Shown: positions 1-54,183 of the stretch, piece by piece
Layout: the number at the start of each line of letters is the position of its first letter
Numbering within the stretch: position 1 is the stretch's first letter
Source of the DNA: Pseudomonadota bacterium
GTDB lineage: Bacteria > Myxococcota_A > UBA796 > GCA-2862545
Direction: 5' to 3'
Assembly: GCA_023954855.1 (NCBI GenBank)
Contig: JAGSGY010000033.1
Span: 1-54,183, forward strand
DNA length: 54,183 nt
The notes under the pieces: model-generated
Told to the model about the DNA's origin: nothing
Database searches by the model: none
What the model saw: the letters and a program-made list of their open reading frames with translations, nothing else
Program-made: the position numbers and the translations under genes

Positions 1-2
1 AT

Positions 3-140
3 GAGCTCGCGAAGCTGGTTGAGGCCGGTCAGGTCCGCCCGGTGGTCGACCGCGAGTTTCCCCTCGAGGCCATCGCCGAGGCGCACCAGTATGGAGAGAC
101 GGGACGCATCCGCGGAAAGGTCGTCATCGACATCGGGTGA
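3..140 (+). CDS. C-terminal end of a quinone reductase / MDR alcohol dehydrogenase (partial)
   Basis: Only the last 45 codons lie in the window; the reading frame enters at base 3 and stops with TGA at 138-140. The translation runs from ELAKLVEAGQVRPVVDREFP through AIAEAHQYGETG to KVVIDIG. This is the usual C-terminus of zeta-crystallin-like medium-chain dehydrogenases: L-x-E-x-G-x-(I/V)-P-V-V-D, then E-A-x-x-(Y/A)-x-x-x-G-x-x-x-GK-(V/I)-V. Such proteins are NAD(P)H-dependent cytoplasmic oxidoreductases, often called quinone oxidoreductases. The catalytic and cofactor parts lie outside the window, so the substrate cannot be inferred. The competing ATG frame from base 1 gives an Arg/Ser-rich translation typical of an out-of-frame read. 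Confidence 0.85.
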   Translation, partial: ELAKLVEAGQVRPVVDREFPLEAIAEAHQYGETGRIRGKVVIDIG

Positions 141-327
141 AGGGCCTCGTGCCGTTTCCCATCCTGATCCCGTCTTCCGATCGGACCCGCTGAGGTGCTG
201 TTCCACGAGGAGGAAGGGGAGTGGTCCCACGTACCGCGGCCATTCTGGGAAGTGCGGTGAACGAGGTGTGAGTAAACCATTTCCCATTCGATTCGCCGAA
301 AATAGGGGTTCTACCGTGGAGCCAAAG

Positions 328-344
328 TTGGCACGCCTCCTGCA
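328..344 (+). promoter_or_regulatory. Sigma-54-type (-24/-12) promoter for the giant RNA
   Basis: The sequence TTGGCACGCCTCCTGCA matches the sigma-54 consensus YTGGCACG-N4-TTGCW at all but one position (C for the first T of the -12 box). The invariant GG (330-331) and GC (342-343) are separated by exactly 10 bases, the strict spacing for this sigma factor. The predicted transcription start is near 354-356, a few bases before the first GAAA-capped hairpin at 362. If real, transcription would need an AAA+ activator, so the RNA would be conditional. No activator binding site was identified with confidence. Confidence 0.7.
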
Positions 345-354
345 TAGGCTCTCT

Positions 355-2220
355 ACGACATCCGGGAAACCGGTGTGACCGACAAGACGGTGGCTTCGGC
401 CTCGGTCGTCGGAACTGCTCTTTGACGTCAAAAACCCCAAGAAGACAGCCAACGCTTCGGCGAAGGCAGCTTCCACACTCGGACAGACGCGGTCGAGCGA
501 TGTGTCAGATGCTTGCATCAGGCTCCATCGAAATCGAACGCGGGATCGGCCGACCCGGCAACGGGTCCACCCGCGAGTGCGGCAAGTAAGGTCTTGGAGG
601 GGAACCAAACCCAAGGAAGAAACGGGTTCCGCTGGCTGGCAACGGTCACCGGAACAACGGACTCATTGGTGGAGCAAAGCCTCGAGGACGCGCGCTAGAC
701 AAGACACTCTCTCTTCGGAGAGGGACATTGCTAGTCGGTGTCGGCCGAGCGGCGACGCAGAGTACGAAGGACCCGCAAGGGCCTGCGACCTGCGGAGCGC
801 TTCACCGCGCAGGAGCGGCTTTCGAGCTGCTTCGTGAGACCCATTCACGTCACTTGTGACGCGGATGCAGAGCGACTTCGGTCGCGACGAAAGGCAGACA
901 GGGACGAACCCCCGTTCTGCTGGAGGTCAGGGTTCCATCGGGCATGAGACTTGTCTCACAGGGCCCGGTGAACTGCAGGGATGTTCAACGCATGGACAAA
1001 GCATTGGGAAACCAATGACTCATGCGGGAGGTTCTGCAGAGACCTCATCGATGCTTCACGGCTTCGATGTCACCACAGTTCGCGTTCACCGTCACAAAGC
1101 GACAGGGGCAACCCTGAAGATGCGGACGGCGAGCGGCTTCACTCATCAGGCCCCTACGGGGAACACGCCACACCGGATTCCAATCTGGCGAACGTGTGAA
1201 AGAACGGGCCGGTTCATCGCTTCGGCGACGAATCCGGGAGTGCAGTTTGAGGGTCTTCGACGCTGAAAGGCGGCGGAGGTTCGAAGCGAGGAGTGTGCAA
1301 GGTGCCACGGGGAAGACAGGCCATCCGCAAGGATGTGTGTGTCCAGCCGAAGGACGGTCCATGTCGAGTTCACTTCAGCGATGAAGTGAGAGTCGACATT
1401 CGGGAGGTGCTGGCAAGGTCTTCGGACCGGGTCACGCAGTCCGAGCCAAGGGTTGCGAACGCTGCGGCGGCTGAAAGGTCACCGGGGGGCGCGCAATCGG
1501 GGCGAACGTCGAGGGGGCAACGGCCGTAGTGATGCGGCACGGCTACCAATGAGGGGAACTCTTCGAAGGGTGAATGCGCTGTTTGGAAAGGGGCCTGTAG
1601 GGCTGCATCTTCGGATGCGGGTCGCAGGTCATCGGAAATACAGCGAATCCTGTCTGGCTGTGAGGCGAAATAGACTCACAACAAGCAGAGGGCTTAAGCC
1701 GTCGAGGTGGTGCGAAACCACGAGGACGGAACGGGCGAGTGATGGGAGTCACTTGCACGAGTCGAAGAGTGGAATCTTCGATGAGAAACGGGCCACTGTT
1801 TGCGGTGCCGGAAGCAGGACATTCACGCGGGCGAATTTCAAGACAGGCGGATGATTAGCGTCATCCCGGCTGGCCACTGAAATCCTTGAAGGTGAGGGCA
1901 AGATCAGGAGGAAGGCGCGTCTTTTTCAACCCGAACAAAGGCAACTGCGCAGTCCAGAACCGGAAGACCTTGAAGTCCTACACGGCAACGTGGGAAGGGC
2001 AAGAAGGACGCAGCAAATCCACAAGAGCTGCTACGGAACTGGACCCGAGCTTCGGCTCGCTTATCTCGAGGGTCCGTCCAACATCACGAGGGATGCCCCG
2101 GCGCTTCGGCGACGGGAGATTGGCTAGAACGCGAACCTGTGAAGGAACGTCTCGACCACATTCAGGATGTCACCATCGGCCTCCGAATCTCGAAAGAGAT
2201 TCGGGGGCCGTTGTCGTTGT
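355..2220 (+). ncRNA. Giant structured non-coding RNA (~1.9 kb), unrecognised class
   Basis: No reading frame here has protein-like composition, although long spurious frames are common in such GC-rich DNA. The + strand is instead full of perfect short hairpins with stable loops. UUCG loops: 392-401 (inside helix 377-382/402-407), 453-462, 707-724, 815-830, 872-885, 1217-1228, 1417-1428, 1605-1618, 2046-2059 (inside 2041-2045/2071-2075), 2102-2111. GNRA loops: 362-373, 552-567, 772-781, 1002-1017, 1103-1116, 1322-1335, 1371-1388, 1981-1992, 2177-2210. CUUG loops: 508-519, 849-860, 945-958. UACG: 1152-1161. Other stems: 601-606/625-630, 1028-1032/1042-1046, 1736-1742/1749-1755, 1763-1768/1775-1780, 1849-1854/1861-1866. 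UUCG, GNRA and CUUG loops are stable only on this strand, which fixes the orientation. A sigma-54-like promoter precedes it and a terminator hairpin ends it. No group II intron domain V, reverse transcriptase, RNase P or tmRNA signature was seen. Function is unknown; a very long leader of the downstream dehydrogenase is an alternative. Confidence 0.85.
2177..2220 (+). terminator. Intrinsic-type terminator closing the giant RNA
   Basis: A 15-bp stem pairs 2177-2191 with 2196-2210, including one U-G pair, and is capped by a GAAA loop at 2192-2195. It is followed by the U-rich run UUGUCGUUGU (2211-2220). This is the longest uninterrupted helix noticed in the region and sits at its 3' edge. The U tract is interrupted by C and G, so termination may be partial, and some read-through into the dehydrogenase gene about 30-40 bases downstream is possible. 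Confidence 0.75.
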
Positions 2221-2249
2221 GGGCTACGTCTCTCGCCTAGGGAGGCGTG

Positions 2250-3119
2250 GTGAGCGAGCGACCGATGAACGGCAAGGTCGTGGTGGTGACCGGCGGCAAC
2301 AGCGGCATCGGCCTCGAGACGGCCCGGGTGCTGTCGGCGCTGGACGCCCGCGTCATCTTGGCGTGCCGAAATGCCGAGAAGGCCTCGGTGGCGCAGGCGG
2401 ACATCGAGGCGAGCACCGGCCATCGACCTGAGGTCCTCGCGCTCGACCTGGCCTCCCTCGATGCCGTGCGAGCGAGTGCGGCCGGGCTTGTGGAGCGCTG
2501 TTCGCACATCGACGTGTTGATCAACAACGCGGGGACCTTTGCCACGAGCCGGGCGGAGACCGCCGACGGATTCGAGCGCACCCTCGGCACCAACCATCTT
2601 GGCCCGCTTCTGTTCACCGCTCTGCTACTGCCCCTGCTTCGCAAGGCCGACCAAGCTCGCATCATTCATGTCTCGTCCGAGGCGGCGTTGCACAGCCAGC
2701 CGGACCTTTCCGATCTGCAGATGACCCGGTCCTACGGCCGGTTCGGCTTCGATGCTTACGCCCGTTCCAAGGCCGCACAGGCCATGGCTTCACGCGCGCT
2801 TGCGTCTCGGCTCGAGGGTTCAGCCGTCACGGTCAACGCGGTCCACCCGGGGCACGTGGCCACCAACATCTGGCCCCGGCACGCCTTGGTCTGGCGGGCC
2901 GTCGCGGCCATGCAGAGCTGGTTTGCGCTCACGCCCGCACAGGCCGCGCCGCGGGTGGTCTTTCTCGCTACGACAGAGCTCGACGGCGTCTCGGGTGAGT
3001 TCTTCAAGGATGACGCGCCCATGCCGCTGCCCCACGAACTCACAGATGAGAACGCAGTGCAGGCCGTGTGGGCGCGCAGTCTCGGTCTTGTGGGCCTCGA
3101 CGAGACCCACTTCACCTAG
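2250..3119 (+). CDS. Short-chain dehydrogenase/reductase (SDR), retinol-dehydrogenase-like
   Basis: About 289 residues, a normal length for a classical-type SDR. The Rossmann nucleotide motif is TGGNSGIG near residue 16, the structural motif is NNAG, the catalytic Ser lies in HVSSEAAL, and the active site is YARSK (Y-x-x-x-K). It should be a soluble NAD(P)H-dependent oxidoreductase; the overall layout resembles retinol dehydrogenase/WW-domain oxidoreductase-like SDRs, but the substrate is not predictable. GGAGG at 2241-2245 suits the GTG at 2250; GTG 2247 is too close, and ATG 2265 would leave almost no residues before the glycine motif. The gene lies just downstream of the giant RNA terminator and ends 3 bases from the convergent selenoprotein gene. 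Confidence 0.9.
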   Translation: MSERPMNGKVVVVTGGNSGIGLETARVLSALDARVILACRNAEKASVAQADIEASTGHRPEVLALDLASLDAVRASAAGLVERCSHIDVLINNAGTFATSRAETADGFERTLGTNHLGPLLFTALLLPLLRKADQARIIHVSSEAALHSQPDLSDLQMTRSYGRFGFDAYARSKAAQAMASRALASRLEGSAVTVNAVHPGHVATNIWPRHALVWRAVAAMQSWFALTPAQAAPRVVFLATTELDGVSGEFFKDDAPMPLPHELTDENAVQAVWARSLGLVGLDETHFT

Positions 3120-3122
3120 CGG

Positions 3123-3812
3123 CTACTGTCCCGCCTGGGTGTAGCCGCGAATCATCGTCAGCAGCTCCTGGCCGGTGACGTTTTCGTTGCCGGTGGGCGT
3201 GCCGTGATTGGTGGTGAACAGCACCTCCATGGTCGACCGGTCCACGAGGATGTCGAAGCCACGGCCCTCAGAGAAAGGCGAGTCGTCGAAGGTCTCGGCG
3301 ACAGGCTGGGTCTGACCGTCGCCAACACACCAACCCTGGGAAGAGCCGCTTACGTCCGAGGCGAACTCGGCGCAGTGTTCGGCGGTTCCGTCGACCCCAA
3401 AGGTGATGTCTTCGATCACCCAGATCAGCTCGACGCCTTCGGCCACAATGTCGTTCTCAACGTCGGCCACGCTCACGGCGTGGGTCCTACAGCTGGGTCA
3501 CCACGCGGGGACCGAGATGAACAGCATGTAGTCGTGAGGACTCCAGTCGATGTTCGGGTCGCTGTCGCAGAAGGCTGCGGCGAGGCTTAGCGGGAAGCTT
3601 CGTCCGTCAGCGTGGCGGGCGTCGGGCCAGGAGTAGGCGGCCAGGGGCTGACCCACGGCCATGGGCTCGGCGGCCGCCGGGTACTCGCAATCTGCGGCGG
3701 AGTCTTGGGTCAGGTCGTCGTCGACGACCTCGCCACCGACGCAGGCAAGAAGAAGAAGGGGAGCTAGGAATCGCAGGGGGCCTCCATGAGGGGCTCTGTG
3801 CCGTGAGGCCAC
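3123..3812 (-). CDS. Thioredoxin-fold lipoprotein with a UxxC active site (probable selenoprotein)
   Basis: Two open stretches, 3501-3812 and 3123-3497, are in the same frame and separated only by TGA at 3498-3500. Read as selenocysteine, they form one 229-residue protein with Sec at residue 105 in the context ISVPAW-U-PSC-RTHAV. This is exactly where a thioredoxin/TlpA-like protein has the first Cys of CxxC: after a beta strand (YMLFISVPAW) and before a helix, with ELIWVIED as the next strand. The N-terminus has a signal peptide with lipobox LLAC (Cys24). A hairpin at 3467-3483, 14 nt after the UGA, fits a bacterial SECIS element. The likely role is an envelope thiol/disulfide or peroxide reductase. 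Alternatives are a nonsense mutation or sequencing error, but the precise Cys-equivalent position and intact downstream frame argue against both. SelA/SelB are not in this window. Confidence 0.8.
3467..3483 (-). promoter_or_regulatory. SECIS-like hairpin downstream of the UGA (Sec) codon
   Basis: On the minus-strand mRNA, CCACGC pairs perfectly with GCGUGG around the five-base loop CGUGA. The stem begins 14 nucleotides after the UGA. Bacterial SECIS elements are short coding-region hairpins shortly after the Sec codon, with a small apical loop containing GU that SelB reads. Length, distance and the GU in the loop all fit. No SelB binding data are available. Confidence 0.6.
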
Positions 3813-3860
3813 CCTTCATTACGCGCGCTATGGTAGCCCCGAAGACTCGAGGTCGCCTGC

Positions 3861-4838
3861 GTGAGTTCCATTCTGCTTCTCTGTCTGCTGGGAACGGGCT
3901 TTGCCGCCCCGGCGAACCCGACCGAAACCGTGGATGTGGCCGCCCTGGAGCTCGACCTTAGTGAGGGGTCGAAGGGCAAGCGCCGCCGGGCTGCGCATGC
4001 ACTCGCCCGTCATCACCTGGACCAGGGTGAGGCACTACAGGCGGCACGGGCACTCGGCACGGTCGACCGTCACCGCAGCTTGGCGCTCATCGATGCCGAG
4101 GCCAGAGCGGGGCTGGTGGAGACGAGCCGCGCAGCGAGGGAAGTGACCGATGGGCCGCGGGTCTTCGCAAGCTGCGAGGCGGCGGAGGCCTTGGGAGAGC
4201 TTCCGCTTTCGATGCAGTTCGACCGCGGCTGGGCCCACCTGATGAACGGCGACATTGCGAAGGCGACGACCGACCTCGAGGTGGCCTACGCGGGGCTTCC
4301 CGCCGAAGACCGGCCCTTCGTGGCCGCGCTGGTCTCCGAAGTCCGACGGGACGGCGAGCCCCATGTGGCGCTCGATTTCGCGACGCAGGGCGTGGAGCTC
4401 GAGCCGGGAGCGTTCGAGACCGACTTGCACCTCCTGCGTGGACTTGCGGCCTGGGAGGCGGGTGAACTCGATGTGGCTCGGGACGAGCTCGCTTGGCTTC
4501 ACGCCGGTCGTCCGACCTTCACTCATGCCGTCTGGCTCGGAAGCGTCGAGCTCGAGCGCGACCAACTGGACGACGCCTACGCGCTCTTCGAGCAGGCCAT
4601 TCGCCTCGATGGCCAGCGCACCGAGGGCTGGCTTGGACTCGCCATCGCTGCTGAGCGTCGCGCGAAAGAGGCCGGTGGCGACTCCAGCGAGGTCGAGGGG
4701 GCCCTCCGTCGGGCGGCGCAGCTTGCCCCCTACGATGCCGCCGTGCTCGTAGAGCTACATCGCGTGCTGATCGAGGCCGGAAAGCCGAAGGAAGCTGCGG
4801 CGATTCAGTCGCGCGTCGACTTGCTCAAGACGCCCTAG
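3861..4838 (+). CDS. Exported tetratricopeptide-repeat protein
   Basis: 325 residues starting at GTG. The first 16 residues (MSSILLLCLLGTGFAA) form a signal peptide with an AxA-like cleavage site. The rest is alpha-helical with TPR character: RGWAHLMNGDIAKATTDLEV, then LRGLAAWEAGELDVARDELA and LGSVELERDQLDDAYALFEQ, each with the small/large residue spacing of TPR units. It is probably a periplasmic scaffold; no partner is indicated. It is divergent from the selenoprotein gene (48 bp apart) and convergent with the M48 peptidase gene, with the two stop codons sharing CTAG at 4835-4838. Confidence 0.75.
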   Translation: MSSILLLCLLGTGFAAPANPTETVDVAALELDLSEGSKGKRRRAAHALARHHLDQGEALQAARALGTVDRHRSLALIDAEARAGLVETSRAAREVTDGPRVFASCEAAEALGELPLSMQFDRGWAHLMNGDIAKATTDLEVAYAGLPAEDRPFVAALVSEVRRDGEPHVALDFATQGVELEPGAFETDLHLLRGLAAWEAGELDVARDELAWLHAGRPTFTHAVWLGSVELERDQLDDAYALFEQAIRLDGQRTEGWLGLAIAAERRAKEAGGDSSEVEGALRRAAQLAPYDAAVLVELHRVLIEAGKPKEAAAIQSRVDLLKTP

Positions 4839-6031
4839 TCGAGGGCCTTGGGCTCACCCAGCGCGATGTCGGCGGTGGATTCGGGCACGTCGAGGGCCTC
4901 GGCGCAGCTACGCAGAAAGGCACGCTCCGAAGCGTGGGTGTGTTCATCGGCCTTGGCAATCAGCGACAGGTCCCGCACGAGCTGGGCGCGTCGTCCGACG
5001 CCGACGAGAGTGCGAACCTTGTCAGCTCGCTCCTGCAGGTGGTCTCGGAGTAGCACGGGGTTCAGCGTGTCCGGGACACGCGCCGCTCCGAGCAGGCTTC
5101 GCAGCGTGGCGACCTCGCTCTTGGTGATCTCTCCGTCCATGCCCGAGAGCACCACACCCGCGGCAAAGAGGTAGCGGCGCATCGCTTCGGCAGCGTCGCT
5201 GTCCTCGTCCAGGTAGGACGGCTCCATCAGCCGCATCGACTCCTGTACCTGGGTCTCGACGAGGGCCAGGGGCTGCGGGCCCTGCATCAGCGTGGAGGCT
5301 GCAAAGGCCTGGGCCGCGCGCAGACGGATAGGCGAGAAGGGGTGTGAGGCCATCCAGTCCGTGCTCGGTGCCGAACGGTTCGACTCGGTGCCCTCGATTT
5401 CCTCGACCAGCTCGTGGGCCTGGTCGATGAAGGCCTTGATCTGCTCGGGACCGGGGGCCGTGCGCAGTCCGCTCGAGAGCTTGAATAGCGACCGCGCGGC
5501 CGCGTCGAGTGAGCCCGCCACCACCAATCCGGCGCGGTCTGCGGAGATCTCGGCGTAGCGCTGCCAAGCGAACAGGTCGAGAGCGGTGCGCGCCGGCACG
5601 CCGGAAGACTCGTGAAGCAGCGCGCCAAGGGGCAGGCCGTGGTGATCGAAGACGTGGTGTCCCAGCTCGTGGCCGAGCACGAACGCGAGCTCGTCGGGGG
5701 CAAAGGCCTCGAGCAGCGAGGAGCTGAACAACACGAAGACCCGTCCGCGCTCGGGACGGGCGCAGGCCGCGTTGAACTCGGCGGCTGGGTAGACGTACAG
5801 CTCGACTTCAGTCGGCACCTCGAGAATGGAGCGGCCCCGCTCGAGGATGGTGTGCAGGTCGGGGGCAATGGTCGGCGTCAACCGCAGCGCTCGTGAGAGA
5901 AAGTGCCGCCGTGTGCCGAGCTTCTCGGGCTGGCGAGCGAGCGCTTCGAGAACGCGCTGAATGCTGGCTTCTTGGCTGAGCCTCTCGCGTAGCTGTCGGT
6001 CGCGCTCGGCCTGAAACGTGGAGGGAGTCAT
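4835..6031 (-). CDS. M48-family zinc metallopeptidase with a C-terminal TerB-like domain
   Basis: 398 residues. The zinc motif HELGHH is at residues 121-126, with the third ligand region AEISADRAG downstream, as in M48 (HtpX/Ste24-like) peptidases. The usual N-terminal membrane helices are absent, so it looks soluble. The last ~130 residues (from DGEITKSEVATLRSLL to ADEHTHASERAFL) resemble a TerB-type helical domain with acidic loops, an unusual partner for M48. The ATG at 6031 overlaps the TGA of the upstream gene (ATGA, 6028-6031), indicating translational coupling. Substrates are unknown. Confidence 0.85.
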   Translation of the reverse strand: MTPSTFQAERDRQLRERLSQEASIQRVLEALARQPEKLGTRRHFLSRALRLTPTIAPDLHTILERGRSILEVPTEVELYVYPAAEFNAACARPERGRVFVLFSSSLLEAFAPDELAFVLGHELGHHVFDHHGLPLGALLHESSGVPARTALDLFAWQRYAEISADRAGLVVAGSLDAAARSLFKLSSGLRTAPGPEQIKAFIDQAHELVEEIEGTESNRSAPSTDWMASHPFSPIRLRAAQAFAASTLMQGPQPLALVETQVQESMRLMEPSYLDEDSDAAEAMRRYLFAAGVVLSGMDGEITKSEVATLRSLLGAARVPDTLNPVLLRDHLQERADKVRTLVGVGRRAQLVRDLSLIAKADEHTHASERAFLRSCAEALDVPESTADIALGEPKALD

Positions 6032-8130
6032 TCGGGAGTCTCCGGGTCGCCGGCGTAGCGCCAGGTGAGCTTGCCATCGCCGAGCCAAGTGAGCTCGATG
6101 TCGCCGAAGGGCGAAGACATGAGCAGTTCGAGGTCGTCCGGGTCGTGCCCCTCTTCATCGAAGTTGTCGATGCCGGCGAAGCGCAGCTGGATGCGGTCGC
6201 CCTCGATCACATTGTCTTCGGCAGAGTAGATCTGGTCGCCGTACTTGAGCTTGAAGATCGGCCGCAGGATCGAGAGTTCGCGCGGAAGCTCGATGAGCAC
6301 GTTGTCGTTGCCGTACTTGGACTCCACTGCGAGCGAAGCGCTCTTGAAGGCCTCGCGCTTGGCCTCTTCGACGGTCTCTTCGAACTCGGGATGGCGCTCG
6401 ACGGTGGGGTGGACCACGACCTCGTCCCGCTTGGCCGCGACGCGCCGCTTCTCGCGGAACTCCTCGGCCTCGGCGATTTTGTATTCCTCGGTCTCGACCC
6501 AGGTCACCGCCTCGTCCGCGATCACGATGGCCCGGTGTCTTACGACGTCGTCGCGGTCCTTCTCTTGGCCGAAGACGGTCGCGGTCATCGGCACGTTGCC
6601 GAACGGGGTGCTGTCGTGGGCGAGCACCGCGGGCACGGTCTCGGGCGCGGCAAAGGACTCGTAGTCATCCGGGTACATGTCGGTGAACTGCACGACGAGC
6701 ACGAGGGTGGCGTTGTGCAGCGTCTTCGGGCTGCGGTTGGTGATCGAGATGTTCACGCCGCTTCCGACCAATGGGGCCGACACGTCGAGATCCAGGTAAG
6801 CGTCCTCGGGGAAGATGTCCCAAAAGCGCGGGCCGAGCAGGTCGTGGCAAAAGGTGAGGTCCGAGAGCACGAAGCCCCACTCCTTCTGCGCGCGCCTGCG
6901 GGCGAAGTGGTCCATCACCTTCTGGTTTCCGGCGTCCATGTCGCCCTGCTCGAACAGCATCGCGGCCATCTGCAAGTCAGGAGAGAAGCCACCGGCACCG
7001 AGCATCGTGCCTTCGTACAACTCGAGGATGAAGCTGCCCTCCCGTGACTTCCGTAGGTACGAGCGGGCCCGGTAGGGGTCGGTCATGTCGCTGAGCGCTT
7101 CGGCTTGGCGCGGAAAGTAGGCCGCCGACTGCTGAAGCGTGAGCTCCGCCTTGTCGTATTCGCCGCGCTTGGCCTGCAGCGTTCCTTCGAGGAGCAGTGC
7201 GGGCGCGGTGCTGTCCGGGTGTTGCTCTTTGTATTCGTCGAGCAGGCGCACAATCTCCGGGTCGTCCTCGACGATGCCCCGCTGGATCATCGCGTAGGCC
7301 TTGAGCAGGTGGGCCTCCCGCTCCTTTGGGGCCGCCTCGATGGCTTCATCCGCGGCGGCGATGGCCGCGTCCCAGTCACCGTTGTGCACGGCCAGGTAGG
7401 CCCGGTCACGCTTGATCGACAGTCGGTCCCACTCGTCGAGGTACTTGTAGTAGGTGTCACCGTAGTCGAACATCGTTCGCAGCAATTCCGTCTCGAGCTG
7501 CGCGACATCGCGGACGAGCTGCTTGCGTTCGGCCCGCTCGCTCTTGAGATCGCTCAACAGCTGCTGAGCCTGCTCCTTGTCGACGGCGAAGGTGCCAGCG
7601 GGGCTTGCGAGGTTCACCTCACCCGAGACCGAGACCACGGACAGCGTCGAGAGCAGAAGCTCTGAGGTCATCTCCCACATGGCGTCCTGGTCGCCGGCCT
7701 CGACCTGCTTGGCGTACAGGCGCAGGAGGGGCTCCATCAGCTCTTTGCGGGCTTCGAGCACCTCGGGAGCGACATCGCGGTAGTCCTGCATCGCGACATG
7801 CTTCATGTACTCATCGAGCGACTCTTTGCTCTCGAGGGCGCGGTCGAGCTCGTGGATGACGCGAACGGTGGCGTCGATGTCGTACCCGGGGTCCTTCGCG
7901 CCTGCGCTGAGCGCGTCCATGGCGGGCTTGAAGGTGCCGTTGGCCTCGGCGAGCTGGGCCTCTTCTGCGGCGGTACGACGGGCTTCTTGGCGGCTCGAAT
8001 AGGCGTAGTAGCCCCCGATCGGCAACAGGAAGGCCGCTGCGAGAATCAGTCCGCACCCCATGCCCATCTTGCGCGTGGTGGAGCCCTTTGGGGCGTCGTC
8101 CGCTGGGGTCTCGATGTCGGTGTCGCTCAT
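6028..8130 (-). CDS. Large membrane-anchored helical-repeat protein, function unknown
   Basis: 700 residues from the ATG at 8130 (MSDTDIETPADD). A single transmembrane segment (GCGLILAAAFLLPIGGYYAY) lies near residues 24-43. The following ~380 residues are helical and partly TPR-like (AIAAADEAIEAAPKEREAHL; ALLLEGTLQAKRGEYDKAEL). The C-terminal ~300 residues are beta-rich, with a segment (VGSGVNISITNRSPKTLHN) resembling an immunoglobulin-like fold. I do not recognise a family. It is translationally coupled to the downstream M48/TerB peptidase, suggesting that it anchors or presents the peptidase or its substrates at the membrane. Confidence 0.7.
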   Translation of the reverse strand: MSDTDIETPADDAPKGSTTRKMGMGCGLILAAAFLLPIGGYYAYSSRQEARRTAAEEAQLAEANGTFKPAMDALSAGAKDPGYDIDATVRVIHELDRALESKESLDEYMKHVAMQDYRDVAPEVLEARKELMEPLLRLYAKQVEAGDQDAMWEMTSELLLSTLSVVSVSGEVNLASPAGTFAVDKEQAQQLLSDLKSERAERKQLVRDVAQLETELLRTMFDYGDTYYKYLDEWDRLSIKRDRAYLAVHNGDWDAAIAAADEAIEAAPKEREAHLLKAYAMIQRGIVEDDPEIVRLLDEYKEQHPDSTAPALLLEGTLQAKRGEYDKAELTLQQSAAYFPRQAEALSDMTDPYRARSYLRKSREGSFILELYEGTMLGAGGFSPDLQMAAMLFEQGDMDAGNQKVMDHFARRRAQKEWGFVLSDLTFCHDLLGPRFWDIFPEDAYLDLDVSAPLVGSGVNISITNRSPKTLHNATLVLVVQFTDMYPDDYESFAAPETVPAVLAHDSTPFGNVPMTATVFGQEKDRDDVVRHRAIVIADEAVTWVETEEYKIAEAEEFREKRRVAAKRDEVVVHPTVERHPEFEETVEEAKREAFKSASLAVESKYGNDNVLIELPRELSILRPIFKLKYGDQIYSAEDNVIEGDRIQLRFAGIDNFDEEGHDPDDLELLMSSPFGDIELTWLGDGKLTWRYAGDPETPE

Positions 8131-8229
8131 GTTTCTCCGCTTCCCAGGCAACGTAGCACCCCTGCCTAGCTGACCGGTTGTTCGCGCCTTTCGCCTTCCT
8201 GACCTGCCATCGCGGTATCCTCCACAGCC

Positions 8230-9309
8230 ATGCACGACACCCAGCTCATCGATGAGGCACTCTCACGCGCCGTGCGACGTTTGTTGCTACTGCGCGACCC
8301 GGAGCAGGTTCGCTCTGAGATCCCGAGAGTGGCGTTGTCCCTGGTGCCTGCCGACGTCGCGGTGCTCGTCGAGGACGCGTCGCAGCCCCAGGTGATCGGG
8401 CAGTTCGGAGCACTGGAGGGCACCGACTGGCGTTGGATGCGCGCCGCGATCGCCGAATCGTTGGCCGATGGCAGGGCACGTCTTTTTCAGGGACCGGACC
8501 CACGCCCGCGGGAAGGCAAGGGGCGACTCTTGGTGGTTCCGGTGTCGCGAAAGCCAGCCCGCGCGTTGGCGGTCGCTCGGACGACCTCACGTGGCCGCAT
8601 GAAGCTCGAGGCCCTCGGCCCACTTGGCGTGTTTGGTCGCGTGGGCGCACTGGCCATGGACTTTGCGTCGCTTCGGCAGCACGCACTCGACCTTCGGCTT
8701 CGCCTCGAGCACTCGGCAGAGGCGCTTGACTCCGGCATGCTGATGCTAGACGCGGACGGGGCCGTCGCGGTGGCCAATGGCCACGCTGGCTGGTGGCTAG
8801 ACAGCGAGCCGCGGTCGATGCTCGGTCGCTTGCTCGTCGAGATTCCCGGGGGCGACCAGCTCCAGGGTGTGCTCGACGGTCGCCGCGCCGCGCGCATGGT
8901 CGGCCTTCCCGGCGGCATCGCCGACGTGCGTCATCGCAAGTGGGAGCGCGGCCAGATGCTGTTGCTCGAGGGCGACCTGACCTCCGGACTAGCCCTGGCT
9001 CCGGGTGCGTCGATTACCTCGCTCTTCGAAGAGCCCCCGAGTGAAGAAGTCGGTCCTGCCGATGACGTGCTCGAGCTCGCGATTCAGGCCGTCGGTGCGG
9101 CGACGACACCTGTGTTCGCACCCCCTAGAGCGGCAATGCCGGTTGGGCTGGGTGATGCCGTCGTTCCCTTCGAAGAGGTGCAGCGCAGGGCGATCGAGAA
9201 TGCACTCGCGGTGTTCTACGGCGACCACGGCATGGCGGCTCGTGCGCTCAAGATCACCCAAGCCGAGCTTCTCGAGATGTGCGAGCGCTGGGGCCTTCCC
9301 ACGGACTGA
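8230..9309 (+). CDS. GAF/PAS-like sensory protein with a Fis-type DNA-binding tail, no AAA+ domain
   Basis: 359 residues. Residues ~15-155 look GAF-like (VPADVAVLVEDASQPQVIGQ; LLVVPVSRKPARALAVA). Residues ~165-260 look PAS-like (AEALDSGMLMLDADGAVAVA). The last ~45 residues (FEEVQRRAIENALAVFYGDH, then GMAARALKITQAELLEMCER) match the Fis-type helix-turn-helix that ends sigma-54 activators. The AAA+ ATPase module with GAFTGA and Walker motifs is missing, so it cannot open sigma-54 complexes itself. It may be a DNA-binding sensor or modulator. It is divergent from the large membrane protein gene. Domain assignments are by eye; the HTH is the most secure. Confidence 0.7.
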   Translation: MHDTQLIDEALSRAVRRLLLLRDPEQVRSEIPRVALSLVPADVAVLVEDASQPQVIGQFGALEGTDWRWMRAAIAESLADGRARLFQGPDPRPREGKGRLLVVPVSRKPARALAVARTTSRGRMKLEALGPLGVFGRVGALAMDFASLRQHALDLRLRLEHSAEALDSGMLMLDADGAVAVANGHAGWWLDSEPRSMLGRLLVEIPGGDQLQGVLDGRRAARMVGLPGGIADVRHRKWERGQMLLLEGDLTSGLALAPGASITSLFEEPPSEEVGPADDVLELAIQAVGAATTPVFAPPRAAMPVGLGDAVVPFEEVQRRAIENALAVFYGDHGMAARALKITQAELLEMCERWGLPTD

Positions 9310-9365
9310 CCGGCCTCTCACACCGAGTGCTTGTCGCGGGGTTATGCGGCGGTCCCGGAGAGTAA

Positions 9366-10742
9366 ATGGCCCAGCATCTGACCGCGCCCGTCGCCACCAA
9401 GGACATGCCCAAGGGCATTCCGTACATCATCGGAAACGAGGCGGCTGAGCGCTTCAGCTACTACGGCATGCTCGCCATCCTGCAGGTCTTCATGACCGAG
9501 CACCTGATGACGGCCGATGGCCAGGCCGACTACATGACCGACCCCGAGACCCGGGTGGCGATGTCGTTGTTCAAGTCCGCGGCCTACGCGTTCCCGTTCC
9601 TGGGCGCTCTGCTCGCAGATGCCTTCCTCGGAAAGTACCGCACGATTCTCTACCTCTCGTCGGTCTACGTGCTCGGCCACTTCTGTCTCGCCCTGATGGA
9701 CATGCCCGAGACCGCCCTGATGGCGACGATGGCGCCGCGGAACTGGATGTACCTGGGACTCTTCCTCATCGCGGTTGGAGCGGGTGGCATCAAGCCGTGC
9801 GTGTCCGCCCACGTCGGCGACCAGTTCGGCGAGAGCAACAAGCACCTCCTCGAGAGGGTGTTCTCGGGCTTCTACTTCTCGATCAACCTCGGTGCGGCCA
9901 TCTCGATGTGGATGATTCCCATCATGCTGCACAGGTTCGGACCCGGCGTCGCCTTCGGCATTCCCGGTGTGCTCATGGCGATTGCGACCTTCGCTTTCTG
10001 GATGGGCCGCCACGAGTTCGTGCACATCCCGGCAAAGGGCACCGAGTTCATCAAGGAAGTGTTCTCCAAGGAAGGCTTCGGCGTGCTGCTCAAGCTGCTC
10101 CCGATCTACGCATTCGTGGCCGTGTTCTGGTCCGTGTACGACCAGTCAGGCTCCACCTGGGTCGAGCAGGCCAAAGAGATGGACCGAGTGTTCCTCGGCT
10201 TCGAGTGGCTCCCCAGCCAGGTTCAGGCCATCAACGGCCTCTTCATCCTCGCCTACATTCCGCTGTTCGCCTTCGTCGTCTACCCGATGATCAACAAGGT
10301 CTTTCCGCTCACGCCGGTCCGCAAGATTGGCCTGGGACTGTTCCTGACCGTCTTCGCCTTCGGTATCTCCGCGGTCTGCCAGGAGTGGATTGACGCCGGT
10401 CAGACGCCCTCCATCGCTTGGCAGATCCTCGCCTACGTGGTGCTCACCGCCGGCGAAGTGATGGTGTCGATCACCTGCCTCGAGTTCTCGTACACCCAGG
10501 CTCCGACCAAGATGAAGTCGCTGGTCATGGCGACCTACCTGGGCTCGGTCTCGGCCGGAAACCTGATCACCGCGGGCGTGAACCTGGTGACCATGGATGC
10601 CGAAGGCAACTCGACCTTCACCGGTGCCGACTACTACTGGTTCTTCGTCGGCCTGATGGCGGTTGCCGCTGTGCTCTACATCGGCGTGGCCTACATCTAC
10701 AAGCCGAAAGAGTACCTGCAGCAAGAGGCCGTTGCGGCGTAG
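9366..10742 (+). CDS. Proton-dependent oligopeptide transporter (POT/PTR2 family)
   Basis: 458 residues with about 12-14 hydrophobic segments, as in the major-facilitator POT family. The ExxERF proton-coupling motif is present as NEAAERFSYYGM near residues 24-35. Family signatures follow: GALLADAFLGKYRTILYLSS (loop 2-3), GAGGIKPCVSAHVGDQF and the PTR2 signature FYFSINLGAAIS. These import di- and tripeptides across the inner membrane using the proton gradient. It stands alone in a 56-bp gap after the sensory gene and is convergent with the M16 peptidase gene, so peptide use is a plausible common theme. Whether it takes dipeptides only or also nitrate-like substrates cannot be told. Confidence 0.93.
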   Translation: MAQHLTAPVATKDMPKGIPYIIGNEAAERFSYYGMLAILQVFMTEHLMTADGQADYMTDPETRVAMSLFKSAAYAFPFLGALLADAFLGKYRTILYLSSVYVLGHFCLALMDMPETALMATMAPRNWMYLGLFLIAVGAGGIKPCVSAHVGDQFGESNKHLLERVFSGFYFSINLGAAISMWMIPIMLHRFGPGVAFGIPGVLMAIATFAFWMGRHEFVHIPAKGTEFIKEVFSKEGFGVLLKLLPIYAFVAVFWSVYDQSGSTWVEQAKEMDRVFLGFEWLPSQVQAINGLFILAYIPLFAFVVYPMINKVFPLTPVRKIGLGLFLTVFAFGISAVCQEWIDAGQTPSIAWQILAYVVLTAGEVMVSITCLEFSYTQAPTKMKSLVMATYLGSVSAGNLITAGVNLVTMDAEGNSTFTGADYYWFFVGLMAVAAVLYIGVAYIYKPKEYLQQEAVAA

Positions 10743-10747
10743 CGGAC

Positions 10748-13255
10748 CTAGGACTCGATGGGCGCGATCAGCGTCTCGAGCATGCCCCCGTCAAGGCAGC
10801 TGCGAAGGGCGACGGCGACCCGCTCGGTCGTGACCGCGTCGAGCTCGGACTTGAGTCTGTCGAGGCTCCAGTCTAGGCCGTAGGCCGTGCACAGCGCGAC
10901 GTGTGCGGCACGACCGGTGGTGCGTTGCAGCGCCATCGCGGCGTGGCCGAGCGTCATGCGGCGGTAGCGCTCGAGCTCATCGGAAGTCGGACCGCGCTCG
11001 GCAAAGCTCCACAGCGCCTGCTTGAGGGCGTCGTGCGCTTCAGTCAGACGGGCAGGGTCGGTGGCGAGGCCGACTTCAAAGGTTCCAGCGTCGAGCCCGG
11101 GCACGGCTGACGCCCAGACCTGGTAGGCCAGCGAGCGCTTCTCGCGCAGGTCGAGGAAGAGCGGCCCGCCTTGCGCGCCGAGAATGGCGGCAGCGAGCTC
11201 GAGGTCGCGCCGGTTCGTCGCGGTGAAGCTTCCCATTCGCGCGGTGAGGCTGATCTGCGCCTGCTCTTGCCCCGCGCGCAGGTGCAGGACGCCGGGCTTC
11301 AAGGGGGAGGGCGCTTCGCGTTGCGCCAGCTTCGACGGCCCCTTCGGAAGCTGCTCGAGCCATGGAGTGATGGCCTCTTCGACCAGTGCGGCATTCACAC
11401 CGCCGACCACCGCCACCACGAGCGAATCTTGGGTGAACAGACCGCGGTGCCAACGCTGCAGACCGCGCGGGCCGAGGCGAGCGATGGAGCTGGCGGTGCC
11501 CATGATGGGCAGTCGCCACGGGTGGCCGGGCCAGAGACGGGGACCGGAGGCGCGCCAGGCGACGGCATTCGGGCGGTCGGACTCGGTGCGCAGATCTTCG
11601 GTGATCTCGTCGCGCACGCGGATCCACTCGTCCCGGTCGAACATCGGCTCGGAGAGCACGCTGCCGACGAGGTCGAGCCCCTCGAGGGTGGCGGCCGCGG
11701 GGAAGCTTGCCCGCACGCCGATGCTGTTGCGTCCAGACATGGCGTCGAGGGTTGCCGCGATGTCGTCGACGGCCTCGGCGAACTCGGTCGGCCCGAGCTC
11801 ACCCGCTCCAGCAGCCGCCATGCGCGCCCAGGCTGCTGACATGCCCGAAGTGCGGGGGTTCTCAGCGAGCCCGCCACCGAGAACGGCGGTTCTGCACGCG
11901 GCAATCGGACTGTCCTCGGGGAGAACCCAGAGGCGAGTGCCGCCCTCGAGCACCTTGTGGACCGGCTCGTAGGAGGGCCGGGCAATGGGGGACGCGGAGG
12001 TCAGACACTTGGTGATTCGTGCCTCGTCGACCTTCGGAGCCAGCACGACCACCGCGGCGGTGCCTGGATCGAGCCAACGTCGAGCCACATCGGCGATGTC
12101 TTCGCTAGTGACCGCAGCGACGGCGGCACGGTAGCGCTCACGGGCGTCGAGGCCACCCATTCGGGCGGTGTACCAGGCGGCTTCGTTGGCGCGGCCGTCC
12201 ACCGTCTCGCCGGCGAACAAGAAGTCGGCGAGAATGGCGTTGCGGGCGCGGGCGATGGCGGTTGCCGAGAGTCGTCCGAGCCTGGCCTTTCCGAGCTCGT
12301 CGATCAGGGCCTCGATGGCGGCCTCGCTCTTGCCTGGCAGCGGGAGCAGGCCTACCGAACACTGACCGCCGGAGACCCGGAAGCTCATCGAGGACCAGAC
12401 CTCGAGCACCAGGGCCTCGTCGTGCTTCAGCCGCTCGGTGACCGGAGACGAGCTGGCGTCAATCAGCGCGTGCACGAGCACGTCGAGCGCGGCAACATCG
12501 CGATGGCCGAGGGGGGGCACCACCCAACTCACCTCGGCGACGGTGGTCTCGAAGGCCCGCTGCACCGACTGAACTCGGGGCACGGTCGGGCTCTCGACCA
12601 TGGGGACATCGCGCGGCGAGGCGGTTCCCGTCCAGTCGCCAAGGCTGCGCTCGGCGGCGGCGAAGGCCTCTTCGGGGTCGATGTCTCCGGCGATGGCGAG
12701 CACGGTGCGGTCCGGACAATACGCCCGCTTCACGAAGGACACGAGGTCTTCGCGGTTCAGGTTGGTCACCGACGCGACGGTTCCGAGGATGGGTCGGCCA
12801 TATGGGTGGTCGCCAAACAGCAGCGCCGAAGAGGCATCGGCCACGACGCTGTGTGGGTCGTTCTCGTAGCCGCGCAGCTCCTCGAGCACGACCGGCTTCT
12901 CGCGGGAGAACTCGGCCGGATCGATGGTCGCGTAGCGAGCCATGTCGGCCACGACGTCGAGCGCCTCTTCGAAGGCCGATGCCGCCACGGTGGCGTGCAG
13001 AACGGTCTCGTCGAAGGACGTGTAGGCGTTCAGGTCGCCGCCCAGGCCCTCGATTTCGGCTGCGGCCTCTCCGACGGCTCGCCGCTCGGTCCCCTTGAAC
13101 AGCATGTGTTCGAGAAGGTGGGCGAGGCCGTATTCACCGCGGCGCTCGGCCGATGCTCCGGCGTCGAACCACAGGTAGACGGCGGCGAGGGGGGCTGCGG
13201 GGGAGGGGTCGACGACGACGCGTAGGCCGTTGTCGAGGGTGCGCTCGAGGGTCAC
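10748..13255 (-). CDS. M16 zinc peptidase, double-domain (pitrilysin/insulinase family)
   Basis: 835 residues from GTG at 13255. The inverted zinc motif HxxEH is HLLEHMLFKGT near residue 46, and the distal glutamate region is REKPVVLEELRGYENDP. It contains two M16 repeats: the active N-terminal half and a degenerate second half (HPWRLPIMGTASSIARL; DSLVVAVVGGVNAALVEEA) that lacks HxxEH. This arrangement forms the closed chamber of pitrilysin-like enzymes. No signal peptide is seen, so it is probably cytoplasmic and degrades short peptides. It is convergent with the POT peptide transporter. Confidence 0.92.
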   Translation of the reverse strand: MTLERTLDNGLRVVVDPSPAAPLAAVYLWFDAGASAERRGEYGLAHLLEHMLFKGTERRAVGEAAAEIEGLGGDLNAYTSFDETVLHATVAASAFEEALDVVADMARYATIDPAEFSREKPVVLEELRGYENDPHSVVADASSALLFGDHPYGRPILGTVASVTNLNREDLVSFVKRAYCPDRTVLAIAGDIDPEEAFAAAERSLGDWTGTASPRDVPMVESPTVPRVQSVQRAFETTVAEVSWVVPPLGHRDVAALDVLVHALIDASSSPVTERLKHDEALVLEVWSSMSFRVSGGQCSVGLLPLPGKSEAAIEALIDELGKARLGRLSATAIARARNAILADFLFAGETVDGRANEAAWYTARMGGLDARERYRAAVAAVTSEDIADVARRWLDPGTAAVVVLAPKVDEARITKCLTSASPIARPSYEPVHKVLEGGTRLWVLPEDSPIAACRTAVLGGGLAENPRTSGMSAAWARMAAAGAGELGPTEFAEAVDDIAATLDAMSGRNSIGVRASFPAAATLEGLDLVGSVLSEPMFDRDEWIRVRDEITEDLRTESDRPNAVAWRASGPRLWPGHPWRLPIMGTASSIARLGPRGLQRWHRGLFTQDSLVVAVVGGVNAALVEEAITPWLEQLPKGPSKLAQREAPSPLKPGVLHLRAGQEQAQISLTARMGSFTATNRRDLELAAAILGAQGGPLFLDLREKRSLAYQVWASAVPGLDAGTFEVGLATDPARLTEAHDALKQALWSFAERGPTSDELERYRRMTLGHAAMALQRTTGRAAHVALCTAYGLDWSLDRLKSELDAVTTERVAVALRSCLDGGMLETLIAPIES

Positions 13256-13372
13256 GTGTGGGGCTCCGGCACCGCCAGTGCTAGGCCTGCGGTGAAACGC
13301 CCTGATAACCCGGACAAGGCCAGGAATCGTGGCCTCGAAGATTTTCGGGAGCTCGTGGTGCGAGCGACGCGT

Positions 13373-14335
13373 CTAGAGCTGACCCATCAGCAGGTCGAAG
13401 ACCGACTGCAGCCGACCCGTCGCGATTCCGAGCCCGCTCAGGATGACGACGATCTGCAGCCCGCCGAGCGCGGCGCCGACGAACTCGGGGGTATCGACCC
13501 GGCCGAGCACGCCACGCAGGCCGCCGAGCCCTGCAAGCAACGGCATCAGCGTGAGTGCAAAGCCGAGACGTCCGGCACCCCGGGCGATGTCAATTCCGGC
13601 CGCCATCGCGGTGCTCTTCATCTCTGGAGGCATCATCGCGACGGCCTCGAAGGCCTGCTGGATGCCTCGCGCCTGGAACCACTGGCCAAGCAGCACGAGG
13701 GTCATGGCTGCGGCAATGACGATGGCCGTGCGCGCGCCGGCGATGCGCCCCTGGTGCTCGCGCTCGTCACTCTCACGGAGGGACGAGAAGAAGATGGCGA
13801 CGGTGAACAGCCCGGCGATGGGGGGCATGATGAACAGCGCCGGGCCGAGGTCCCAGAGGCCGTCGGTACCGATGAGAACGAACAGGGCGACGCTGCTCGC
13901 GATGACCCCAAAGACCGCTCCGCCGAGCGAGCTTACGAGCGACGCCAGGTTGAACTGGCCGCCCGGACCCACGGCGAAGATCGCCGGAATGGGCGCTGCG
14001 AGGGCGTAGGTTCCGAAGCCGAGCGCGGCGACACCCGTGGCGACGATCAAGGTGCTGAGCGCTCCGGCGATCGCCGATGCGAGAAGGGTCATGCGCATCT
14101 CGGGCGACGCGCTCATGGCCTGGTACGCGTGGTTCGTGAACAGGAACACGCCGAGCGACGCCGTCGTGATCGCGAGCGTCGACGGCAGCCACCCAATGCT
14201 CGCCGGCAAGCGCCACTTCATGAAGCCGATGGCCCACGCCATGAGTGCGGCGAAGGGGATGCCGAGCAAGCCGATGGCCAGGGCTGCCATGGCCATAGGG
14301 CCACCCTGGATGAGGATGTAGAGGGGGTCAGACAC
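13373..14335 (-). CDS. Polytopic membrane protein of unknown function
   Basis: 320 residues with about eight hydrophobic segments. The N-terminus (MSDPLYILIQGGPMAMAALA) resembles the start of TolQ/ExbB/MotA-type proteins, but the rest, with long Ala/Gly/Leu helices and the motif GVIASSVALFVLIG, does not clearly continue as that family. No catalytic residues were noticed. It lies 117 bp downstream of the M16 gene start on the same strand, with no obvious coupling. The gap 13256-13372 holds an imperfect GGCC/GGCC inverted repeat and no gene. Confidence 0.7.
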   Translation of the reverse strand: MSDPLYILIQGGPMAMAALAIGLLGIPFAALMAWAIGFMKWRLPASIGWLPSTLAITTASLGVFLFTNHAYQAMSASPEMRMTLLASAIAGALSTLIVATGVAALGFGTYALAAPIPAIFAVGPGGQFNLASLVSSLGGAVFGVIASSVALFVLIGTDGLWDLGPALFIMPPIAGLFTVAIFFSSLRESDEREHQGRIAGARTAIVIAAAMTLVLLGQWFQARGIQQAFEAVAMMPPEMKSTAMAAGIDIARGAGRLGFALTLMPLLAGLGGLRGVLGRVDTPEFVGAALGGLQIVVILSGLGIATGRLQSVFDLLMGQL

Positions 14336-14448
14336 CAGAGCTCCAGAAGAACGCTGGCACGGCTAACCCGATGGGCCAAACGCGCACGACCCACGGGCGA
14401 AAACTCTGACCGGAGCCGTTTTATCCGGAGTCCTGGGTGCTTCTTGGA

Positions 14449-14979
14449 CTATGGGCAGGTCTCGTCACTCGATACTGGGGTTGCGTCGAAGCTCCAGGTC
14501 ACGGTGGTGGTGCCCTGGGCGACGTCCTCACACACATCGTTGGGACAGGTCTCCCACGGCATGTCGGCAAACACGAGGGATCCAGCGTGCGTCTCGGACC
14601 AGGTGAACACGGGGACGTCGCGGACGGCGAGATGCTGTCGCGGGCCTGCGGGGTCGATCCACTCGACGCGAATGATTTCGGCCCGCTGCGGCTCTCGTCC
14701 CAGCTTCAGCTCGACCTCGAGCACGGCGTCCGTCGCGTTGGGAAACAGGTCCCAGTCCGGGGCGCCCATCGCTGCGAGGACGGTGACCCATTGGCTGGTG
14801 TCCTCGGGCACGGTCATCGAGGATCCCGTTCCGCCGGGCTCGGTGATGCCGGCTTGGCTCACACTTCCGCCGAGGGCGCCGTCGAACGACACGGTCAGCT
14901 CGCCGCCTCCGTAGGTGCTCTCACCGCATGGTGGCTTGGCGCAGGCAAGAAGAAACAGGACGGGGAGCAGGCGGTGCAT
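14449..14979 (-). CDS. Small predicted lipoprotein, unknown function
   Basis: 176 residues from ATG at 14979. The signal is very short (MHRLLPVLFLLAC), giving a lipobox LLAC with Cys13. The mature part is beta-rich, with a Gly/Ser-rich stretch (GGGELTVSFDGALGGSVSQA) and a cysteine pair CPNDVC, ending in SDETCP. No family is recognised. The same frame stays open upstream into rlmN, but that extension is Arg-rich shadow sequence and the lipobox fixes the start. It lies 11 bp after the rlmN stop on the same strand and may be co-transcribed. Confidence 0.75.
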   Translation of the reverse strand: MHRLLPVLFLLACAKPPCGESTYGGGELTVSFDGALGGSVSQAGITEPGGTGSSMTVPEDTSQWVTVLAAMGAPDWDLFPNATDAVLEVELKLGREPQRAEIIRVEWIDPAGPRQHLAVRDVPVFTWSETHAGSLVFADMPWETCPNDVCEDVAQGTTTVTWSFDATPVSSDETCP

Positions 14980-14990
14980 GCCCCAGTGTC

Positions 14991-16046
14991 TCACGACGAG
15001 GGCTGGACTTCTTCCACGCGGTCGCGAAGCTGGCCGCATCCTGCGTCGATGTCGATGCCCCGGCGGACCCGAACGGTCGCCGAGATGTGATGCATGCCCA
15101 GTGTCTCGACGAAGATGGCTGCGTTCACGTCGTTGGTCGGCTCGCCCTCGTAGCTGGCGGTCGGGTTGAGCGGAATCAGGTTCACGTGGCAGTTCAGGCC
15201 TTTGAGCAGGCGGCCCACCCGGTGGGCTTCGCGGGCCGAGTCGTTCTCGCCGGCGATGAGCGCCCACTCGAAGGTGACCCGGCGGCCCGTGGCCTCGACG
15301 TAGGCGTGGCACGCGCCGACCAGCTCTTGTAGGTCGTACTTGCGGTTCACCGGCATCAGCGCCGAGCGGATGTCGTTGGTGGCCGCGTGCAGGCTGATCG
15401 CGAGCCCGACCTGAAGGCCCTCTTTCGCAAAGCGCTGAATCGCGGGCACCAATCCGACCGTGGAGATGGTGATGCGTCGTGCGCCAATGCCGAGCTCGGA
15501 CATCATGCGGCGGACGGCAGCGATGGTGTTGTCGTAGTTGTGGAAGGGCTCGCCCATGCCCATCATCACGACGTTCGAGAGCCGTTCGCCCTTGTCCTTG
15601 AGCTCGGTGTGAAAGCGCCACGCCTGCTCGTAGATTTCGGCCTCGGTCAGGTTGCGCTGAAAGCCCATCTGGCCGGTGGCGCAGAACACGCAGCCCATCG
15701 CACAGCCGGCTTGCGACGAGATGCACGCGGTGCGGCGGCCGTCGTTGTACGGCATCAACACCGACTCGATCAGCGGGCCGTCGGCGAGGCGGTACAGGCG
15801 TTTGTGCGTGCCGTCCTTGGAGGTCTGGCCCACGACCGTCGACAGGGCGCCGAGCGTCGTCCGTTCGGCCAGCTTGGCGCGCAGGTCCTTGGGCAGGTTG
15901 CTCATGTCGTCGAAGCTCGACACGCCTCGCTCGTAGATCCAGCTGTGGAGCTGCTTGGCGCGAAAGGCCGGCTGGCCCAGCTCCTTGAGCAAGGACTTGA
16001 GGCCGTCGAGGTCGAGGTCGAGCAGATTGGTGGGCGCTTCGGACAT
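14991..16046 (-). CDS. rlmN: Dual-specificity 23S rRNA/tRNA adenine-C2 methyltransferase RlmN
   Basis: 351 residues, the normal length. The radical-SAM cluster motif CxxxCxxC is CAMGCVFC in the context SSQAGCAMGCVFCATGQMGF near residue 110. The phrase GMGEPFHNYDN (SAM-binding GGEP equivalent) and the C-terminal MHHISATVRVRRGIDIDAGC supply the catalytic cysteine. RlmN methylates A2503 of 23S rRNA and A37 of some tRNAs using a 4Fe-4S cluster and two SAM. It is cytoplasmic. The gene follows the thioesterase gene after 9 bp. Confidence 0.96.
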   Translation of the reverse strand: MSEAPTNLLDLDLDGLKSLLKELGQPAFRAKQLHSWIYERGVSSFDDMSNLPKDLRAKLAERTTLGALSTVVGQTSKDGTHKRLYRLADGPLIESVLMPYNDGRRTACISSQAGCAMGCVFCATGQMGFQRNLTEAEIYEQAWRFHTELKDKGERLSNVVMMGMGEPFHNYDNTIAAVRRMMSELGIGARRITISTVGLVPAIQRFAKEGLQVGLAISLHAATNDIRSALMPVNRKYDLQELVGACHAYVEATGRRVTFEWALIAGENDSAREAHRVGRLLKGLNCHVNLIPLNPTASYEGEPTNDVNAAIFVETLGMHHISATVRVRRGIDIDAGCGQLRDRVEEVQPSS

Positions 16047-16055
16047 GCTGCGCTT

Positions 16056-16844
16056 CTAGCTCGTCGCTTCGATGGTCGCCGTGGCGAGCAGCTCTCCATC
16101 GCGTGTCGCCGCACACCAGGCGACGCCGTCGATGTGGACCACGTGCATGTCGAGGTGGTCTCCGGGGAGGGCCTCGCGGATGTACTTCAGCGACGCTCGC
16201 CAGCTGTGATGCTCGGGCGTGGCGGCGTCCTCGAAGAAACGAAGCCAGGTCGCGGCGTTGAGGTGGCCGAAGACGTCCGTGTCGCGGTGCCGCACCGTGC
16301 GCTGCTCGACGATCGGGCCGTCGGCGACGGCGGGTGGTGCCAGCATGCCTTGGGCTTCGCGGGACTTGGTCGGCGGGTCGAACCAGCTGCCCTCGGTTCC
16401 GCCGGTTCCGTGCTCACCGGCGTGCTCGTGGAAGGGAACGCCGGCCTGAAGCTGTGCCACGTCGCGGAGTCGGCCGGGGATGCGCGCGAGGCGGCGGTTC
16501 GGGCCGAGCCAGGCACCGCGGACCTTGGCGATGGCGAGCAGCCGATTGTCGGACTCGCGGACCAAGGCGTGGCGGACCCAGACCGAGGAGCGGCCGACCT
16601 GGTCGAGGACCATCTCGATGCGCAGGGGCACGCTCATTCCGAAGCTGCACAGCCGCTCGATGTGCTGCTCGAGCACGACGAAGAAGTGGCCGTCGTGCAC
16701 GGCTTCCACCAGCCCGAGCTCGGGTTCACGCATGGTCTCCCAGCGTTGGTGCTCGCAGTACGAGAGGATGTGGGCGATGGACACCGTGCCGCTGGTGTCG
16801 CATTCGTATCCGCGCGAGCTGAGTTTCAGGCTGAAGGGTTGCAT
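16056..16844 (-). CDS. Double-hotdog acyl-CoA thioesterase-like protein
   Basis: 262 residues from ATG at 16844 (MQPFSLKLSSRGYECDTSGT). Two hotdog-like halves are visible. The first has SGTVSIAHILSYCEHQRWET, typical of 4-hydroxybenzoyl-CoA thioesterase/FAT-like folds. The second has RTVRHRDTDVFGHLNAATWL, where D-x-x-G-H-x-N is the YbgC/4HBT motif. It probably hydrolyses acyl-CoA or acyl-ACP thioesters in the cytoplasm. It lies in a run with rlmN and a lipoprotein, which gives no pathway hint. In-frame sequence upstream of 16844 looks non-coding. Confidence 0.85.
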   Translation of the reverse strand: MQPFSLKLSSRGYECDTSGTVSIAHILSYCEHQRWETMREPELGLVEAVHDGHFFVVLEQHIERLCSFGMSVPLRIEMVLDQVGRSSVWVRHALVRESDNRLLAIAKVRGAWLGPNRRLARIPGRLRDVAQLQAGVPFHEHAGEHGTGGTEGSWFDPPTKSREAQGMLAPPAVADGPIVEQRTVRHRDTDVFGHLNAATWLRFFEDAATPEHHSWRASLKYIREALPGDHLDMHVVHIDGVAWCAATRDGELLATATIEATS

Positions 16845-16893
16845 CGAACCTCGAGGGTGGCGGACGGCCCTATCCGCGTGTTCTCTTATGTGC

Positions 16894-17115
16894 ATGGCAG
16901 ACCCGACACTCATCCGCCTGGCCGACCACCTGGGAGAGGACCTTCTCAAGGCCTTCAAGCCCAAGGGCTACTACGTCATGGACGAGCGAGAGTGCGCGAC
17001 CCGTCGGGTCGATCTCAATGTTCCAGAGGACGAAGACCCGGGTCCGATTCCGATGGAGCCGGCCGATGAAGACGAGCCCGCGATTGTGCTGCGTTTCGGC
17101 GAGCCTCAGTCATAG
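16894..17115 (+). CDS. Small acidic protein of unknown function
   Basis: 73 residues from ATG at 16894: a helical first half (IRLADHLGEDLLKAFKPKGY) and an acidic Pro/Glu/Asp-rich second half (EDEDPGPIPMEPADEDEPAI). No motif is recognised. It diverges from the thioesterase gene with only 49 bp between starts and nearly meets the convergent desaturase-like gene (3-bp gap), so the space is well packed and the frame is probably real. It has the composition of a soluble small protein rather than a shadow frame. Confidence 0.6.
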   Translation: MADPTLIRLADHLGEDLLKAFKPKGYYVMDERECATRRVDLNVPEDEDPGPIPMEPADEDEPAIVLRFGEPQS

Positions 17116-17118
17116 AAC

Positions 17119-17853
17119 TCAGTGATCGGCGGGGAATCCCTTCGAGTTCGTGCCGAGCCAGCGGTCGATGTACCCCAGAAAGCCCGAGTAGTTGCCGGTG
17201 AACTTCGCGTGGTGGGCGTCGTGGAAGTCGTTGCCGCTGTAGCCGGGGAAGAGGTGGCTCGGGTTGAGGGGGATGCGGTAGCCGCAGTGGCCCTCGGCTG
17301 CGATCCACTGCCGGATGCCGACCCAGATGCACAGCGTGACCACGTGACTGCCGAGCAGCAGCGGTCCCACGAGGACGAGCGCGCCCGTCAGGCAGTACTC
17401 GATGGGGTGCATGTACAGGCCGGAGCCGGCCCACGGGGTGGTCACGCGATGGTGGACGGCGTGCACGTGCTTGTAGAGCCGTGGATGGTGCAGCGTGCGG
17501 TGCATGACGTAGTAGAGCGCATCGTCGAGGTACACGAAGAACACCACCGAGGCGGCGATCTGCCACCACGGGTCAAGCGGACCGTCGTGCACACCCGACA
17601 AGCGCAGCAATGGCCAGGCGGCCAAGGTCACCACGCCCATGATCGCGTTGTTGCGTGCCCAGTGGCCGATGCCCGGCACAATCCAGCGCTGCGGCTTGCC
17701 GCGACTTCCTTGAATGCGGCGGTGCCTGAGGCTCGGCGGGTCCATCCACGCGAGCAGGGTCAGCGGAATGGCGAACACGGGAAAAGCGAAGGTGCTGACG
17801 AGCCAGGCTGCGACCGGAAAGCTCCAGAACAGCGGGTCGTCGAGCCAGCTCAC
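17119..17853 (-). CDS. Fatty acid hydroxylase / sterol desaturase superfamily protein
   Basis: 244 residues with four to five hydrophobic segments and the clustered histidine motifs of the diiron membrane hydroxylase family: HRTLHHPRLYKHVHAVHH (HxxxH and HxxHH type) and NDFHDAHHAKFTGNYSG near the C-terminus. These enzymes insert hydroxyl groups or double bonds into lipids and sterols at the membrane. The exact substrate is unknown. Its ATG overlaps the stop of the upstream gene (17850-17853), so the two are probably co-translated. Confidence 0.9.
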   Translation of the reverse strand: MSWLDDPLFWSFPVAAWLVSTFAFPVFAIPLTLLAWMDPPSLRHRRIQGSRGKPQRWIVPGIGHWARNNAIMGVVTLAAWPLLRLSGVHDGPLDPWWQIAASVVFFVYLDDALYYVMHRTLHHPRLYKHVHAVHHRVTTPWAGSGLYMHPIEYCLTGALVLVGPLLLGSHVVTLCIWVGIRQWIAAEGHCGYRIPLNPSHLFPGYSGNDFHDAHHAKFTGNYSGFLGYIDRWLGTNSKGFPADH

Positions 17854-18341
17854 TCGCGAAGGTCCGTGAGGGTGTCGGCGCCCTCGGGTCCCAGCACTGA
17901 GGCGGCCTCGTCAATCCACTGGGTCCAGAGCGCCTCGGTGGCGGCTTCATCGCCGGCCATGCCCGCGGCGGACGCCAGCGTGCACGACGCGACGAGACCG
18001 AGGTAGACCTGGACCTGCTCGGGGGTGCTCCCCGCGCGGAGGTGGCCGTCATGCCAAGGTGGAAGCACATCGATGCGCTGACCGTGGGCCTCGAGCGTTC
18101 CAATCCACATCGCAGGCGGCGGGGCGTCGCCGGCCCAGATGCGCAGCACCCGCACGCTGGCCATCGTCAGCAGCGGCTCGAAGCGCTGGGCTCCGAGCTT
18201 GAGGGCTTTGCGCCACAGGGCTGCGTCCTCGACCCTGTCGGCGAGGTGGGCGTCGAAGTAGGCGACGAGGGGCACACCGAGAGCGTCGCGGCGTGCGGCC
18301 TTCTCGGCCTTGTTCTCTCTGCGCTTGCGCGAACCTCGCAT
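17850..18341 (-). CDS. Hypothetical soluble protein coupled to the hydroxylase gene
   Basis: 163 residues with a basic N-terminus (MRGSRKRRENKAEKAARRDA) followed by alpha-helical sequence and a Trp-rich segment (EALWTQWIDEA). No known motif was noticed. It overlaps the hydroxylase start by 4 bases, suggesting translational coupling and possibly a shared role. The basic N-terminus could bind membrane lipid or nucleic acid, but this is speculation. Confidence 0.65.
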   Translation of the reverse strand: MRGSRKRRENKAEKAARRDALGVPLVAYFDAHLADRVEDAALWRKALKLGAQRFEPLLTMASVRVLRIWAGDAPPPAMWIGTLEAHGQRIDVLPPWHDGHLRAGSTPEQVQVYLGLVASCTLASAAGMAGDEAATEALWTQWIDEAASVLGPEGADTLTDLRE

Positions 18342-18374
18342 CGGGCCTCCGGCTGTTCCTTCTACTCTGTCCAG

Positions 18375-18710
18375 CTAGAGCATGGCTAGGCCGATTGTCG
18401 TAGTGACGAGGTTTGCAAGCACCGAGGTCAGCGCGGCCCGCCGCAGCCAGTGCGGGTCGAGACTGCGCTTGAGGGCGACACCGAACAAGGCGGCCTCGAC
18501 CGCGATGACCCCCGTCTCGGCCACCGCGACCCACAGCAGGTAGGGCTGGAACTGGGGCACCACGAACCACAGCGTCGGGTGGGTGATAAGCTGCGCGAGC
18601 AGGGCCACAACAGCGGCAGGGGCCATGCCGAGTTGGCGGTGCAAGAGCCAGGTGACCAGCGGCACTTCCACGGCCGTGGTGATGAGAAAGGCCGGCAGCC
18701 ACTCGGTCAT
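18375..18710 (-). CDS. Small four-helix membrane protein
   Basis: 111 residues with about four hydrophobic helices (LPAFLITTAVEVPLVTWLLH; AVVALLAQLITHPTLWFVV; LLWVAVAETGVIAVEAALFG; LTSVLANLVTTTIGLAM). Two conserved-looking glutamates (VEVPLV and AETGVIAVEAALFG) and THPTLWF lie within or next to membrane helices. The family is not recognised. It overlaps the stop codon of the next membrane-protein gene (ATGA, 18707-18710) and is the last of three coupled genes starting at 20193. Confidence 0.7.
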   Translation of the reverse strand: MTEWLPAFLITTAVEVPLVTWLLHRQLGMAPAAVVALLAQLITHPTLWFVVPQFQPYLLWVAVAETGVIAVEAALFGVALKRSLDPHWLRRAALTSVLANLVTTTIGLAML

Positions 18711-19705
18711 CGACGGGCCAGGAGGTGCCCCATCACTGCCAGCTCGAGCCAGCCGTGAAACAGCACCAGCGAGAGGTAGCTAGAGCGCGCCTCGGTCGGG
18801 TGCAGCCCCCCCCAACTCAACAGCACCACTGTGCCGAGGCCGGTGAGTGCCATGAGTGGCACCCCGAGGTCGTCCACCCACTGCGACCAGACCCGCGATG
18901 GAGGCGAGGGCTGAGTTCGCGCTCGGGTGGCCGGAATTGCGCCGAGCCAGAGGGCGTAGTGCACCGCCTGCATCAGGGCGAAGGCGATGACCGCGCGCAG
19001 ACCCCAGGGGCCGGGTAGGTCGGGGGCCAATGCCGCGACCATGCCCGTCAAGGTCAGGCCGGCGGCATCTGAGGACGCGAGCTGGAACCACCAGTCGTCC
19101 AGGACGCCGCTGGTGACCAGGCCGAGTGCGACGGTGAGCAGGCCGACCGCCCACCAACGCGCTCTGCCTCGGGTCCACGCGAACCAGATCGCGACGGCCA
19201 CGAAGTTGTGCGCATGCCCAATGAGCAGGGCGGCGTTTCTGGGATAGGCGAGGGCCACCGCGGCGAGCACGAGCGTGGCGCCGATGAGTGCAAAAGTGCG
19301 CATGGATTGGCGTGCGAAAGCCATCGACATCACCACCGCCAACGCTCCCAGCGCGAGCTCGACGCGCGGCAGGGCTGGGCCTCCAACCATCGCGCTGGCG
19401 CGGGCAAAGGTCATCGCTCCGAGCACGAGCAGCAGCCCGGGTGCGAGTCCCGCAGGCAGGGGCTTGGGTGGCGCAAACACGAGGTAGCGCAGGTCGGAAG
19501 CCACGTGCGGCACACCAAAGACCAGCGGCGCCAGAAGCAGCAACCACAGCGGTCCGACGAGGGTCAGCGCTACGCAGAGGGACACCAACCCGGCGGCGAC
19601 GAAGCTTGCCCGAAGGCTCGGGTCATCCCAGAGTCGCGCACCCACGGCGGTCCGTTCGAGCCGACGCCAGGTCGACGCGTGCAGTCGGTCGACCGGAGAG
19701 CTCAC
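18707..19705 (-). CDS. Polytopic membrane protein with membrane histidines, unknown function
   Basis: 332 residues from GTG at 19705, which overlaps the TGA of the upstream gene (GTGA, 19702-19705). There are about nine hydrophobic segments. Histidines lie in LVFGVPHVASDLRYLVF, LLIGHAHNFVAVAIWF, MQAVHYALWL and FHGWLELAVMGH. The first recalls the G-x-PHG-x-x-D motif of Brp/Blh carotene dioxygenases, but HG is not conserved, so this is only a faint resemblance. It sits between a MYXO-CTERM-like protein and a small membrane protein in one coupled block. Confidence 0.7.
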   Translation of the reverse strand: MSSPVDRLHASTWRRLERTAVGARLWDDPSLRASFVAAGLVSLCVALTLVGPLWLLLLAPLVFGVPHVASDLRYLVFAPPKPLPAGLAPGLLLVLGAMTFARASAMVGGPALPRVELALGALAVVMSMAFARQSMRTFALIGATLVLAAVALAYPRNAALLIGHAHNFVAVAIWFAWTRGRARWWAVGLLTVALGLVTSGVLDDWWFQLASSDAAGLTLTGMVAALAPDLPGPWGLRAVIAFALMQAVHYALWLGAIPATRARTQPSPPSRVWSQWVDDLGVPLMALTGLGTVVLLSWGGLHPTEARSSYLSLVLFHGWLELAVMGHLLARR

Positions 19706-20193
19706 GCCCGACGGCGACGCACGGCAAGGGCGGGTAGCAGCCAAGCCAGGCCGGTGATGGCGCCGACGCCCGTCGAGTCACACTTGCTGGACGAACCGTC
19801 GGCTGCAGGGGCGGTCGTTTCGGCCTCTGCGGGCTTCTCTTCTGTGGCGCCTTCCGCGGGCTTGTCGGCGGCCGGCTCTTCGGGTTTGGCCTTCGCTGCC
19901 TCGCTGCCTTCGGCCTCGCCGCCCTCATTGGCGGCCGGCTCTTCGGTCGGCGCCGCGCCGCCCTTGGGGCGACACATGACCTCATCCCAGACCGAGGCGC
20001 CGCGCGTCTTGCAGGACTTCGTGTAGCCCTCCGCCTCGAAGGCTTCGCAGGGCTCGCGGCCGCCGTGGTAGCCCGCGCAGCTCACGCACTCTGTCGACGC
20101 GGTGCTCATCTTCTCGACGGTGCACGACTCGACGTACCCCGGTGGCGGTGGGATATCGGCGAAAGCGGTGAGTGCGAACAGAACAACGAGCAT
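19702..20193 (-). CDS. Exported Cys-containing protein with a MYXO-CTERM-like tail
   Basis: 163 residues. The signal peptide is MLVVLFALTAFA. A compact region with cysteines (SCTVEKMSTASTECVSCAGY; REPCEAF; KSCKTRG; VMCRPKG) is followed by a ~60-residue Glu/Pro/Ala-rich linker (TEEPAANEGGEAEGSEAAK onward). The C-terminus is SSKCDSTGVGAITGLAW-LLPALAVRRRR: a Cys, Gly-rich hydrophobic helix and Arg cluster, the tripartite layout of MYXO-CTERM and related sorting tails. Such tails are processed and lipid-modified in myxobacteria for surface display. The gene starts a coupled block with two membrane proteins. Sequence similarity to named families was not recognised. Confidence 0.75.
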   Translation of the reverse strand: MLVVLFALTAFADIPPPPGYVESCTVEKMSTASTECVSCAGYHGGREPCEAFEAEGYTKSCKTRGASVWDEVMCRPKGGAAPTEEPAANEGGEAEGSEAAKAKPEEPAADKPAEGATEEKPAEAETTAPAADGSSSKCDSTGVGAITGLAWLLPALAVRRRRA

Positions 20194-20228
20194 GAAACCT
20201 CCGGCGTCGGACTCTACCGCATGCCGGC

Positions 20229-21470
20229 TCAGTCGGTAAGCAGCCCGCCTTCGGAGCCGGTCTCGCTGACGGTCATTCGGTGGGTGACGACTGAGATCGG
20301 GTAGGTCTCGAGCTCGTGATAGCTCTGCGTCTCTTCGCTCATGCGGTGGCTCGAGGCTTCGATGACCGCGCGCACGGCCGTCTTCGGAATGTCCAGGGTC
20401 TCGACCTTCGATTGCTTCGGGGCCAGGCGGGTGTCGCCGAGTTTCTTCGGGGTCGGCCACCACTCCCATTCCTGGCCCATCCGGTCTGACCAGGGCTTTC
20501 CGATGGTCGTGCCCGCTGCGTCCTCGAAGTGCACGTCGACCTGGACCCAGCGCTCCGGATCGCCGGTCGGCAGCTTGTGTCCGGCCCTTGCGTTGGTGAG
20601 GGTCAGGGCGAGTTCTTGGCCACTCCAGCTCGCCTCGATGTCGAGTCCTGGAGGGTTGGCGGAGATGGGCGGCTGGATGCCCTCGACTTTGGCGATGCCG
20701 GCTCCGCGCCAGCCGTGACGCCGTACCTTCCGAATCGGCCCGCCGACGGCGACCGGGCGCTCGACCTCGGGCATGTGGCAGTCGCGGCAGCCCTTGCCCT
20801 CGCCGGGGTAGGGCCCAGCTTCCCACTCCTCGCCCGTCTGAAAGGTGCAGACGAAGGTCTTGCCCGGGTAGGTCTGCACGGCTTGGTGGCAGCGCAGGCA
20901 GAGGTCCTCATTGGTGAACCGTTCTTCGGCGCGAACCGGGTGGGGAGCGGTGGAGTCCGTGAGTCCGGGTCCGACGATGACGCCGTCGCGCACGTGGCAA
21001 GCGGCGCAGGTAATGCCCTCCTCGCGCAGCTCCGCGTCAAAGCTGGCGTTGGTCACCAGCTGCGGGGCCTCGACGTCGTCTTCGACCAAGCCGATGGCCC
21101 ACGTCTGCTGCTGAACCAACAGCGGTGTGTGGCAGTGTACGCAGAGCCAGCGGTTGCCGGACTTGGCCATCTCGGCCTGCAGCTGCGGGTCGACCCAGGC
21201 CTTGGAGTGGGTGGACTGGGACCACTCCGCGTAGATCTCGGTGTGGCAGGCACCACAGGTCTCTGCGGACAGATTGGGCAGCCCCTCGGGGACCTTGAGG
21301 CCAACGCCGTGCGGCTGCTCGTAGATGGGCCGGGTCGCGTGAAAGGCGAGCGTGTGCTCCAGGTCCGCATCGAGTCCTTCGCTCGGAACCTCGACCGGCG
21401 TCGGCTTCTCGGCCGCGGGGGCGACAGGAGCTTCGGGGGGACCAGCGCAGGCGAGTAGGAAGAGCAGCAT
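20229..21470 (-). CDS. Pentaheme c-type cytochrome lipoprotein
   Basis: 413 residues. Five CxxCH heme sites are visible: CGACH, CVHCH, CAACH, CLRCH and CRDCH, the last in CRDCHMPEVERP. The layout resembles cytochrome c554-type multiheme proteins. The C-terminal ~150 residues are heme-free and beta-rich (LALTLTNARAGHKLPTGDPE). The signal is only MLLFLLAC, with Cys8 as the lipidation site; an in-frame TGA two codons upstream rules out an earlier start. It is probably an outer-membrane or periplasmic electron carrier. Its gene begins 36 bp downstream of the preceding minus-strand gene's end. Confidence 0.9.
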   Translation of the reverse strand: MLLFLLACAGPPEAPVAPAAEKPTPVEVPSEGLDADLEHTLAFHATRPIYEQPHGVGLKVPEGLPNLSAETCGACHTEIYAEWSQSTHSKAWVDPQLQAEMAKSGNRWLCVHCHTPLLVQQQTWAIGLVEDDVEAPQLVTNASFDAELREEGITCAACHVRDGVIVGPGLTDSTAPHPVRAEERFTNEDLCLRCHQAVQTYPGKTFVCTFQTGEEWEAGPYPGEGKGCRDCHMPEVERPVAVGGPIRKVRRHGWRGAGIAKVEGIQPPISANPPGLDIEASWSGQELALTLTNARAGHKLPTGDPERWVQVDVHFEDAAGTTIGKPWSDRMGQEWEWWPTPKKLGDTRLAPKQSKVETLDIPKTAVRAVIEASSHRMSEETQSYHELETYPISVVTHRMTVSETGSEGGLLTD

Positions 21471-21509
21471 GCTTCATGCTATCCGGATCGGGCTGCGCTG
21501 GCCCTTCGC

Positions 21510-22718
21510 CTACTCGCAGTAAGTCTCGGTTCCGGCTGCAGACGTGCACACCATCATCGCCTTGGTGGTGTCCTTGGACGCGCTGCGGGCGTAGTCGAGC
21601 CACTGACGTGCGTACACCTTGGTGGCTGTTCGGGCGGACTCGCGCTTGGCATCGGTCTCGGCTGAGGGTGCGGTCTTGTGCGCATCCTCCGCGGCCATCC
21701 AGATGGCCTGCTGTGCGGCCGCCTTGAGCTTGTGCAGGTCGTAGACCCGTGAGGTGTAGGTCTCGCCGCTCCAGCGCGTCTTGTTCTCGAGGGCGACCTC
21801 GGCCCAGCGGATGGTCGAGGCGTGGCTCTTCCGCTTGTACAGGTGCTGAGCGTACTTGTAGCAAAGGTTTGGGTCGCTCTGGTCGATACGCTCGAGGTGC
21901 TGCTTGACCAGCTTTCCCCATGCGGTCTTGTCTTGGGTCCAGGCGTTCTGGATGAGCAGCAACGACACTGCCTTCTTCTCAGTCTGGACCTTGGTCGCGT
22001 CCATGCTGGCCTGCAAGCACGAGCGCTGGTCGACACTCAAGCGACCCATCATCGCCGAGGGCTCGAGGGCGCGCAGATCCTCACAGGTGACGGGGCCACG
22101 ATCGGCGACGACCAGCCCATCTCCCGGGCCTTCTTCGATCTTCTCCTCCTCGACAGGCCGGAGCTGAGCGACCTCTTCGGCGCCTTCATCGGTCTCCTCG
22201 GTCACCTCCGCGACCTCTTCCACGTCTTCCGGGACCTCTTCCACGACTTCCGGGACCTCTTCCACGACCTCCACGACCTCGACGACCTCCGCGATCTCTT
22301 CAACGACTTCCGGGACTTCGTCGACGACCTCGCGTTCCTCGACTTCGTGCACAACCATGCCCTCGGTCATGGGCGGGCCCGCGGGCGTCTCGGCAACGGG
22401 CCGTTGGACCGGAGCGATGACCGCGACCTTCTCGGGCTTGGCCGGTTCGATGGGGTAGTCCGAGAGGCCCACGAAGGGATCGAACACCGGGGTTGCCGAC
22501 AGGCTCAAGAAGTCGACCCGCGCATGGCTCGGGACCGGCATTCTGGCGACTCGGGAGGGCTCGGGACTGACCCGTTTGCCCTTGATCATGCAGCCCACCC
22601 AGCCGTCGGGGCAGGGGAAGGTCTGAAACAGGTCGTCGTAGTCGCTCCACTCCGCGGCGAGCGCAGAGGAGGGCGCAAGCAGTACGGCGAGGGCGAGAGA
22701 GGCGAAAGTGACGCGCAT
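21510..22718 (-). CDS. Exported protein with a Val/Glu-rich repeat linker
   Basis: 402 residues from ATG at 22718. The signal peptide MRVTFASLALAVLLAPSSALA is followed by a short Cys-containing segment (FPCPDGWVGCMIKG). A long acidic repeat of V-P-E-V-V-E-E / D-V-E-E-V units spans about residues 125-180. The C-terminal ~200 residues are helical with paired cysteines (VTCEDLRALEP; RSCLQAS; NLCYKYAQ; MVCTSA) and a TPR-like segment (NLCYKYAQHLYKRKSHASTI). No family is recognised. The repeat probably spans the cell wall or acts as a spacer. It shares a strand with the pentaheme lipoprotein gene, 39 bp upstream of it. Confidence 0.7.
   Translation of the reverse strand: MRVTFASLALAVLLAPSSALAAEWSDYDDLFQTFPCPDGWVGCMIKGKRVSPEPSRVARMPVPSHARVDFLSLSATPVFDPFVGLSDYPIEPAKPEKVAVIAPVQRPVAETPAGPPMTEGMVVHEVEEREVVDEVPEVVEEIAEVVEVVEVVEEVPEVVEEVPEDVEEVAEVTEETDEGAEEVAQLRPVEEEKIEEGPGDGLVVADRGPVTCEDLRALEPSAMMGRLSVDQRSCLQASMDATKVQTEKKAVSLLLIQNAWTQDKTAWGKLVKQHLERIDQSDPNLCYKYAQHLYKRKSHASTIRWAEVALENKTRWSGETYTSRVYDLHKLKAAAQQAIWMAAEDAHKTAPSAETDAKRESARTATKVYARQWLDYARSASKDTTKAMMVCTSAAGTETYCE
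22195..22345 (-). repeat. Degenerate tandem repeat encoding the Val/Glu-rich spacer
   Basis: The + strand shows recurring CTTCC-GGGACCTC-TTCCACGA units, including two adjacent near-identical ~21-bp copies around 22225-22270, with shorter variants on both sides. All unit lengths are multiples of three, so the frame is kept. The encoded peptide is made of V-E-E-V-P-E-V-V-E type units. Confidence 0.7.
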
Positions 22719-22855
22719 AGGGGTACTCCAGGTGAACTCGCGACCCGAACATCGGTCGAGAGATCCCTGCGCCCATCGAGAGTATAGCGACCTTGGTGTG
22801 ACACTGCCCACTTGTCTGGAGAGAGCAGGCTATCGGCGAGCCGGAGGGACACGCG

Positions 22856-23827
22856 ATGCGCTACCTGATCACGGGCGGAACGGGCTTTATTGGGGGGCAC
22901 CTGATCGAGCGCCTCGTCGCTGAAGGGCACGCCGTCACAGCTTTGGTGCGGAGCCCGCACAAGGCAAAACGACTCGAGGAGCTCGGGGTGACGTTGCTGC
23001 CCGGCGATCTGAGCCTGTTCGCGGATGAAGTCGACCTCGATCCCGTGGACGTGGTGGTGCATCTAGCGGGCGTCGTCGCGGCGCAGGACCCCGACCAATA
23101 CGAGGCGATCAACTTCACCGCGGTCGTCGACTTGATGGACTGCCTCGAACGGCAGGCGTGGAGTCCGAAGCGGCTGTTGTTTGCTTCCTCGCTGGCTGCT
23201 GCGGGTCCTTCACCGGCCGACCGTGCCTGGACCGAAGCCGACGTCCTCGCACCCATCGAACCCTACGGCGAAGCCAAGATGCGTGCCGAGCAGACACTCA
23301 AAGGGGCGAGTTTCCCGGTCACTAGCTTCCGTCCGCCGATTGTGCTCGGGCCGGGAGATCCGGCGTTCTTGACGCTGTTCAAGGCGGGCATGTCACGCGT
23401 CGGAGTGCGCGTGCTCGGCCCCGCCCAGCGCCTCTCTTGGGTGTTCGTTGACGATCTCATCTCGGCCATCGTGCGCATGTCCGAGGACACCCGAGATGGC
23501 GACTACACCTACTACACCTCCTCGCAGGAAGTCGTGGACACCGACCGGCTCTGGAATGCGCTGCGCAGAGCCCTGAACCGCAGCATTCTCGTGATCCCAT
23601 TGCCGGGCTGGGTGCTCAGCCTTGCCGCCAGCGTCGCGACGCGGGGTTCCGCCGTGCTCGGGCTTCACAACCAGCTCGATCACAAGCAGGTGGCCCAGAT
23701 GAGGGCGCCCGCCTTTGTCTGCGACAGCGAGGCGCTTCGCACCGATCTCGGGTGGGCGACGACGGTCGGCTTCGACGACGCCATGCATCGCACCGCTGAC
23801 GGATACCGCAAGCTGGGCTGGCTATAG
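22856..23827 (+). CDS. NAD-dependent epimerase/dehydratase family protein (extended SDR)
   Basis: 323 residues. The N-terminal Rossmann motif is TGGTGFIGGHL. HLAGVVAAQDPDQYEAIN marks the NAD-binding core, the catalytic Ser/Thr lies in LLFASSLAAAGPS, and the catalytic YxxxK is present as YGEAK. SFRPPIVLGPGDPAFLTLF is typical of UDP-sugar epimerase/hydroxysteroid-type enzymes. It acts on an unidentified nucleotide sugar, sterol or polyketide. It diverges from the Val/Glu-repeat gene across a 137-bp intergenic gap. Its stop abuts the convergent FAD oxidoreductase stop (TAG directly followed by CTA). Confidence 0.92.
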   Translation: MRYLITGGTGFIGGHLIERLVAEGHAVTALVRSPHKAKRLEELGVTLLPGDLSLFADEVDLDPVDVVVHLAGVVAAQDPDQYEAINFTAVVDLMDCLERQAWSPKRLLFASSLAAAGPSPADRAWTEADVLAPIEPYGEAKMRAEQTLKGASFPVTSFRPPIVLGPGDPAFLTLFKAGMSRVGVRVLGPAQRLSWVFVDDLISAIVRMSEDTRDGDYTYYTSSQEVVDTDRLWNALRRALNRSILVIPLPGWVLSLAASVATRGSAVLGLHNQLDHKQVAQMRAPAFVCDSEALRTDLGWATTVGFDDAMHRTADGYRKLGWL

Positions 23828-24967
23828 CTACCGCCGCCAGCGGGCAATGCGGCGTGCGGAGAGGAAGTTGGGCACACCGCTGTCGCCGGTGAGCAGGCCG
23901 TCGGCCAGGCTTCGAGCCGCAGCCATCGACATCGTGACCGGTGCGAGTCCGAAGCCCGCGCAGACCATGCGCCTCGAGTCGCCAGGCAGCCTGCCCACCA
24001 CGGGCAAGCCGTCGGGACTAGTCGCGGCCACGCTCGCCCACCGATCCGCGACGGCGAGGGGGGCGAGGTGAGCGGCGAGGAAGGCCTCGAGTTTCTGCTG
24101 CACGCGCTGTTCGACCTCGGGACGCGTCTCACCAATGCCCATGTGCGGCGATGCCCAGCGGGCGCCAGAGACGATCAACGCGCCGCTCGCATCTTGGCGC
24201 CAGCTCGTCCACCCCTGGCCCGCTCGGTTGAGGCCGGGGAAGTGCTGGGAGGTTGGCTCGGTGCGAAGGGCCTGTTCGCGCACCGCACCGATTCGCGACA
24301 ACGACGGGTCGACCTGGGCCGAGGCGGCGCCCGCTGCGATGACGACGATACTGGCGCGCATCTCTCGCGCACCCACGCGGATCAGCACGTCGTCGCCGCC
24401 GTCATCGTCGAGCTCAGCGCGAGCCGCACCCACCAGCTTCGCACCTGCTTGGCGCGCCTGGCCAGCCAGGGCCAGCAGCGAGGCGACAGGGTCCACGCTT
24501 CCGTCGTCGGGTAGGAGCAGGGCGGGACCCAGGCTTGTGGCCCCACTTCGCTCCGCGACTTGGTCAGCGGACAGGGACTCGGCCGCTCGGCCTAGGCGGT
24601 GAAGCGCGGCAATCGAGAGCTCGATGTCTTGTTCTTCGCGGGTGTCCGTACAGGCCCAGAGTACGCCGGAACGCGCGAGCAGCCCGGCTTGGTCGAGCTC
24701 GGCTTTGCCCTGGTCGGTCCACGCGAACAAGGCGCGGGCACGATGTTCGCCCAGGGCTTGGATCGTTCGATACGGGTGCTCGACGACCCCGCTCTCCACG
24801 TGTCCGAGCAGCCGACTCGAGGCGCCGCCGCCTAGCTGTTCGCGGGCCTCGGTGAGTACGACGTCCACGCCTTCGCGCGCCAGAAACAGCGCCGTGGCGA
24901 CTCCCGCCAGCCCGCCGCCGATCACGGCCACGTCACAGCGCTCGGGCAGCGTGTCTGGGCGGCTCAA
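23828..24967 (-). CDS. FAD-dependent oxidoreductase, D-amino-acid-oxidase (DAO) family
   Basis: 379 residues from an apparent TTG start at 24967. The FAD dinucleotide motif is VAVIGGGLAGVATALFLA, followed by the GGGASSRLLGHV active-site loop of glycine/sarcosine oxidase-like DAO proteins. The C-terminal GLPVVGRLPGDSRRMVCAGF and GLAPVTMSMAAARSLADGLL is the second FAD-contact region. Likely substrates are amines or amino acids. The start has no strong ribosome-binding site, but the glycine motif lies ~15 residues in, so the true start is close. It diverges from the SLC13-like transporter gene at 25060. Confidence 0.88.
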   Translation of the reverse strand: MSRPDTLPERCDVAVIGGGLAGVATALFLAREGVDVVLTEAREQLGGGASSRLLGHVESGVVEHPYRTIQALGEHRARALFAWTDQGKAELDQAGLLARSGVLWACTDTREEQDIELSIAALHRLGRAAESLSADQVAERSGATSLGPALLLPDDGSVDPVASLLALAGQARQAGAKLVGAARAELDDDGGDDVLIRVGAREMRASIVVIAAGAASAQVDPSLSRIGAVREQALRTEPTSQHFPGLNRAGQGWTSWRQDASGALIVSGARWASPHMGIGETRPEVEQRVQQKLEAFLAAHLAPLAVADRWASVAATSPDGLPVVGRLPGDSRRMVCAGFGLAPVTMSMAAARSLADGLLTGDSGVPNFLSARRIARWRR

Positions 24968-25059
24968 CAGGGCAGGGGAGGTCGCGATGCAGTCGTCCTT
25001 TGGCGCGTGAATGGGCTTCGGGTGTGGTGTGAGGGAACCCCTCGGCTAAGCTCCCGCCC

Positions 25060-26514
25060 ATGTCGCGGCTGACCCACATTACCGATGCGCTCGCGCGATG
25101 GGAAGCTGCTCAGCGGACCCTTGGGTACCGCGTGGGCGGTGTGGTGGGTGGGCTCGCCCTGAGTGTCGGCCTCGCTTGGTTACCGACTCCGGAGGGTCTG
25201 TCGCGAGATGCGCATCTCACCGGGGCCGTGGCCGTGTGCATGGCGCTGTGGTGGGTGCTTGCGGTGCTGCCGATGTCGGTCACAGCCCTGGTTCCACTTG
25301 TCGCATTCCCCATGTTGGGCGTGGCGACGATGGGGCAGGCCGCGGCCCCCTACGCGAGCCACGTGCTGTTCCTGATGCTCGGCGGCTTTCTGCTCGGACA
25401 CGGCATGGAGACGGTCGGACTGCACCACCGTCTCACCGAGGTGTTGCTGCGCTCATCGTGGGTACGCGCGAAGCCGGCTCGGGTTCTCCTCGCGCTGATG
25501 GTGGCGTGTGCGGTGCTCTCTGGGCTGGTGAGCAACACCGCCACCATGGTGATGCTTCTGCCGGTGGCGGTGGCCTTGTCCCAGGTCGCGGGTGTCGGCG
25601 GTCGCGGGCGCGCAGGCTTCGTGCTCGGCCTTGCCTACGCCGCGAGCATTGGCGGCACGACAACACTCGTCGGCACACCCCCGAATGCGGTACTCGCGGG
25701 GCTGGTCGACATCAGCTTTGGCCGTTGGCTGACGCTGGGACTCCCCTTTGCGCTGCTCGCGCTGCCCGTCGCGTGGTTCATCGTCAGTCGGTGGATGCTG
25801 CCAGAGGGCGGCAAGGCGGTTGAAGCCCTCGAGCGCGAGGCGTGGCGCCCAGGAGAGCGCAGTGTGCTCGGCATCGTGGCGCTGGCGATGCTGCTCTGGC
25901 TCACGCGGGCACCCATCGACCTCGGTGTCGTCGAGATTCCCGGCTGGTCCTCGCTATTGCCCAACCCAAAGGGCGTGAAGGACGCCTGGGTCGCGATCGG
26001 TGCGGCGATGTTGCTGTTTACCCTTCCCGGAGGCTCGTCCGAGAGACCGTTTCTGGTCACTTGGCGCGAGGCGGAGGCCGCCGTTCCCTGGGGCGTCATC
26101 GTGCTGCTAGGCGGTGGGTTCTCACTCGCAAAGACCATCGAACGGACCGGCCTCACGGCCTATCTGGCTGGGCCCGTGGCCGAACTCGGCAATCTTCCGC
26201 CTCTCGCGGGCATCGCGCTGCTCTGCCTCGGCATGACCTTCGTGACCGAGCTCACCAGCAACACTGCCACCTCACAGATCGTCCTGCCCTTGCTCGTCGC
26301 GGCGGCCCCCGTCGCCGGCGTCGACCCACTGCTGTGGATGGTGCCTGCGACGCTCTCCGCCTCATGCGCGTTCATGATGCCGATTGCGACCGCCCCGAAC
26401 GCCATCGCTTCCGAGGCGGGAGGTGTCAGTGGGGCAGACATGGCGGTGGCGGGGCTGTTTTTGAACCTCGCCTGCGTGGTCATCGCCGCGTTGGTGGCGT
26501 GGACCCTGTTGTAG
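25060..26514 (+). CDS. SLC13/DASS-family anion:sodium symporter
   Basis: 484 residues with about 12 membrane segments. The two SNT signatures of divalent-anion transporters are present: SNTATMVMLLPVAVA near residue 151 and ELTSNTATSQIVLPLL near residue 403. The matching hairpin-loop motifs are GGTTTLVGTPPNAVLAGL and MPIATAPNAIASEAGG. The family moves dicarboxylates, citrate, sulfate or phosphate with sodium across the inner membrane. The substrate cannot be resolved. The gene is divergent from the DAO flavoprotein gene and convergent with a lipoprotein gene (3-bp gap). Confidence 0.92.
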   Translation: MSRLTHITDALARWEAAQRTLGYRVGGVVGGLALSVGLAWLPTPEGLSRDAHLTGAVAVCMALWWVLAVLPMSVTALVPLVAFPMLGVATMGQAAAPYASHVLFLMLGGFLLGHGMETVGLHHRLTEVLLRSSWVRAKPARVLLALMVACAVLSGLVSNTATMVMLLPVAVALSQVAGVGGRGRAGFVLGLAYAASIGGTTTLVGTPPNAVLAGLVDISFGRWLTLGLPFALLALPVAWFIVSRWMLPEGGKAVEALEREAWRPGERSVLGIVALAMLLWLTRAPIDLGVVEIPGWSSLLPNPKGVKDAWVAIGAAMLLFTLPGGSSERPFLVTWREAEAAVPWGVIVLLGGGFSLAKTIERTGLTAYLAGPVAELGNLPPLAGIALLCLGMTFVTELTSNTATSQIVLPLLVAAAPVAGVDPLLWMVPATLSASCAFMMPIATAPNAIASEAGGVSGADMAVAGLFLNLACVVIAALVAWTLL

Positions 26515-26517
26515 CCC

Positions 26518-27165
26518 TCAGTAGAAGAGCACTTCCGAGATCGCCAGGTTGTCGCCCTCGCTCACCTTGGTGACCTTGAGTTCGAGGTCGCGGAACATCG
26601 ACGCGCATGTGAGGTCGTCACCGCACGGGTTGTCGATGCGGAAGTAGACGGGCTTCAGCGGCTCAGCGTCGGCGGGGAAGTTGAGGTGGCTCGTCTTCCA
26701 GACGGGTACGCGCTGACCGGTCACTCGAAGCACCTGCTTGAAGCGGAGCTCGATCTGAACGGGTCGAGCGTGGTTGGCCCAGGTCTCTTCGTTCTGCGCG
26801 AAGCCACCGACAATGCCGATCTCACGTGGCCAGGGAGTGGGCTCGTTCGGCGTAAAGCTTATGACCGCGTCTTGTCCGTTACCCTCCGCAATCCAAGCGG
26901 TGAGCGGACTGCCATCGCGAAGCGAATACACCGCGTGCAGGTCCTTCTCGGCGGGCAGCGTAGTGCTAGCCTCGAGGGTCATGGCCCAGGAGTAGGGGGT
27001 GCCGGCGACGCGGGCGCCGGAGTCGTCGGTGGCGCGATCCGCCGTGCCTTCGACTTGGGTCACCTTCTTGGGCGAGAGCTTCACCTGGGCCGAGGCTTCG
27101 GTGGTCGGCGCCTCGGGGGCGGGCTCTGGGGTGGGCGATGCACAAGCGAGCAAGAACAGCAGCAT
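26518..27165 (-). CDS. Predicted lipoprotein with an ultra-short signal peptide
   Basis: 215 residues. The N-terminus is MLLFLLACASPTPEPAPEAP: lipidation at Cys8, then a Pro/Glu/Thr linker. The ATG is preceded by AGGAG eight bases upstream, so the short signal seems genuine; the same MLLFLLACA start occurs in the pentaheme cytochrome at 21470. The mature domain is beta-rich, with a late Cys pair in the DNPCGDDLTCASMF segment. No family is recognised. Confidence 0.75.
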   Translation of the reverse strand: MLLFLLACASPTPEPAPEAPTTEASAQVKLSPKKVTQVEGTADRATDDSGARVAGTPYSWAMTLEASTTLPAEKDLHAVYSLRDGSPLTAWIAEGNGQDAVISFTPNEPTPWPREIGIVGGFAQNEETWANHARPVQIELRFKQVLRVTGQRVPVWKTSHLNFPADAEPLKPVYFRIDNPCGDDLTCASMFRDLELKVTKVSEGDNLAISEVLFY

Positions 27166-27270
27166 GAGGTCTCCTGACGAACGCGGCCGATTATCGACTT
27201 GTCAGGCCGTTGGCGAACAGGTCGTCTCCGAAGACCGCGTTTCGCGATAGACCGCCTCTCCGGAGGACCC

Positions 27271-29091
27271 ATGCGTCTGATGTCGCTCTCTCTGCTCGCC
27301 CTCGTCTCTTGCGGTCCAAAGGCTCCGCCCGAGACCGCCGCTGTGACCGAGTCTGTCCCTGTCGAGGCCGCGAACCCGGCGATCGAGGGCGTCGAGAATA
27401 CGGCGCTCAAGGCGCTGCTGGCCGAGCACTGGGACACGAGCATGGAGTGGTACCCCACCTGGGCCACGGGTCTGGGCGATCACCGCTTCAACGAAAAGCT
27501 CACCGACAACTCCGAAGCGGCCGTGGCCTCTCGTCGTGAGCAGGCGGCGATCTGGCTGACCGCCGCCCGAGCGATTCCGGCGGATTCCCTCTCGAAGAGC
27601 GATGCGCTTACCTTGGCGCTGTTCATCACGTCGATCGAGAACAACCAGGCCCGCGAGGCGTGTCGCTTCGACGAGTGGAACTTCTCGCCGCGGTCCAATC
27701 CACTGGTCGATCTCAACTACCTTCCCGAGATTCAGCCGCTCGAGAACATCCACGACGCAGAGGTGTTGATGCAGCGCTGGAACGCGATTCCAGGCAGCAT
27801 CGAGCAGTCGATCGAGGCGCTCAAGCGCGGCGCTGCGGATGGCTGGTATGCCAACGCCGAGTCCACCGAGCGCGTCATTGCCCAGATCGAGGGCGAGCTC
27901 GCCAAGCCGACCGCGGAGTGGGTGCTGTACTCACCGGCTCTCGCCAAGGTCGAGGCCTTCTCGGACGAGGATGCCGCCTCCTTCGCCGAAGACCTGATGG
28001 GCAGCGTGGACGAGGGCATTCGCCCGGCGCTTCAGGCCTATGTCGACTTTCTGAAGGCCGAGATTCTCCCGAACGCCCGCCCGAACGACGCGAGCGGCCT
28101 GTCGACCCTGCCGGATGGGGCGACCTGCTACGCGGCGCTGGTGCGCAACTTCACCACCCTCGACGTGAGCGCAGAAGACCGGCACACCGTGGGGCTTGCG
28201 CAGCTCGAGTCCATCCACGATGAGTTCCGCGAGATTGGCGGTCGTGTTTACGAAATCGACGACCTCGCCGCCATCTTCGAGAAGCTTCGCACCGACGAGT
28301 CTCTGTACTTCGAGACCTCAGAGCAGGTGCAGGCCAAGGCCGACGAAGCGCTCGACCGCGCCACCGAAGCGATGGACGGGGCCTTCGGCATTCTTCCGCA
28401 GGCCGAATGCATCGTGCGTCCAGTCCCCGACTACGAAGCGCCGTACACGACGATCGCCTACTACCGTCGCCCGAATCCCGATGGCTCTAAGCCCGGCGAG
28501 TACTTCGTGAACACCTACGCGCCGGACACCCGCCCGCGACACGAAGCCGAGGTGCTCGCGTTCCACGAGGCGATTCCGGGTCATCATCTGCAGATTGCGA
28601 TCAGCCAGGAACTCCCGGGTCTTCCGATGTTCCGCAAGCACATGGGGCAGACGGCCTTCGTCGAGGGTTGGGGCTTGTACTCGGAGCGTCTTGCCGACGA
28701 AATGGGCCTGTATTCGGGCGATGTCGACCGGCTCGGCATGCTCTCGTTCGATGCGTGGCGTGCCGCTCGACTGGTCGTCGACACGGGCATCCATCACAAG
28801 GGCTGGAGCCGCGAGCAGGCCATCGCGTTCCTCGAAGAGAACACCCCGCTGGCCAAGAACAACATCGACAATGAGGTCGACCGCTACATCACGATGCCCG
28901 GCCAGGCACTTGCCTACAAGACGGGGCAACTCGAGATTCTCGATATGCGCGCCAAGGCCGAAGCCGCTCTGGGCGAGTCCTTCGCGCTCGCCGATTTCCA
29001 CGACGTGGTTCTTGGGAGTGGTGCCGTGACTCTGCCGGTGCTGCGTGCGAATGTGGAAGCGTGGGTGCTTGCGCAGGAGACCGACCAATGA
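27271..29091 (+). CDS. DUF885-family putative metallopeptidase, lipoprotein
   Basis: 606 residues from ATG at 27271, preceded by CGGAGG. The signal MRLMSLSLLALVSC gives Cys14 as the lipid site. The DUF885 signature HEAIPGHHLQIAIS is near residue 432 and is followed by FVEGWGLYSERLADEMGLY and RLVVDTGIHHKGWSREQAI, the usual order in this M32-like fold. The zinc ligands would be the two His of HExxxGHH and a later Glu. It may cleave peptides in the envelope. The stop overlaps the ATG of the HAD gene (29088-29091). Confidence 0.9.
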   Translation: MRLMSLSLLALVSCGPKAPPETAAVTESVPVEAANPAIEGVENTALKALLAEHWDTSMEWYPTWATGLGDHRFNEKLTDNSEAAVASRREQAAIWLTAARAIPADSLSKSDALTLALFITSIENNQAREACRFDEWNFSPRSNPLVDLNYLPEIQPLENIHDAEVLMQRWNAIPGSIEQSIEALKRGAADGWYANAESTERVIAQIEGELAKPTAEWVLYSPALAKVEAFSDEDAASFAEDLMGSVDEGIRPALQAYVDFLKAEILPNARPNDASGLSTLPDGATCYAALVRNFTTLDVSAEDRHTVGLAQLESIHDEFREIGGRVYEIDDLAAIFEKLRTDESLYFETSEQVQAKADEALDRATEAMDGAFGILPQAECIVRPVPDYEAPYTTIAYYRRPNPDGSKPGEYFVNTYAPDTRPRHEAEVLAFHEAIPGHHLQIAISQELPGLPMFRKHMGQTAFVEGWGLYSERLADEMGLYSGDVDRLGMLSFDAWRAARLVVDTGIHHKGWSREQAIAFLEENTPLAKNNIDNEVDRYITMPGQALAYKTGQLEILDMRAKAEAALGESFALADFHDVVLGSGAVTLPVLRANVEAWVLAQETDQ

Positions 29092-29801
29092 GCGTTCTCG
29101 ATTCCATTCTCGACCGGGTGCGCAGTGAGCGGCAAGCCGGCCGTGTGGCGCTGGTCTTGTTCGACATCGACTCGACGCTGGTCTCGACCAAGCCGCGGAA
29201 CGCCGCCATCGCCCGCGAGTTTGCCAAGCTCGGAGGGTCGATTCATCCGGGTGTGGCTGAGCTTGCGACCGTCACCGCCGACGAGATGGGCTGGCTCGTC
29301 TCGGATGCGCTCCGGGCACGGGGCTGCGAGGACGAGAAGGTGCTGCAGCACCTGATGGACTTCTGGGCGACGCGCTTCTTCAATGGTGCGTCGCTCGCGA
29401 ATGATGTTCCGGTGCCGGGGGCGGTCGAGTTCGCCACCGCGGTGCACGAGGCCGGCGGCCTAGTCTACTACCTCACCGGCCGCGATGCCCCGAACATGGG
29501 CCAGGGAACGGTCGAGAGCCTTGGACGGCTCGGCTTCCCGCTCTGGCGTGGACGGGTCGTGCTGCATCTCAAACCCACACGCTCGCTCGGGGACCGCGAG
29601 TACAAGCGTGCCGCTCTGGACGATGTGCGCTCGCACCTGGCCACGGTCGTGGCGACCTTCGAGAACGACCCCGGAAACGCCAACCTCTTCGCCGAGGCCT
29701 TTCCCGACGCCGTTCACGTGTGGATGCAGACCGAGTGCGCGCCTGACGCCGACGCCCCTGGTGATGACCTCGTGCGGATCGCCGACTTCACACGATCGTG
29801 A
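29088..29801 (+). CDS. HAD-superfamily hydrolase
   Basis: 237 residues. Motif I is FDIDSTLVST (nucleophile Asp in D-x-D-S-T), motif II is the Thr of YYLTGRDAPNMGQGT, motif III is the Lys region HLKPTRSLGDREYKR, and motif IV is ENDPGNANLFAEAFPD. These are the four catalytic elements of HAD phosphatases. The cap is helical and sits between motifs I and II. The substrate is unknown. It is translationally coupled to DUF885 by ATGA. The last bases overlap the convergent deacetylase gene by 14 bp. Confidence 0.88.
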   Translation: MSVLDSILDRVRSERQAGRVALVLFDIDSTLVSTKPRNAAIAREFAKLGGSIHPGVAELATVTADEMGWLVSDALRARGCEDEKVLQHLMDFWATRFFNGASLANDVPVPGAVEFATAVHEAGGLVYYLTGRDAPNMGQGTVESLGRLGFPLWRGRVVLHLKPTRSLGDREYKRAALDDVRSHLATVVATFENDPGNANLFAEAFPDAVHVWMQTECAPDADAPGDDLVRIADFTRS

Positions 29802-31521
29802 AGCTGCTCGCTTCGGCTTCGAGCAGGACGGCATTGTCGTCGCGCTCGTGGGGCTCGAGCCAGTACACCATCGCCGTGGGCTCCCAGGCGTAGGCCTCGC
29901 CATTGAGCCGCACGCGGCCCTCGGCTGTCGCCTTACTCGCTTGAAGCACCGAGTGTCCCTGGGCTTCGACGAGGTCCCGGCACATCGCGACGAAGCGCCC
30001 GTCGCGGTGGGCATCGAGAAAGACGAAGGCGCGGCGCGCGCTCCAGGCGATGTGAAAGCCCGCGGGGCGGATCAACACGCCATCGAGGGCCAAGCGCTTG
30101 GCGACCCGCTCAAAGAGCAGCACGGCCTCCTTAGAGAGCCCGAGACCCGGCACCTCCTGGCCAGGCAGGCGGGGGCGACGCTCCGAGAACTGCCCGATGG
30201 GATGCCGGAGGGTGAACCAGTTCACCAGCAGGAAGACGTGCCCGTTCAGGTGCTCGCGAGCCACGGAGGCTTCGACCAACACATGGCGAAGACCCTTGGC
30301 TTCGCCGGTCAGGGTGAGGCGGTCAAAGGCGCCTCCCACTTCGAGCTTGACGTCCAGGTCGCGGTAGCCGAGGCGGCGGATCGGCTCGAGAAAGCCGTAG
30401 GCCTGCAGTGCAGCCTCGACCCCATCGACGGTGTAGGTGCCGAGAAGGCGCGGCTCTCCTCCGGGACCGCCGAGCATGGCGATGATCTCGCTCTCAGAGA
30501 ACAGGGGGCCCGACAGCTCTTCGTCGGTGAGCGTGTTCGCGATGCGCTCGAACTCGCGAGTGAGCGTGGTGATGGCGCCGCCCGGAATCGAGACGCGGTC
30601 GAGGCCGGCGAGGGTGAGCCCGGTGTGGGTCAGCACGCGCCAGGCTTGGTTTGAGTAGCCTCCGGCCGGCATCCAGACCGAGGCCGCACCGGCGATGGCG
30701 CCTCGCACGGCCTGGTCGCGACGGCGTGCGCCGTGCACCGTGAGCTCGAGCAAGCCGAAGTGATCGTCTTTGAGTACGTCGCCGCCGGCAAGCACGTAGA
30801 CCAGGTCGCAGCGCGGCATCCGCTCGAGCAGGGCGCGAAGGGCCTCGAGGTAGGTCTCGTCGTCCGCGCCTGGAATGCAGGTCTCGTCGACGCCCTCCAG
30901 CTCGCCCCAGTCCGAGCCCGAGATGCTGCCAATGAACACGTCGGGGACGTCCGCGAGGCAGGCGGCGATACCGTCCGGGGGATGCGCATCGAGGTCGAGC
31001 ACACCAATCGGCTTGGTGAAGCCCTGGGCGCGCACGGTGGCAATGCTCGCGGCGACGTCGTTGTAGACGCACAGTCCCGAGCCGCGCTCCGGGCTGGCGT
31101 GGTGAAACCCGCCTAGCAGGTTCAGCGCGGGTTGCTGGTGCTCGAGGGCCCACTCGGTGGCCTCGAGGGTGCCGCCGCAGCCCAGGCGAAAGGTTCGCAG
31201 CACGTGCGCGACGTTCACATCCTCGATCGGGGCGCCGATCACGTCGGCCAGCACCTCCCGGTCGGTGGTCTCAGCCAGCCAAGAGTCGGTGTGCACGCGC
31301 GCAAGATCGGGCAGCGCGATGCGGCGGGGTGTGTGCACGTCGAAGCTACGCAGGGCTCCGAGCTGAAGCAGTGCGAGCCGGGCGAGGTCGGCCCGGCGTG
31401 GATCCAGCCCGGTACGTGTGGCCATGGCCGGGATCGGCAGCCGATAGTCGCGGTGGTACCAGACTGCGGGGACCGTCTGTCCACGCACTTGGCGTACCCA
31501 CTTTCGTAGGCCGGGGATCAC
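29788..31521 (-). CDS. Histone-deacetylase-family amidohydrolase with a novel C-terminal domain
   Basis: 577 residues from GTG at 31521, which overlaps the Rieske gene stop (GTGA, 31518-31521). The HDAC/AcuC-like domain covers roughly residues 1-320: LGGFHHASPERGSGLCVYND has the catalytic His pair, VLDLDAHPPDG the zinc Asp/His, and VLAGGDVLKDDHFG the second metal Asp. The typical DxHHGxG becomes DAHPPDG, so one conserved His is replaced by Pro. Residues ~370-577 (GTYTVDGVEAALQAYGFLEP; RDLDVKLEVGGAFDRLTLTG) form an unrecognised alpha/beta domain. HDAC relatives deacetylate acetyl-lysine, polyamines or acetoin-related substrates. Coupling to a Rieske oxygenase is unusual. Confidence 0.85.
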   Translation of the reverse strand: MIPGLRKWVRQVRGQTVPAVWYHRDYRLPIPAMATRTGLDPRRADLARLALLQLGALRSFDVHTPRRIALPDLARVHTDSWLAETTDREVLADVIGAPIEDVNVAHVLRTFRLGCGGTLEATEWALEHQQPALNLLGGFHHASPERGSGLCVYNDVAASIATVRAQGFTKPIGVLDLDAHPPDGIAACLADVPDVFIGSISGSDWGELEGVDETCIPGADDETYLEALRALLERMPRCDLVYVLAGGDVLKDDHFGLLELTVHGARRRDQAVRGAIAGAASVWMPAGGYSNQAWRVLTHTGLTLAGLDRVSIPGGAITTLTREFERIANTLTDEELSGPLFSESEIIAMLGGPGGEPRLLGTYTVDGVEAALQAYGFLEPIRRLGYRDLDVKLEVGGAFDRLTLTGEAKGLRHVLVEASVAREHLNGHVFLLVNWFTLRHPIGQFSERRPRLPGQEVPGLGLSKEAVLLFERVAKRLALDGVLIRPAGFHIAWSARRAFVFLDAHRDGRFVAMCRDLVEAQGHSVLQASKATAEGRVRLNGEAYAWEPTAMVYWLEPHERDDNAVLLEAEASSFTIV

Positions 31522-32558
31522 ACGTCCATCTCGACGGACTTGGTCCACGGCTCGTCGCGGGGGTCCCCGAGCTCGCCCTTTGCCGCGCGGCGCATCAGCT
31601 TGAGGATGTGTGGCCCGAGCAGGTCCACATCGGTCGAGGCGTAGACCTCTTCACCGTAGTGCTGGGTCGTCTCGGTCATGCGGTCGAGGATCTCGGCGTC
31701 TTGTTGAAAGACCTTCAGTCCGAGGGGCTTGAGCGCCTTGATAATGAAGCCGGGGATGCGGGTCTTCAGCGCGACGACGGCGTACAGGCGGGTGTCGTAG
31801 TCGTCGACGGGGGTGCCTGCGGCGGTGATCATGATGTGGTTCTCGTCGCCGATGCGGTACTCGACCTGGATGATCGATGGCAGGAAGAACCGGTCGTAGT
31901 GGGTGACGATGCCGCCCGAGGGCGACAGAATGCGGCCCACCAAGCCCGTCGGGCGAGGCTCACCGATGTACTCGCACTCCACGTGGTCGTGCCAGCGCTT
32001 GACCTCGGCGGTGATCCGGTTTCGGACGGTGGCCTGACGGAACAAGCCGCCGTGCAGGTAGGCGGTGTGGGGCACGTCGAGGGCATTCTCGGCGACGGCG
32101 TGCACGGTGGCGTTTGCGCGGACATCCTCGCGGATCACAGTGTAGCCAGGCGCGTCTGCGTACTCGAGGTCGAAGGGCTCGGTGGTGGGCTCGGCTCCCG
32201 GACGTCCCCACACCCAGACCATGCCCTGCTGCTCGCGGACGGTGTAGCTCGGCACCCGTCGACCGACGTGATCGGCCTCTCCGAGAAAGCTCGGGACCGC
32301 CTCGCAGCGTCCGGCGCACGAGAACTCCCAGCCGTGGTAGCCGCACTGCAGGCGTTCGCCGACCACGGTGCCTGTCGAGAGCGGCACACCGCGATGGGGG
32401 CAGCGGTCCTCGAGGGCTCCGACCTGGCCGCTCGCGCTGCGAAACAGCACGATGGGGTCGCCATAGAGCTTGCGGATCAGGGGCTCGGCCCGGACCTCGT
32501 GGGACCAGGCGAGTACGTACCAAGCGTCGAGAATGCGCGGTGGGCGAGGGGCGTTCAC
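31518..32558 (-). CDS. Rieske [2Fe-2S] non-heme iron oxygenase, alpha-subunit-like
   Basis: 346 residues from GTG at 32558, preceded by GGAGG. The Rieske cluster motif is CPHRGVPL (C-x-H) followed 17 residues later by CGYHGW (C-x-x-H), near residues 50-75. The mononuclear iron site is ENALDVPHTAYLH (D-x2-H-x4-H). Size and layout resemble VanA/KshA-like hydroxylases or demethylases acting on aromatic or sterol rings. An electron-supplying reductase is not in the window. The start is chosen by the ribosome-binding site. It is co-translated with the deacetylase fusion downstream. Confidence 0.93.
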   Translation of the reverse strand: MNAPRPPRILDAWYVLAWSHEVRAEPLIRKLYGDPIVLFRSASGQVGALEDRCPHRGVPLSTGTVVGERLQCGYHGWEFSCAGRCEAVPSFLGEADHVGRRVPSYTVREQQGMVWVWGRPGAEPTTEPFDLEYADAPGYTVIREDVRANATVHAVAENALDVPHTAYLHGGLFRQATVRNRITAEVKRWHDHVECEYIGEPRPTGLVGRILSPSGGIVTHYDRFFLPSIIQVEYRIGDENHIMITAAGTPVDDYDTRLYAVVALKTRIPGFIIKALKPLGLKVFQQDAEILDRMTETTQHYGEEVYASTDVDLLGPHILKLMRRAAKGELGDPRDEPWTKSVEMDV

Positions 32559-32625
32559 GTCGTCCTCCGCTCTGTGCTTAGCGCCGACACGGTGCCCCGC
32601 CAACAACTCGGCTTATGGGGAGGGT

Positions 32626-33123
32626 GTGTTCCTCTTCCTCCTCTGTGCTGCCCTGCCTGCATTTGCGGGTGGACCCTTGTCTCTGCTCGCCGCGGCTGCG
32701 CTGTGGGTCAAGGGCTACCGAACCGGTGCGCAGTGGGTTGCGCTTGGAATGATCTGCATCGTCACCGCCTGGGGCGTGCTTATGCTTGCGCCCGTGTTTG
32801 GCATCAACCCGGCTGTAGGCCTGGTGTCGATGAGCCTGGCACTAGTGGGGAACGCGGTGGCGTGCGAGGGGGCTGCCCGCGCAGGTAAGCCGCCGATTGT
32901 GCCTCCGGGACTGATCTACGGGACGGGCTTGGTGGTTGGCTTCTTCGTCCCGTGCTTTGGGTTTTTGATACCTCTGCCAGAGTCGGTGAGCTGGCTCAGC
33001 GGTACCCTCGCGGTGTTCTGGACCCTCTTGGCAGCTAGCTGGTTGTTTGCAGCGGGCGGTGCGATGGCCGCGATACAAGCCATTCGCCTGCCACGCGTTG
33101 GGGGCTACGATGACCTCGACTGA
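32626..33123 (+). CDS. Small polytopic membrane protein of unknown function
   Basis: About 165 residues from GTG at 32626; GGGGAGG immediately precedes it. Four to five hydrophobic segments are visible (VFLFLLCAALPAFAGGPLSL; LGMICIVTAWGVLMLAPVFG; GLIYGTGLVVGFFVPCFGFL; FWTLLAASWLFAAGGAMAAI). No motif is recognised. The upstream in-frame extension is Arg/Ser-rich and antisense to the Rieske gene. The stop overlaps the start of the next small gene by 14 bp. Start uncertain. Confidence 0.6.
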   Translation: MFLFLLCAALPAFAGGPLSLLAAAALWVKGYRTGAQWVALGMICIVTAWGVLMLAPVFGINPAVGLVSMSLALVGNAVACEGAARAGKPPIVPPGLIYGTGLVVGFFVPCFGFLIPLPESVSWLSGTLAVFWTLLAASWLFAAGGAMAAIQAIRLPRVGGYDDLD

Positions 33124-33286
33124 TCCACAGCCCACCCCGCGGGTGCCGACCGTGACCAAGAAGACGGACAAGCCGGCCGAGAAGAAGCCGCTTCCGCCAA
33201 TGCCGAAGCCCGATCGGGACTGTTGCCAGAGCGGGTGCTACGGGTGCGAGTGGGCCGACGCCATGCGCGAGCGGTGCGAGCTCTAG
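33110..33286 (+). CDS. Small Oxidored-like domain protein (CCxSGCxxCxW)
   Basis: 58 residues. A Pro/Lys-rich start (PAEKKPLPPMPKPDRD) precedes DCCQSGCYGCEW, matching the D-C-C-x-S-G-C-x-x-C-x-W/Y core of the 'oxidoreductase-like' N-terminal domain found in small bacterial proteins and some eukaryotic mitochondrial proteins. The four cysteines suggest metal or Fe-S binding. The gene overlaps the upstream membrane-protein gene by 14 bp, and its TAG shares CTAG at 33283-33286 with the convergent DUF4404 gene. Confidence 0.8.
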   Translation: MTSTDPQPTPRVPTVTKKTDKPAEKKPLPPMPKPDRDCCQSGCYGCEWADAMRERCEL

Positions 33287-33555
33287 ATTCCGAGGCTCGA
33301 CAGCGTGTTCGCAATCGCGCCGAGGATACGCGTCAGCTCGGGGTGCTCAGCCTCGAAGCGCTCCAGCGCGGTGCCTACATGTGCCTGGATGACGGGGGCC
33401 TCGACCTTGCGCGTCTCCTGCGTCTGCTCGAGCATGCGGTCGATGCGGTCGTGGACCTCGACGAGCATCGCGGCGTCATCGGCGCTCAGCTCGGGTGCAG
33501 CGTCGAGCTGGGCCTGGAGCTGGGTGAGGGTCGCGCGCAGCTTCTGTTCGGGCAT
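33283..33555 (-). CDS. DUF4404-family small helical protein
   Basis: 90 residues from ATG at 33555, with GGAGG upstream. The sequence KLRATLTQLQAQLDAAPELS, then ERFEAEHPELTRILGAIANT and LSSLGI, has the amphipathic helices and the HPELT-x-x-(I/L)-x-x-I-x-x-x-L-x-x-LGI ending of DUF4404 proteins. The function is unknown. The longer in-frame extension upstream is Pro-rich and lacks this character. Confidence 0.78.
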   Translation of the reverse strand: MPEQKLRATLTQLQAQLDAAPELSADDAAMLVEVHDRIDRMLEQTQETRKVEAPVIQAHVGTALERFEAEHPELTRILGAIANTLSSLGI

Positions 33556-33675
33556 GGTGCCTCCACCCCCAGCGTATCCCGGGACAGGCGCGAAAGGACA
33601 GGGCTTTGAGTGCGTGATGGGCGCATCGGCTTGCGGCGGGCGAGCGGGCATCGGGACGTGGTAACTAATGATGTG

Positions 33676-34155
33676 ATGACCCGATTCCTTCCCGCGCTAC
33701 TGTTTCTCCTCGCTGGCTGTCTAGGCGAAGAGACGTGTGAACCCTCCGGCACTCCCGGTCTCGTTCTCGGTCAAGGGGCGGGCAGTGAGTTCGTGCCGTT
33801 TACCGAAGGGCAGGGCGTGAGCCTGGACGTCGCTCCTCAGGGCGGCTTCGGCGTGTCGGTCCGCGCGAGCACCGAAGGCGTGCTCGTCGGCAGTGTCGAC
33901 GTGCTTCTCGACACCGAGATCGACGGCGAGAACGTCGGCACCTTCCTCTCGACGGGCGTGCCGCTGTATTGCCAGGACGACGGGACTGGACTGCTCTGGG
34001 GCGTGGTCGTGGGCTTCGACTCATCGGTGTACTCCACCAACGATGATCTTCTCGCGTTGAATGGGCAAGAGGTCGATCTCGTCGTCACTGCGACCGACGA
34101 AGAGGGCACCGCCGCCGTCGGCCGGGCAACCGTCACCATCGAGGTGGGACAGTGA
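33676..34155 (+). CDS. Lipoprotein, first gene of the undecaheme cytochrome operon
   Basis: 159 residues. The lipobox is LAGC (MTRFLPALLFLLAGC, Cys15). The mature part is beta-rich with two further cysteines (EETCEPSG; LYCQDDG) and looks like an immunoglobulin-type domain (DLVVTATDEEGTAAVGRATV). No family is recognised. Its TGA overlaps the GTG of the cytochrome gene (34152-34155), so it is probably made in fixed ratio with it and may be a surface or periplasmic partner. Confidence 0.75.
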   Translation: MTRFLPALLFLLAGCLGEETCEPSGTPGLVLGQGAGSEFVPFTEGQGVSLDVAPQGGFGVSVRASTEGVLVGSVDVLLDTEIDGENVGTFLSTGVPLYCQDDGTGLLWGVVVGFDSSVYSTNDDLLALNGQEVDLVVTATDEEGTAAVGRATVTIEVGQ

Positions 34156-36137
34156 AAATCCTCCGCTTCATGCTTCTGGTTCTGGTCGCTGGCTGCGGCA
34201 AGTGCTCGGGTCCGACGACCGGAGACCAGTGCGTGAGCTGTCACGTCGGCATCGAGCAGATCCACGGCTCCATTCCCGCGGACGAATGTGTGATCTGTCA
34301 CGGCGGAGACCCCGACGCGCGTCAGAAAGAGGACGCCCACGTTCCGGTACCCGACAACTATTGGGAGGTCCGCGGTGATGCGCTACCTCCGGCCGCCGAG
34401 GGCTTCATCCGCGACTTCTCGCCGGTCCAGCTCGATGCGATTGGCACCGAGTACGTGCGCTTCATCAACCCGGGCGACCTGCGCGCGGTTCCCGAGACCT
34501 GCGGCGTGTGTCACCCGAGCCAGGCCGAGACGCAGCCGCGCTCGATCATGACGACCAACGCCGGCCACTTCATGCCGACGCGCTACCTCGCTGGCTTGCA
34601 GGATGACCTGGCGATCTACAGCTCCTACCCGGTGTCGGACCCGGACTGCGACCCGACGATCGAGGGCTCGGTGTGCTCGCTCGAAGCACTGGTTCCGCCA
34701 TCCCAGTCTGACATTGATGCGGCCGTTGCGAGTGGGTCCAGCGCGGATCTCGAGCAGGTCGCCATCGACCACTACCTGGCCAAGAGCTGCACCACCTGCC
34801 ACGCCGCGGGCTTTGGTAAGAACAACGCCCCGCACCTGTACCGGTCGACGGGCTGCTCGTCCTGCCACATGCTCTACGACAAGAACGGCGTGTACCAGGG
34901 CAACGACGAGGCGATGCCGAACAACGTGCCGGTGTATCCAAAAGAGCACCGCCTGACGACGGCCATCCCCACCGAGCAGTGCGCGACCTGCCACTTCCAG
35001 GGGGGCCGCATCGGCCTGCTCTACCGTGGCATTCGCGAGCATGGCTTCGGCGCGCCGCCCGAGAATGCCGAGATCTGGGACGAGTCCGCGTACGGCCACA
35101 CCGCCGGCTACTACCTGCTCGACGAGGACACCACGAACACGTGGGATGAGTCGCCTCCGGACGTTCACTTCGCTGCCGGAATGCACTGCTCGGACTGCCA
35201 CGTCGGCTCCGATGTGCACGGCGACGGCCGCATCTACAGCACCTCCAAGCAGCAGGTCGACATTCGCTGCGAGGACTGCCACGGCACCGTGCGCGAGAAG
35301 GCCCGTCCAGACGCGTCGGGTCGCTACCTGACCTCGACCGGCCGCAACCTCCCGCAGCTCTCCACCGATGACGATGGCAAGGTCGTGCTCACCGGCCGCG
35401 TCGATGGCGCGATTCATGAGGTTCCGCAACCCGCGGACATGCTCTCGAGCGGCGTCGCGAGCGCGGCCATGCACTTGGCGATGGCCCCGGACTCGGGCGA
35501 CTGGTCGCACACCGACTCGCTCACCTGCGACACCTGCCACACCTCGTACAACCTCACCTGCGTCGGTTGCCACATCAGCTACGACATGCGCCTCGACCAG
35601 CTCGACCACCAGACCGGCACGTCGACGACCGGCCTGGTACGCGGGCAGCGCGACACCTACAGCATGGAGCAGGTGCTTCTCGGCACAGCACCTGATGGGC
35701 GCGTCCAGTCGGTCGTGATGAGCTCTCCGCTGCAGCTGACGGTGCTCGGCGAGGACGGCGAGCTTCTCGTTGGCGCCGATGAACTCGACACGAATGGACA
35801 GCCCACCGGCAACACCCTCGGCGTGTTCCGCCAGACGGACACCGCCTCGGCGAATGTCGGCTTCAACCCGTTCTTCCAGCACACCACCACGGCCAAGCCG
35901 CGCGACTGCTCGACCTGCCACCGGACCGAGGACACTCCCGCGGAATGGGACCGGGTGAAGGGGGTGTACGGCTTCGGCACCGGCGAGTTCATGCTCGCGC
36001 ATCCCGATGGCCCACCGGTGGACGTCATGAAGTTCCTCGATGACCAGGGCAACCCGATCACCGACTGGGTGCATCCGGGTACCGGCCCCGTCTCCGAGGC
36101 CCGCCGCGACCGCGCCCTCGCCGTGGAAGTCCCGTGA
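34152..36137 (+). CDS. Undecaheme c-type cytochrome lipoprotein (11 CxxCH)
   Basis: 661 residues. The signal is MKILRFMLLVLVAGC, with Cys15 lipidated. Heme sites in order: CVSCH, CVICH, CGVCH, CTTCH, CSSCH, CATCH, CSDCH, CEDCH, CDTCH, CVGCH, CSTCH, giving eleven. They cluster at the N-terminus (first two within about 40 residues), mid-protein, and as a close pair CDTCHTSYNLTCVGCH. The size and heme count are reminiscent of outer-membrane MtrC/OmcA-type multiheme proteins or of large octaheme-like enzymes, but I see no clear relative. It probably carries electrons in the envelope. It is flanked by coupled lipoprotein genes on both sides. Confidence 0.93.
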   Translation: MKILRFMLLVLVAGCGKCSGPTTGDQCVSCHVGIEQIHGSIPADECVICHGGDPDARQKEDAHVPVPDNYWEVRGDALPPAAEGFIRDFSPVQLDAIGTEYVRFINPGDLRAVPETCGVCHPSQAETQPRSIMTTNAGHFMPTRYLAGLQDDLAIYSSYPVSDPDCDPTIEGSVCSLEALVPPSQSDIDAAVASGSSADLEQVAIDHYLAKSCTTCHAAGFGKNNAPHLYRSTGCSSCHMLYDKNGVYQGNDEAMPNNVPVYPKEHRLTTAIPTEQCATCHFQGGRIGLLYRGIREHGFGAPPENAEIWDESAYGHTAGYYLLDEDTTNTWDESPPDVHFAAGMHCSDCHVGSDVHGDGRIYSTSKQQVDIRCEDCHGTVREKARPDASGRYLTSTGRNLPQLSTDDDGKVVLTGRVDGAIHEVPQPADMLSSGVASAAMHLAMAPDSGDWSHTDSLTCDTCHTSYNLTCVGCHISYDMRLDQLDHQTGTSTTGLVRGQRDTYSMEQVLLGTAPDGRVQSVVMSSPLQLTVLGEDGELLVGADELDTNGQPTGNTLGVFRQTDTASANVGFNPFFQHTTTAKPRDCSTCHRTEDTPAEWDRVKGVYGFGTGEFMLAHPDGPPVDVMKFLDDQGNPITDWVHPGTGPVSEARRDRALAVEVP

Positions 36138-37068
36138 GGTCGGCGCTTGCGCTGACGCTCCTGCTCACGGCCTGCGGTTCCGAGGACTTCTCGCTCCTCT
36201 CCGAGAGCGTCTCCCAGGGCATGCTGCTCTCCGGCTGGTCTGATGGGGAGACGCTGCACATCGTCGGTGGCGACCTCGACGGTGGCGCTGGCGTTCGCGT
36301 GACCTGGGACGGCAAGCGCCTCTGCACCGAGCCCGAGGTCACCGAGCGCGCGCTGTGGTGGATCACCGGAGAGGGCAGTGAGACCTTCGCGGTCGGCGAG
36401 GCAGGCACCATCCTCCACACCGTCGATGGGGTCGAGACCCGCGAAGACGTCGACACCGAGGCCACGCTCTTCGGCGTCTGGATGGACGGAGACCGGGCCT
36501 GGGCCGTCGGTGGCGAGGTGGGCGGTGGCGCAAACCGCGGCGAGATCTGGACCCGCGAGAATGGTGAGTGGACGGCCATCGACACCGATGTTCCGGGCGT
36601 GCTCTTCAAGATGTGGGACGGCTTCGTCGTCGGCGATGGCGTGGCCTACACCCTCGAAGACGACCTGTTGGTGCCGGTCGATGCGGGCGGTGAGCGGCTT
36701 CTCACGGTTCGCGGACGGTCCGGCACCGATGTCTGGGCCGTCGGTGGGCTCGCCGACTCGGTGGTGATGCACTCGGACGGTGGCGACTTCGAGGCCGTGG
36801 ACAGCACCGGGCTGAACGGCGGTCTCAACGGCGTGTGGACCGGACCCGACGAGGATGTCTGGGTCGCTGGGCACTTCGGGACGATGGCGCGTCAGACCGA
36901 CGACGGCTGGGCCTCACCCTCGCCGCCGCTGACCTCCGAGCACTTTCACGCCGTGGTGCAGCACCAAGACGAGATGTTCTGGCTCGGTGGAAACCTGTTC
37001 TCGGCTGGCGACAACTTCGGCGTCATCGGTCGCTACGGCAAGGGCACGCCCAAGCCGCGGGACTGCGA

Positions 37069-37072
<4 letters not shown>
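36134..37072 (+). CDS. Beta-propeller lipoprotein, third gene of the cytochrome operon
   Basis: 312 residues from GTG at 36134, overlapping the cytochrome stop (GTGA). The signal is MRSALALTLLLTAC (Cys14). Repeated blades of the form (I/V)xVGGD / FAVGEAGTILHTVDG / AWAVGGEVGGGANRGEIWT / VWAVGGLADSVVMHSDGGD / VWVAGHFGTMARQTDDGWAS resemble the Ycf48-like/BNR beta-propeller repeats. It is probably periplasmic or on the surface, assisting or binding the cytochrome. The stop shares CTAG at 37069-37072 with the convergent gene. Confidence 0.8.
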
Positions 37073-37638
<566 letters not shown>

Positions 37639-37713
37639 GGGGGCCTCCGGGTGCGGGCCCTTTGGTCGCATGTTTGCCGGGCCAGCGCATCTAACGCGGA
37701 TCCCACAAACGCC

Positions 37714-38838
37714 CTATCTAAGCGTGTCTACGACCTCAGCAATCGCATCGAGCACCGAAGAACCAAGGTTCTGACAGCGCGATGGCGACCACCCCACGAT
37801 GGCGTCGGGCATGTCCGCGTTGTCCTTAAACGGCATCTCGAGGGTCATCGAGAGGCAGTCGAAGCGCTCGGCCACGGCGTTCGTGCACATGGTCATGTTC
37901 GCTTCGCCTGGAGCACTCTCGGGGTAGCCGTGAACGCGCTGGAAGTCGGGGTTGGCGCGCTCGTAGGCGGCTTGGAACTGGGCCTCGAGCTGCTCGAGAC
38001 GGTCGGTCCATCCGGGAATGCCCTTCGCCCCGGAAATGAAGTTGTACGGCAGCTCTTCGTCGCCGTGTACGTCCAAGCAGAAGTCCACGCCGGTCGCGTC
38101 CATGGCGGTGAGGGTGTGCAGAACCTCTGGGCTGCGCTCGGCGGTGGGGGCGTGCCACTCGCGGTTCAGGTTGGCGCCGCCGGCGTTGCAGCGCAGGTGT
38201 CCGCGAACGCTCCCGTCGGGGTTCATGTGCGGCACGACGTGGAAGACGGCACGCTCGAGCAGCTTGCGGGCCAGGGGCTCGCTCTCGTCGAGTAGGCGTC
38301 CGAGAAAGCCCTCCATCCACCACGAGGCCATGCTCTCGCCGGGGTGCTGCCGGGCGATGACCCAGAGCTTGAGGGGGGCGTCGGGATTGCCGATCACTAG
38401 GCGGTCAAGGTCGCGTCCGTCGAGGGTCGCGCCGAGTCGATCTGCGTGCACCAGCGGGTGATGCTGTGCGGTCGCAAGCAGCTGGTTTAGCCGTTCGAGC
38501 GGGTAGGGGGCGAAGTAGGCGTACCAGGTCAGGTCGGCGGGAGGCGTATCCCAGATGACGAGGGCCTTGTCTTCGTAGGCGGTCGGCACGCGCTCCCAGG
38601 TCTCGCCGTCGATGGAGCGGCAGGCCTGATAGCCGGGCCAGGCGGTGGGGTAGCTGGCCTTGTGGGCATTCTCGAGCTTGAAGGTGCAGTCCTCGCCGGC
38701 AGCACCAGCCACGCGGAAGTGGAACCACTGCATGTGCTCGTCGCCCGCATCCATACGGATGTTCAGGCGCACGTTTGCAGGGTCGCTCGCGTCGAGGACC
38801 TCGATGTTTCCACTGTCGAAGGCGGCTGAGATGTGCAT
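37714..38838 (-). CDS. M14-family zinc carboxypeptidase (cytosolic carboxypeptidase-like)
   Basis: 374 residues from ATG at 38838. An N-terminal beta domain (~residues 1-125; NIRMDAGDEHMQWFHFRVAG) precedes the catalytic domain, as in M14B/AGBL-like enzymes. Zinc ligands: VIARQHPGES (H-x-x-E) and the later FCLDVHGDEELPYNF (His). Substrate and catalytic elements: PHMNPDGSVRGHLRCNAGGA, NLNREW and the Glu in SMTLEMPFKD. It has no signal peptide, so it is probably cytoplasmic, removing C-terminal residues from peptides or proteins. Confidence 0.92.
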   Translation of the reverse strand: MHISAAFDSGNIEVLDASDPANVRLNIRMDAGDEHMQWFHFRVAGAAGEDCTFKLENAHKASYPTAWPGYQACRSIDGETWERVPTAYEDKALVIWDTPPADLTWYAYFAPYPLERLNQLLATAQHHPLVHADRLGATLDGRDLDRLVIGNPDAPLKLWVIARQHPGESMASWWMEGFLGRLLDESEPLARKLLERAVFHVVPHMNPDGSVRGHLRCNAGGANLNREWHAPTAERSPEVLHTLTAMDATGVDFCLDVHGDEELPYNFISGAKGIPGWTDRLEQLEAQFQAAYERANPDFQRVHGYPESAPGEANMTMCTNAVAERFDCLSMTLEMPFKDNADMPDAIVGWSPSRCQNLGSSVLDAIAEVVDTLR

Positions 38839-38893
38839 GCGGGCTCCCCGTGACTGGGGCACCCTCTAGCGCGTCAACCTGCAGCCGTCGGGA

Positions 38894-39286
38894 TCACGTC
38901 GCAGGCAGCGTGATGACCCAGGTGTGCTCGTGGCCGCCGGCGGTGCTCGACACGGTGACCGTGCAGTTCGCGAGCAGGTCGGTCATGTCCTGGGCGGTAA
39001 GCGTCACGTCGTGGGTGTGGTCGCCCGTCGAGGTGTAGGTCCCGCCGGTTCCTGTGGCGAGGTCGGCGGCCGAGACCGTGATCACGTGTCCGTGGCTGTT
39101 GCTGTCACCCGTGCCGTCACCGGCGGTGTTGCAGCTGCCGCCGTCGTTGGTGTCGGTGCCGCTGTCTGTGTTGTCACCGCTATCGCCAGTGTTGTCGTCG
39201 TCGGCGTCGGGCTCGCCGCAAGCGACGAGGGTCATCGGCAAGACAAGGGTGGCCATGCTCATTTCAAGGAAGTGACGTCGGTTCAT
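38894..39286 (-). CDS. Tat-type lipoprotein with a His-rich domain
   Basis: 130 residues from ATG at 39286. MNRRHFLEMSMATLVLPMTL-VAC has a twin-Arg motif (RRHFLEM) and a VAC lipobox, suggesting Tat export and lipidation at Cys23. A D/N/G/T linker leads into a beta domain with spaced histidines (SHGHVITVSAADLATGTGG; GDHTHDVTLTAQDMT; GGHEHTWVITLP). Such histidines could bind metal. No enzyme family is recognised. It diverges from the beta-lactamase-fold hydrolase gene. Confidence 0.75.
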   Translation of the reverse strand: MNRRHFLEMSMATLVLPMTLVACGEPDADDDNTGDSGDNTDSGTDTNDGGSCNTAGDGTGDSNSHGHVITVSAADLATGTGGTYTSTGDHTHDVTLTAQDMTDLLANCTVTVSSTAGGHEHTWVITLPAT

Positions 39287-39392
39287 AGGTCCTCCAGTTG
39301 CGGACACACACTACGCGACTTTTTCTTCTGGTGTCTTGCCAATCCCGCAGACCGCGTCGCCTCAGCTGGGAGTGGGGGATACCTGCGCTGCT

Positions 39393-40589
39393 ATGACTGC
39401 CATTCACGGAACCGTGGCGCCGGGCTTCGAGCCTGTCAAGCGCGCCTTTCGCACGAACTTCGACAAGCACGACGAGATCGGTGCCTCCTTCGCGGTCTAC
39501 CGCCACGGTGAGCTGGTGGTCGACCTGTGGGCGGGTGTGGCCGATCCCGACACGGGGAGGGCTTGGGAGCGCGACACGCCGATGCTGATGTTCTCGGCGA
39601 CGAAGGGCCTGGTCGCGATGCGCTTTCTGCAGCTCTTCGACCAAGGGCTCTTCGATCCGGACGCTCCGGTCGCTGAGGTCTGGCCAGAATTTGCGCGTAA
39701 GGGCAAGAGCGGCATCACCGGGCGCATGCTGCTGAACCATCGGGCCGGCCTCTCGGCGCTCGACATGCCCCTCAAGCTCGAGGACTTCGCCGATCCGTCC
39801 GGACGCGTCCACGAAGCCCTGATCGAGCAGGAGCCGATGTGGGAGCCCGACACCCATCAGGGCTACTGCGCCATCTCGTACGGGCCGTACGCGGGCGAGT
39901 TTCTCTACCGCCTGACCGGTGAGCGCTTTGGCGCCTCCTTCGACAGCCAGATCGCCAAGCCCCTCGGCATCGACGTGTGGAGTGGTGCTCCGGATGACGT
40001 GATCGCCAGGGCCGGCACGCTGCTGCCGATCGGCGGACGCGACTTGATGCGGAACCACATTCCGACGGCTCTGACGCGGCGCACCCCCGAAGGGCGGCTG
40101 TTCCGACGGCTCGCTCGCAAGAGCAGCTACTCACGCCGGGCCTTCGGCAATCCATCCATCGACTTCCGAGATCTGAACAAGCCCGAGATCTTGCGCCTCG
40201 ACCTTCCGTGGATGGGCGCAGTCGGCTCCAGTGTGGGGCTCGCGAAGGCCTACGCAGCGCTGCTCGGCGAAGTGGATGGGGTGCGCTTGGTCTCGGACAA
40301 GAGCCTGCGCCCGATCAAGCTGCGTCAGTCTTGGTCCACGCGTGACCGGGTACTGCACAAGCCACTCGGCTGGTCGCAGGGCTTCCTCAAGGACCGTCGG
40401 GGTGTGTTCTCGCCGAACGTCGCGTCGTTCGGTCACGCAGGCGCTGGCGGCTCGGTCGGCTGGGCGGATCCCGAGACGGGCCTGGCCATCGGCTACGTGA
40501 TGAACCGCATGGATTGGCGCATTCGCTCACCGCGTACCGTGATGCTCTGTAAGGCGGTCTACGACTCGCTCGAGGCGATGGGCGCGTAG
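39393..40589 (+). CDS. Beta-lactamase-fold serine hydrolase (class C/EstB-like)
   Basis: 398 residues from ATG at 39393. The nucleophile motif S-x-x-K is SATK at residues 68-71. YGPYAGEFLYRLTGERFGA provides the second Tyr region, and FGHAGAGGSVGWADPETGLA the third (HxG-type instead of KTG), as in esterase-like family VIII enzymes. No signal peptide is seen. It is more likely an esterase or D-aminopeptidase than an antibiotic-resistance enzyme. It overlaps the convergent Nudix gene by 31 bp. Confidence 0.9.
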   Translation: MTAIHGTVAPGFEPVKRAFRTNFDKHDEIGASFAVYRHGELVVDLWAGVADPDTGRAWERDTPMLMFSATKGLVAMRFLQLFDQGLFDPDAPVAEVWPEFARKGKSGITGRMLLNHRAGLSALDMPLKLEDFADPSGRVHEALIEQEPMWEPDTHQGYCAISYGPYAGEFLYRLTGERFGASFDSQIAKPLGIDVWSGAPDDVIARAGTLLPIGGRDLMRNHIPTALTRRTPEGRLFRRLARKSSYSRRAFGNPSIDFRDLNKPEILRLDLPWMGAVGSSVGLAKAYAALLGEVDGVRLVSDKSLRPIKLRQSWSTRDRVLHKPLGWSQGFLKDRRGVFSPNVASFGHAGAGGSVGWADPETGLAIGYVMNRMDWRIRSPRTVMLCKAVYDSLEAMGA

Positions 40590-40984
40590 CCCGGCCAGCG
40601 GCGCAGGCCTTCGGCGGTGTCGGGGCACAACAGGTCGTCGGCCATCAGCTTGGCCACGTCATGGGGTGGCATCCAGCTCCACTGCGTCCACTCCTCGGTG
40701 CAAGGACTGGGGACCTGCTCGGCGAGCACGTGGAAGATGTGGACCTCGTACTGGCCGATCGGGGACCCGAAGAGGAAGTCCGCGACCGGCGCGATGGGCG
40801 TGGTGATGCCGGTCTCTTCGCGCAGCTCACGCTGAGCCCCTTCGAACGGCGTCTCACCGGGCTCGATGCGTCCGCCGGCACCCACGCCGAACAGGCTCGG
40901 GAACACGCGCTTGTCGGGCCGGCGCTGGTGCACGAACAGGGCGCCGTCCTCGCGTTCGATGAAGATGATGGCGATGCGAATCAC
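40559..40984 (-). CDS. Nudix hydrolase
   Basis: 141 residues. The Nudix box is GRIEPGETPFEGAQRELREE, followed by TGI (G-x5-E-x7-R-E-U-x-E-E-x-G-U), near residue 39. The N-terminal strand IRIAIIFIEREDGALFVHQR and the later YEVHIFHVLAEQVPSP complete the fold. The RRPDKRVFPSLFGV segment is typical of isopentenyl-diphosphate isomerase-like/YfcD Nudix enzymes, which act on a nucleoside or other diphosphate. The substrate is not certain. Confidence 0.9.
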   Translation of the reverse strand: MIRIAIIFIEREDGALFVHQRRPDKRVFPSLFGVGAGGRIEPGETPFEGAQRELREETGITTPIAPVADFLFGSPIGQYEVHIFHVLAEQVPSPCTEEWTQWSWMPPHDVAKLMADDLLCPDTAEGLRRWPGYAPIASSES

Positions 40985-41079
40985 GGCAGTTCCTAGCTTG
41001 CGTTGCGAAAGGGGTGCCCGAGCGCGATAGTGCCTAGCATCTGCGCCGGCTTTCCGCGCGCTGAACCTCTGGATGTCGA

Positions 41080-42543
41080 ATGAACTGGCTGTCGCTCCTC
41101 CTGCTCACCGCGTGCACCGGTGGGGCTGTGCGCACCCCGCCCACGGATGGCGATGACAGCGAGCCTGTGGACGCTCCCGTAGAGACCGCTGAGGTGGATT
41201 GGCCTCGCGAGCTGCGCGGAAGCTGGGTCGCGACGGTCTGGAACATCAATTTCCCGAGTGAGCGAGGTCTGTCGGTCGCGGCGCAGAAGGCCGAGCTGGA
41301 CGCGCTCGTAGAAGCTGCGGATGGCGCCCACCTCAACGCCCTGTTCTTTCAGGTGCGTCCGGAGGGGGATGCGCTCTACGCGAGTGACATCGAGCCGTGG
41401 AGTCACGTACTCACGGGCACACAAGGCCAGGACCCGGGCTACGACCCGCTCAGCTATTTGCTCGACGCCGCGCACGCGCGTCAGATCGAGGTGCACGCCT
41501 GGCTCAACCCGTATCGGGCCAAGGCCTCGAGTCCGGCATTTGCCAGCACCCACATGGGGAGCGCGCACCCGGAATGGGTCTTCGACTACGGCGCGTCGGA
41601 CTGGATGGACCCGGGTCAGCCCGGCGTTCGTGCGCAGCTCGTCTCCGTCGTCACGGATCTCACCGACCGCTACCCGATCGATGGCATTCACTTCGACGAC
41701 TACTTCTATCCCTACCCGGACGGTCCGTTCCCTGACTCGGCGACCTATGCGGCGTACCAGGGCGACGGTGGCACGCTGTCCCTCGCCGACTGGCGACGCA
41801 AGAACGTCGACACCGCCATGCAAGAGGTGTCCGAGGCCGTCGCTGCGACGGACCCCGCCGTGCGCTTTGGCGTCAGCCCATTCGGCATCTACCGGCCTGG
41901 CCAACCCGCCGGAGTCGTCGGCTTCGACCAGTACGAGGGGCTCTACGCAGACCCAAAGAAGTGGATGGATGAGGGCTGGGTCGACTACCTCGCACCGCAG
42001 CTCTACTGGGTGAGCACCAGCTCCGGACAGCCCTACGGTCCGCTGATCGAGTGGTGGTCCGACAACGCGGTAGGCGACCGGACCATCTTTGCGGGGGACT
42101 ACCTGTCCAAGCTCGGCAGCTCCTCTTCGTGGACGATCGATGAGTTCCGCACGCAGGTTGGGCTCGTCCGCGCCCAAGAGAACGCCAGCGGCCACATCTT
42201 CTACAACGTCGACCCGATCCTCACGAACCAGGACGGGATTCGCGATGTGCTGGGCACCGAGCTGTTTCCGAACCGCACGCTGACTCCGGTGATGGCCTCG
42301 GCGACCGGTCGTGTGGCGAGTCCGCCCACGGTGATGGTGACCGAAGGCGTCGCCTCGGTGCAGCACAACGACGGCGTGGGCGCGCGCGTGGTCACCGTGT
42401 ACCGCGACGTGGATGGAACGTGGACTCCCGACACGCTTCACTCTCCAGGACAGTCGATTTCGCTGGCTTCTGGGCGCTGGGCGCTCGCGACGGTGTCGCG
42501 TGACGGGGTGGAGAGTGACGCGGTCGTGGTGGTCGTCGACTAG
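41080..42543 (+). CDS. GHL10-family glycoside hydrolase-like lipoprotein
   Basis: 487 residues. The very short signal MNWLSLLLLTAC gives Cys12. The domain from residue ~44 (RGSWVATVWNINFPSE; NALFFQVRPEGDALYASDIE; PLSYLLDAAHARQIEVHAWL-NPYRA; IDGIHFDDYFYPYP; FGVSPFGIYRPG) matches the PF02638 GHL10 family (YngK-like). HFDDYFYPYP holds the putative catalytic acidic residues. A C-terminal beta domain follows. It probably acts on cell-wall or exopolysaccharide glycans from the envelope. Confidence 0.93.
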   Translation: MNWLSLLLLTACTGGAVRTPPTDGDDSEPVDAPVETAEVDWPRELRGSWVATVWNINFPSERGLSVAAQKAELDALVEAADGAHLNALFFQVRPEGDALYASDIEPWSHVLTGTQGQDPGYDPLSYLLDAAHARQIEVHAWLNPYRAKASSPAFASTHMGSAHPEWVFDYGASDWMDPGQPGVRAQLVSVVTDLTDRYPIDGIHFDDYFYPYPDGPFPDSATYAAYQGDGGTLSLADWRRKNVDTAMQEVSEAVAATDPAVRFGVSPFGIYRPGQPAGVVGFDQYEGLYADPKKWMDEGWVDYLAPQLYWVSTSSGQPYGPLIEWWSDNAVGDRTIFAGDYLSKLGSSSSWTIDEFRTQVGLVRAQENASGHIFYNVDPILTNQDGIRDVLGTELFPNRTLTPVMASATGRVASPPTVMVTEGVASVQHNDGVGARVVTVYRDVDGTWTPDTLHSPGQSISLASGRWALATVSRDGVESDAVVVVVD

Positions 42544-42572
42544 CCGTGCGGTAGGCTCTACGGGGAGGCCGA

Positions 42573-42788
42573 ATGGCTGTGAAAGAGCGACGCAAGGCGC
42601 TGGGCTGGAATCGTCGGGAACTCGCCGGACGTGCCGGGGTGAACAGTGCCGCACTCGCGTTGGTCGAGCGTGGCGAGTGGAACGACGAGGACCTGCTGAC
42701 GCGCCTCGACACCGTGCTCACGGCGGCCGAGAACGGAGACTTCGACCTGCGGCTCGAGCCTCACAAGCGCCCCGAGCCCGAGAACTAG
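42573..42788 (+). CDS. Small XRE-type helix-turn-helix protein
   Basis: 71 residues. The N-terminal half (RRKALGWNRRELAGRAGVNS-AALALVERGEW) fits the Cro/C1-type helix-turn-helix, with the Q/R-x-x-L-A-x-x-A-G-V-x-x-x-x-(I/L)-x-x-x-E-x-G pattern. It probably binds DNA as a dimer. It is shorter than typical repressors and lacks a sensor domain. It lies 29 bp after the GHL10 gene, and its TAG shares CTAG with the convergent ABC gene stop (42785-42788). Confidence 0.82.
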   Translation: MAVKERRKALGWNRRELAGRAGVNSAALALVERGEWNDEDLLTRLDTVLTAAENGDFDLRLEPHKRPEPEN

Positions 42789-43393
42789 GCGGGACGCTGG
42801 GCCTGAGGCATCGTCAGCGTGACGTCGGCCTCGAGCGGAAGCTCACCGTGGTGTGAGAGCACGAACAGGTGCTGCCCCCGCATGCGTCCGATCGCGTCGA
42901 TCAGCCAGTGTACGCCGGCATCATCGAGGTGCGTGAACGTCTCGTCGAGCAAGATCAGGTGCGGGTCGCCGGCAAGGGCGGCAATCAGCTCTGCGCGCCG
43001 CCGCTGACCACTGCTCATCTGGTCCAGGCGAAGATGCGCGGGCAGGTCGAGCTCGGCCAGCAGAGGCGCGCCATTCCAGCTCGGGGCCCCGCGAAAGGCC
43101 GCCCACTGTCGCCAGGCCTCGGTCGCAGTCAGAAAGCCGGGGAGCTCGGCCGCGGGTGCACACGCGCCGATGTGCGCTCGGGTCGGCGCATGGTGAAAGG
43201 GGTCGCTCCCGTCGAGTCGCACGGACCCCGACGAGGGCTCGAGCACGCCGCCCACCACTCGCAGCAGCGTGGTCTTGCCTGACCCGTTCGGCCCCTGTAG
43301 GTGGACCACGCCCGTCGTCGCCGAGAGGGTGAGGGGACCGAGGGTCGTGCCATCCGGATAGCGGTAACGCAGGTCGTTCACGCTCAGCTTCAT
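42785..43393 (-). CDS. ABC transporter ATP-binding protein
   Basis: 202 residues. Walker A is GPNGSGKTTL (residue ~34), the ABC signature is SSGQRRRAELIAALA, Walker B is PHLILLDETFTHLDD and the switch His is FVLSHHGE. The size is near that of CcmA-type or minimal ABC ATPases. It is coupled by ATGA (43390-43393) to the upstream membrane gene, so the two form an export or assembly unit. The substrate is unknown. Confidence 0.92.
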   Translation of the reverse strand: MKLSVNDLRYRYPDGTTLGPLTLSATTGVVHLQGPNGSGKTTLLRVVGGVLEPSSGSVRLDGSDPFHHAPTRAHIGACAPAAELPGFLTATEAWRQWAAFRGAPSWNGAPLLAELDLPAHLRLDQMSSGQRRRAELIAALAGDPHLILLDETFTHLDDAGVHWLIDAIGRMRGQHLFVLSHHGELPLEADVTLTMPQAQRPA

Positions 43394-44589
43394 GGGGCGT
43401 TCCGGGCGCGGGCGAGGGTCCAGGTGGTGCCTAACCATCCTGCCAAAGCGAGACACGCGGCCCCCAGCGGGCTGAACGGAAGCGGCGTGAGCGCGAGTCC
43501 TCCGAGGGCAAGCACCCACCAGAGGTAGCTGCCTCGGTCGGCGTCGGTGCGTCTTCCCACACCCACGGCGAACCAGGCGGCGCCGGTGAGCATGGCGGCA
43601 GCATGTAAGACCAGCCGAAACAGGCCACCTGTGCCTCCGGCGAGCACGGCATGGAGCACGCTCGCCACCGTCGGCACGGCCAGCACTGCGCCAATGCCGA
43701 TGAGGAGGCTGCCGCGTCGTGCCGCAGACAAGGGTGCCCGGCGAGGGTCCAGAGCCGGTCCGAGGGCGCCGGGCAGCGCGAGAATGCCCGCAGCGGAGGC
43801 GGTGAGCGCGAGGGTGGCGATCAGAAGGCCGCCGCGCACCGCGCTCTCCCCCGTCAGAGGGAAGTTTGCGACCGCAGCCCGCTGTACGGCATAGGCCGGG
43901 GCCGAGATGAACAGGGCGCCAAGGACCACGCCGCGCTCTAGCCGCCACAGCGCGCGCAAGTCGCGGAGCACGATCGCCGAAGAGGGGCTCCAGGCTCGCC
44001 AGGCAGTGGTCTTCCGTGCGGCACCGGACGGAGGAGGGGACTGGGCTACCAAGCGGCAACCCATCGCTCCTCCAGCCAACAGGGCGAAGCCGCCAATCGG
44101 GACGAACTCGGCCAGGCCAAGGACTGCTGCGCCGGCGATGACACCGGCTAGGGCCTGCAATCTCCGATTCGAGGCCAGAGCGAGACCCGTGACCGTCGAG
44201 GCCGCAGGCAGGGCGAGGGGATGTGCGAAGAGCCAGCCGATCAACGCGAGGGGAAGCACTGCGGTCAGCCAGACCGGCGCGAGCCCCAGCGCGTTTGCGA
44301 GGCCACCGACGGGCACACGCCACCGCCACCGGTCTTCGTCGCTGCGAAGGGCCAGGGTCATCGGCGCCGCGATACTGTGCCCCCACAGCCCCGCGATGAC
44401 CGTGCTGGCGAGCACGCGTTCACTCGCGCTCCACTCGGCGATCATCGAGCGCACGATGTGCCAGTCGATCACTGCGTCGGCCTGGACCGCAATCAACGCG
44501 AGGCCAATGCCGGTGGGCGCAAGCGCGCGTGAGAAGCGGGGCAAGCTATGGCGACCGACGAGTCTTGCCAGGCGCAGCCCGTGAATCAC
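43390..44589 (-). CDS. ABC-type membrane permease partner
   Basis: 399 residues from GTG at 44589, overlapping the stop of the upstream gene (GTGA). About ten hydrophobic segments are present, and the sequence is rich in Ala/Leu/Gly (LALIGWLFAHPLALPAASTV; GGLLIATLALTASAAGILAL). No permease family motif was recognised. Coupling to the ABC ATPase makes it the likely transmembrane half of the exporter. In-frame sequence upstream of the GTG is antisense to the cNMP protein and not protein-like. Confidence 0.8.
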   Translation of the reverse strand: MIHGLRLARLVGRHSLPRFSRALAPTGIGLALIAVQADAVIDWHIVRSMIAEWSASERVLASTVIAGLWGHSIAAPMTLALRSDEDRWRWRVPVGGLANALGLAPVWLTAVLPLALIGWLFAHPLALPAASTVTGLALASNRRLQALAGVIAGAAVLGLAEFVPIGGFALLAGGAMGCRLVAQSPPPSGAARKTTAWRAWSPSSAIVLRDLRALWRLERGVVLGALFISAPAYAVQRAAVANFPLTGESAVRGGLLIATLALTASAAGILALPGALGPALDPRRAPLSAARRGSLLIGIGAVLAVPTVASVLHAVLAGGTGGLFRLVLHAAAMLTGAAWFAVGVGRRTDADRGSYLWWVLALGGLALTPLPFSPLGAACLALAGWLGTTWTLARARNAP

Positions 44590-44768
44590 GGGGCGTAGAT
44601 TGGAGGCAGTGGCGCGCCTTGCTCGGCGAGCCACTGCGCCACCGGGAGGTCTTGGTCGAAGTGTGCGAGTGCGGCGCCTGCCGCGGCGCCAAGCGCGAGG
44701 CTCAGCACGGCGAGAGCCGCATAAAAGGCCAGTCGTACGGCGCAGCCTCGGGATCCGCTCTCTGCCAC
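44586..44768 (-). CDS. Small single-helix membrane protein preceding the ABC module
   Basis: 60 residues from GTG at 44768. AGGAG lies seven bases upstream, which favours this start over ATG 44789 (where AGGAG would be inside the coding region). One hydrophobic segment (LAFYAALAVLSLALGAAAGA) with a small outer tail (HFDQDLPVAQWLAEQGAPLP). It may be an accessory subunit of the coupled permease/ATPase pair. The function is unknown. Confidence 0.65.
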   Translation of the reverse strand: MAESGSRGCAVRLAFYAALAVLSLALGAAAGAALAHFDQDLPVAQWLAEQGAPLPPIYAP

Positions 44769-44891
44769 TGTGGTTCTCCTCGGCGGCATTGTATCCAGAG
44801 CTGGCCTCCGCGTCGTGCATTGCATGGGCGCCGTGCGGTAGGTTCGGGCAGAAGCCGATTCGCGGGGCCTGGGCCCAGCGAAGGAGGACCG

Positions 44892-45911
44892 TTGAGTACA
44901 GCCCGCCACCCGCTGTTTCTGGGCATGAACGATGTGGACGAAGCCACCGCGCTCCGGCGCTGTGAGGAGCGTGTCTTCGAGGCCGGCGATGTGCTGTTTC
45001 TCGAAGGCGCCCCCGCCGAGGCGGTGCTTCTGATTGTCGAAGGAACCCTTGGCATCGACGTGGACGGTGTGGAAGTCGGCACGGCCGAGGGCGGTGGTGT
45101 GCTCGGCGAGATGGCGCTGTTTCAGCAGGGCACACGCACGGCCGATGTGGTGGCCAAGTCGCGCACCCGCGTCCTGGTCCTGACGCGCACTGGCTACGAA
45201 GAGCTGCGCGACACGATGCATCCAATGGCGATGAACCTGGAGCGCCATGCGCTCTACGCCCAGATCGAGAACCTGCGGCGCGTCAGCGACCGCATCGCCG
45301 ACCTGGCCGAAGGGACCGTCGCCGAGATTCGGCCCCCTGCGACGGGCTTCTTCACGGCCATCGCCCGGCTGTTCGGCATTGGTGGCGGGGCTGATCTTCC
45401 GGCGATCGATCGCACTGCGGCGCTGGCCCAGAGCCAGCTGTTCGGCGGGGTTCCGCCTCAGGCCCTCGAAGCGATCGCGAAGCACACCACCGCGCGAGCC
45501 TTCTCTGCGGGGCACTTCTTGTGTACCGAGGGGCAGCCGGGCGAGGAGATGTTCCTCATCGTCTCGGGTCAGATCGAGGTGGTCGTGGCGGTAGAGGGGT
45601 CGCGCGTGCAGCGTCTTGCGACCCTACGGTCTGGCACCGCATTCGGACTGTTGGCTCTCGCTCAGGACCAGCCGCGCATGGCCTCGTGCATCGCGCGCTC
45701 GAAGGTCGTCGTCTTGGCCCTCGACCGCGCCAACTACGCTGCGTTGGCCGAGGGGCCCTACCTCGACTCGTCGACGTTCCGTCGCGCGATGCTCCGCGCG
45801 CTGTCGCAGCAGCTGGCCGTGGCGAACGACCAGCTCGCTGGCTTCGAGCACATGACTGGCGAGTTCGCCGAGCTCAAGCCGCTTCTCGAAGCGGCTGGAG
45901 CGGTGGCATAG
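44892..45911 (+). CDS. Protein with two cyclic-nucleotide-binding-like domains
   Basis: 339 residues from TTG at 44892, with AAGGAGG at 44881-44887. Each half has the cNMP fold: FEAGDVLFLEGAPAEAVLLI, then GGGVLGEMALFQQGTRTADV (residues ~30-85), and FSAGHFLCTEGQPGEEMFLI, then SGTAFGLLALAQDQPRMASC. The first phosphate-binding cassette GEMALFQQGTRTADV keeps Gly-Glu and the Arg; the second has GLLALAQDQPRMA with no Glu, so it may not bind a cyclic nucleotide. No DNA-binding domain was noticed. It is probably a cAMP- or cGMP-responsive regulator of a partner. Confidence 0.88.
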   Translation: MSTARHPLFLGMNDVDEATALRRCEERVFEAGDVLFLEGAPAEAVLLIVEGTLGIDVDGVEVGTAEGGGVLGEMALFQQGTRTADVVAKSRTRVLVLTRTGYEELRDTMHPMAMNLERHALYAQIENLRRVSDRIADLAEGTVAEIRPPATGFFTAIARLFGIGGGADLPAIDRTAALAQSQLFGGVPPQALEAIAKHTTARAFSAGHFLCTEGQPGEEMFLIVSGQIEVVVAVEGSRVQRLATLRSGTAFGLLALAQDQPRMASCIARSKVVVLALDRANYAALAEGPYLDSSTFRRAMLRALSQQLAVANDQLAGFEHMTGEFAELKPLLEAAGAVA

Positions 45912-45914
45912 CCT

Positions 45915-47099
45915 CTACTCGAGGACGGGGCTGACCTTTGCGGCCGCCTCGCCGGCGCGACGACGCGCGTGGTCGAGATCGACGCCTGTGGCCAGCGCCA
46001 CACCGAGACGGCGGTGGCCGCCGATGGTGGGCTTGCCGAATAGGCGGACCTGAACCTGCGGCTCGGTGAGGGCATCGGCGACGCCGTCGAAGGCCGGAGC
46101 CTCGCTGTGTCCTTCGCCGAGGATGACGGCAGAAGCGCCGGGTGCGACCTGGCGGATCTCGGGAATCGGGAGTCCGAGGATGGCCCGTACATGCAGCGCG
46201 AACTGCGACAGCTCCTGGCTGACCATGGTGACCATGCCGGTGTCGTGGGGGCGGGGCGAGATCTCCGAGAACCAGACGGTGTCGCCCTTGCAGAAGAACT
46301 CGCAGCCGAACAGCCCGGTGCCGCCGAGGGCCTCGGTGACCTTCTCGGCCATGCGCTGCGCCTCGGCCAGAGCGGCCGGCGTCATCGGCTGAGGCTGCCA
46401 GGACTCGTGGTAGTCGCCGCCGACCTGGCGGTGACCGACGGGCGCGCAGAAGCTGGTTCCGGCCACGTGTCGGGCGGTGAGCAGCGTGATCTCGTACTCG
46501 AAGTCGACGAAGCCTTCGACGATGACGCGAGCCGAGTCGCCGCGGCTTCCCTCGATGGCCTCAGTCCAAGCGCCATCGATGTCGGCGGCGGTGTGCACCG
46601 TGCTCTGGCCCTTTCCGGATGAGCTCATGACCGGCTTGACGACACAGGGCATGCCCACCGCTTCGACGGCGGCGCGGTAGCTCTCCAAGGAATCGGCGAA
46701 CCGGTACGGTGAGGTCTTCAGCCCGAGTTCCTCGGCGGCCAGGCGACGAATGCCCTCGCGGTCCATGGTGAGCTGCGTGGCGCGCGCCGTCGGAATGACT
46801 CGGTGGCCCTCGAGCTCGAGCTCGCGGAGTGTGTCGGTGGCGATGGCCTCGATCTCGGGCACGATGAAGTCGGGCTTCTCGGCCTCGACCACTTCGCGTA
46901 GGCGCGCGGCATCGGTCATCGGAAACACGTACGACCGATGAGCCACCTGCATCGCGGGGGCGTTCGCATACCGGTCACAGGCAATGACCTCGATGCCGAG
47001 ACGCTGGGCCTCGATGACGACTTCCTTTCCGAGCTCGCCGCTCCCGAGCATGAGGAGCTTCAGAGCAGTGCGGGTCGTCGCGGTACCGATTCGAGGCAT
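45915..47099 (-). CDS. purT: Formate-dependent phosphoribosylglycinamide formyltransferase PurT
   Basis: 394 residues, the normal length. The N-terminal [20 protein letters not shown] and [20 protein letters not shown] match PurT. The ATP-grasp part contains [35 protein letters not shown] and [20 protein letters not shown], then [13 protein letters not shown]. PurT uses ATP and formate for the third step of purine synthesis and lacks PurN's folate requirement. It is cytoplasmic. It is convergent with the cNMP gene (3-bp gap). Confidence 0.96.
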
Positions 47100-47183
47100 G
47101 GGCCCTCCAGCGTTGTGGCGGGCTCGGTAGCACTGCGTCCGCCTCGCGAAAGGCGTGTTTCGGAATCGTGGCTGAGTCGACGA

Positions 47184-48509
47184 CTACTCGACGATGGCGA
47201 GGGTGCCCTCTTCGGGCTCGTCAATCTCGGGGTCGGCTTCGCCCTGATGGACCACGTCGCCGATGCCGTCATTGTTCTCGTCCCGGAGGTTGCCGTCTTC
47301 GTCGGTGCACGAGATGTAGGCGTCCATGAAGCCGTAGCGGTTGCTCGGCGAGCCGCTGCTCACCTCTTCGATGTTGTAGATGATCATGTTGACGTAGCCG
47401 CTTGGTGTGGCGGACTGGTTGAACTGCGCGCCTGAAGTGACGTTGCCGTAGCTGTCGCAGCTGAAGTCGTTGCGGTTGAACACGGTGATCGCGCGCTTGA
47501 TCATGACGTCGGAGCCGTTGGGATCGCAGTCGGGCGGGTTTGCAGGGCAGTGGTTGCCCTGGGTGCTGGTGTCGCAGACGTCCGACACGTTTGTTGGGCA
47601 GGCTCCCCACTCGGCTTGCCAGCCTTCCGGCAGCGTTGAGTAGTCGTAGGGCACTCCGTTGACAGTTGCCGTGCCTCCCGCCAGCTGCGCGGCAATGATG
47701 GCCTGCGCCGATGCAACGTTGCCGTTCTGGAGAGTCATCGCGGCGGTTCCGTCATCGATGTCGTCCGCGTCGTGGGCATTGGTGCAGTCCCCGTCCACCG
47801 TTGCGAGGGCGTTCTTGATCGTGTTCGCGCCGCCGCCGCCGGTATAGCTCCAGCCGACGTTGTCGCTTCCGGCCGGGGACCACTGCATGCGAATGAGCGA
47901 GCCGCAAGGGGCTTCGTCCATCCAGTCGGTCATGGAGCACTCGGGAATGCTCATCGGGAATGCGCAGGGAATGCCTGGCTGCTCGACGATGGGCAACCGG
48001 GCAATGGCGTAGTTTGCGGCGGTCACCGACGACTTACCGAAGGGGAAGCCGGCGAAAATGGTGGTGACGTCTTCCTGCGCGCCTACGTAAACCGCGTTGG
48101 CGTCGATCGCGGTGACGGCAGGGTGGTTCGTGCCGCTGGCGTAGCCCGTCGGAGTGCCGCCCATCTCGGTCCAGCAGCCATCGTTGTTCGTGCAGTCGTT
48201 CTCGCCGACCACGTCGTAGCGTCCGACCACGATGTCGGCGGAGTCGAGGGCGACGCTCGAGCCGTGCACCTTGTTCGCCTGGGCGATGCTGAGAGCGCGG
48301 AGCTCCGCGGCGGTGACACCTGCGTCGGTACCGTCGAGGAGCATCGCGCCTGCGTGCGCACCCGCGTCTGCTGCGTTCGCCAGCTGGGTCATGGCGAGCC
48401 GCTGCCAACCGACATCCACGCCGATCGCCGTGAATCCGAGCATCACGGAAGCCGTGATGCCGAAGATTGCGGAGTATGTACCGCGACGATGGCTCGGGTG
48501 GTGGCGCAT
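47184..48509 (-). CDS. TadG/DUF2134-like Flp-pilus or secretion protein
   Basis: 441 residues. A basic start (MRHHPSHRRG) leads into a single hydrophobic helix (IFGITASVMLGFTAIGVDVG), then QLANAADAGAHAGAMLLDGT, the Tad/TadG N-terminal pattern (AAD-A-ALAGA). The rest is a beta/alpha domain with scattered Cys and Asn/Asp (CDTSTQGNHCPANPPDCDPN; CTDEDGNLRDENNDGIGD). No other tad genes are in the window, so this may be an orphan. A hairpin in the leader holds the ribosome-binding site. Confidence 0.8.
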   Translation of the reverse strand: MRHHPSHRRGTYSAIFGITASVMLGFTAIGVDVGWQRLAMTQLANAADAGAHAGAMLLDGTDAGVTAAELRALSIAQANKVHGSSVALDSADIVVGRYDVVGENDCTNNDGCWTEMGGTPTGYASGTNHPAVTAIDANAVYVGAQEDVTTIFAGFPFGKSSVTAANYAIARLPIVEQPGIPCAFPMSIPECSMTDWMDEAPCGSLIRMQWSPAGSDNVGWSYTGGGGANTIKNALATVDGDCTNAHDADDIDDGTAAMTLQNGNVASAQAIIAAQLAGGTATVNGVPYDYSTLPEGWQAEWGACPTNVSDVCDTSTQGNHCPANPPDCDPNGSDVMIKRAITVFNRNDFSCDSYGNVTSGAQFNQSATPSGYVNMIIYNIEEVSSGSPSNRYGFMDAYISCTDEDGNLRDENNDGIGDVVHQGEADPEIDEPEEGTLAIVE

Positions 48510-48514
48510 GGGTT

Positions 48515-48529
48515 CTCCCTTTCAGGGAG
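48515..48529 (-). promoter_or_regulatory. Leader hairpin that sequesters the tadG-like gene's ribosome-binding site
   Basis: On the mRNA, CUCCCU pairs with AGGGAG around the loop GAA. The 3' arm AGGGAG is the Shine-Dalgarno site, five bases from the ATG at 48509. The helix has six perfect pairs. A second small hairpin of CCC/GGG lies just upstream (about 48537-48546). The flanking 48510-48596 stretch is AT-rich and holds no gene. Confidence 0.6.
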
Positions 48530-48596
48530 CGGTTATGCCCGAAAGGGAACACCGGCGCAAATAAATTTTCACCAGCTGTCGCAAAAATTTCCTCGC

Positions 48597-50120
48597 CTAA
48601 CTTACCCCATCCGCCACAAACGACGTTGCACGGCGTGCGAGCGCGTAGATCGTCTCGCTGGGATTCACCCCGAGCGAGCTCGGAAAAACACTTCCATCGA
48701 CCACGAAGAGGTTGTCCATTTCGGCAAATCGGTGCGTCGAGTCGACGACAGTGCCCATCGTGCAGCCACCCATCAGATGCGCACTGAACATCGTGTGCTC
48801 GAGAGCCCCGTACGGCAGGTCTGCGAGAGTACCGATGGCATCTGGCGCAAGTGCCGTCGGCGTGGCGTGCAGTGTGGAGATCATCGTGGCGCCGGCTGCC
48901 ACATGCAGCTCGGCCATGCGCATGTGGGCTTCGCGAATCGCCTCGATGAGGAACGGCCGGGTCGGGTAGTTCAAGCTCGGCCGGCCGTCGGCCCTGAGCG
49001 TGACCACGCCCCCATCGTCCTCGGGTAGCAGGCCATCCACACAGAGCGCGAGGGTCGTGGAGGCATTCTCGAGGTGTCGCATGAACGCGACCATGTCCTC
49101 GCCGAAGGCCTTTGGCCCTGTGGCGCCAAGCATGGGCTGAATCGGCGGCGTCTCGATGAAGAACCCGACCTTGCCCTCGCCTCGGTCCACGAACTGGTGG
49201 CTGGCCGCACTCTGCGGGGCCCCTGCCCACGGGCGAATCGGGTCTGGATAGACGGCCGTGACCGCGCACACCGGGTGAATCATCGTCCGCTTTCCGACCT
49301 TGCCACCGGCGTCGAGCCCCGACCGAAGCAGAAGGGCGGGACCGTGCAGGGCTCCCGCGCTGGACACCACCACCTTGGCGTCCACGCGTACGCGGATGCC
49401 GTTTGGACGGCCGCTTCGGCGATCGAGCACCTCGGCGTCGACTCCAGTGGCCCGGCGCCCTGACCACGTAATCGCCTTCGCACTCACGTCGGCGTAGATC
49501 CGTGCGCCACCTGCAAGCGCGTCTGGCAGATAGGTGCGGTGCATGGCCTGCTTGCCGTTCACCGGGCATCCAACGCCGCAGTAGCCGCTGTTGGCGCAGC
49601 CCTTCACGTTGCGCCGGAGGGTGTGGGCCTCCCAGCCGAGCTCGCGGCAGCCGCGAAGCACGACCCGATTGTTCGCATTCACCAGCTCTTCGGGCCAGTC
49701 GTGGATGTTCAGTCGCTCTTCGACGGCCTCGAAGTGCGGTCGCATCGACGCGCTGTCGACCCCCTCCACGCCGTGGTGCTCGGCCCAGTGCGCGAGGATG
49801 CGGTCGGGGGTTCGATAGCAGGTCGTCCAGTTGATGGTGGTTGAGCCGCCGACGCTTCGCCCCTGTAGGAGCGAGAACGCAAGGTCGTCCGTCGCTTGGG
49901 TTCCGCGCCCTTGGTAGAAGCGCGAGTAGGCTTTGGACTCGTCCAGATCGAAGTCAGCACTCGTGAAGGCGCCGCCCGCTTCGAGAACGACGACGTCCAG
50001 GCCTCGCTCGGTGAGTCCGGCCGCAAGGACAGCCCCACCGGCTCCGGAGCCGACGATGCAGACGTCGCAGGATTCCACCAGATCCCTGGTGTGGCTGTGG
50101 CCCTCGATGACCTGGCTCAT
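48597..50120 (-). CDS. GMC-family FAD oxidoreductase
   Basis: 507 residues from ATG at 50120. The FAD motif is VCIVGSGAGGAVLAAGL, followed by GRSVGGSTTINWTTCYR, a GMC core feature. A Cys-rich insert (GCANSGYCGVGCPVNGKQAM) occurs in this GMC subgroup. The C-terminal NLFVVDGSVFPSSLGVNPSE is the GMC active-site region. It oxidises an alcohol or sterol with an unknown acceptor. Its ATG overlaps the stop of the Tat-secreted partner gene (ATGA, 50117-50120). Confidence 0.94.
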   Translation of the reverse strand: MSQVIEGHSHTRDLVESCDVCIVGSGAGGAVLAAGLTERGLDVVVLEAGGAFTSADFDLDESKAYSRFYQGRGTQATDDLAFSLLQGRSVGGSTTINWTTCYRTPDRILAHWAEHHGVEGVDSASMRPHFEAVEERLNIHDWPEELVNANNRVVLRGCRELGWEAHTLRRNVKGCANSGYCGVGCPVNGKQAMHRTYLPDALAGGARIYADVSAKAITWSGRRATGVDAEVLDRRSGRPNGIRVRVDAKVVVSSAGALHGPALLLRSGLDAGGKVGKRTMIHPVCAVTAVYPDPIRPWAGAPQSAASHQFVDRGEGKVGFFIETPPIQPMLGATGPKAFGEDMVAFMRHLENASTTLALCVDGLLPEDDGGVVTLRADGRPSLNYPTRPFLIEAIREAHMRMAELHVAAGATMISTLHATPTALAPDAIGTLADLPYGALEHTMFSAHLMGGCTMGTVVDSTHRFAEMDNLFVVDGSVFPSSLGVNPSETIYALARRATSFVADGVS

Positions 50121-50704
50121 GGTGTGGCCTCGGGCGTGGATTCTGGTGCGGGCGGCGTGGCCACAATCGGGGCGGGTACGCCGACGTTTCCAAAGTCTGG
50201 CGGACCCCGGTAGCCGGTGATGGCGTACGCGCGCGGATGGCTCCAATAGGTGGCGCAGCACAGGCCGCGTAGGGCATGAAACATCGTGCGCCGGGCAGCG
50301 ATGGATGAGGTGCGCATACCAGCCAGCACCGCATCTTGTGTCGCTGGAGAGGAACCGGTGAAGGTGGTCGCGCGCAAGTCAAACATCAGCCCGACCAGCG
50401 CATTCTCGACCAGGTCGAGCACCATTCCGAGCTCCTCCGCGTCAGCCGGGGCCTTGGTCGACATGAGCTCATCGATGCCCTCGGGTACCTCGACCTCCCA
50501 GGCGCTCGGTGCGTCTCCCGATGCTGGGGAGATGCGGTCCGCAATCGCCGCGAGGGTCGAGAACTGGCGCGGACTCAACGTCTGAAGCGGACGCCTCGGG
50601 TCGCGGTAGATCGTGCCCCGCAGCGAGAGTCCCACACCCCCCACCGCGAGCAGGCCTGCGCCAGCGAGGCCGTACTTGAGGATGGTGCGTCGGGTCAGGG
50701 GCAT
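50117..50704 (-). CDS. Tat-signal small subunit coupled to the GMC oxidoreductase
   Basis: 195 residues. MPLTRRTILKYGLAGAGLLA has a twin-Arg motif (TRRTILK), so it is probably exported by Tat or anchored by the hydrophobic helix. The rest resembles gluconate-2-dehydrogenase subunit-3-like proteins (LSPRQFSTLAAIADRISPAS; ENALVGLMFDLRATTFTGSS), which partner GMC dehydrogenases. The GMC protein has no signal of its own and may be co-exported with this subunit. The C-terminal Pro-rich tail is likely flexible. Confidence 0.85.
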   Translation of the reverse strand: MPLTRRTILKYGLAGAGLLAVGGVGLSLRGTIYRDPRRPLQTLSPRQFSTLAAIADRISPASGDAPSAWEVEVPEGIDELMSTKAPADAEELGMVLDLVENALVGLMFDLRATTFTGSSPATQDAVLAGMRTSSIAARRTMFHALRGLCCATYWSHPRAYAITGYRGPPDFGNVGVPAPIVATPPAPESTPEATP

Positions 50705-50799
50705 GTCCGATGCTAACGCGCACTTTCCGCCAAGGGGTAAGCTCGGTGAATCGATGTGCGCACCGCGCGTCTAGACTTTCGTCACCGCCGGGAGACGCT

Positions 50800-52026
50800 A
50801 TGCGCAATCTGACTGCTCTTGCTTTCGTTCTCACCCTCGCAGGCTGCGGGGCGGCCGAGACCGAAGTGCCTGCCGAACCGGAAGCTCCCGCTGAGGTCGC
50901 GGAGGCAAAAGCCGATGCCTCGCTACGCTACGTGCTGGCTTCCAGGCTGAACCTGCGTGAGGAGCCGGGCGGCACCAAGGTGGGCCGACTGAAGATCAAC
51001 TCGCCAGTCACGATTCTCGAAGAGGACGGCGAGAACGTGAAGATCCGGGTGCAGAACGGGAAGGAGGGATGGGTTCCGATGAGCTTCCTCGTCCCCGAGC
51101 CGATTCACATCCCGGGTGCGCTCGAGAAGGCGAAGGCGGCGGCGACCGCCAAAGAGAGGCTCGCGTGGACGCAGCGAGCGTCAGCGCTCGACTTCCGTCA
51201 CCGAGGTGCGCTCGAGGCCCTCGCGGCAGCGTACCGAGAGTCGGGTGATGCCGAGACCGCGGCCAGGATCGATTCACAGCTCGAGTGGCCGGACAACATC
51301 CTGCTCGCCGGCGACCACACCTCGGCGGGGCAGAGTCCCATCGTGCTCGAGTGGGGAACCGTGCCCTGGGAATCGTACGAGCAGATGCGCGCGGATGACG
51401 AGATGGAGGACCGCGACCTTAGCGCCGCCGAGATGCGCAGCCGCGGCGTGAACGTCGGCGATCCGGTGTGGGTGCTTCCCAACGCAGGCCCCGCGGTTCA
51501 GGGCAAGGTCCAGGGCATGCGCATGCAGCTGTTCAACGAGTGCGGCGGCACCTTCGGGTACGTGCTCATCGTGAATGCTGAGCTGCCCTCCGACCAGCAC
51601 GCCATCGCCTACACCATCGAGGACGCTCCGAAGTCGTGGAAGCAGCCGGCACCCAGTCGGGACACCGCCGCCGCAGAAGCCGCGGTCCGCAAACTCCTGC
51701 CGAAGGGACCCGCATACGCCTTCCACGCCGCGGCCTACGCCGACGGGGTTCGCGTCCGCGTCGGATGGGAGAAAGTCTCCGAAGAGGAAGACATGCCGAT
51801 GTGGAGCATCCGCGACTACCAGGTCTACCGGGACGGCAAGGCCGCCGAGGTCGGTCGCATGGACGATGTGTACAGCTACATTGGCTACAGCTACCCCGCC
51901 GCGGGCCGCGACATCGACGGCGACGGTCGGCTGGACATGATTCTCGAGGGTGAGTGCATGGCCGTGCTTCAAGACGCCGACGGCGTGACCCGGGCCAGCT
52001 CCGAAATGCTCTGCTGCGGCTGTTAG
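50800..52026 (+). CDS. SH3-domain lipoprotein of unknown function
   Basis: 408 residues. The signal MRNLTALAFVLTLAGC gives Cys16. A Glu/Pro/Ala linker leads to a bacterial SH3 domain at residues ~45-100 (ASRLNLREEPGGTKVGRLKI; NGKEGWVPMSFLV). The remainder is an unrecognised domain ending in SEMLCCGC, with three cysteines in the last four residues. SH3 domains often bind peptidoglycan, so it may sit at the cell wall. Confidence 0.8.
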   Translation: MRNLTALAFVLTLAGCGAAETEVPAEPEAPAEVAEAKADASLRYVLASRLNLREEPGGTKVGRLKINSPVTILEEDGENVKIRVQNGKEGWVPMSFLVPEPIHIPGALEKAKAAATAKERLAWTQRASALDFRHRGALEALAAAYRESGDAETAARIDSQLEWPDNILLAGDHTSAGQSPIVLEWGTVPWESYEQMRADDEMEDRDLSAAEMRSRGVNVGDPVWVLPNAGPAVQGKVQGMRMQLFNECGGTFGYVLIVNAELPSDQHAIAYTIEDAPKSWKQPAPSRDTAAAEAAVRKLLPKGPAYAFHAAAYADGVRVRVGWEKVSEEEDMPMWSIRDYQVYRDGKAAEVGRMDDVYSYIGYSYPAAGRDIDGDGRLDMILEGECMAVLQDADGVTRASSEMLCCGC

Positions 52027-52062
52027 GCAGCCTTTGCCCACTCTCGCTTGATCGAGGCGTGC

Positions 52063-53118
52063 ATGTGCTCGACCGATAGGGTGCTGTTCCGGGAAGGTGC
52101 TCTTGTTTTGACCTGCTCTTCCAGCTGGGACGAGGATGGTCGGGAGCTCCTGCGCGACCTGGAGTTCGGCACGGATGGGCTGCGATACACGGTCCTCTCG
52201 ATGGATAAGGACGTCGACCGGTTCACCGGAAGCCACTGCCTGACGCTTCGGGAGGACGACGTCGTGGTGGCGGTGTTTGGGCTCAGCTCCCGCACCGTGC
52301 CCACGCGCAGCGGGCCGATTCAGGCGTACTACCGAACTCTCCTTGGGGTCGCGAAGCATGCCATGGGGCGTGGATTTGGCTCCCGCATCGCCAAGGCGGC
52401 ACGCCAGCACTTCTTGCTCGAGGCGACCGAGCCCACGATGCTCTACGGCTTCATCGAGCAGGGAAATGCCCGTTCTATGAGGGTCCAAGAGCGACTCGGG
52501 TACCAGCCCCTTCGAGAGTTCGAGGCCACCCAGTTCGGTTGGCTTCGTACGCGGCGGGCGGAGGGCGCTCGTCGTCTCGAACAGGCAGACCTCGATGGGG
52601 TTCGGTCTCAGTTGATCGGCTTCGAGAGTGACCTGACGCGAATGGGCCGCGGCACGCACATCGACCCCGAGGCCTACTGGGTCCTCGAGCGCAACGGCGA
52701 GGCGGTTGCCGGCGTTCAGGCCCATGAGAAGCGGCTGAACATCACGCATCTCCCCGGACTTGATGGCCGCTTGCTCGTCCGGATGAACCCGGTGCTCAAG
52801 CACGTGCATCCGTATCTGAACCTCCGGCCGCACGCGGCTGTGTGGTGCGGGAACGCCTTCTTCCGAGACTCGCCGATCGACCTCATGCGGCTGGTTCAGC
52901 ACACGTGCTTCGCCCACGGTGTCAGCGGGGGTCAGTTCTATCTTGACCCTGAAGCGCCGATCTACGGCGCTGTTCATGAGGCCGGACTTGGCTGGCTGGG
53001 CCGGCTGGCGCCGAGTCCGCGGATCACCATCATGGCTGGCTACCAGGGCGTCGACGAGGCGACCATCGCCGAGCTGGAGCGACGTCCGCTGGCGTTCAGC
53101 CCTCTCGACAGCGCCTAG
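52063..53118 (+). CDS. GNAT-like acetyltransferase
   Basis: About 351 residues from ATG at 52063; TTG 52048 is also possible (weak ribosome-binding site for both). The first half has the GNAT pattern: VVAVFGLSSRTVPTR, YYRTLLGVAKHAMGRGFGSR (R-G-x-G-x-R/A acetyl-CoA loop) and YGFIEQGNARSMRVQERLGY. The second half is a divergent second GNAT-like domain or a substrate domain. The acceptor is unknown. The stop shares CTAG at 53115-53118 with the convergent gene. Confidence 0.8.
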   Translation: MCSTDRVLFREGALVLTCSSSWDEDGRELLRDLEFGTDGLRYTVLSMDKDVDRFTGSHCLTLREDDVVVAVFGLSSRTVPTRSGPIQAYYRTLLGVAKHAMGRGFGSRIAKAARQHFLLEATEPTMLYGFIEQGNARSMRVQERLGYQPLREFEATQFGWLRTRRAEGARRLEQADLDGVRSQLIGFESDLTRMGRGTHIDPEAYWVLERNGEAVAGVQAHEKRLNITHLPGLDGRLLVRMNPVLKHVHPYLNLRPHAAVWCGNAFFRDSPIDLMRLVQHTCFAHGVSGGQFYLDPEAPIYGAVHEAGLGWLGRLAPSPRITIMAGYQGVDEATIAELERRPLAFSPLDSA

Positions 53119-54183
53119 AGCCCGTCGAGGATGTCGTCGATTCGCCCCGCGTCGTCACCGCGCGTCAAGGTGCTGCCGTCGAGTGAGTCGAGGTCGAACG
53201 ACGACGCACCTGTCGAGAAGGCGAAGGTGCGCTCGGTCCAGGTCTGCACGTGGTGCCCGGCGAGCTCCCAGTCGTCGACTTCGACGTCGAGCGAGGGCGC
53301 GCTCGAGCAGGAGAGCTGGGTCCCGAACCTGTCCCGCAGACAGATGCTGATGGCTCGACCGATCCCACTGACGACGACGTCGTAGCCGTTGGTGGCATGA
53401 CGGAGGCGGGGTGAGCGTCCGAGCATGGTGCCCACGTAGCTCGACAGGTCATCGGAACCGGCAGCGCTGATCTTTGCAGGTACGGCGATGCCGAGCCGGC
53501 GGACGGCCCCGGGATCGAGCTCGAGAGACGTCGCGAACCACTGGAGGGCCTCGTCGCTCTGCCCAGACCTCCACGCTGACTCGGCCACAATGGCGGCCAG
53601 CTGGGCGCGCAGCAAGACCTCGTCCGCCGGCAGACCCGCGAAGGCAGACGCCGCCAGTTCGTCGACGGTGCTCCAGTCCCCGTGGCTGAACGCAGCACTC
53701 GCGGTGAGCGCGTCGTAGTACGCATCCAGGCCCGCGAGTGACGGGAGGTCGGCTGCGGCCTTGGCATCCGTGCTCCGCGCTCGCTCGACTTCGGTGACGA
53801 ACACGCCGTAGCCGACATCCTCGGACATCAAGGCCAGCGACCAGGGCTCGATACCGAGTCCGCCCTCCATGTAGACGAGAAAGGTCGCCCGAGCTCGACG
53901 GTCGTCGATCAGGGCTGCGCGCAGGGTGGCTCGGTCCTCCCACACTCCGCTGTCCGGCAGCCACGAACCGAGCCACTCCGAGGTGCGGGTGAACAGGCCT
54001 TGGGTCGCCCGGTGCTCCGCAGCGGCTTCCTGCTCGAGGCGACGCACGGCCAGGCGAAGAGCGGCATGACGGCCCTCGGCCTGAAGCGGGTCCGAGGAGG
54101 TCAAGCCAGCGCGGTCGGGAAACTGAATGGCGCGGTCGATGAGCTCGCGTGCACGCTCAGCGCGTCCTGCCGCGTAGAGGAAG
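53115..54183 (-). CDS. TPR-like protein, 5' end outside the window (partial)
   Basis: The open frame continues to the window edge, so the start lies beyond 54183; residues near the edge read FLYAAGRAERARELIDRAIQ, a TPR-like helix. The visible ~355 residues are helical (LAAIVAESAWRSGQSDEALQ; WFATSLELDPGAV) up to the last ~100 residues, which are beta-rich (SYVGTMLGRSPRLRHATNGY; DRFGTQLSCSSAPS). The function is unknown. Confidence 0.72.
   Translation of the reverse strand, partial: FLYAAGRAERARELIDRAIQFPDRAGLTSSDPLQAEGRHAALRLAVRRLEQEAAAEHRATQGLFTRTSEWLGSWLPDSGVWEDRATLRAALIDDRRARATFLVYMEGGLGIEPWSLALMSEDVGYGVFVTEVERARSTDAKAAADLPSLAGLDAYYDALTASAAFSHGDWSTVDELAASAFAGLPADEVLLRAQLAAIVAESAWRSGQSDEALQWFATSLELDPGAVRRLGIAVPAKISAAGSDDLSSYVGTMLGRSPRLRHATNGYDVVVSGIGRAISICLRDRFGTQLSCSSAPSLDVEVDDWELAGHHVQTWTERTFAFSTGASSFDLDSLDGSTLTRGDDAGRIDDILDGL

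Follow-up and report, generated by a model that had tools for sequence, protein, structure and literature searches.

What does a bacterial contig encode over almost 1.9 kb in which no protein can be read? This question is raised by positions 355 to 2220 (+ strand) of the 54,183-nt stretch of DNA analysed here, which we call the window. Comparison with related loci demonstrates a conserved, sigma-54-associated, closed-ended family of predicted giant RNAs that is absent from Rfam 15. The most likely interpretation is a new class of giant ornate RNA, presumably controlled by sigma-54, which would act in trans as a structural RNA or RNP. For the fuller reading, which takes the locus to be a stand-alone gene whose giant, structured non-coding RNA is type member for a new family within one phylum and acts in trans as an architectural RNA, we estimate a probability of about 0.55. 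To our knowledge, bacterial non-coding RNAs of more than 1 kb are hardly known beyond rRNA and introns.

Strand-specific hairpins and absence of a protein frame

A giant structured non-coding RNA with a predicted length of 1866 nt is assigned to 355..2220 (+ strand) on the basis of its hairpins, minimum free energy, covariation and arrangement as a promoter-to-terminator unit. The + strand of this region carries 26 tetraloop hairpins with a stem of at least 3 bp and 18 with a stem of at least 4 bp, against 2 and 1, respectively, on the - strand. The + strand loops comprise ten UUCG and one UACG (stem of at least 3 bp), 12 GNRA (nine at a stem of at least 4 bp) and three CUUG. This recount bears out both the loop inventory of the first-pass annotation (UUCG 10, GNRA 9, CUUG 3 and UACG 1, + strand) and the strand bias of stable loops that it had pointed out. 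At a stem of at least 4 bp, same-length tiles from the rest of the window contain 0.33 such hairpins on average (maximum 2), and 500 first-order Markov shuffles contain 0.56 (maximum 5). When 17 family members are pooled, 143 tetraloop hairpins are found on the + strand and 6 on the - strand, compared with 23 and 34 in 137 kb of flanks. The minimum free energy of 355-2220 is -820 kcal/mol, corresponding to z = -9.0 relative to dinucleotide shuffles, and the opposite strand gives z = -3.9. Neither this analysis nor the earlier annotation found a credible coding frame in 355-2220: the open reading frames are short, all six frames are interrupted, and the open frames are not common to the three closest full copies.

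Promoter, terminator and paired ends

A putative sigma-54 promoter is located at 328..345 (+ strand; TTGGCACG-N5-TGCAT), from which transcription is predicted to start at around 355. Its GG and GC elements are 12 nt apart, the spacing required of a -24/-12 promoter with the consensus TGGCACG-N4-TTGC. All 14 order-level copies that align over that block have the motif, as do all 13 order-level copies compared as promoter-to-terminator units. At the other end, an intrinsic terminator occupies 2177..2220 (+ strand), with a hairpin at 2177-2210 and a T-rich tail. Terminator-like hairpins of differing sequence stand at the end of 11 of the 13 order-level copies, and compensatory changes are visible between them. 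The limits of 355 and 2220 proposed in the first-pass annotation agree with the predicted start and with the end of this tail.

The conserved region 5' of the promoter (279..320, + strand) is a candidate activator-binding region. It is kept in genus-level copies whose more distant flanks are unrelated, and paralogues, 94-96% identical across 280-356, fall to near background upstream of position 243. Candidate activator sites are provided by two TTTCCCAT-like boxes (150-200 and 278-300) that lie 5' of the promoter and are kept between near-identical copies at different sites. The RNA would be made under conditions that activate sigma-54, with its activators engaged. Among distant loci, a sigma-54 site lies 465-529 nt upstream of block D (see below) in 8 of 39, and these eight have no second site on the same strand in upstream stretches of at most 1.5 kb. 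Sigma-54 control is apparently not universal across the family, given that a recognisable site is absent in 31 of the 39 distant members, and some lineages may use a different promoter. One genome of another family (G063) has six copies (L120-L125), none with a recognisable sigma-54 site.

The two ends of the RNA are predicted to be joined by a closing helix, P1, in which GACATCC (357..363, + strand) pairs with GGATGTC (2165..2171, + strand). Swapping of 5' and 3' ends between copies provides a test independent of the concatenated-core alignment described below: cognate ends have a mean pairing score of 21.9 against 17.0 +/- 0.96 for swapped ends, and none of 20,000 permutations reaches the cognate value. 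Two copies have uninterrupted closing helices of 19-20 bp.

A sigma-54-type promoter with an apparent upstream conserved region would also be expected of a trans-acting regulatory RNA, pairing with mRNAs or sequestering a protein, that is switched on by sigma-54 in starvation or development. Multiple paralogues per genome are in line with such a role, as is the precedent of Pxr, a small three-stem-loop RNA (PMC5684412) from the probable phylum of this RNA, which gates development in myxobacteria (PMC5684412; PMC5568312). Nevertheless, the size of the RNA and its covariation, which is in paired rather than unpaired elements, exceed the needs of an antisense RNA, and many distant members have no sigma-54 site, making a Pxr-like role rather unlikely.

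Conserved blocks and the variable domain

Four blocks (A, B, C and D) recur in constant order on the + strand, with very different spacing between copies. Block A (307..444, + strand) recurs in order-level copies and includes a perfect 12-nt palindrome, TTTGACGTCAAA (421..432, + strand), a possible hairpin or self-pairing site whose core TTTGA(A)CGT is kept in order-level copies and missing from nearly all distant members. Both this palindrome and the loop on the first D hairpin were weighed as kissing-loop sites, and neither covaries as a palindrome. Block B (593..695, + strand), which has profile matches in order-level copies, resembles block D. Block C (1505..1572, + strand) contains a covarying hairpin and the 3' strand of a long-range helix, B-C, in which CTCATTGGT at 662..670 pairs with ACCAATGAG at 1545..1553 (+ strand; columns 117-125 with 194-202 of the concatenated-core alignment) and most pairs are double-compensated.

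Helix B-C encloses a structured, fast-evolving variable domain of about 800 nt (698..1502, + strand), which holds many of the tetraloop hairpins and double-changed pairs. With lengths in relatives of between 34 and about 1460 nt, this domain is the main source of the size range of the family, whose unit length is 1866 nt here, 1835-1879 nt in copies of the genus, 1085-2669 nt in the order and about 960-1000 nt in the distant family. The largest members seen, of about 2.66-2.7 kb, are three separate copies in one genome, G003 (L044, L045 and L046), within which there is no convincing predicted gene.

Block D (about 1633..1739, + strand; covariance models R1/R2) is the conserved core found phylum-wide, and consists of a covarying hairpin at 1660-1679 and a hairpin at 1699-1729 whose internal loop, GAG/GAG, is symmetric. 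Blocks B and D resemble diverged internal repeats, with GGAGNAA followed by a helix containing a GAG/GAG-type loop, and in two loci (L051:2832-2955 and L026:1168-1298) the D model picks up block B of its own RNA as well; the likeness of the two blocks possibly reflects an internal duplication.

Covariation

In a MAFFT alignment of 28 order-level copies of block D, 9 of 14 predicted pairs have changed on both sides; one of the D pairs is G-C in 11, A-U in 10 and C-G in 7 sequences, and broken in none. A phylum-wide set of 60 distinct rows was aligned to the covariance model, an alignment that leans towards structure, and here 98.6% of cells are paired, double changes occur in 13 of the 14 pairs, and double-changed cells number 176 against 41.5 in shuffles. 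The covariation score is matched by none of 500 shuffles, and sliding the partner column by 1-3 lowers the pairing of D to 29-48%. The concatenated core (5' end, B, C, D and 3' end of 13 copies), which contains helix B-C and the pairing of the two RNA ends, folds at -185, compared with -63 +/- 5 for column shuffles; double changes affect 52 of its 94 pairs, and 18.7 of 67 in the shuffles. A comparison of the three closest full copies gives double changes at 125 of 551 predicted pairs, spread across the whole molecule, as a raw count with no shuffle control.

The first-pass annotation had proposed compensatory changes in the stems of homologues as a check on its interpretation, and these are clearly seen; it had named an intact protein frame in homologues, or stems that do not covary, as grounds for giving it up, and the homologues examined have no intact frame and strong covariation. 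Covariation and strand-specific hairpins together support a selected structured RNA rather than chance. The alignments establish the predicted architecture as a multi-branched conserved core (B, C and D) with a variable structured domain inserted. The core would be an assembly or binding surface, adapted by the variable domain.

A short-chain dehydrogenase gene lies directly downstream of the unit, which might suggest an mRNA leader or a decayed protein gene, if not chance structure in GC-rich DNA. An origin of this kind is barely conceivable: the RNA has its own terminator before that gene, downstream genes in relatives lie in either orientation, and the hairpins are strand-specific, while the deep covariation of block D and the concatenated core contradicts all three versions.

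Copies, distribution and genomic context

Elsewhere in the genome containing the window, contig C132 bears another full copy, 73-76% identical, and contigs C144, C114 and C130 have fragments at their ends. These three pieces are 99-100% identical to the window across the RNA and 94-96% across the promoter, with outer flanks at about background. Since the 5' flanks of C52, C144 and C114 all differ, the genome has at least four loci together with C132. Near-identity of the copies within unrelated outer flanks would be expected of a gene of which the product, not the location, matters.

BLAST matches are found in 25 of 94 related genomes. The covariance model of block D matches 34 of the 63 genomes of the order, and a refined core model matches 70 of 379 genomes in a phylum-wide sample, with 1-6 copies each, both being lower bounds under strict filters in a model search that covered one phylum. 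Nearly all model matches are better than 1e-8, which gives a clean split between carriers and non-carriers, and the distribution within the phylum is wide but patchy. The named records in which the block A motif occurs are MAGs of uncultured 'Deltaproteobacteria' or 'Proteobacteria' (UBA796, UBA2957, SAT32, GEM2.Bin11, M1803 and others); UBA796 is placed in unclassified Deltaproteobacteria in NCBI. The carrier phylum is probably Myxococcota of GTDB.

No neighbour proteins are common to different families, their identity and orientation varying, and no conserved adjacent partner gene was found across families. Nor was an association with tRNA islands, as in GOLLD, found, tRNAs being only occasionally nearby. 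The sister genome has no synteny usable for an empty-site comparison. At 4838-6088 (- strand) of the window, a predicted protein combines an M48 peptidase domain with a TerB-like domain. The simplest reading of this context is a stand-alone, chromosomal gene for an RNA that would act in trans.

Several copies of 99-100% identity with unrelated outer flanks in one genome, and the patchy distribution, could also be the mark of a selfish or mobile non-autonomous RNA element spreading through the genome. However, gene conversion accounts just as well for the identical copies, and selfishness alone does not require the strong conservation of promoter and terminator. No transposase or reverse transcriptase was found to accompany the RNA, and neither phage and plasmid records nor pattern scans of IMG/VR gave a match to it. 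A selfish element is therefore improbable.

Significance and comparison with known RNAs

At gathering cut-offs, Rfam 15 gives no match in the window or in 23 related loci, and relaxed searches give only chance-level matches far below cut-off, so that 'no recognised class', the verdict of the first-pass annotation, holds for Rfam 15. OLE, GOLLD and ROOL are families included in Rfam, and their models are not among the matches in the window, the 23 loci or the relaxed searches. No matching description was found in the open-access literature. GOLLD, with many members above 800 nt (PMC12286853), and OLE, at about 600 nt (PMC9723947), are far smaller than this RNA of 1866 nt and its relatives of up to about 2.67 kb, in agreement with the size comparison made in the first-pass annotation.

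We consider it reasonably probable that the family is a new phylum-level class in the size range of 16S-23S rRNA, an RNA machine or assembly (scaffold, cage or ribozyme) made on demand through sigma-54 and with no known counterpart. A conserved family of 1-2.7 kb, carried by about a fifth of the genomes in a sample of one phylum, would widen the range of RNA machines, and its many natural variants lend themselves to cryo-EM and covariation studies. The link of a giant RNA to sigma-54 control makes the condition of its expression directly testable.

Size, paired ends, a conserved core with variable peripheral insertions and highly conserved purine-rich internal loops (GAG/GAG) might also be features of a large ribozyme, for example a group II-like intron, divergent or circularly permuted, or else a self-processing RNA of a new kind, with a catalytic core and a peripheral variable domain. 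Domain V of group II introns has a catalytic AGC triad, a 2-nt bulge and a GNRA loop. Block D, by eye, is without this asymmetric bulge and GNRA-capped hairpin; its GAG/GAG loop is symmetric, and its cap measures 5-7 nt. Moreover, group I, group II and other ribozyme families give no match at E<=10 in the window and none at gathering scores in the 23 related loci, the RNA has its own promoter and terminator instead of exons, and the presence of reverse transcriptase does not track it, giving no link to a maturase. A ribozyme is thus unlikely, if the least so of the alternatives. Like group II introns, including circularly permuted ones (T-large), which are large bacterial non-coding RNAs of unknown role averaging about 900 nt (PMC8637638), this is a large bacterial RNA with a conserved core and variable insertions, and unlike them it has no domain V match or splice context here.

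Pxr, a regulatory RNA, is likewise encoded by a stand-alone gene in the same probable phylum, but it is small, and the present RNA of 1-2.7 kb is set apart from it by description.

An architectural RNA acting in trans would serve as an RNP scaffold, or would self-assemble like OLE, GOLLD and ROOL; the first-pass annotation had likewise suggested that it is perhaps a scaffold or multimeric RNA. Its size and ornateness, resembling those of the architectural RNAs of PMC12286853, count for this reading, and the missing partner protein counts against it: besides the reverse transcriptase, Ro60 (TROVE) shows no association, since just 5 of the order's 63 genomes contain it, this one not among them. 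No palindromic loop was found to covary in the way that supports self-assembly of OLE and GOLLD. Unlike GOLLD, ROOL and OLE, the RNA has a sigma-54-type promoter here, no sequence or structure match in Rfam 15, and no phage match, conserved adjacent partner gene or tRNA island. Like them, it is large, multi-branched, strongly covarying and stand-alone, with no known enzymatic activity, and its family, previously uncatalogued, is with 1.0-2.7 kb two to three times larger than these largest described ornate bacterial RNAs.
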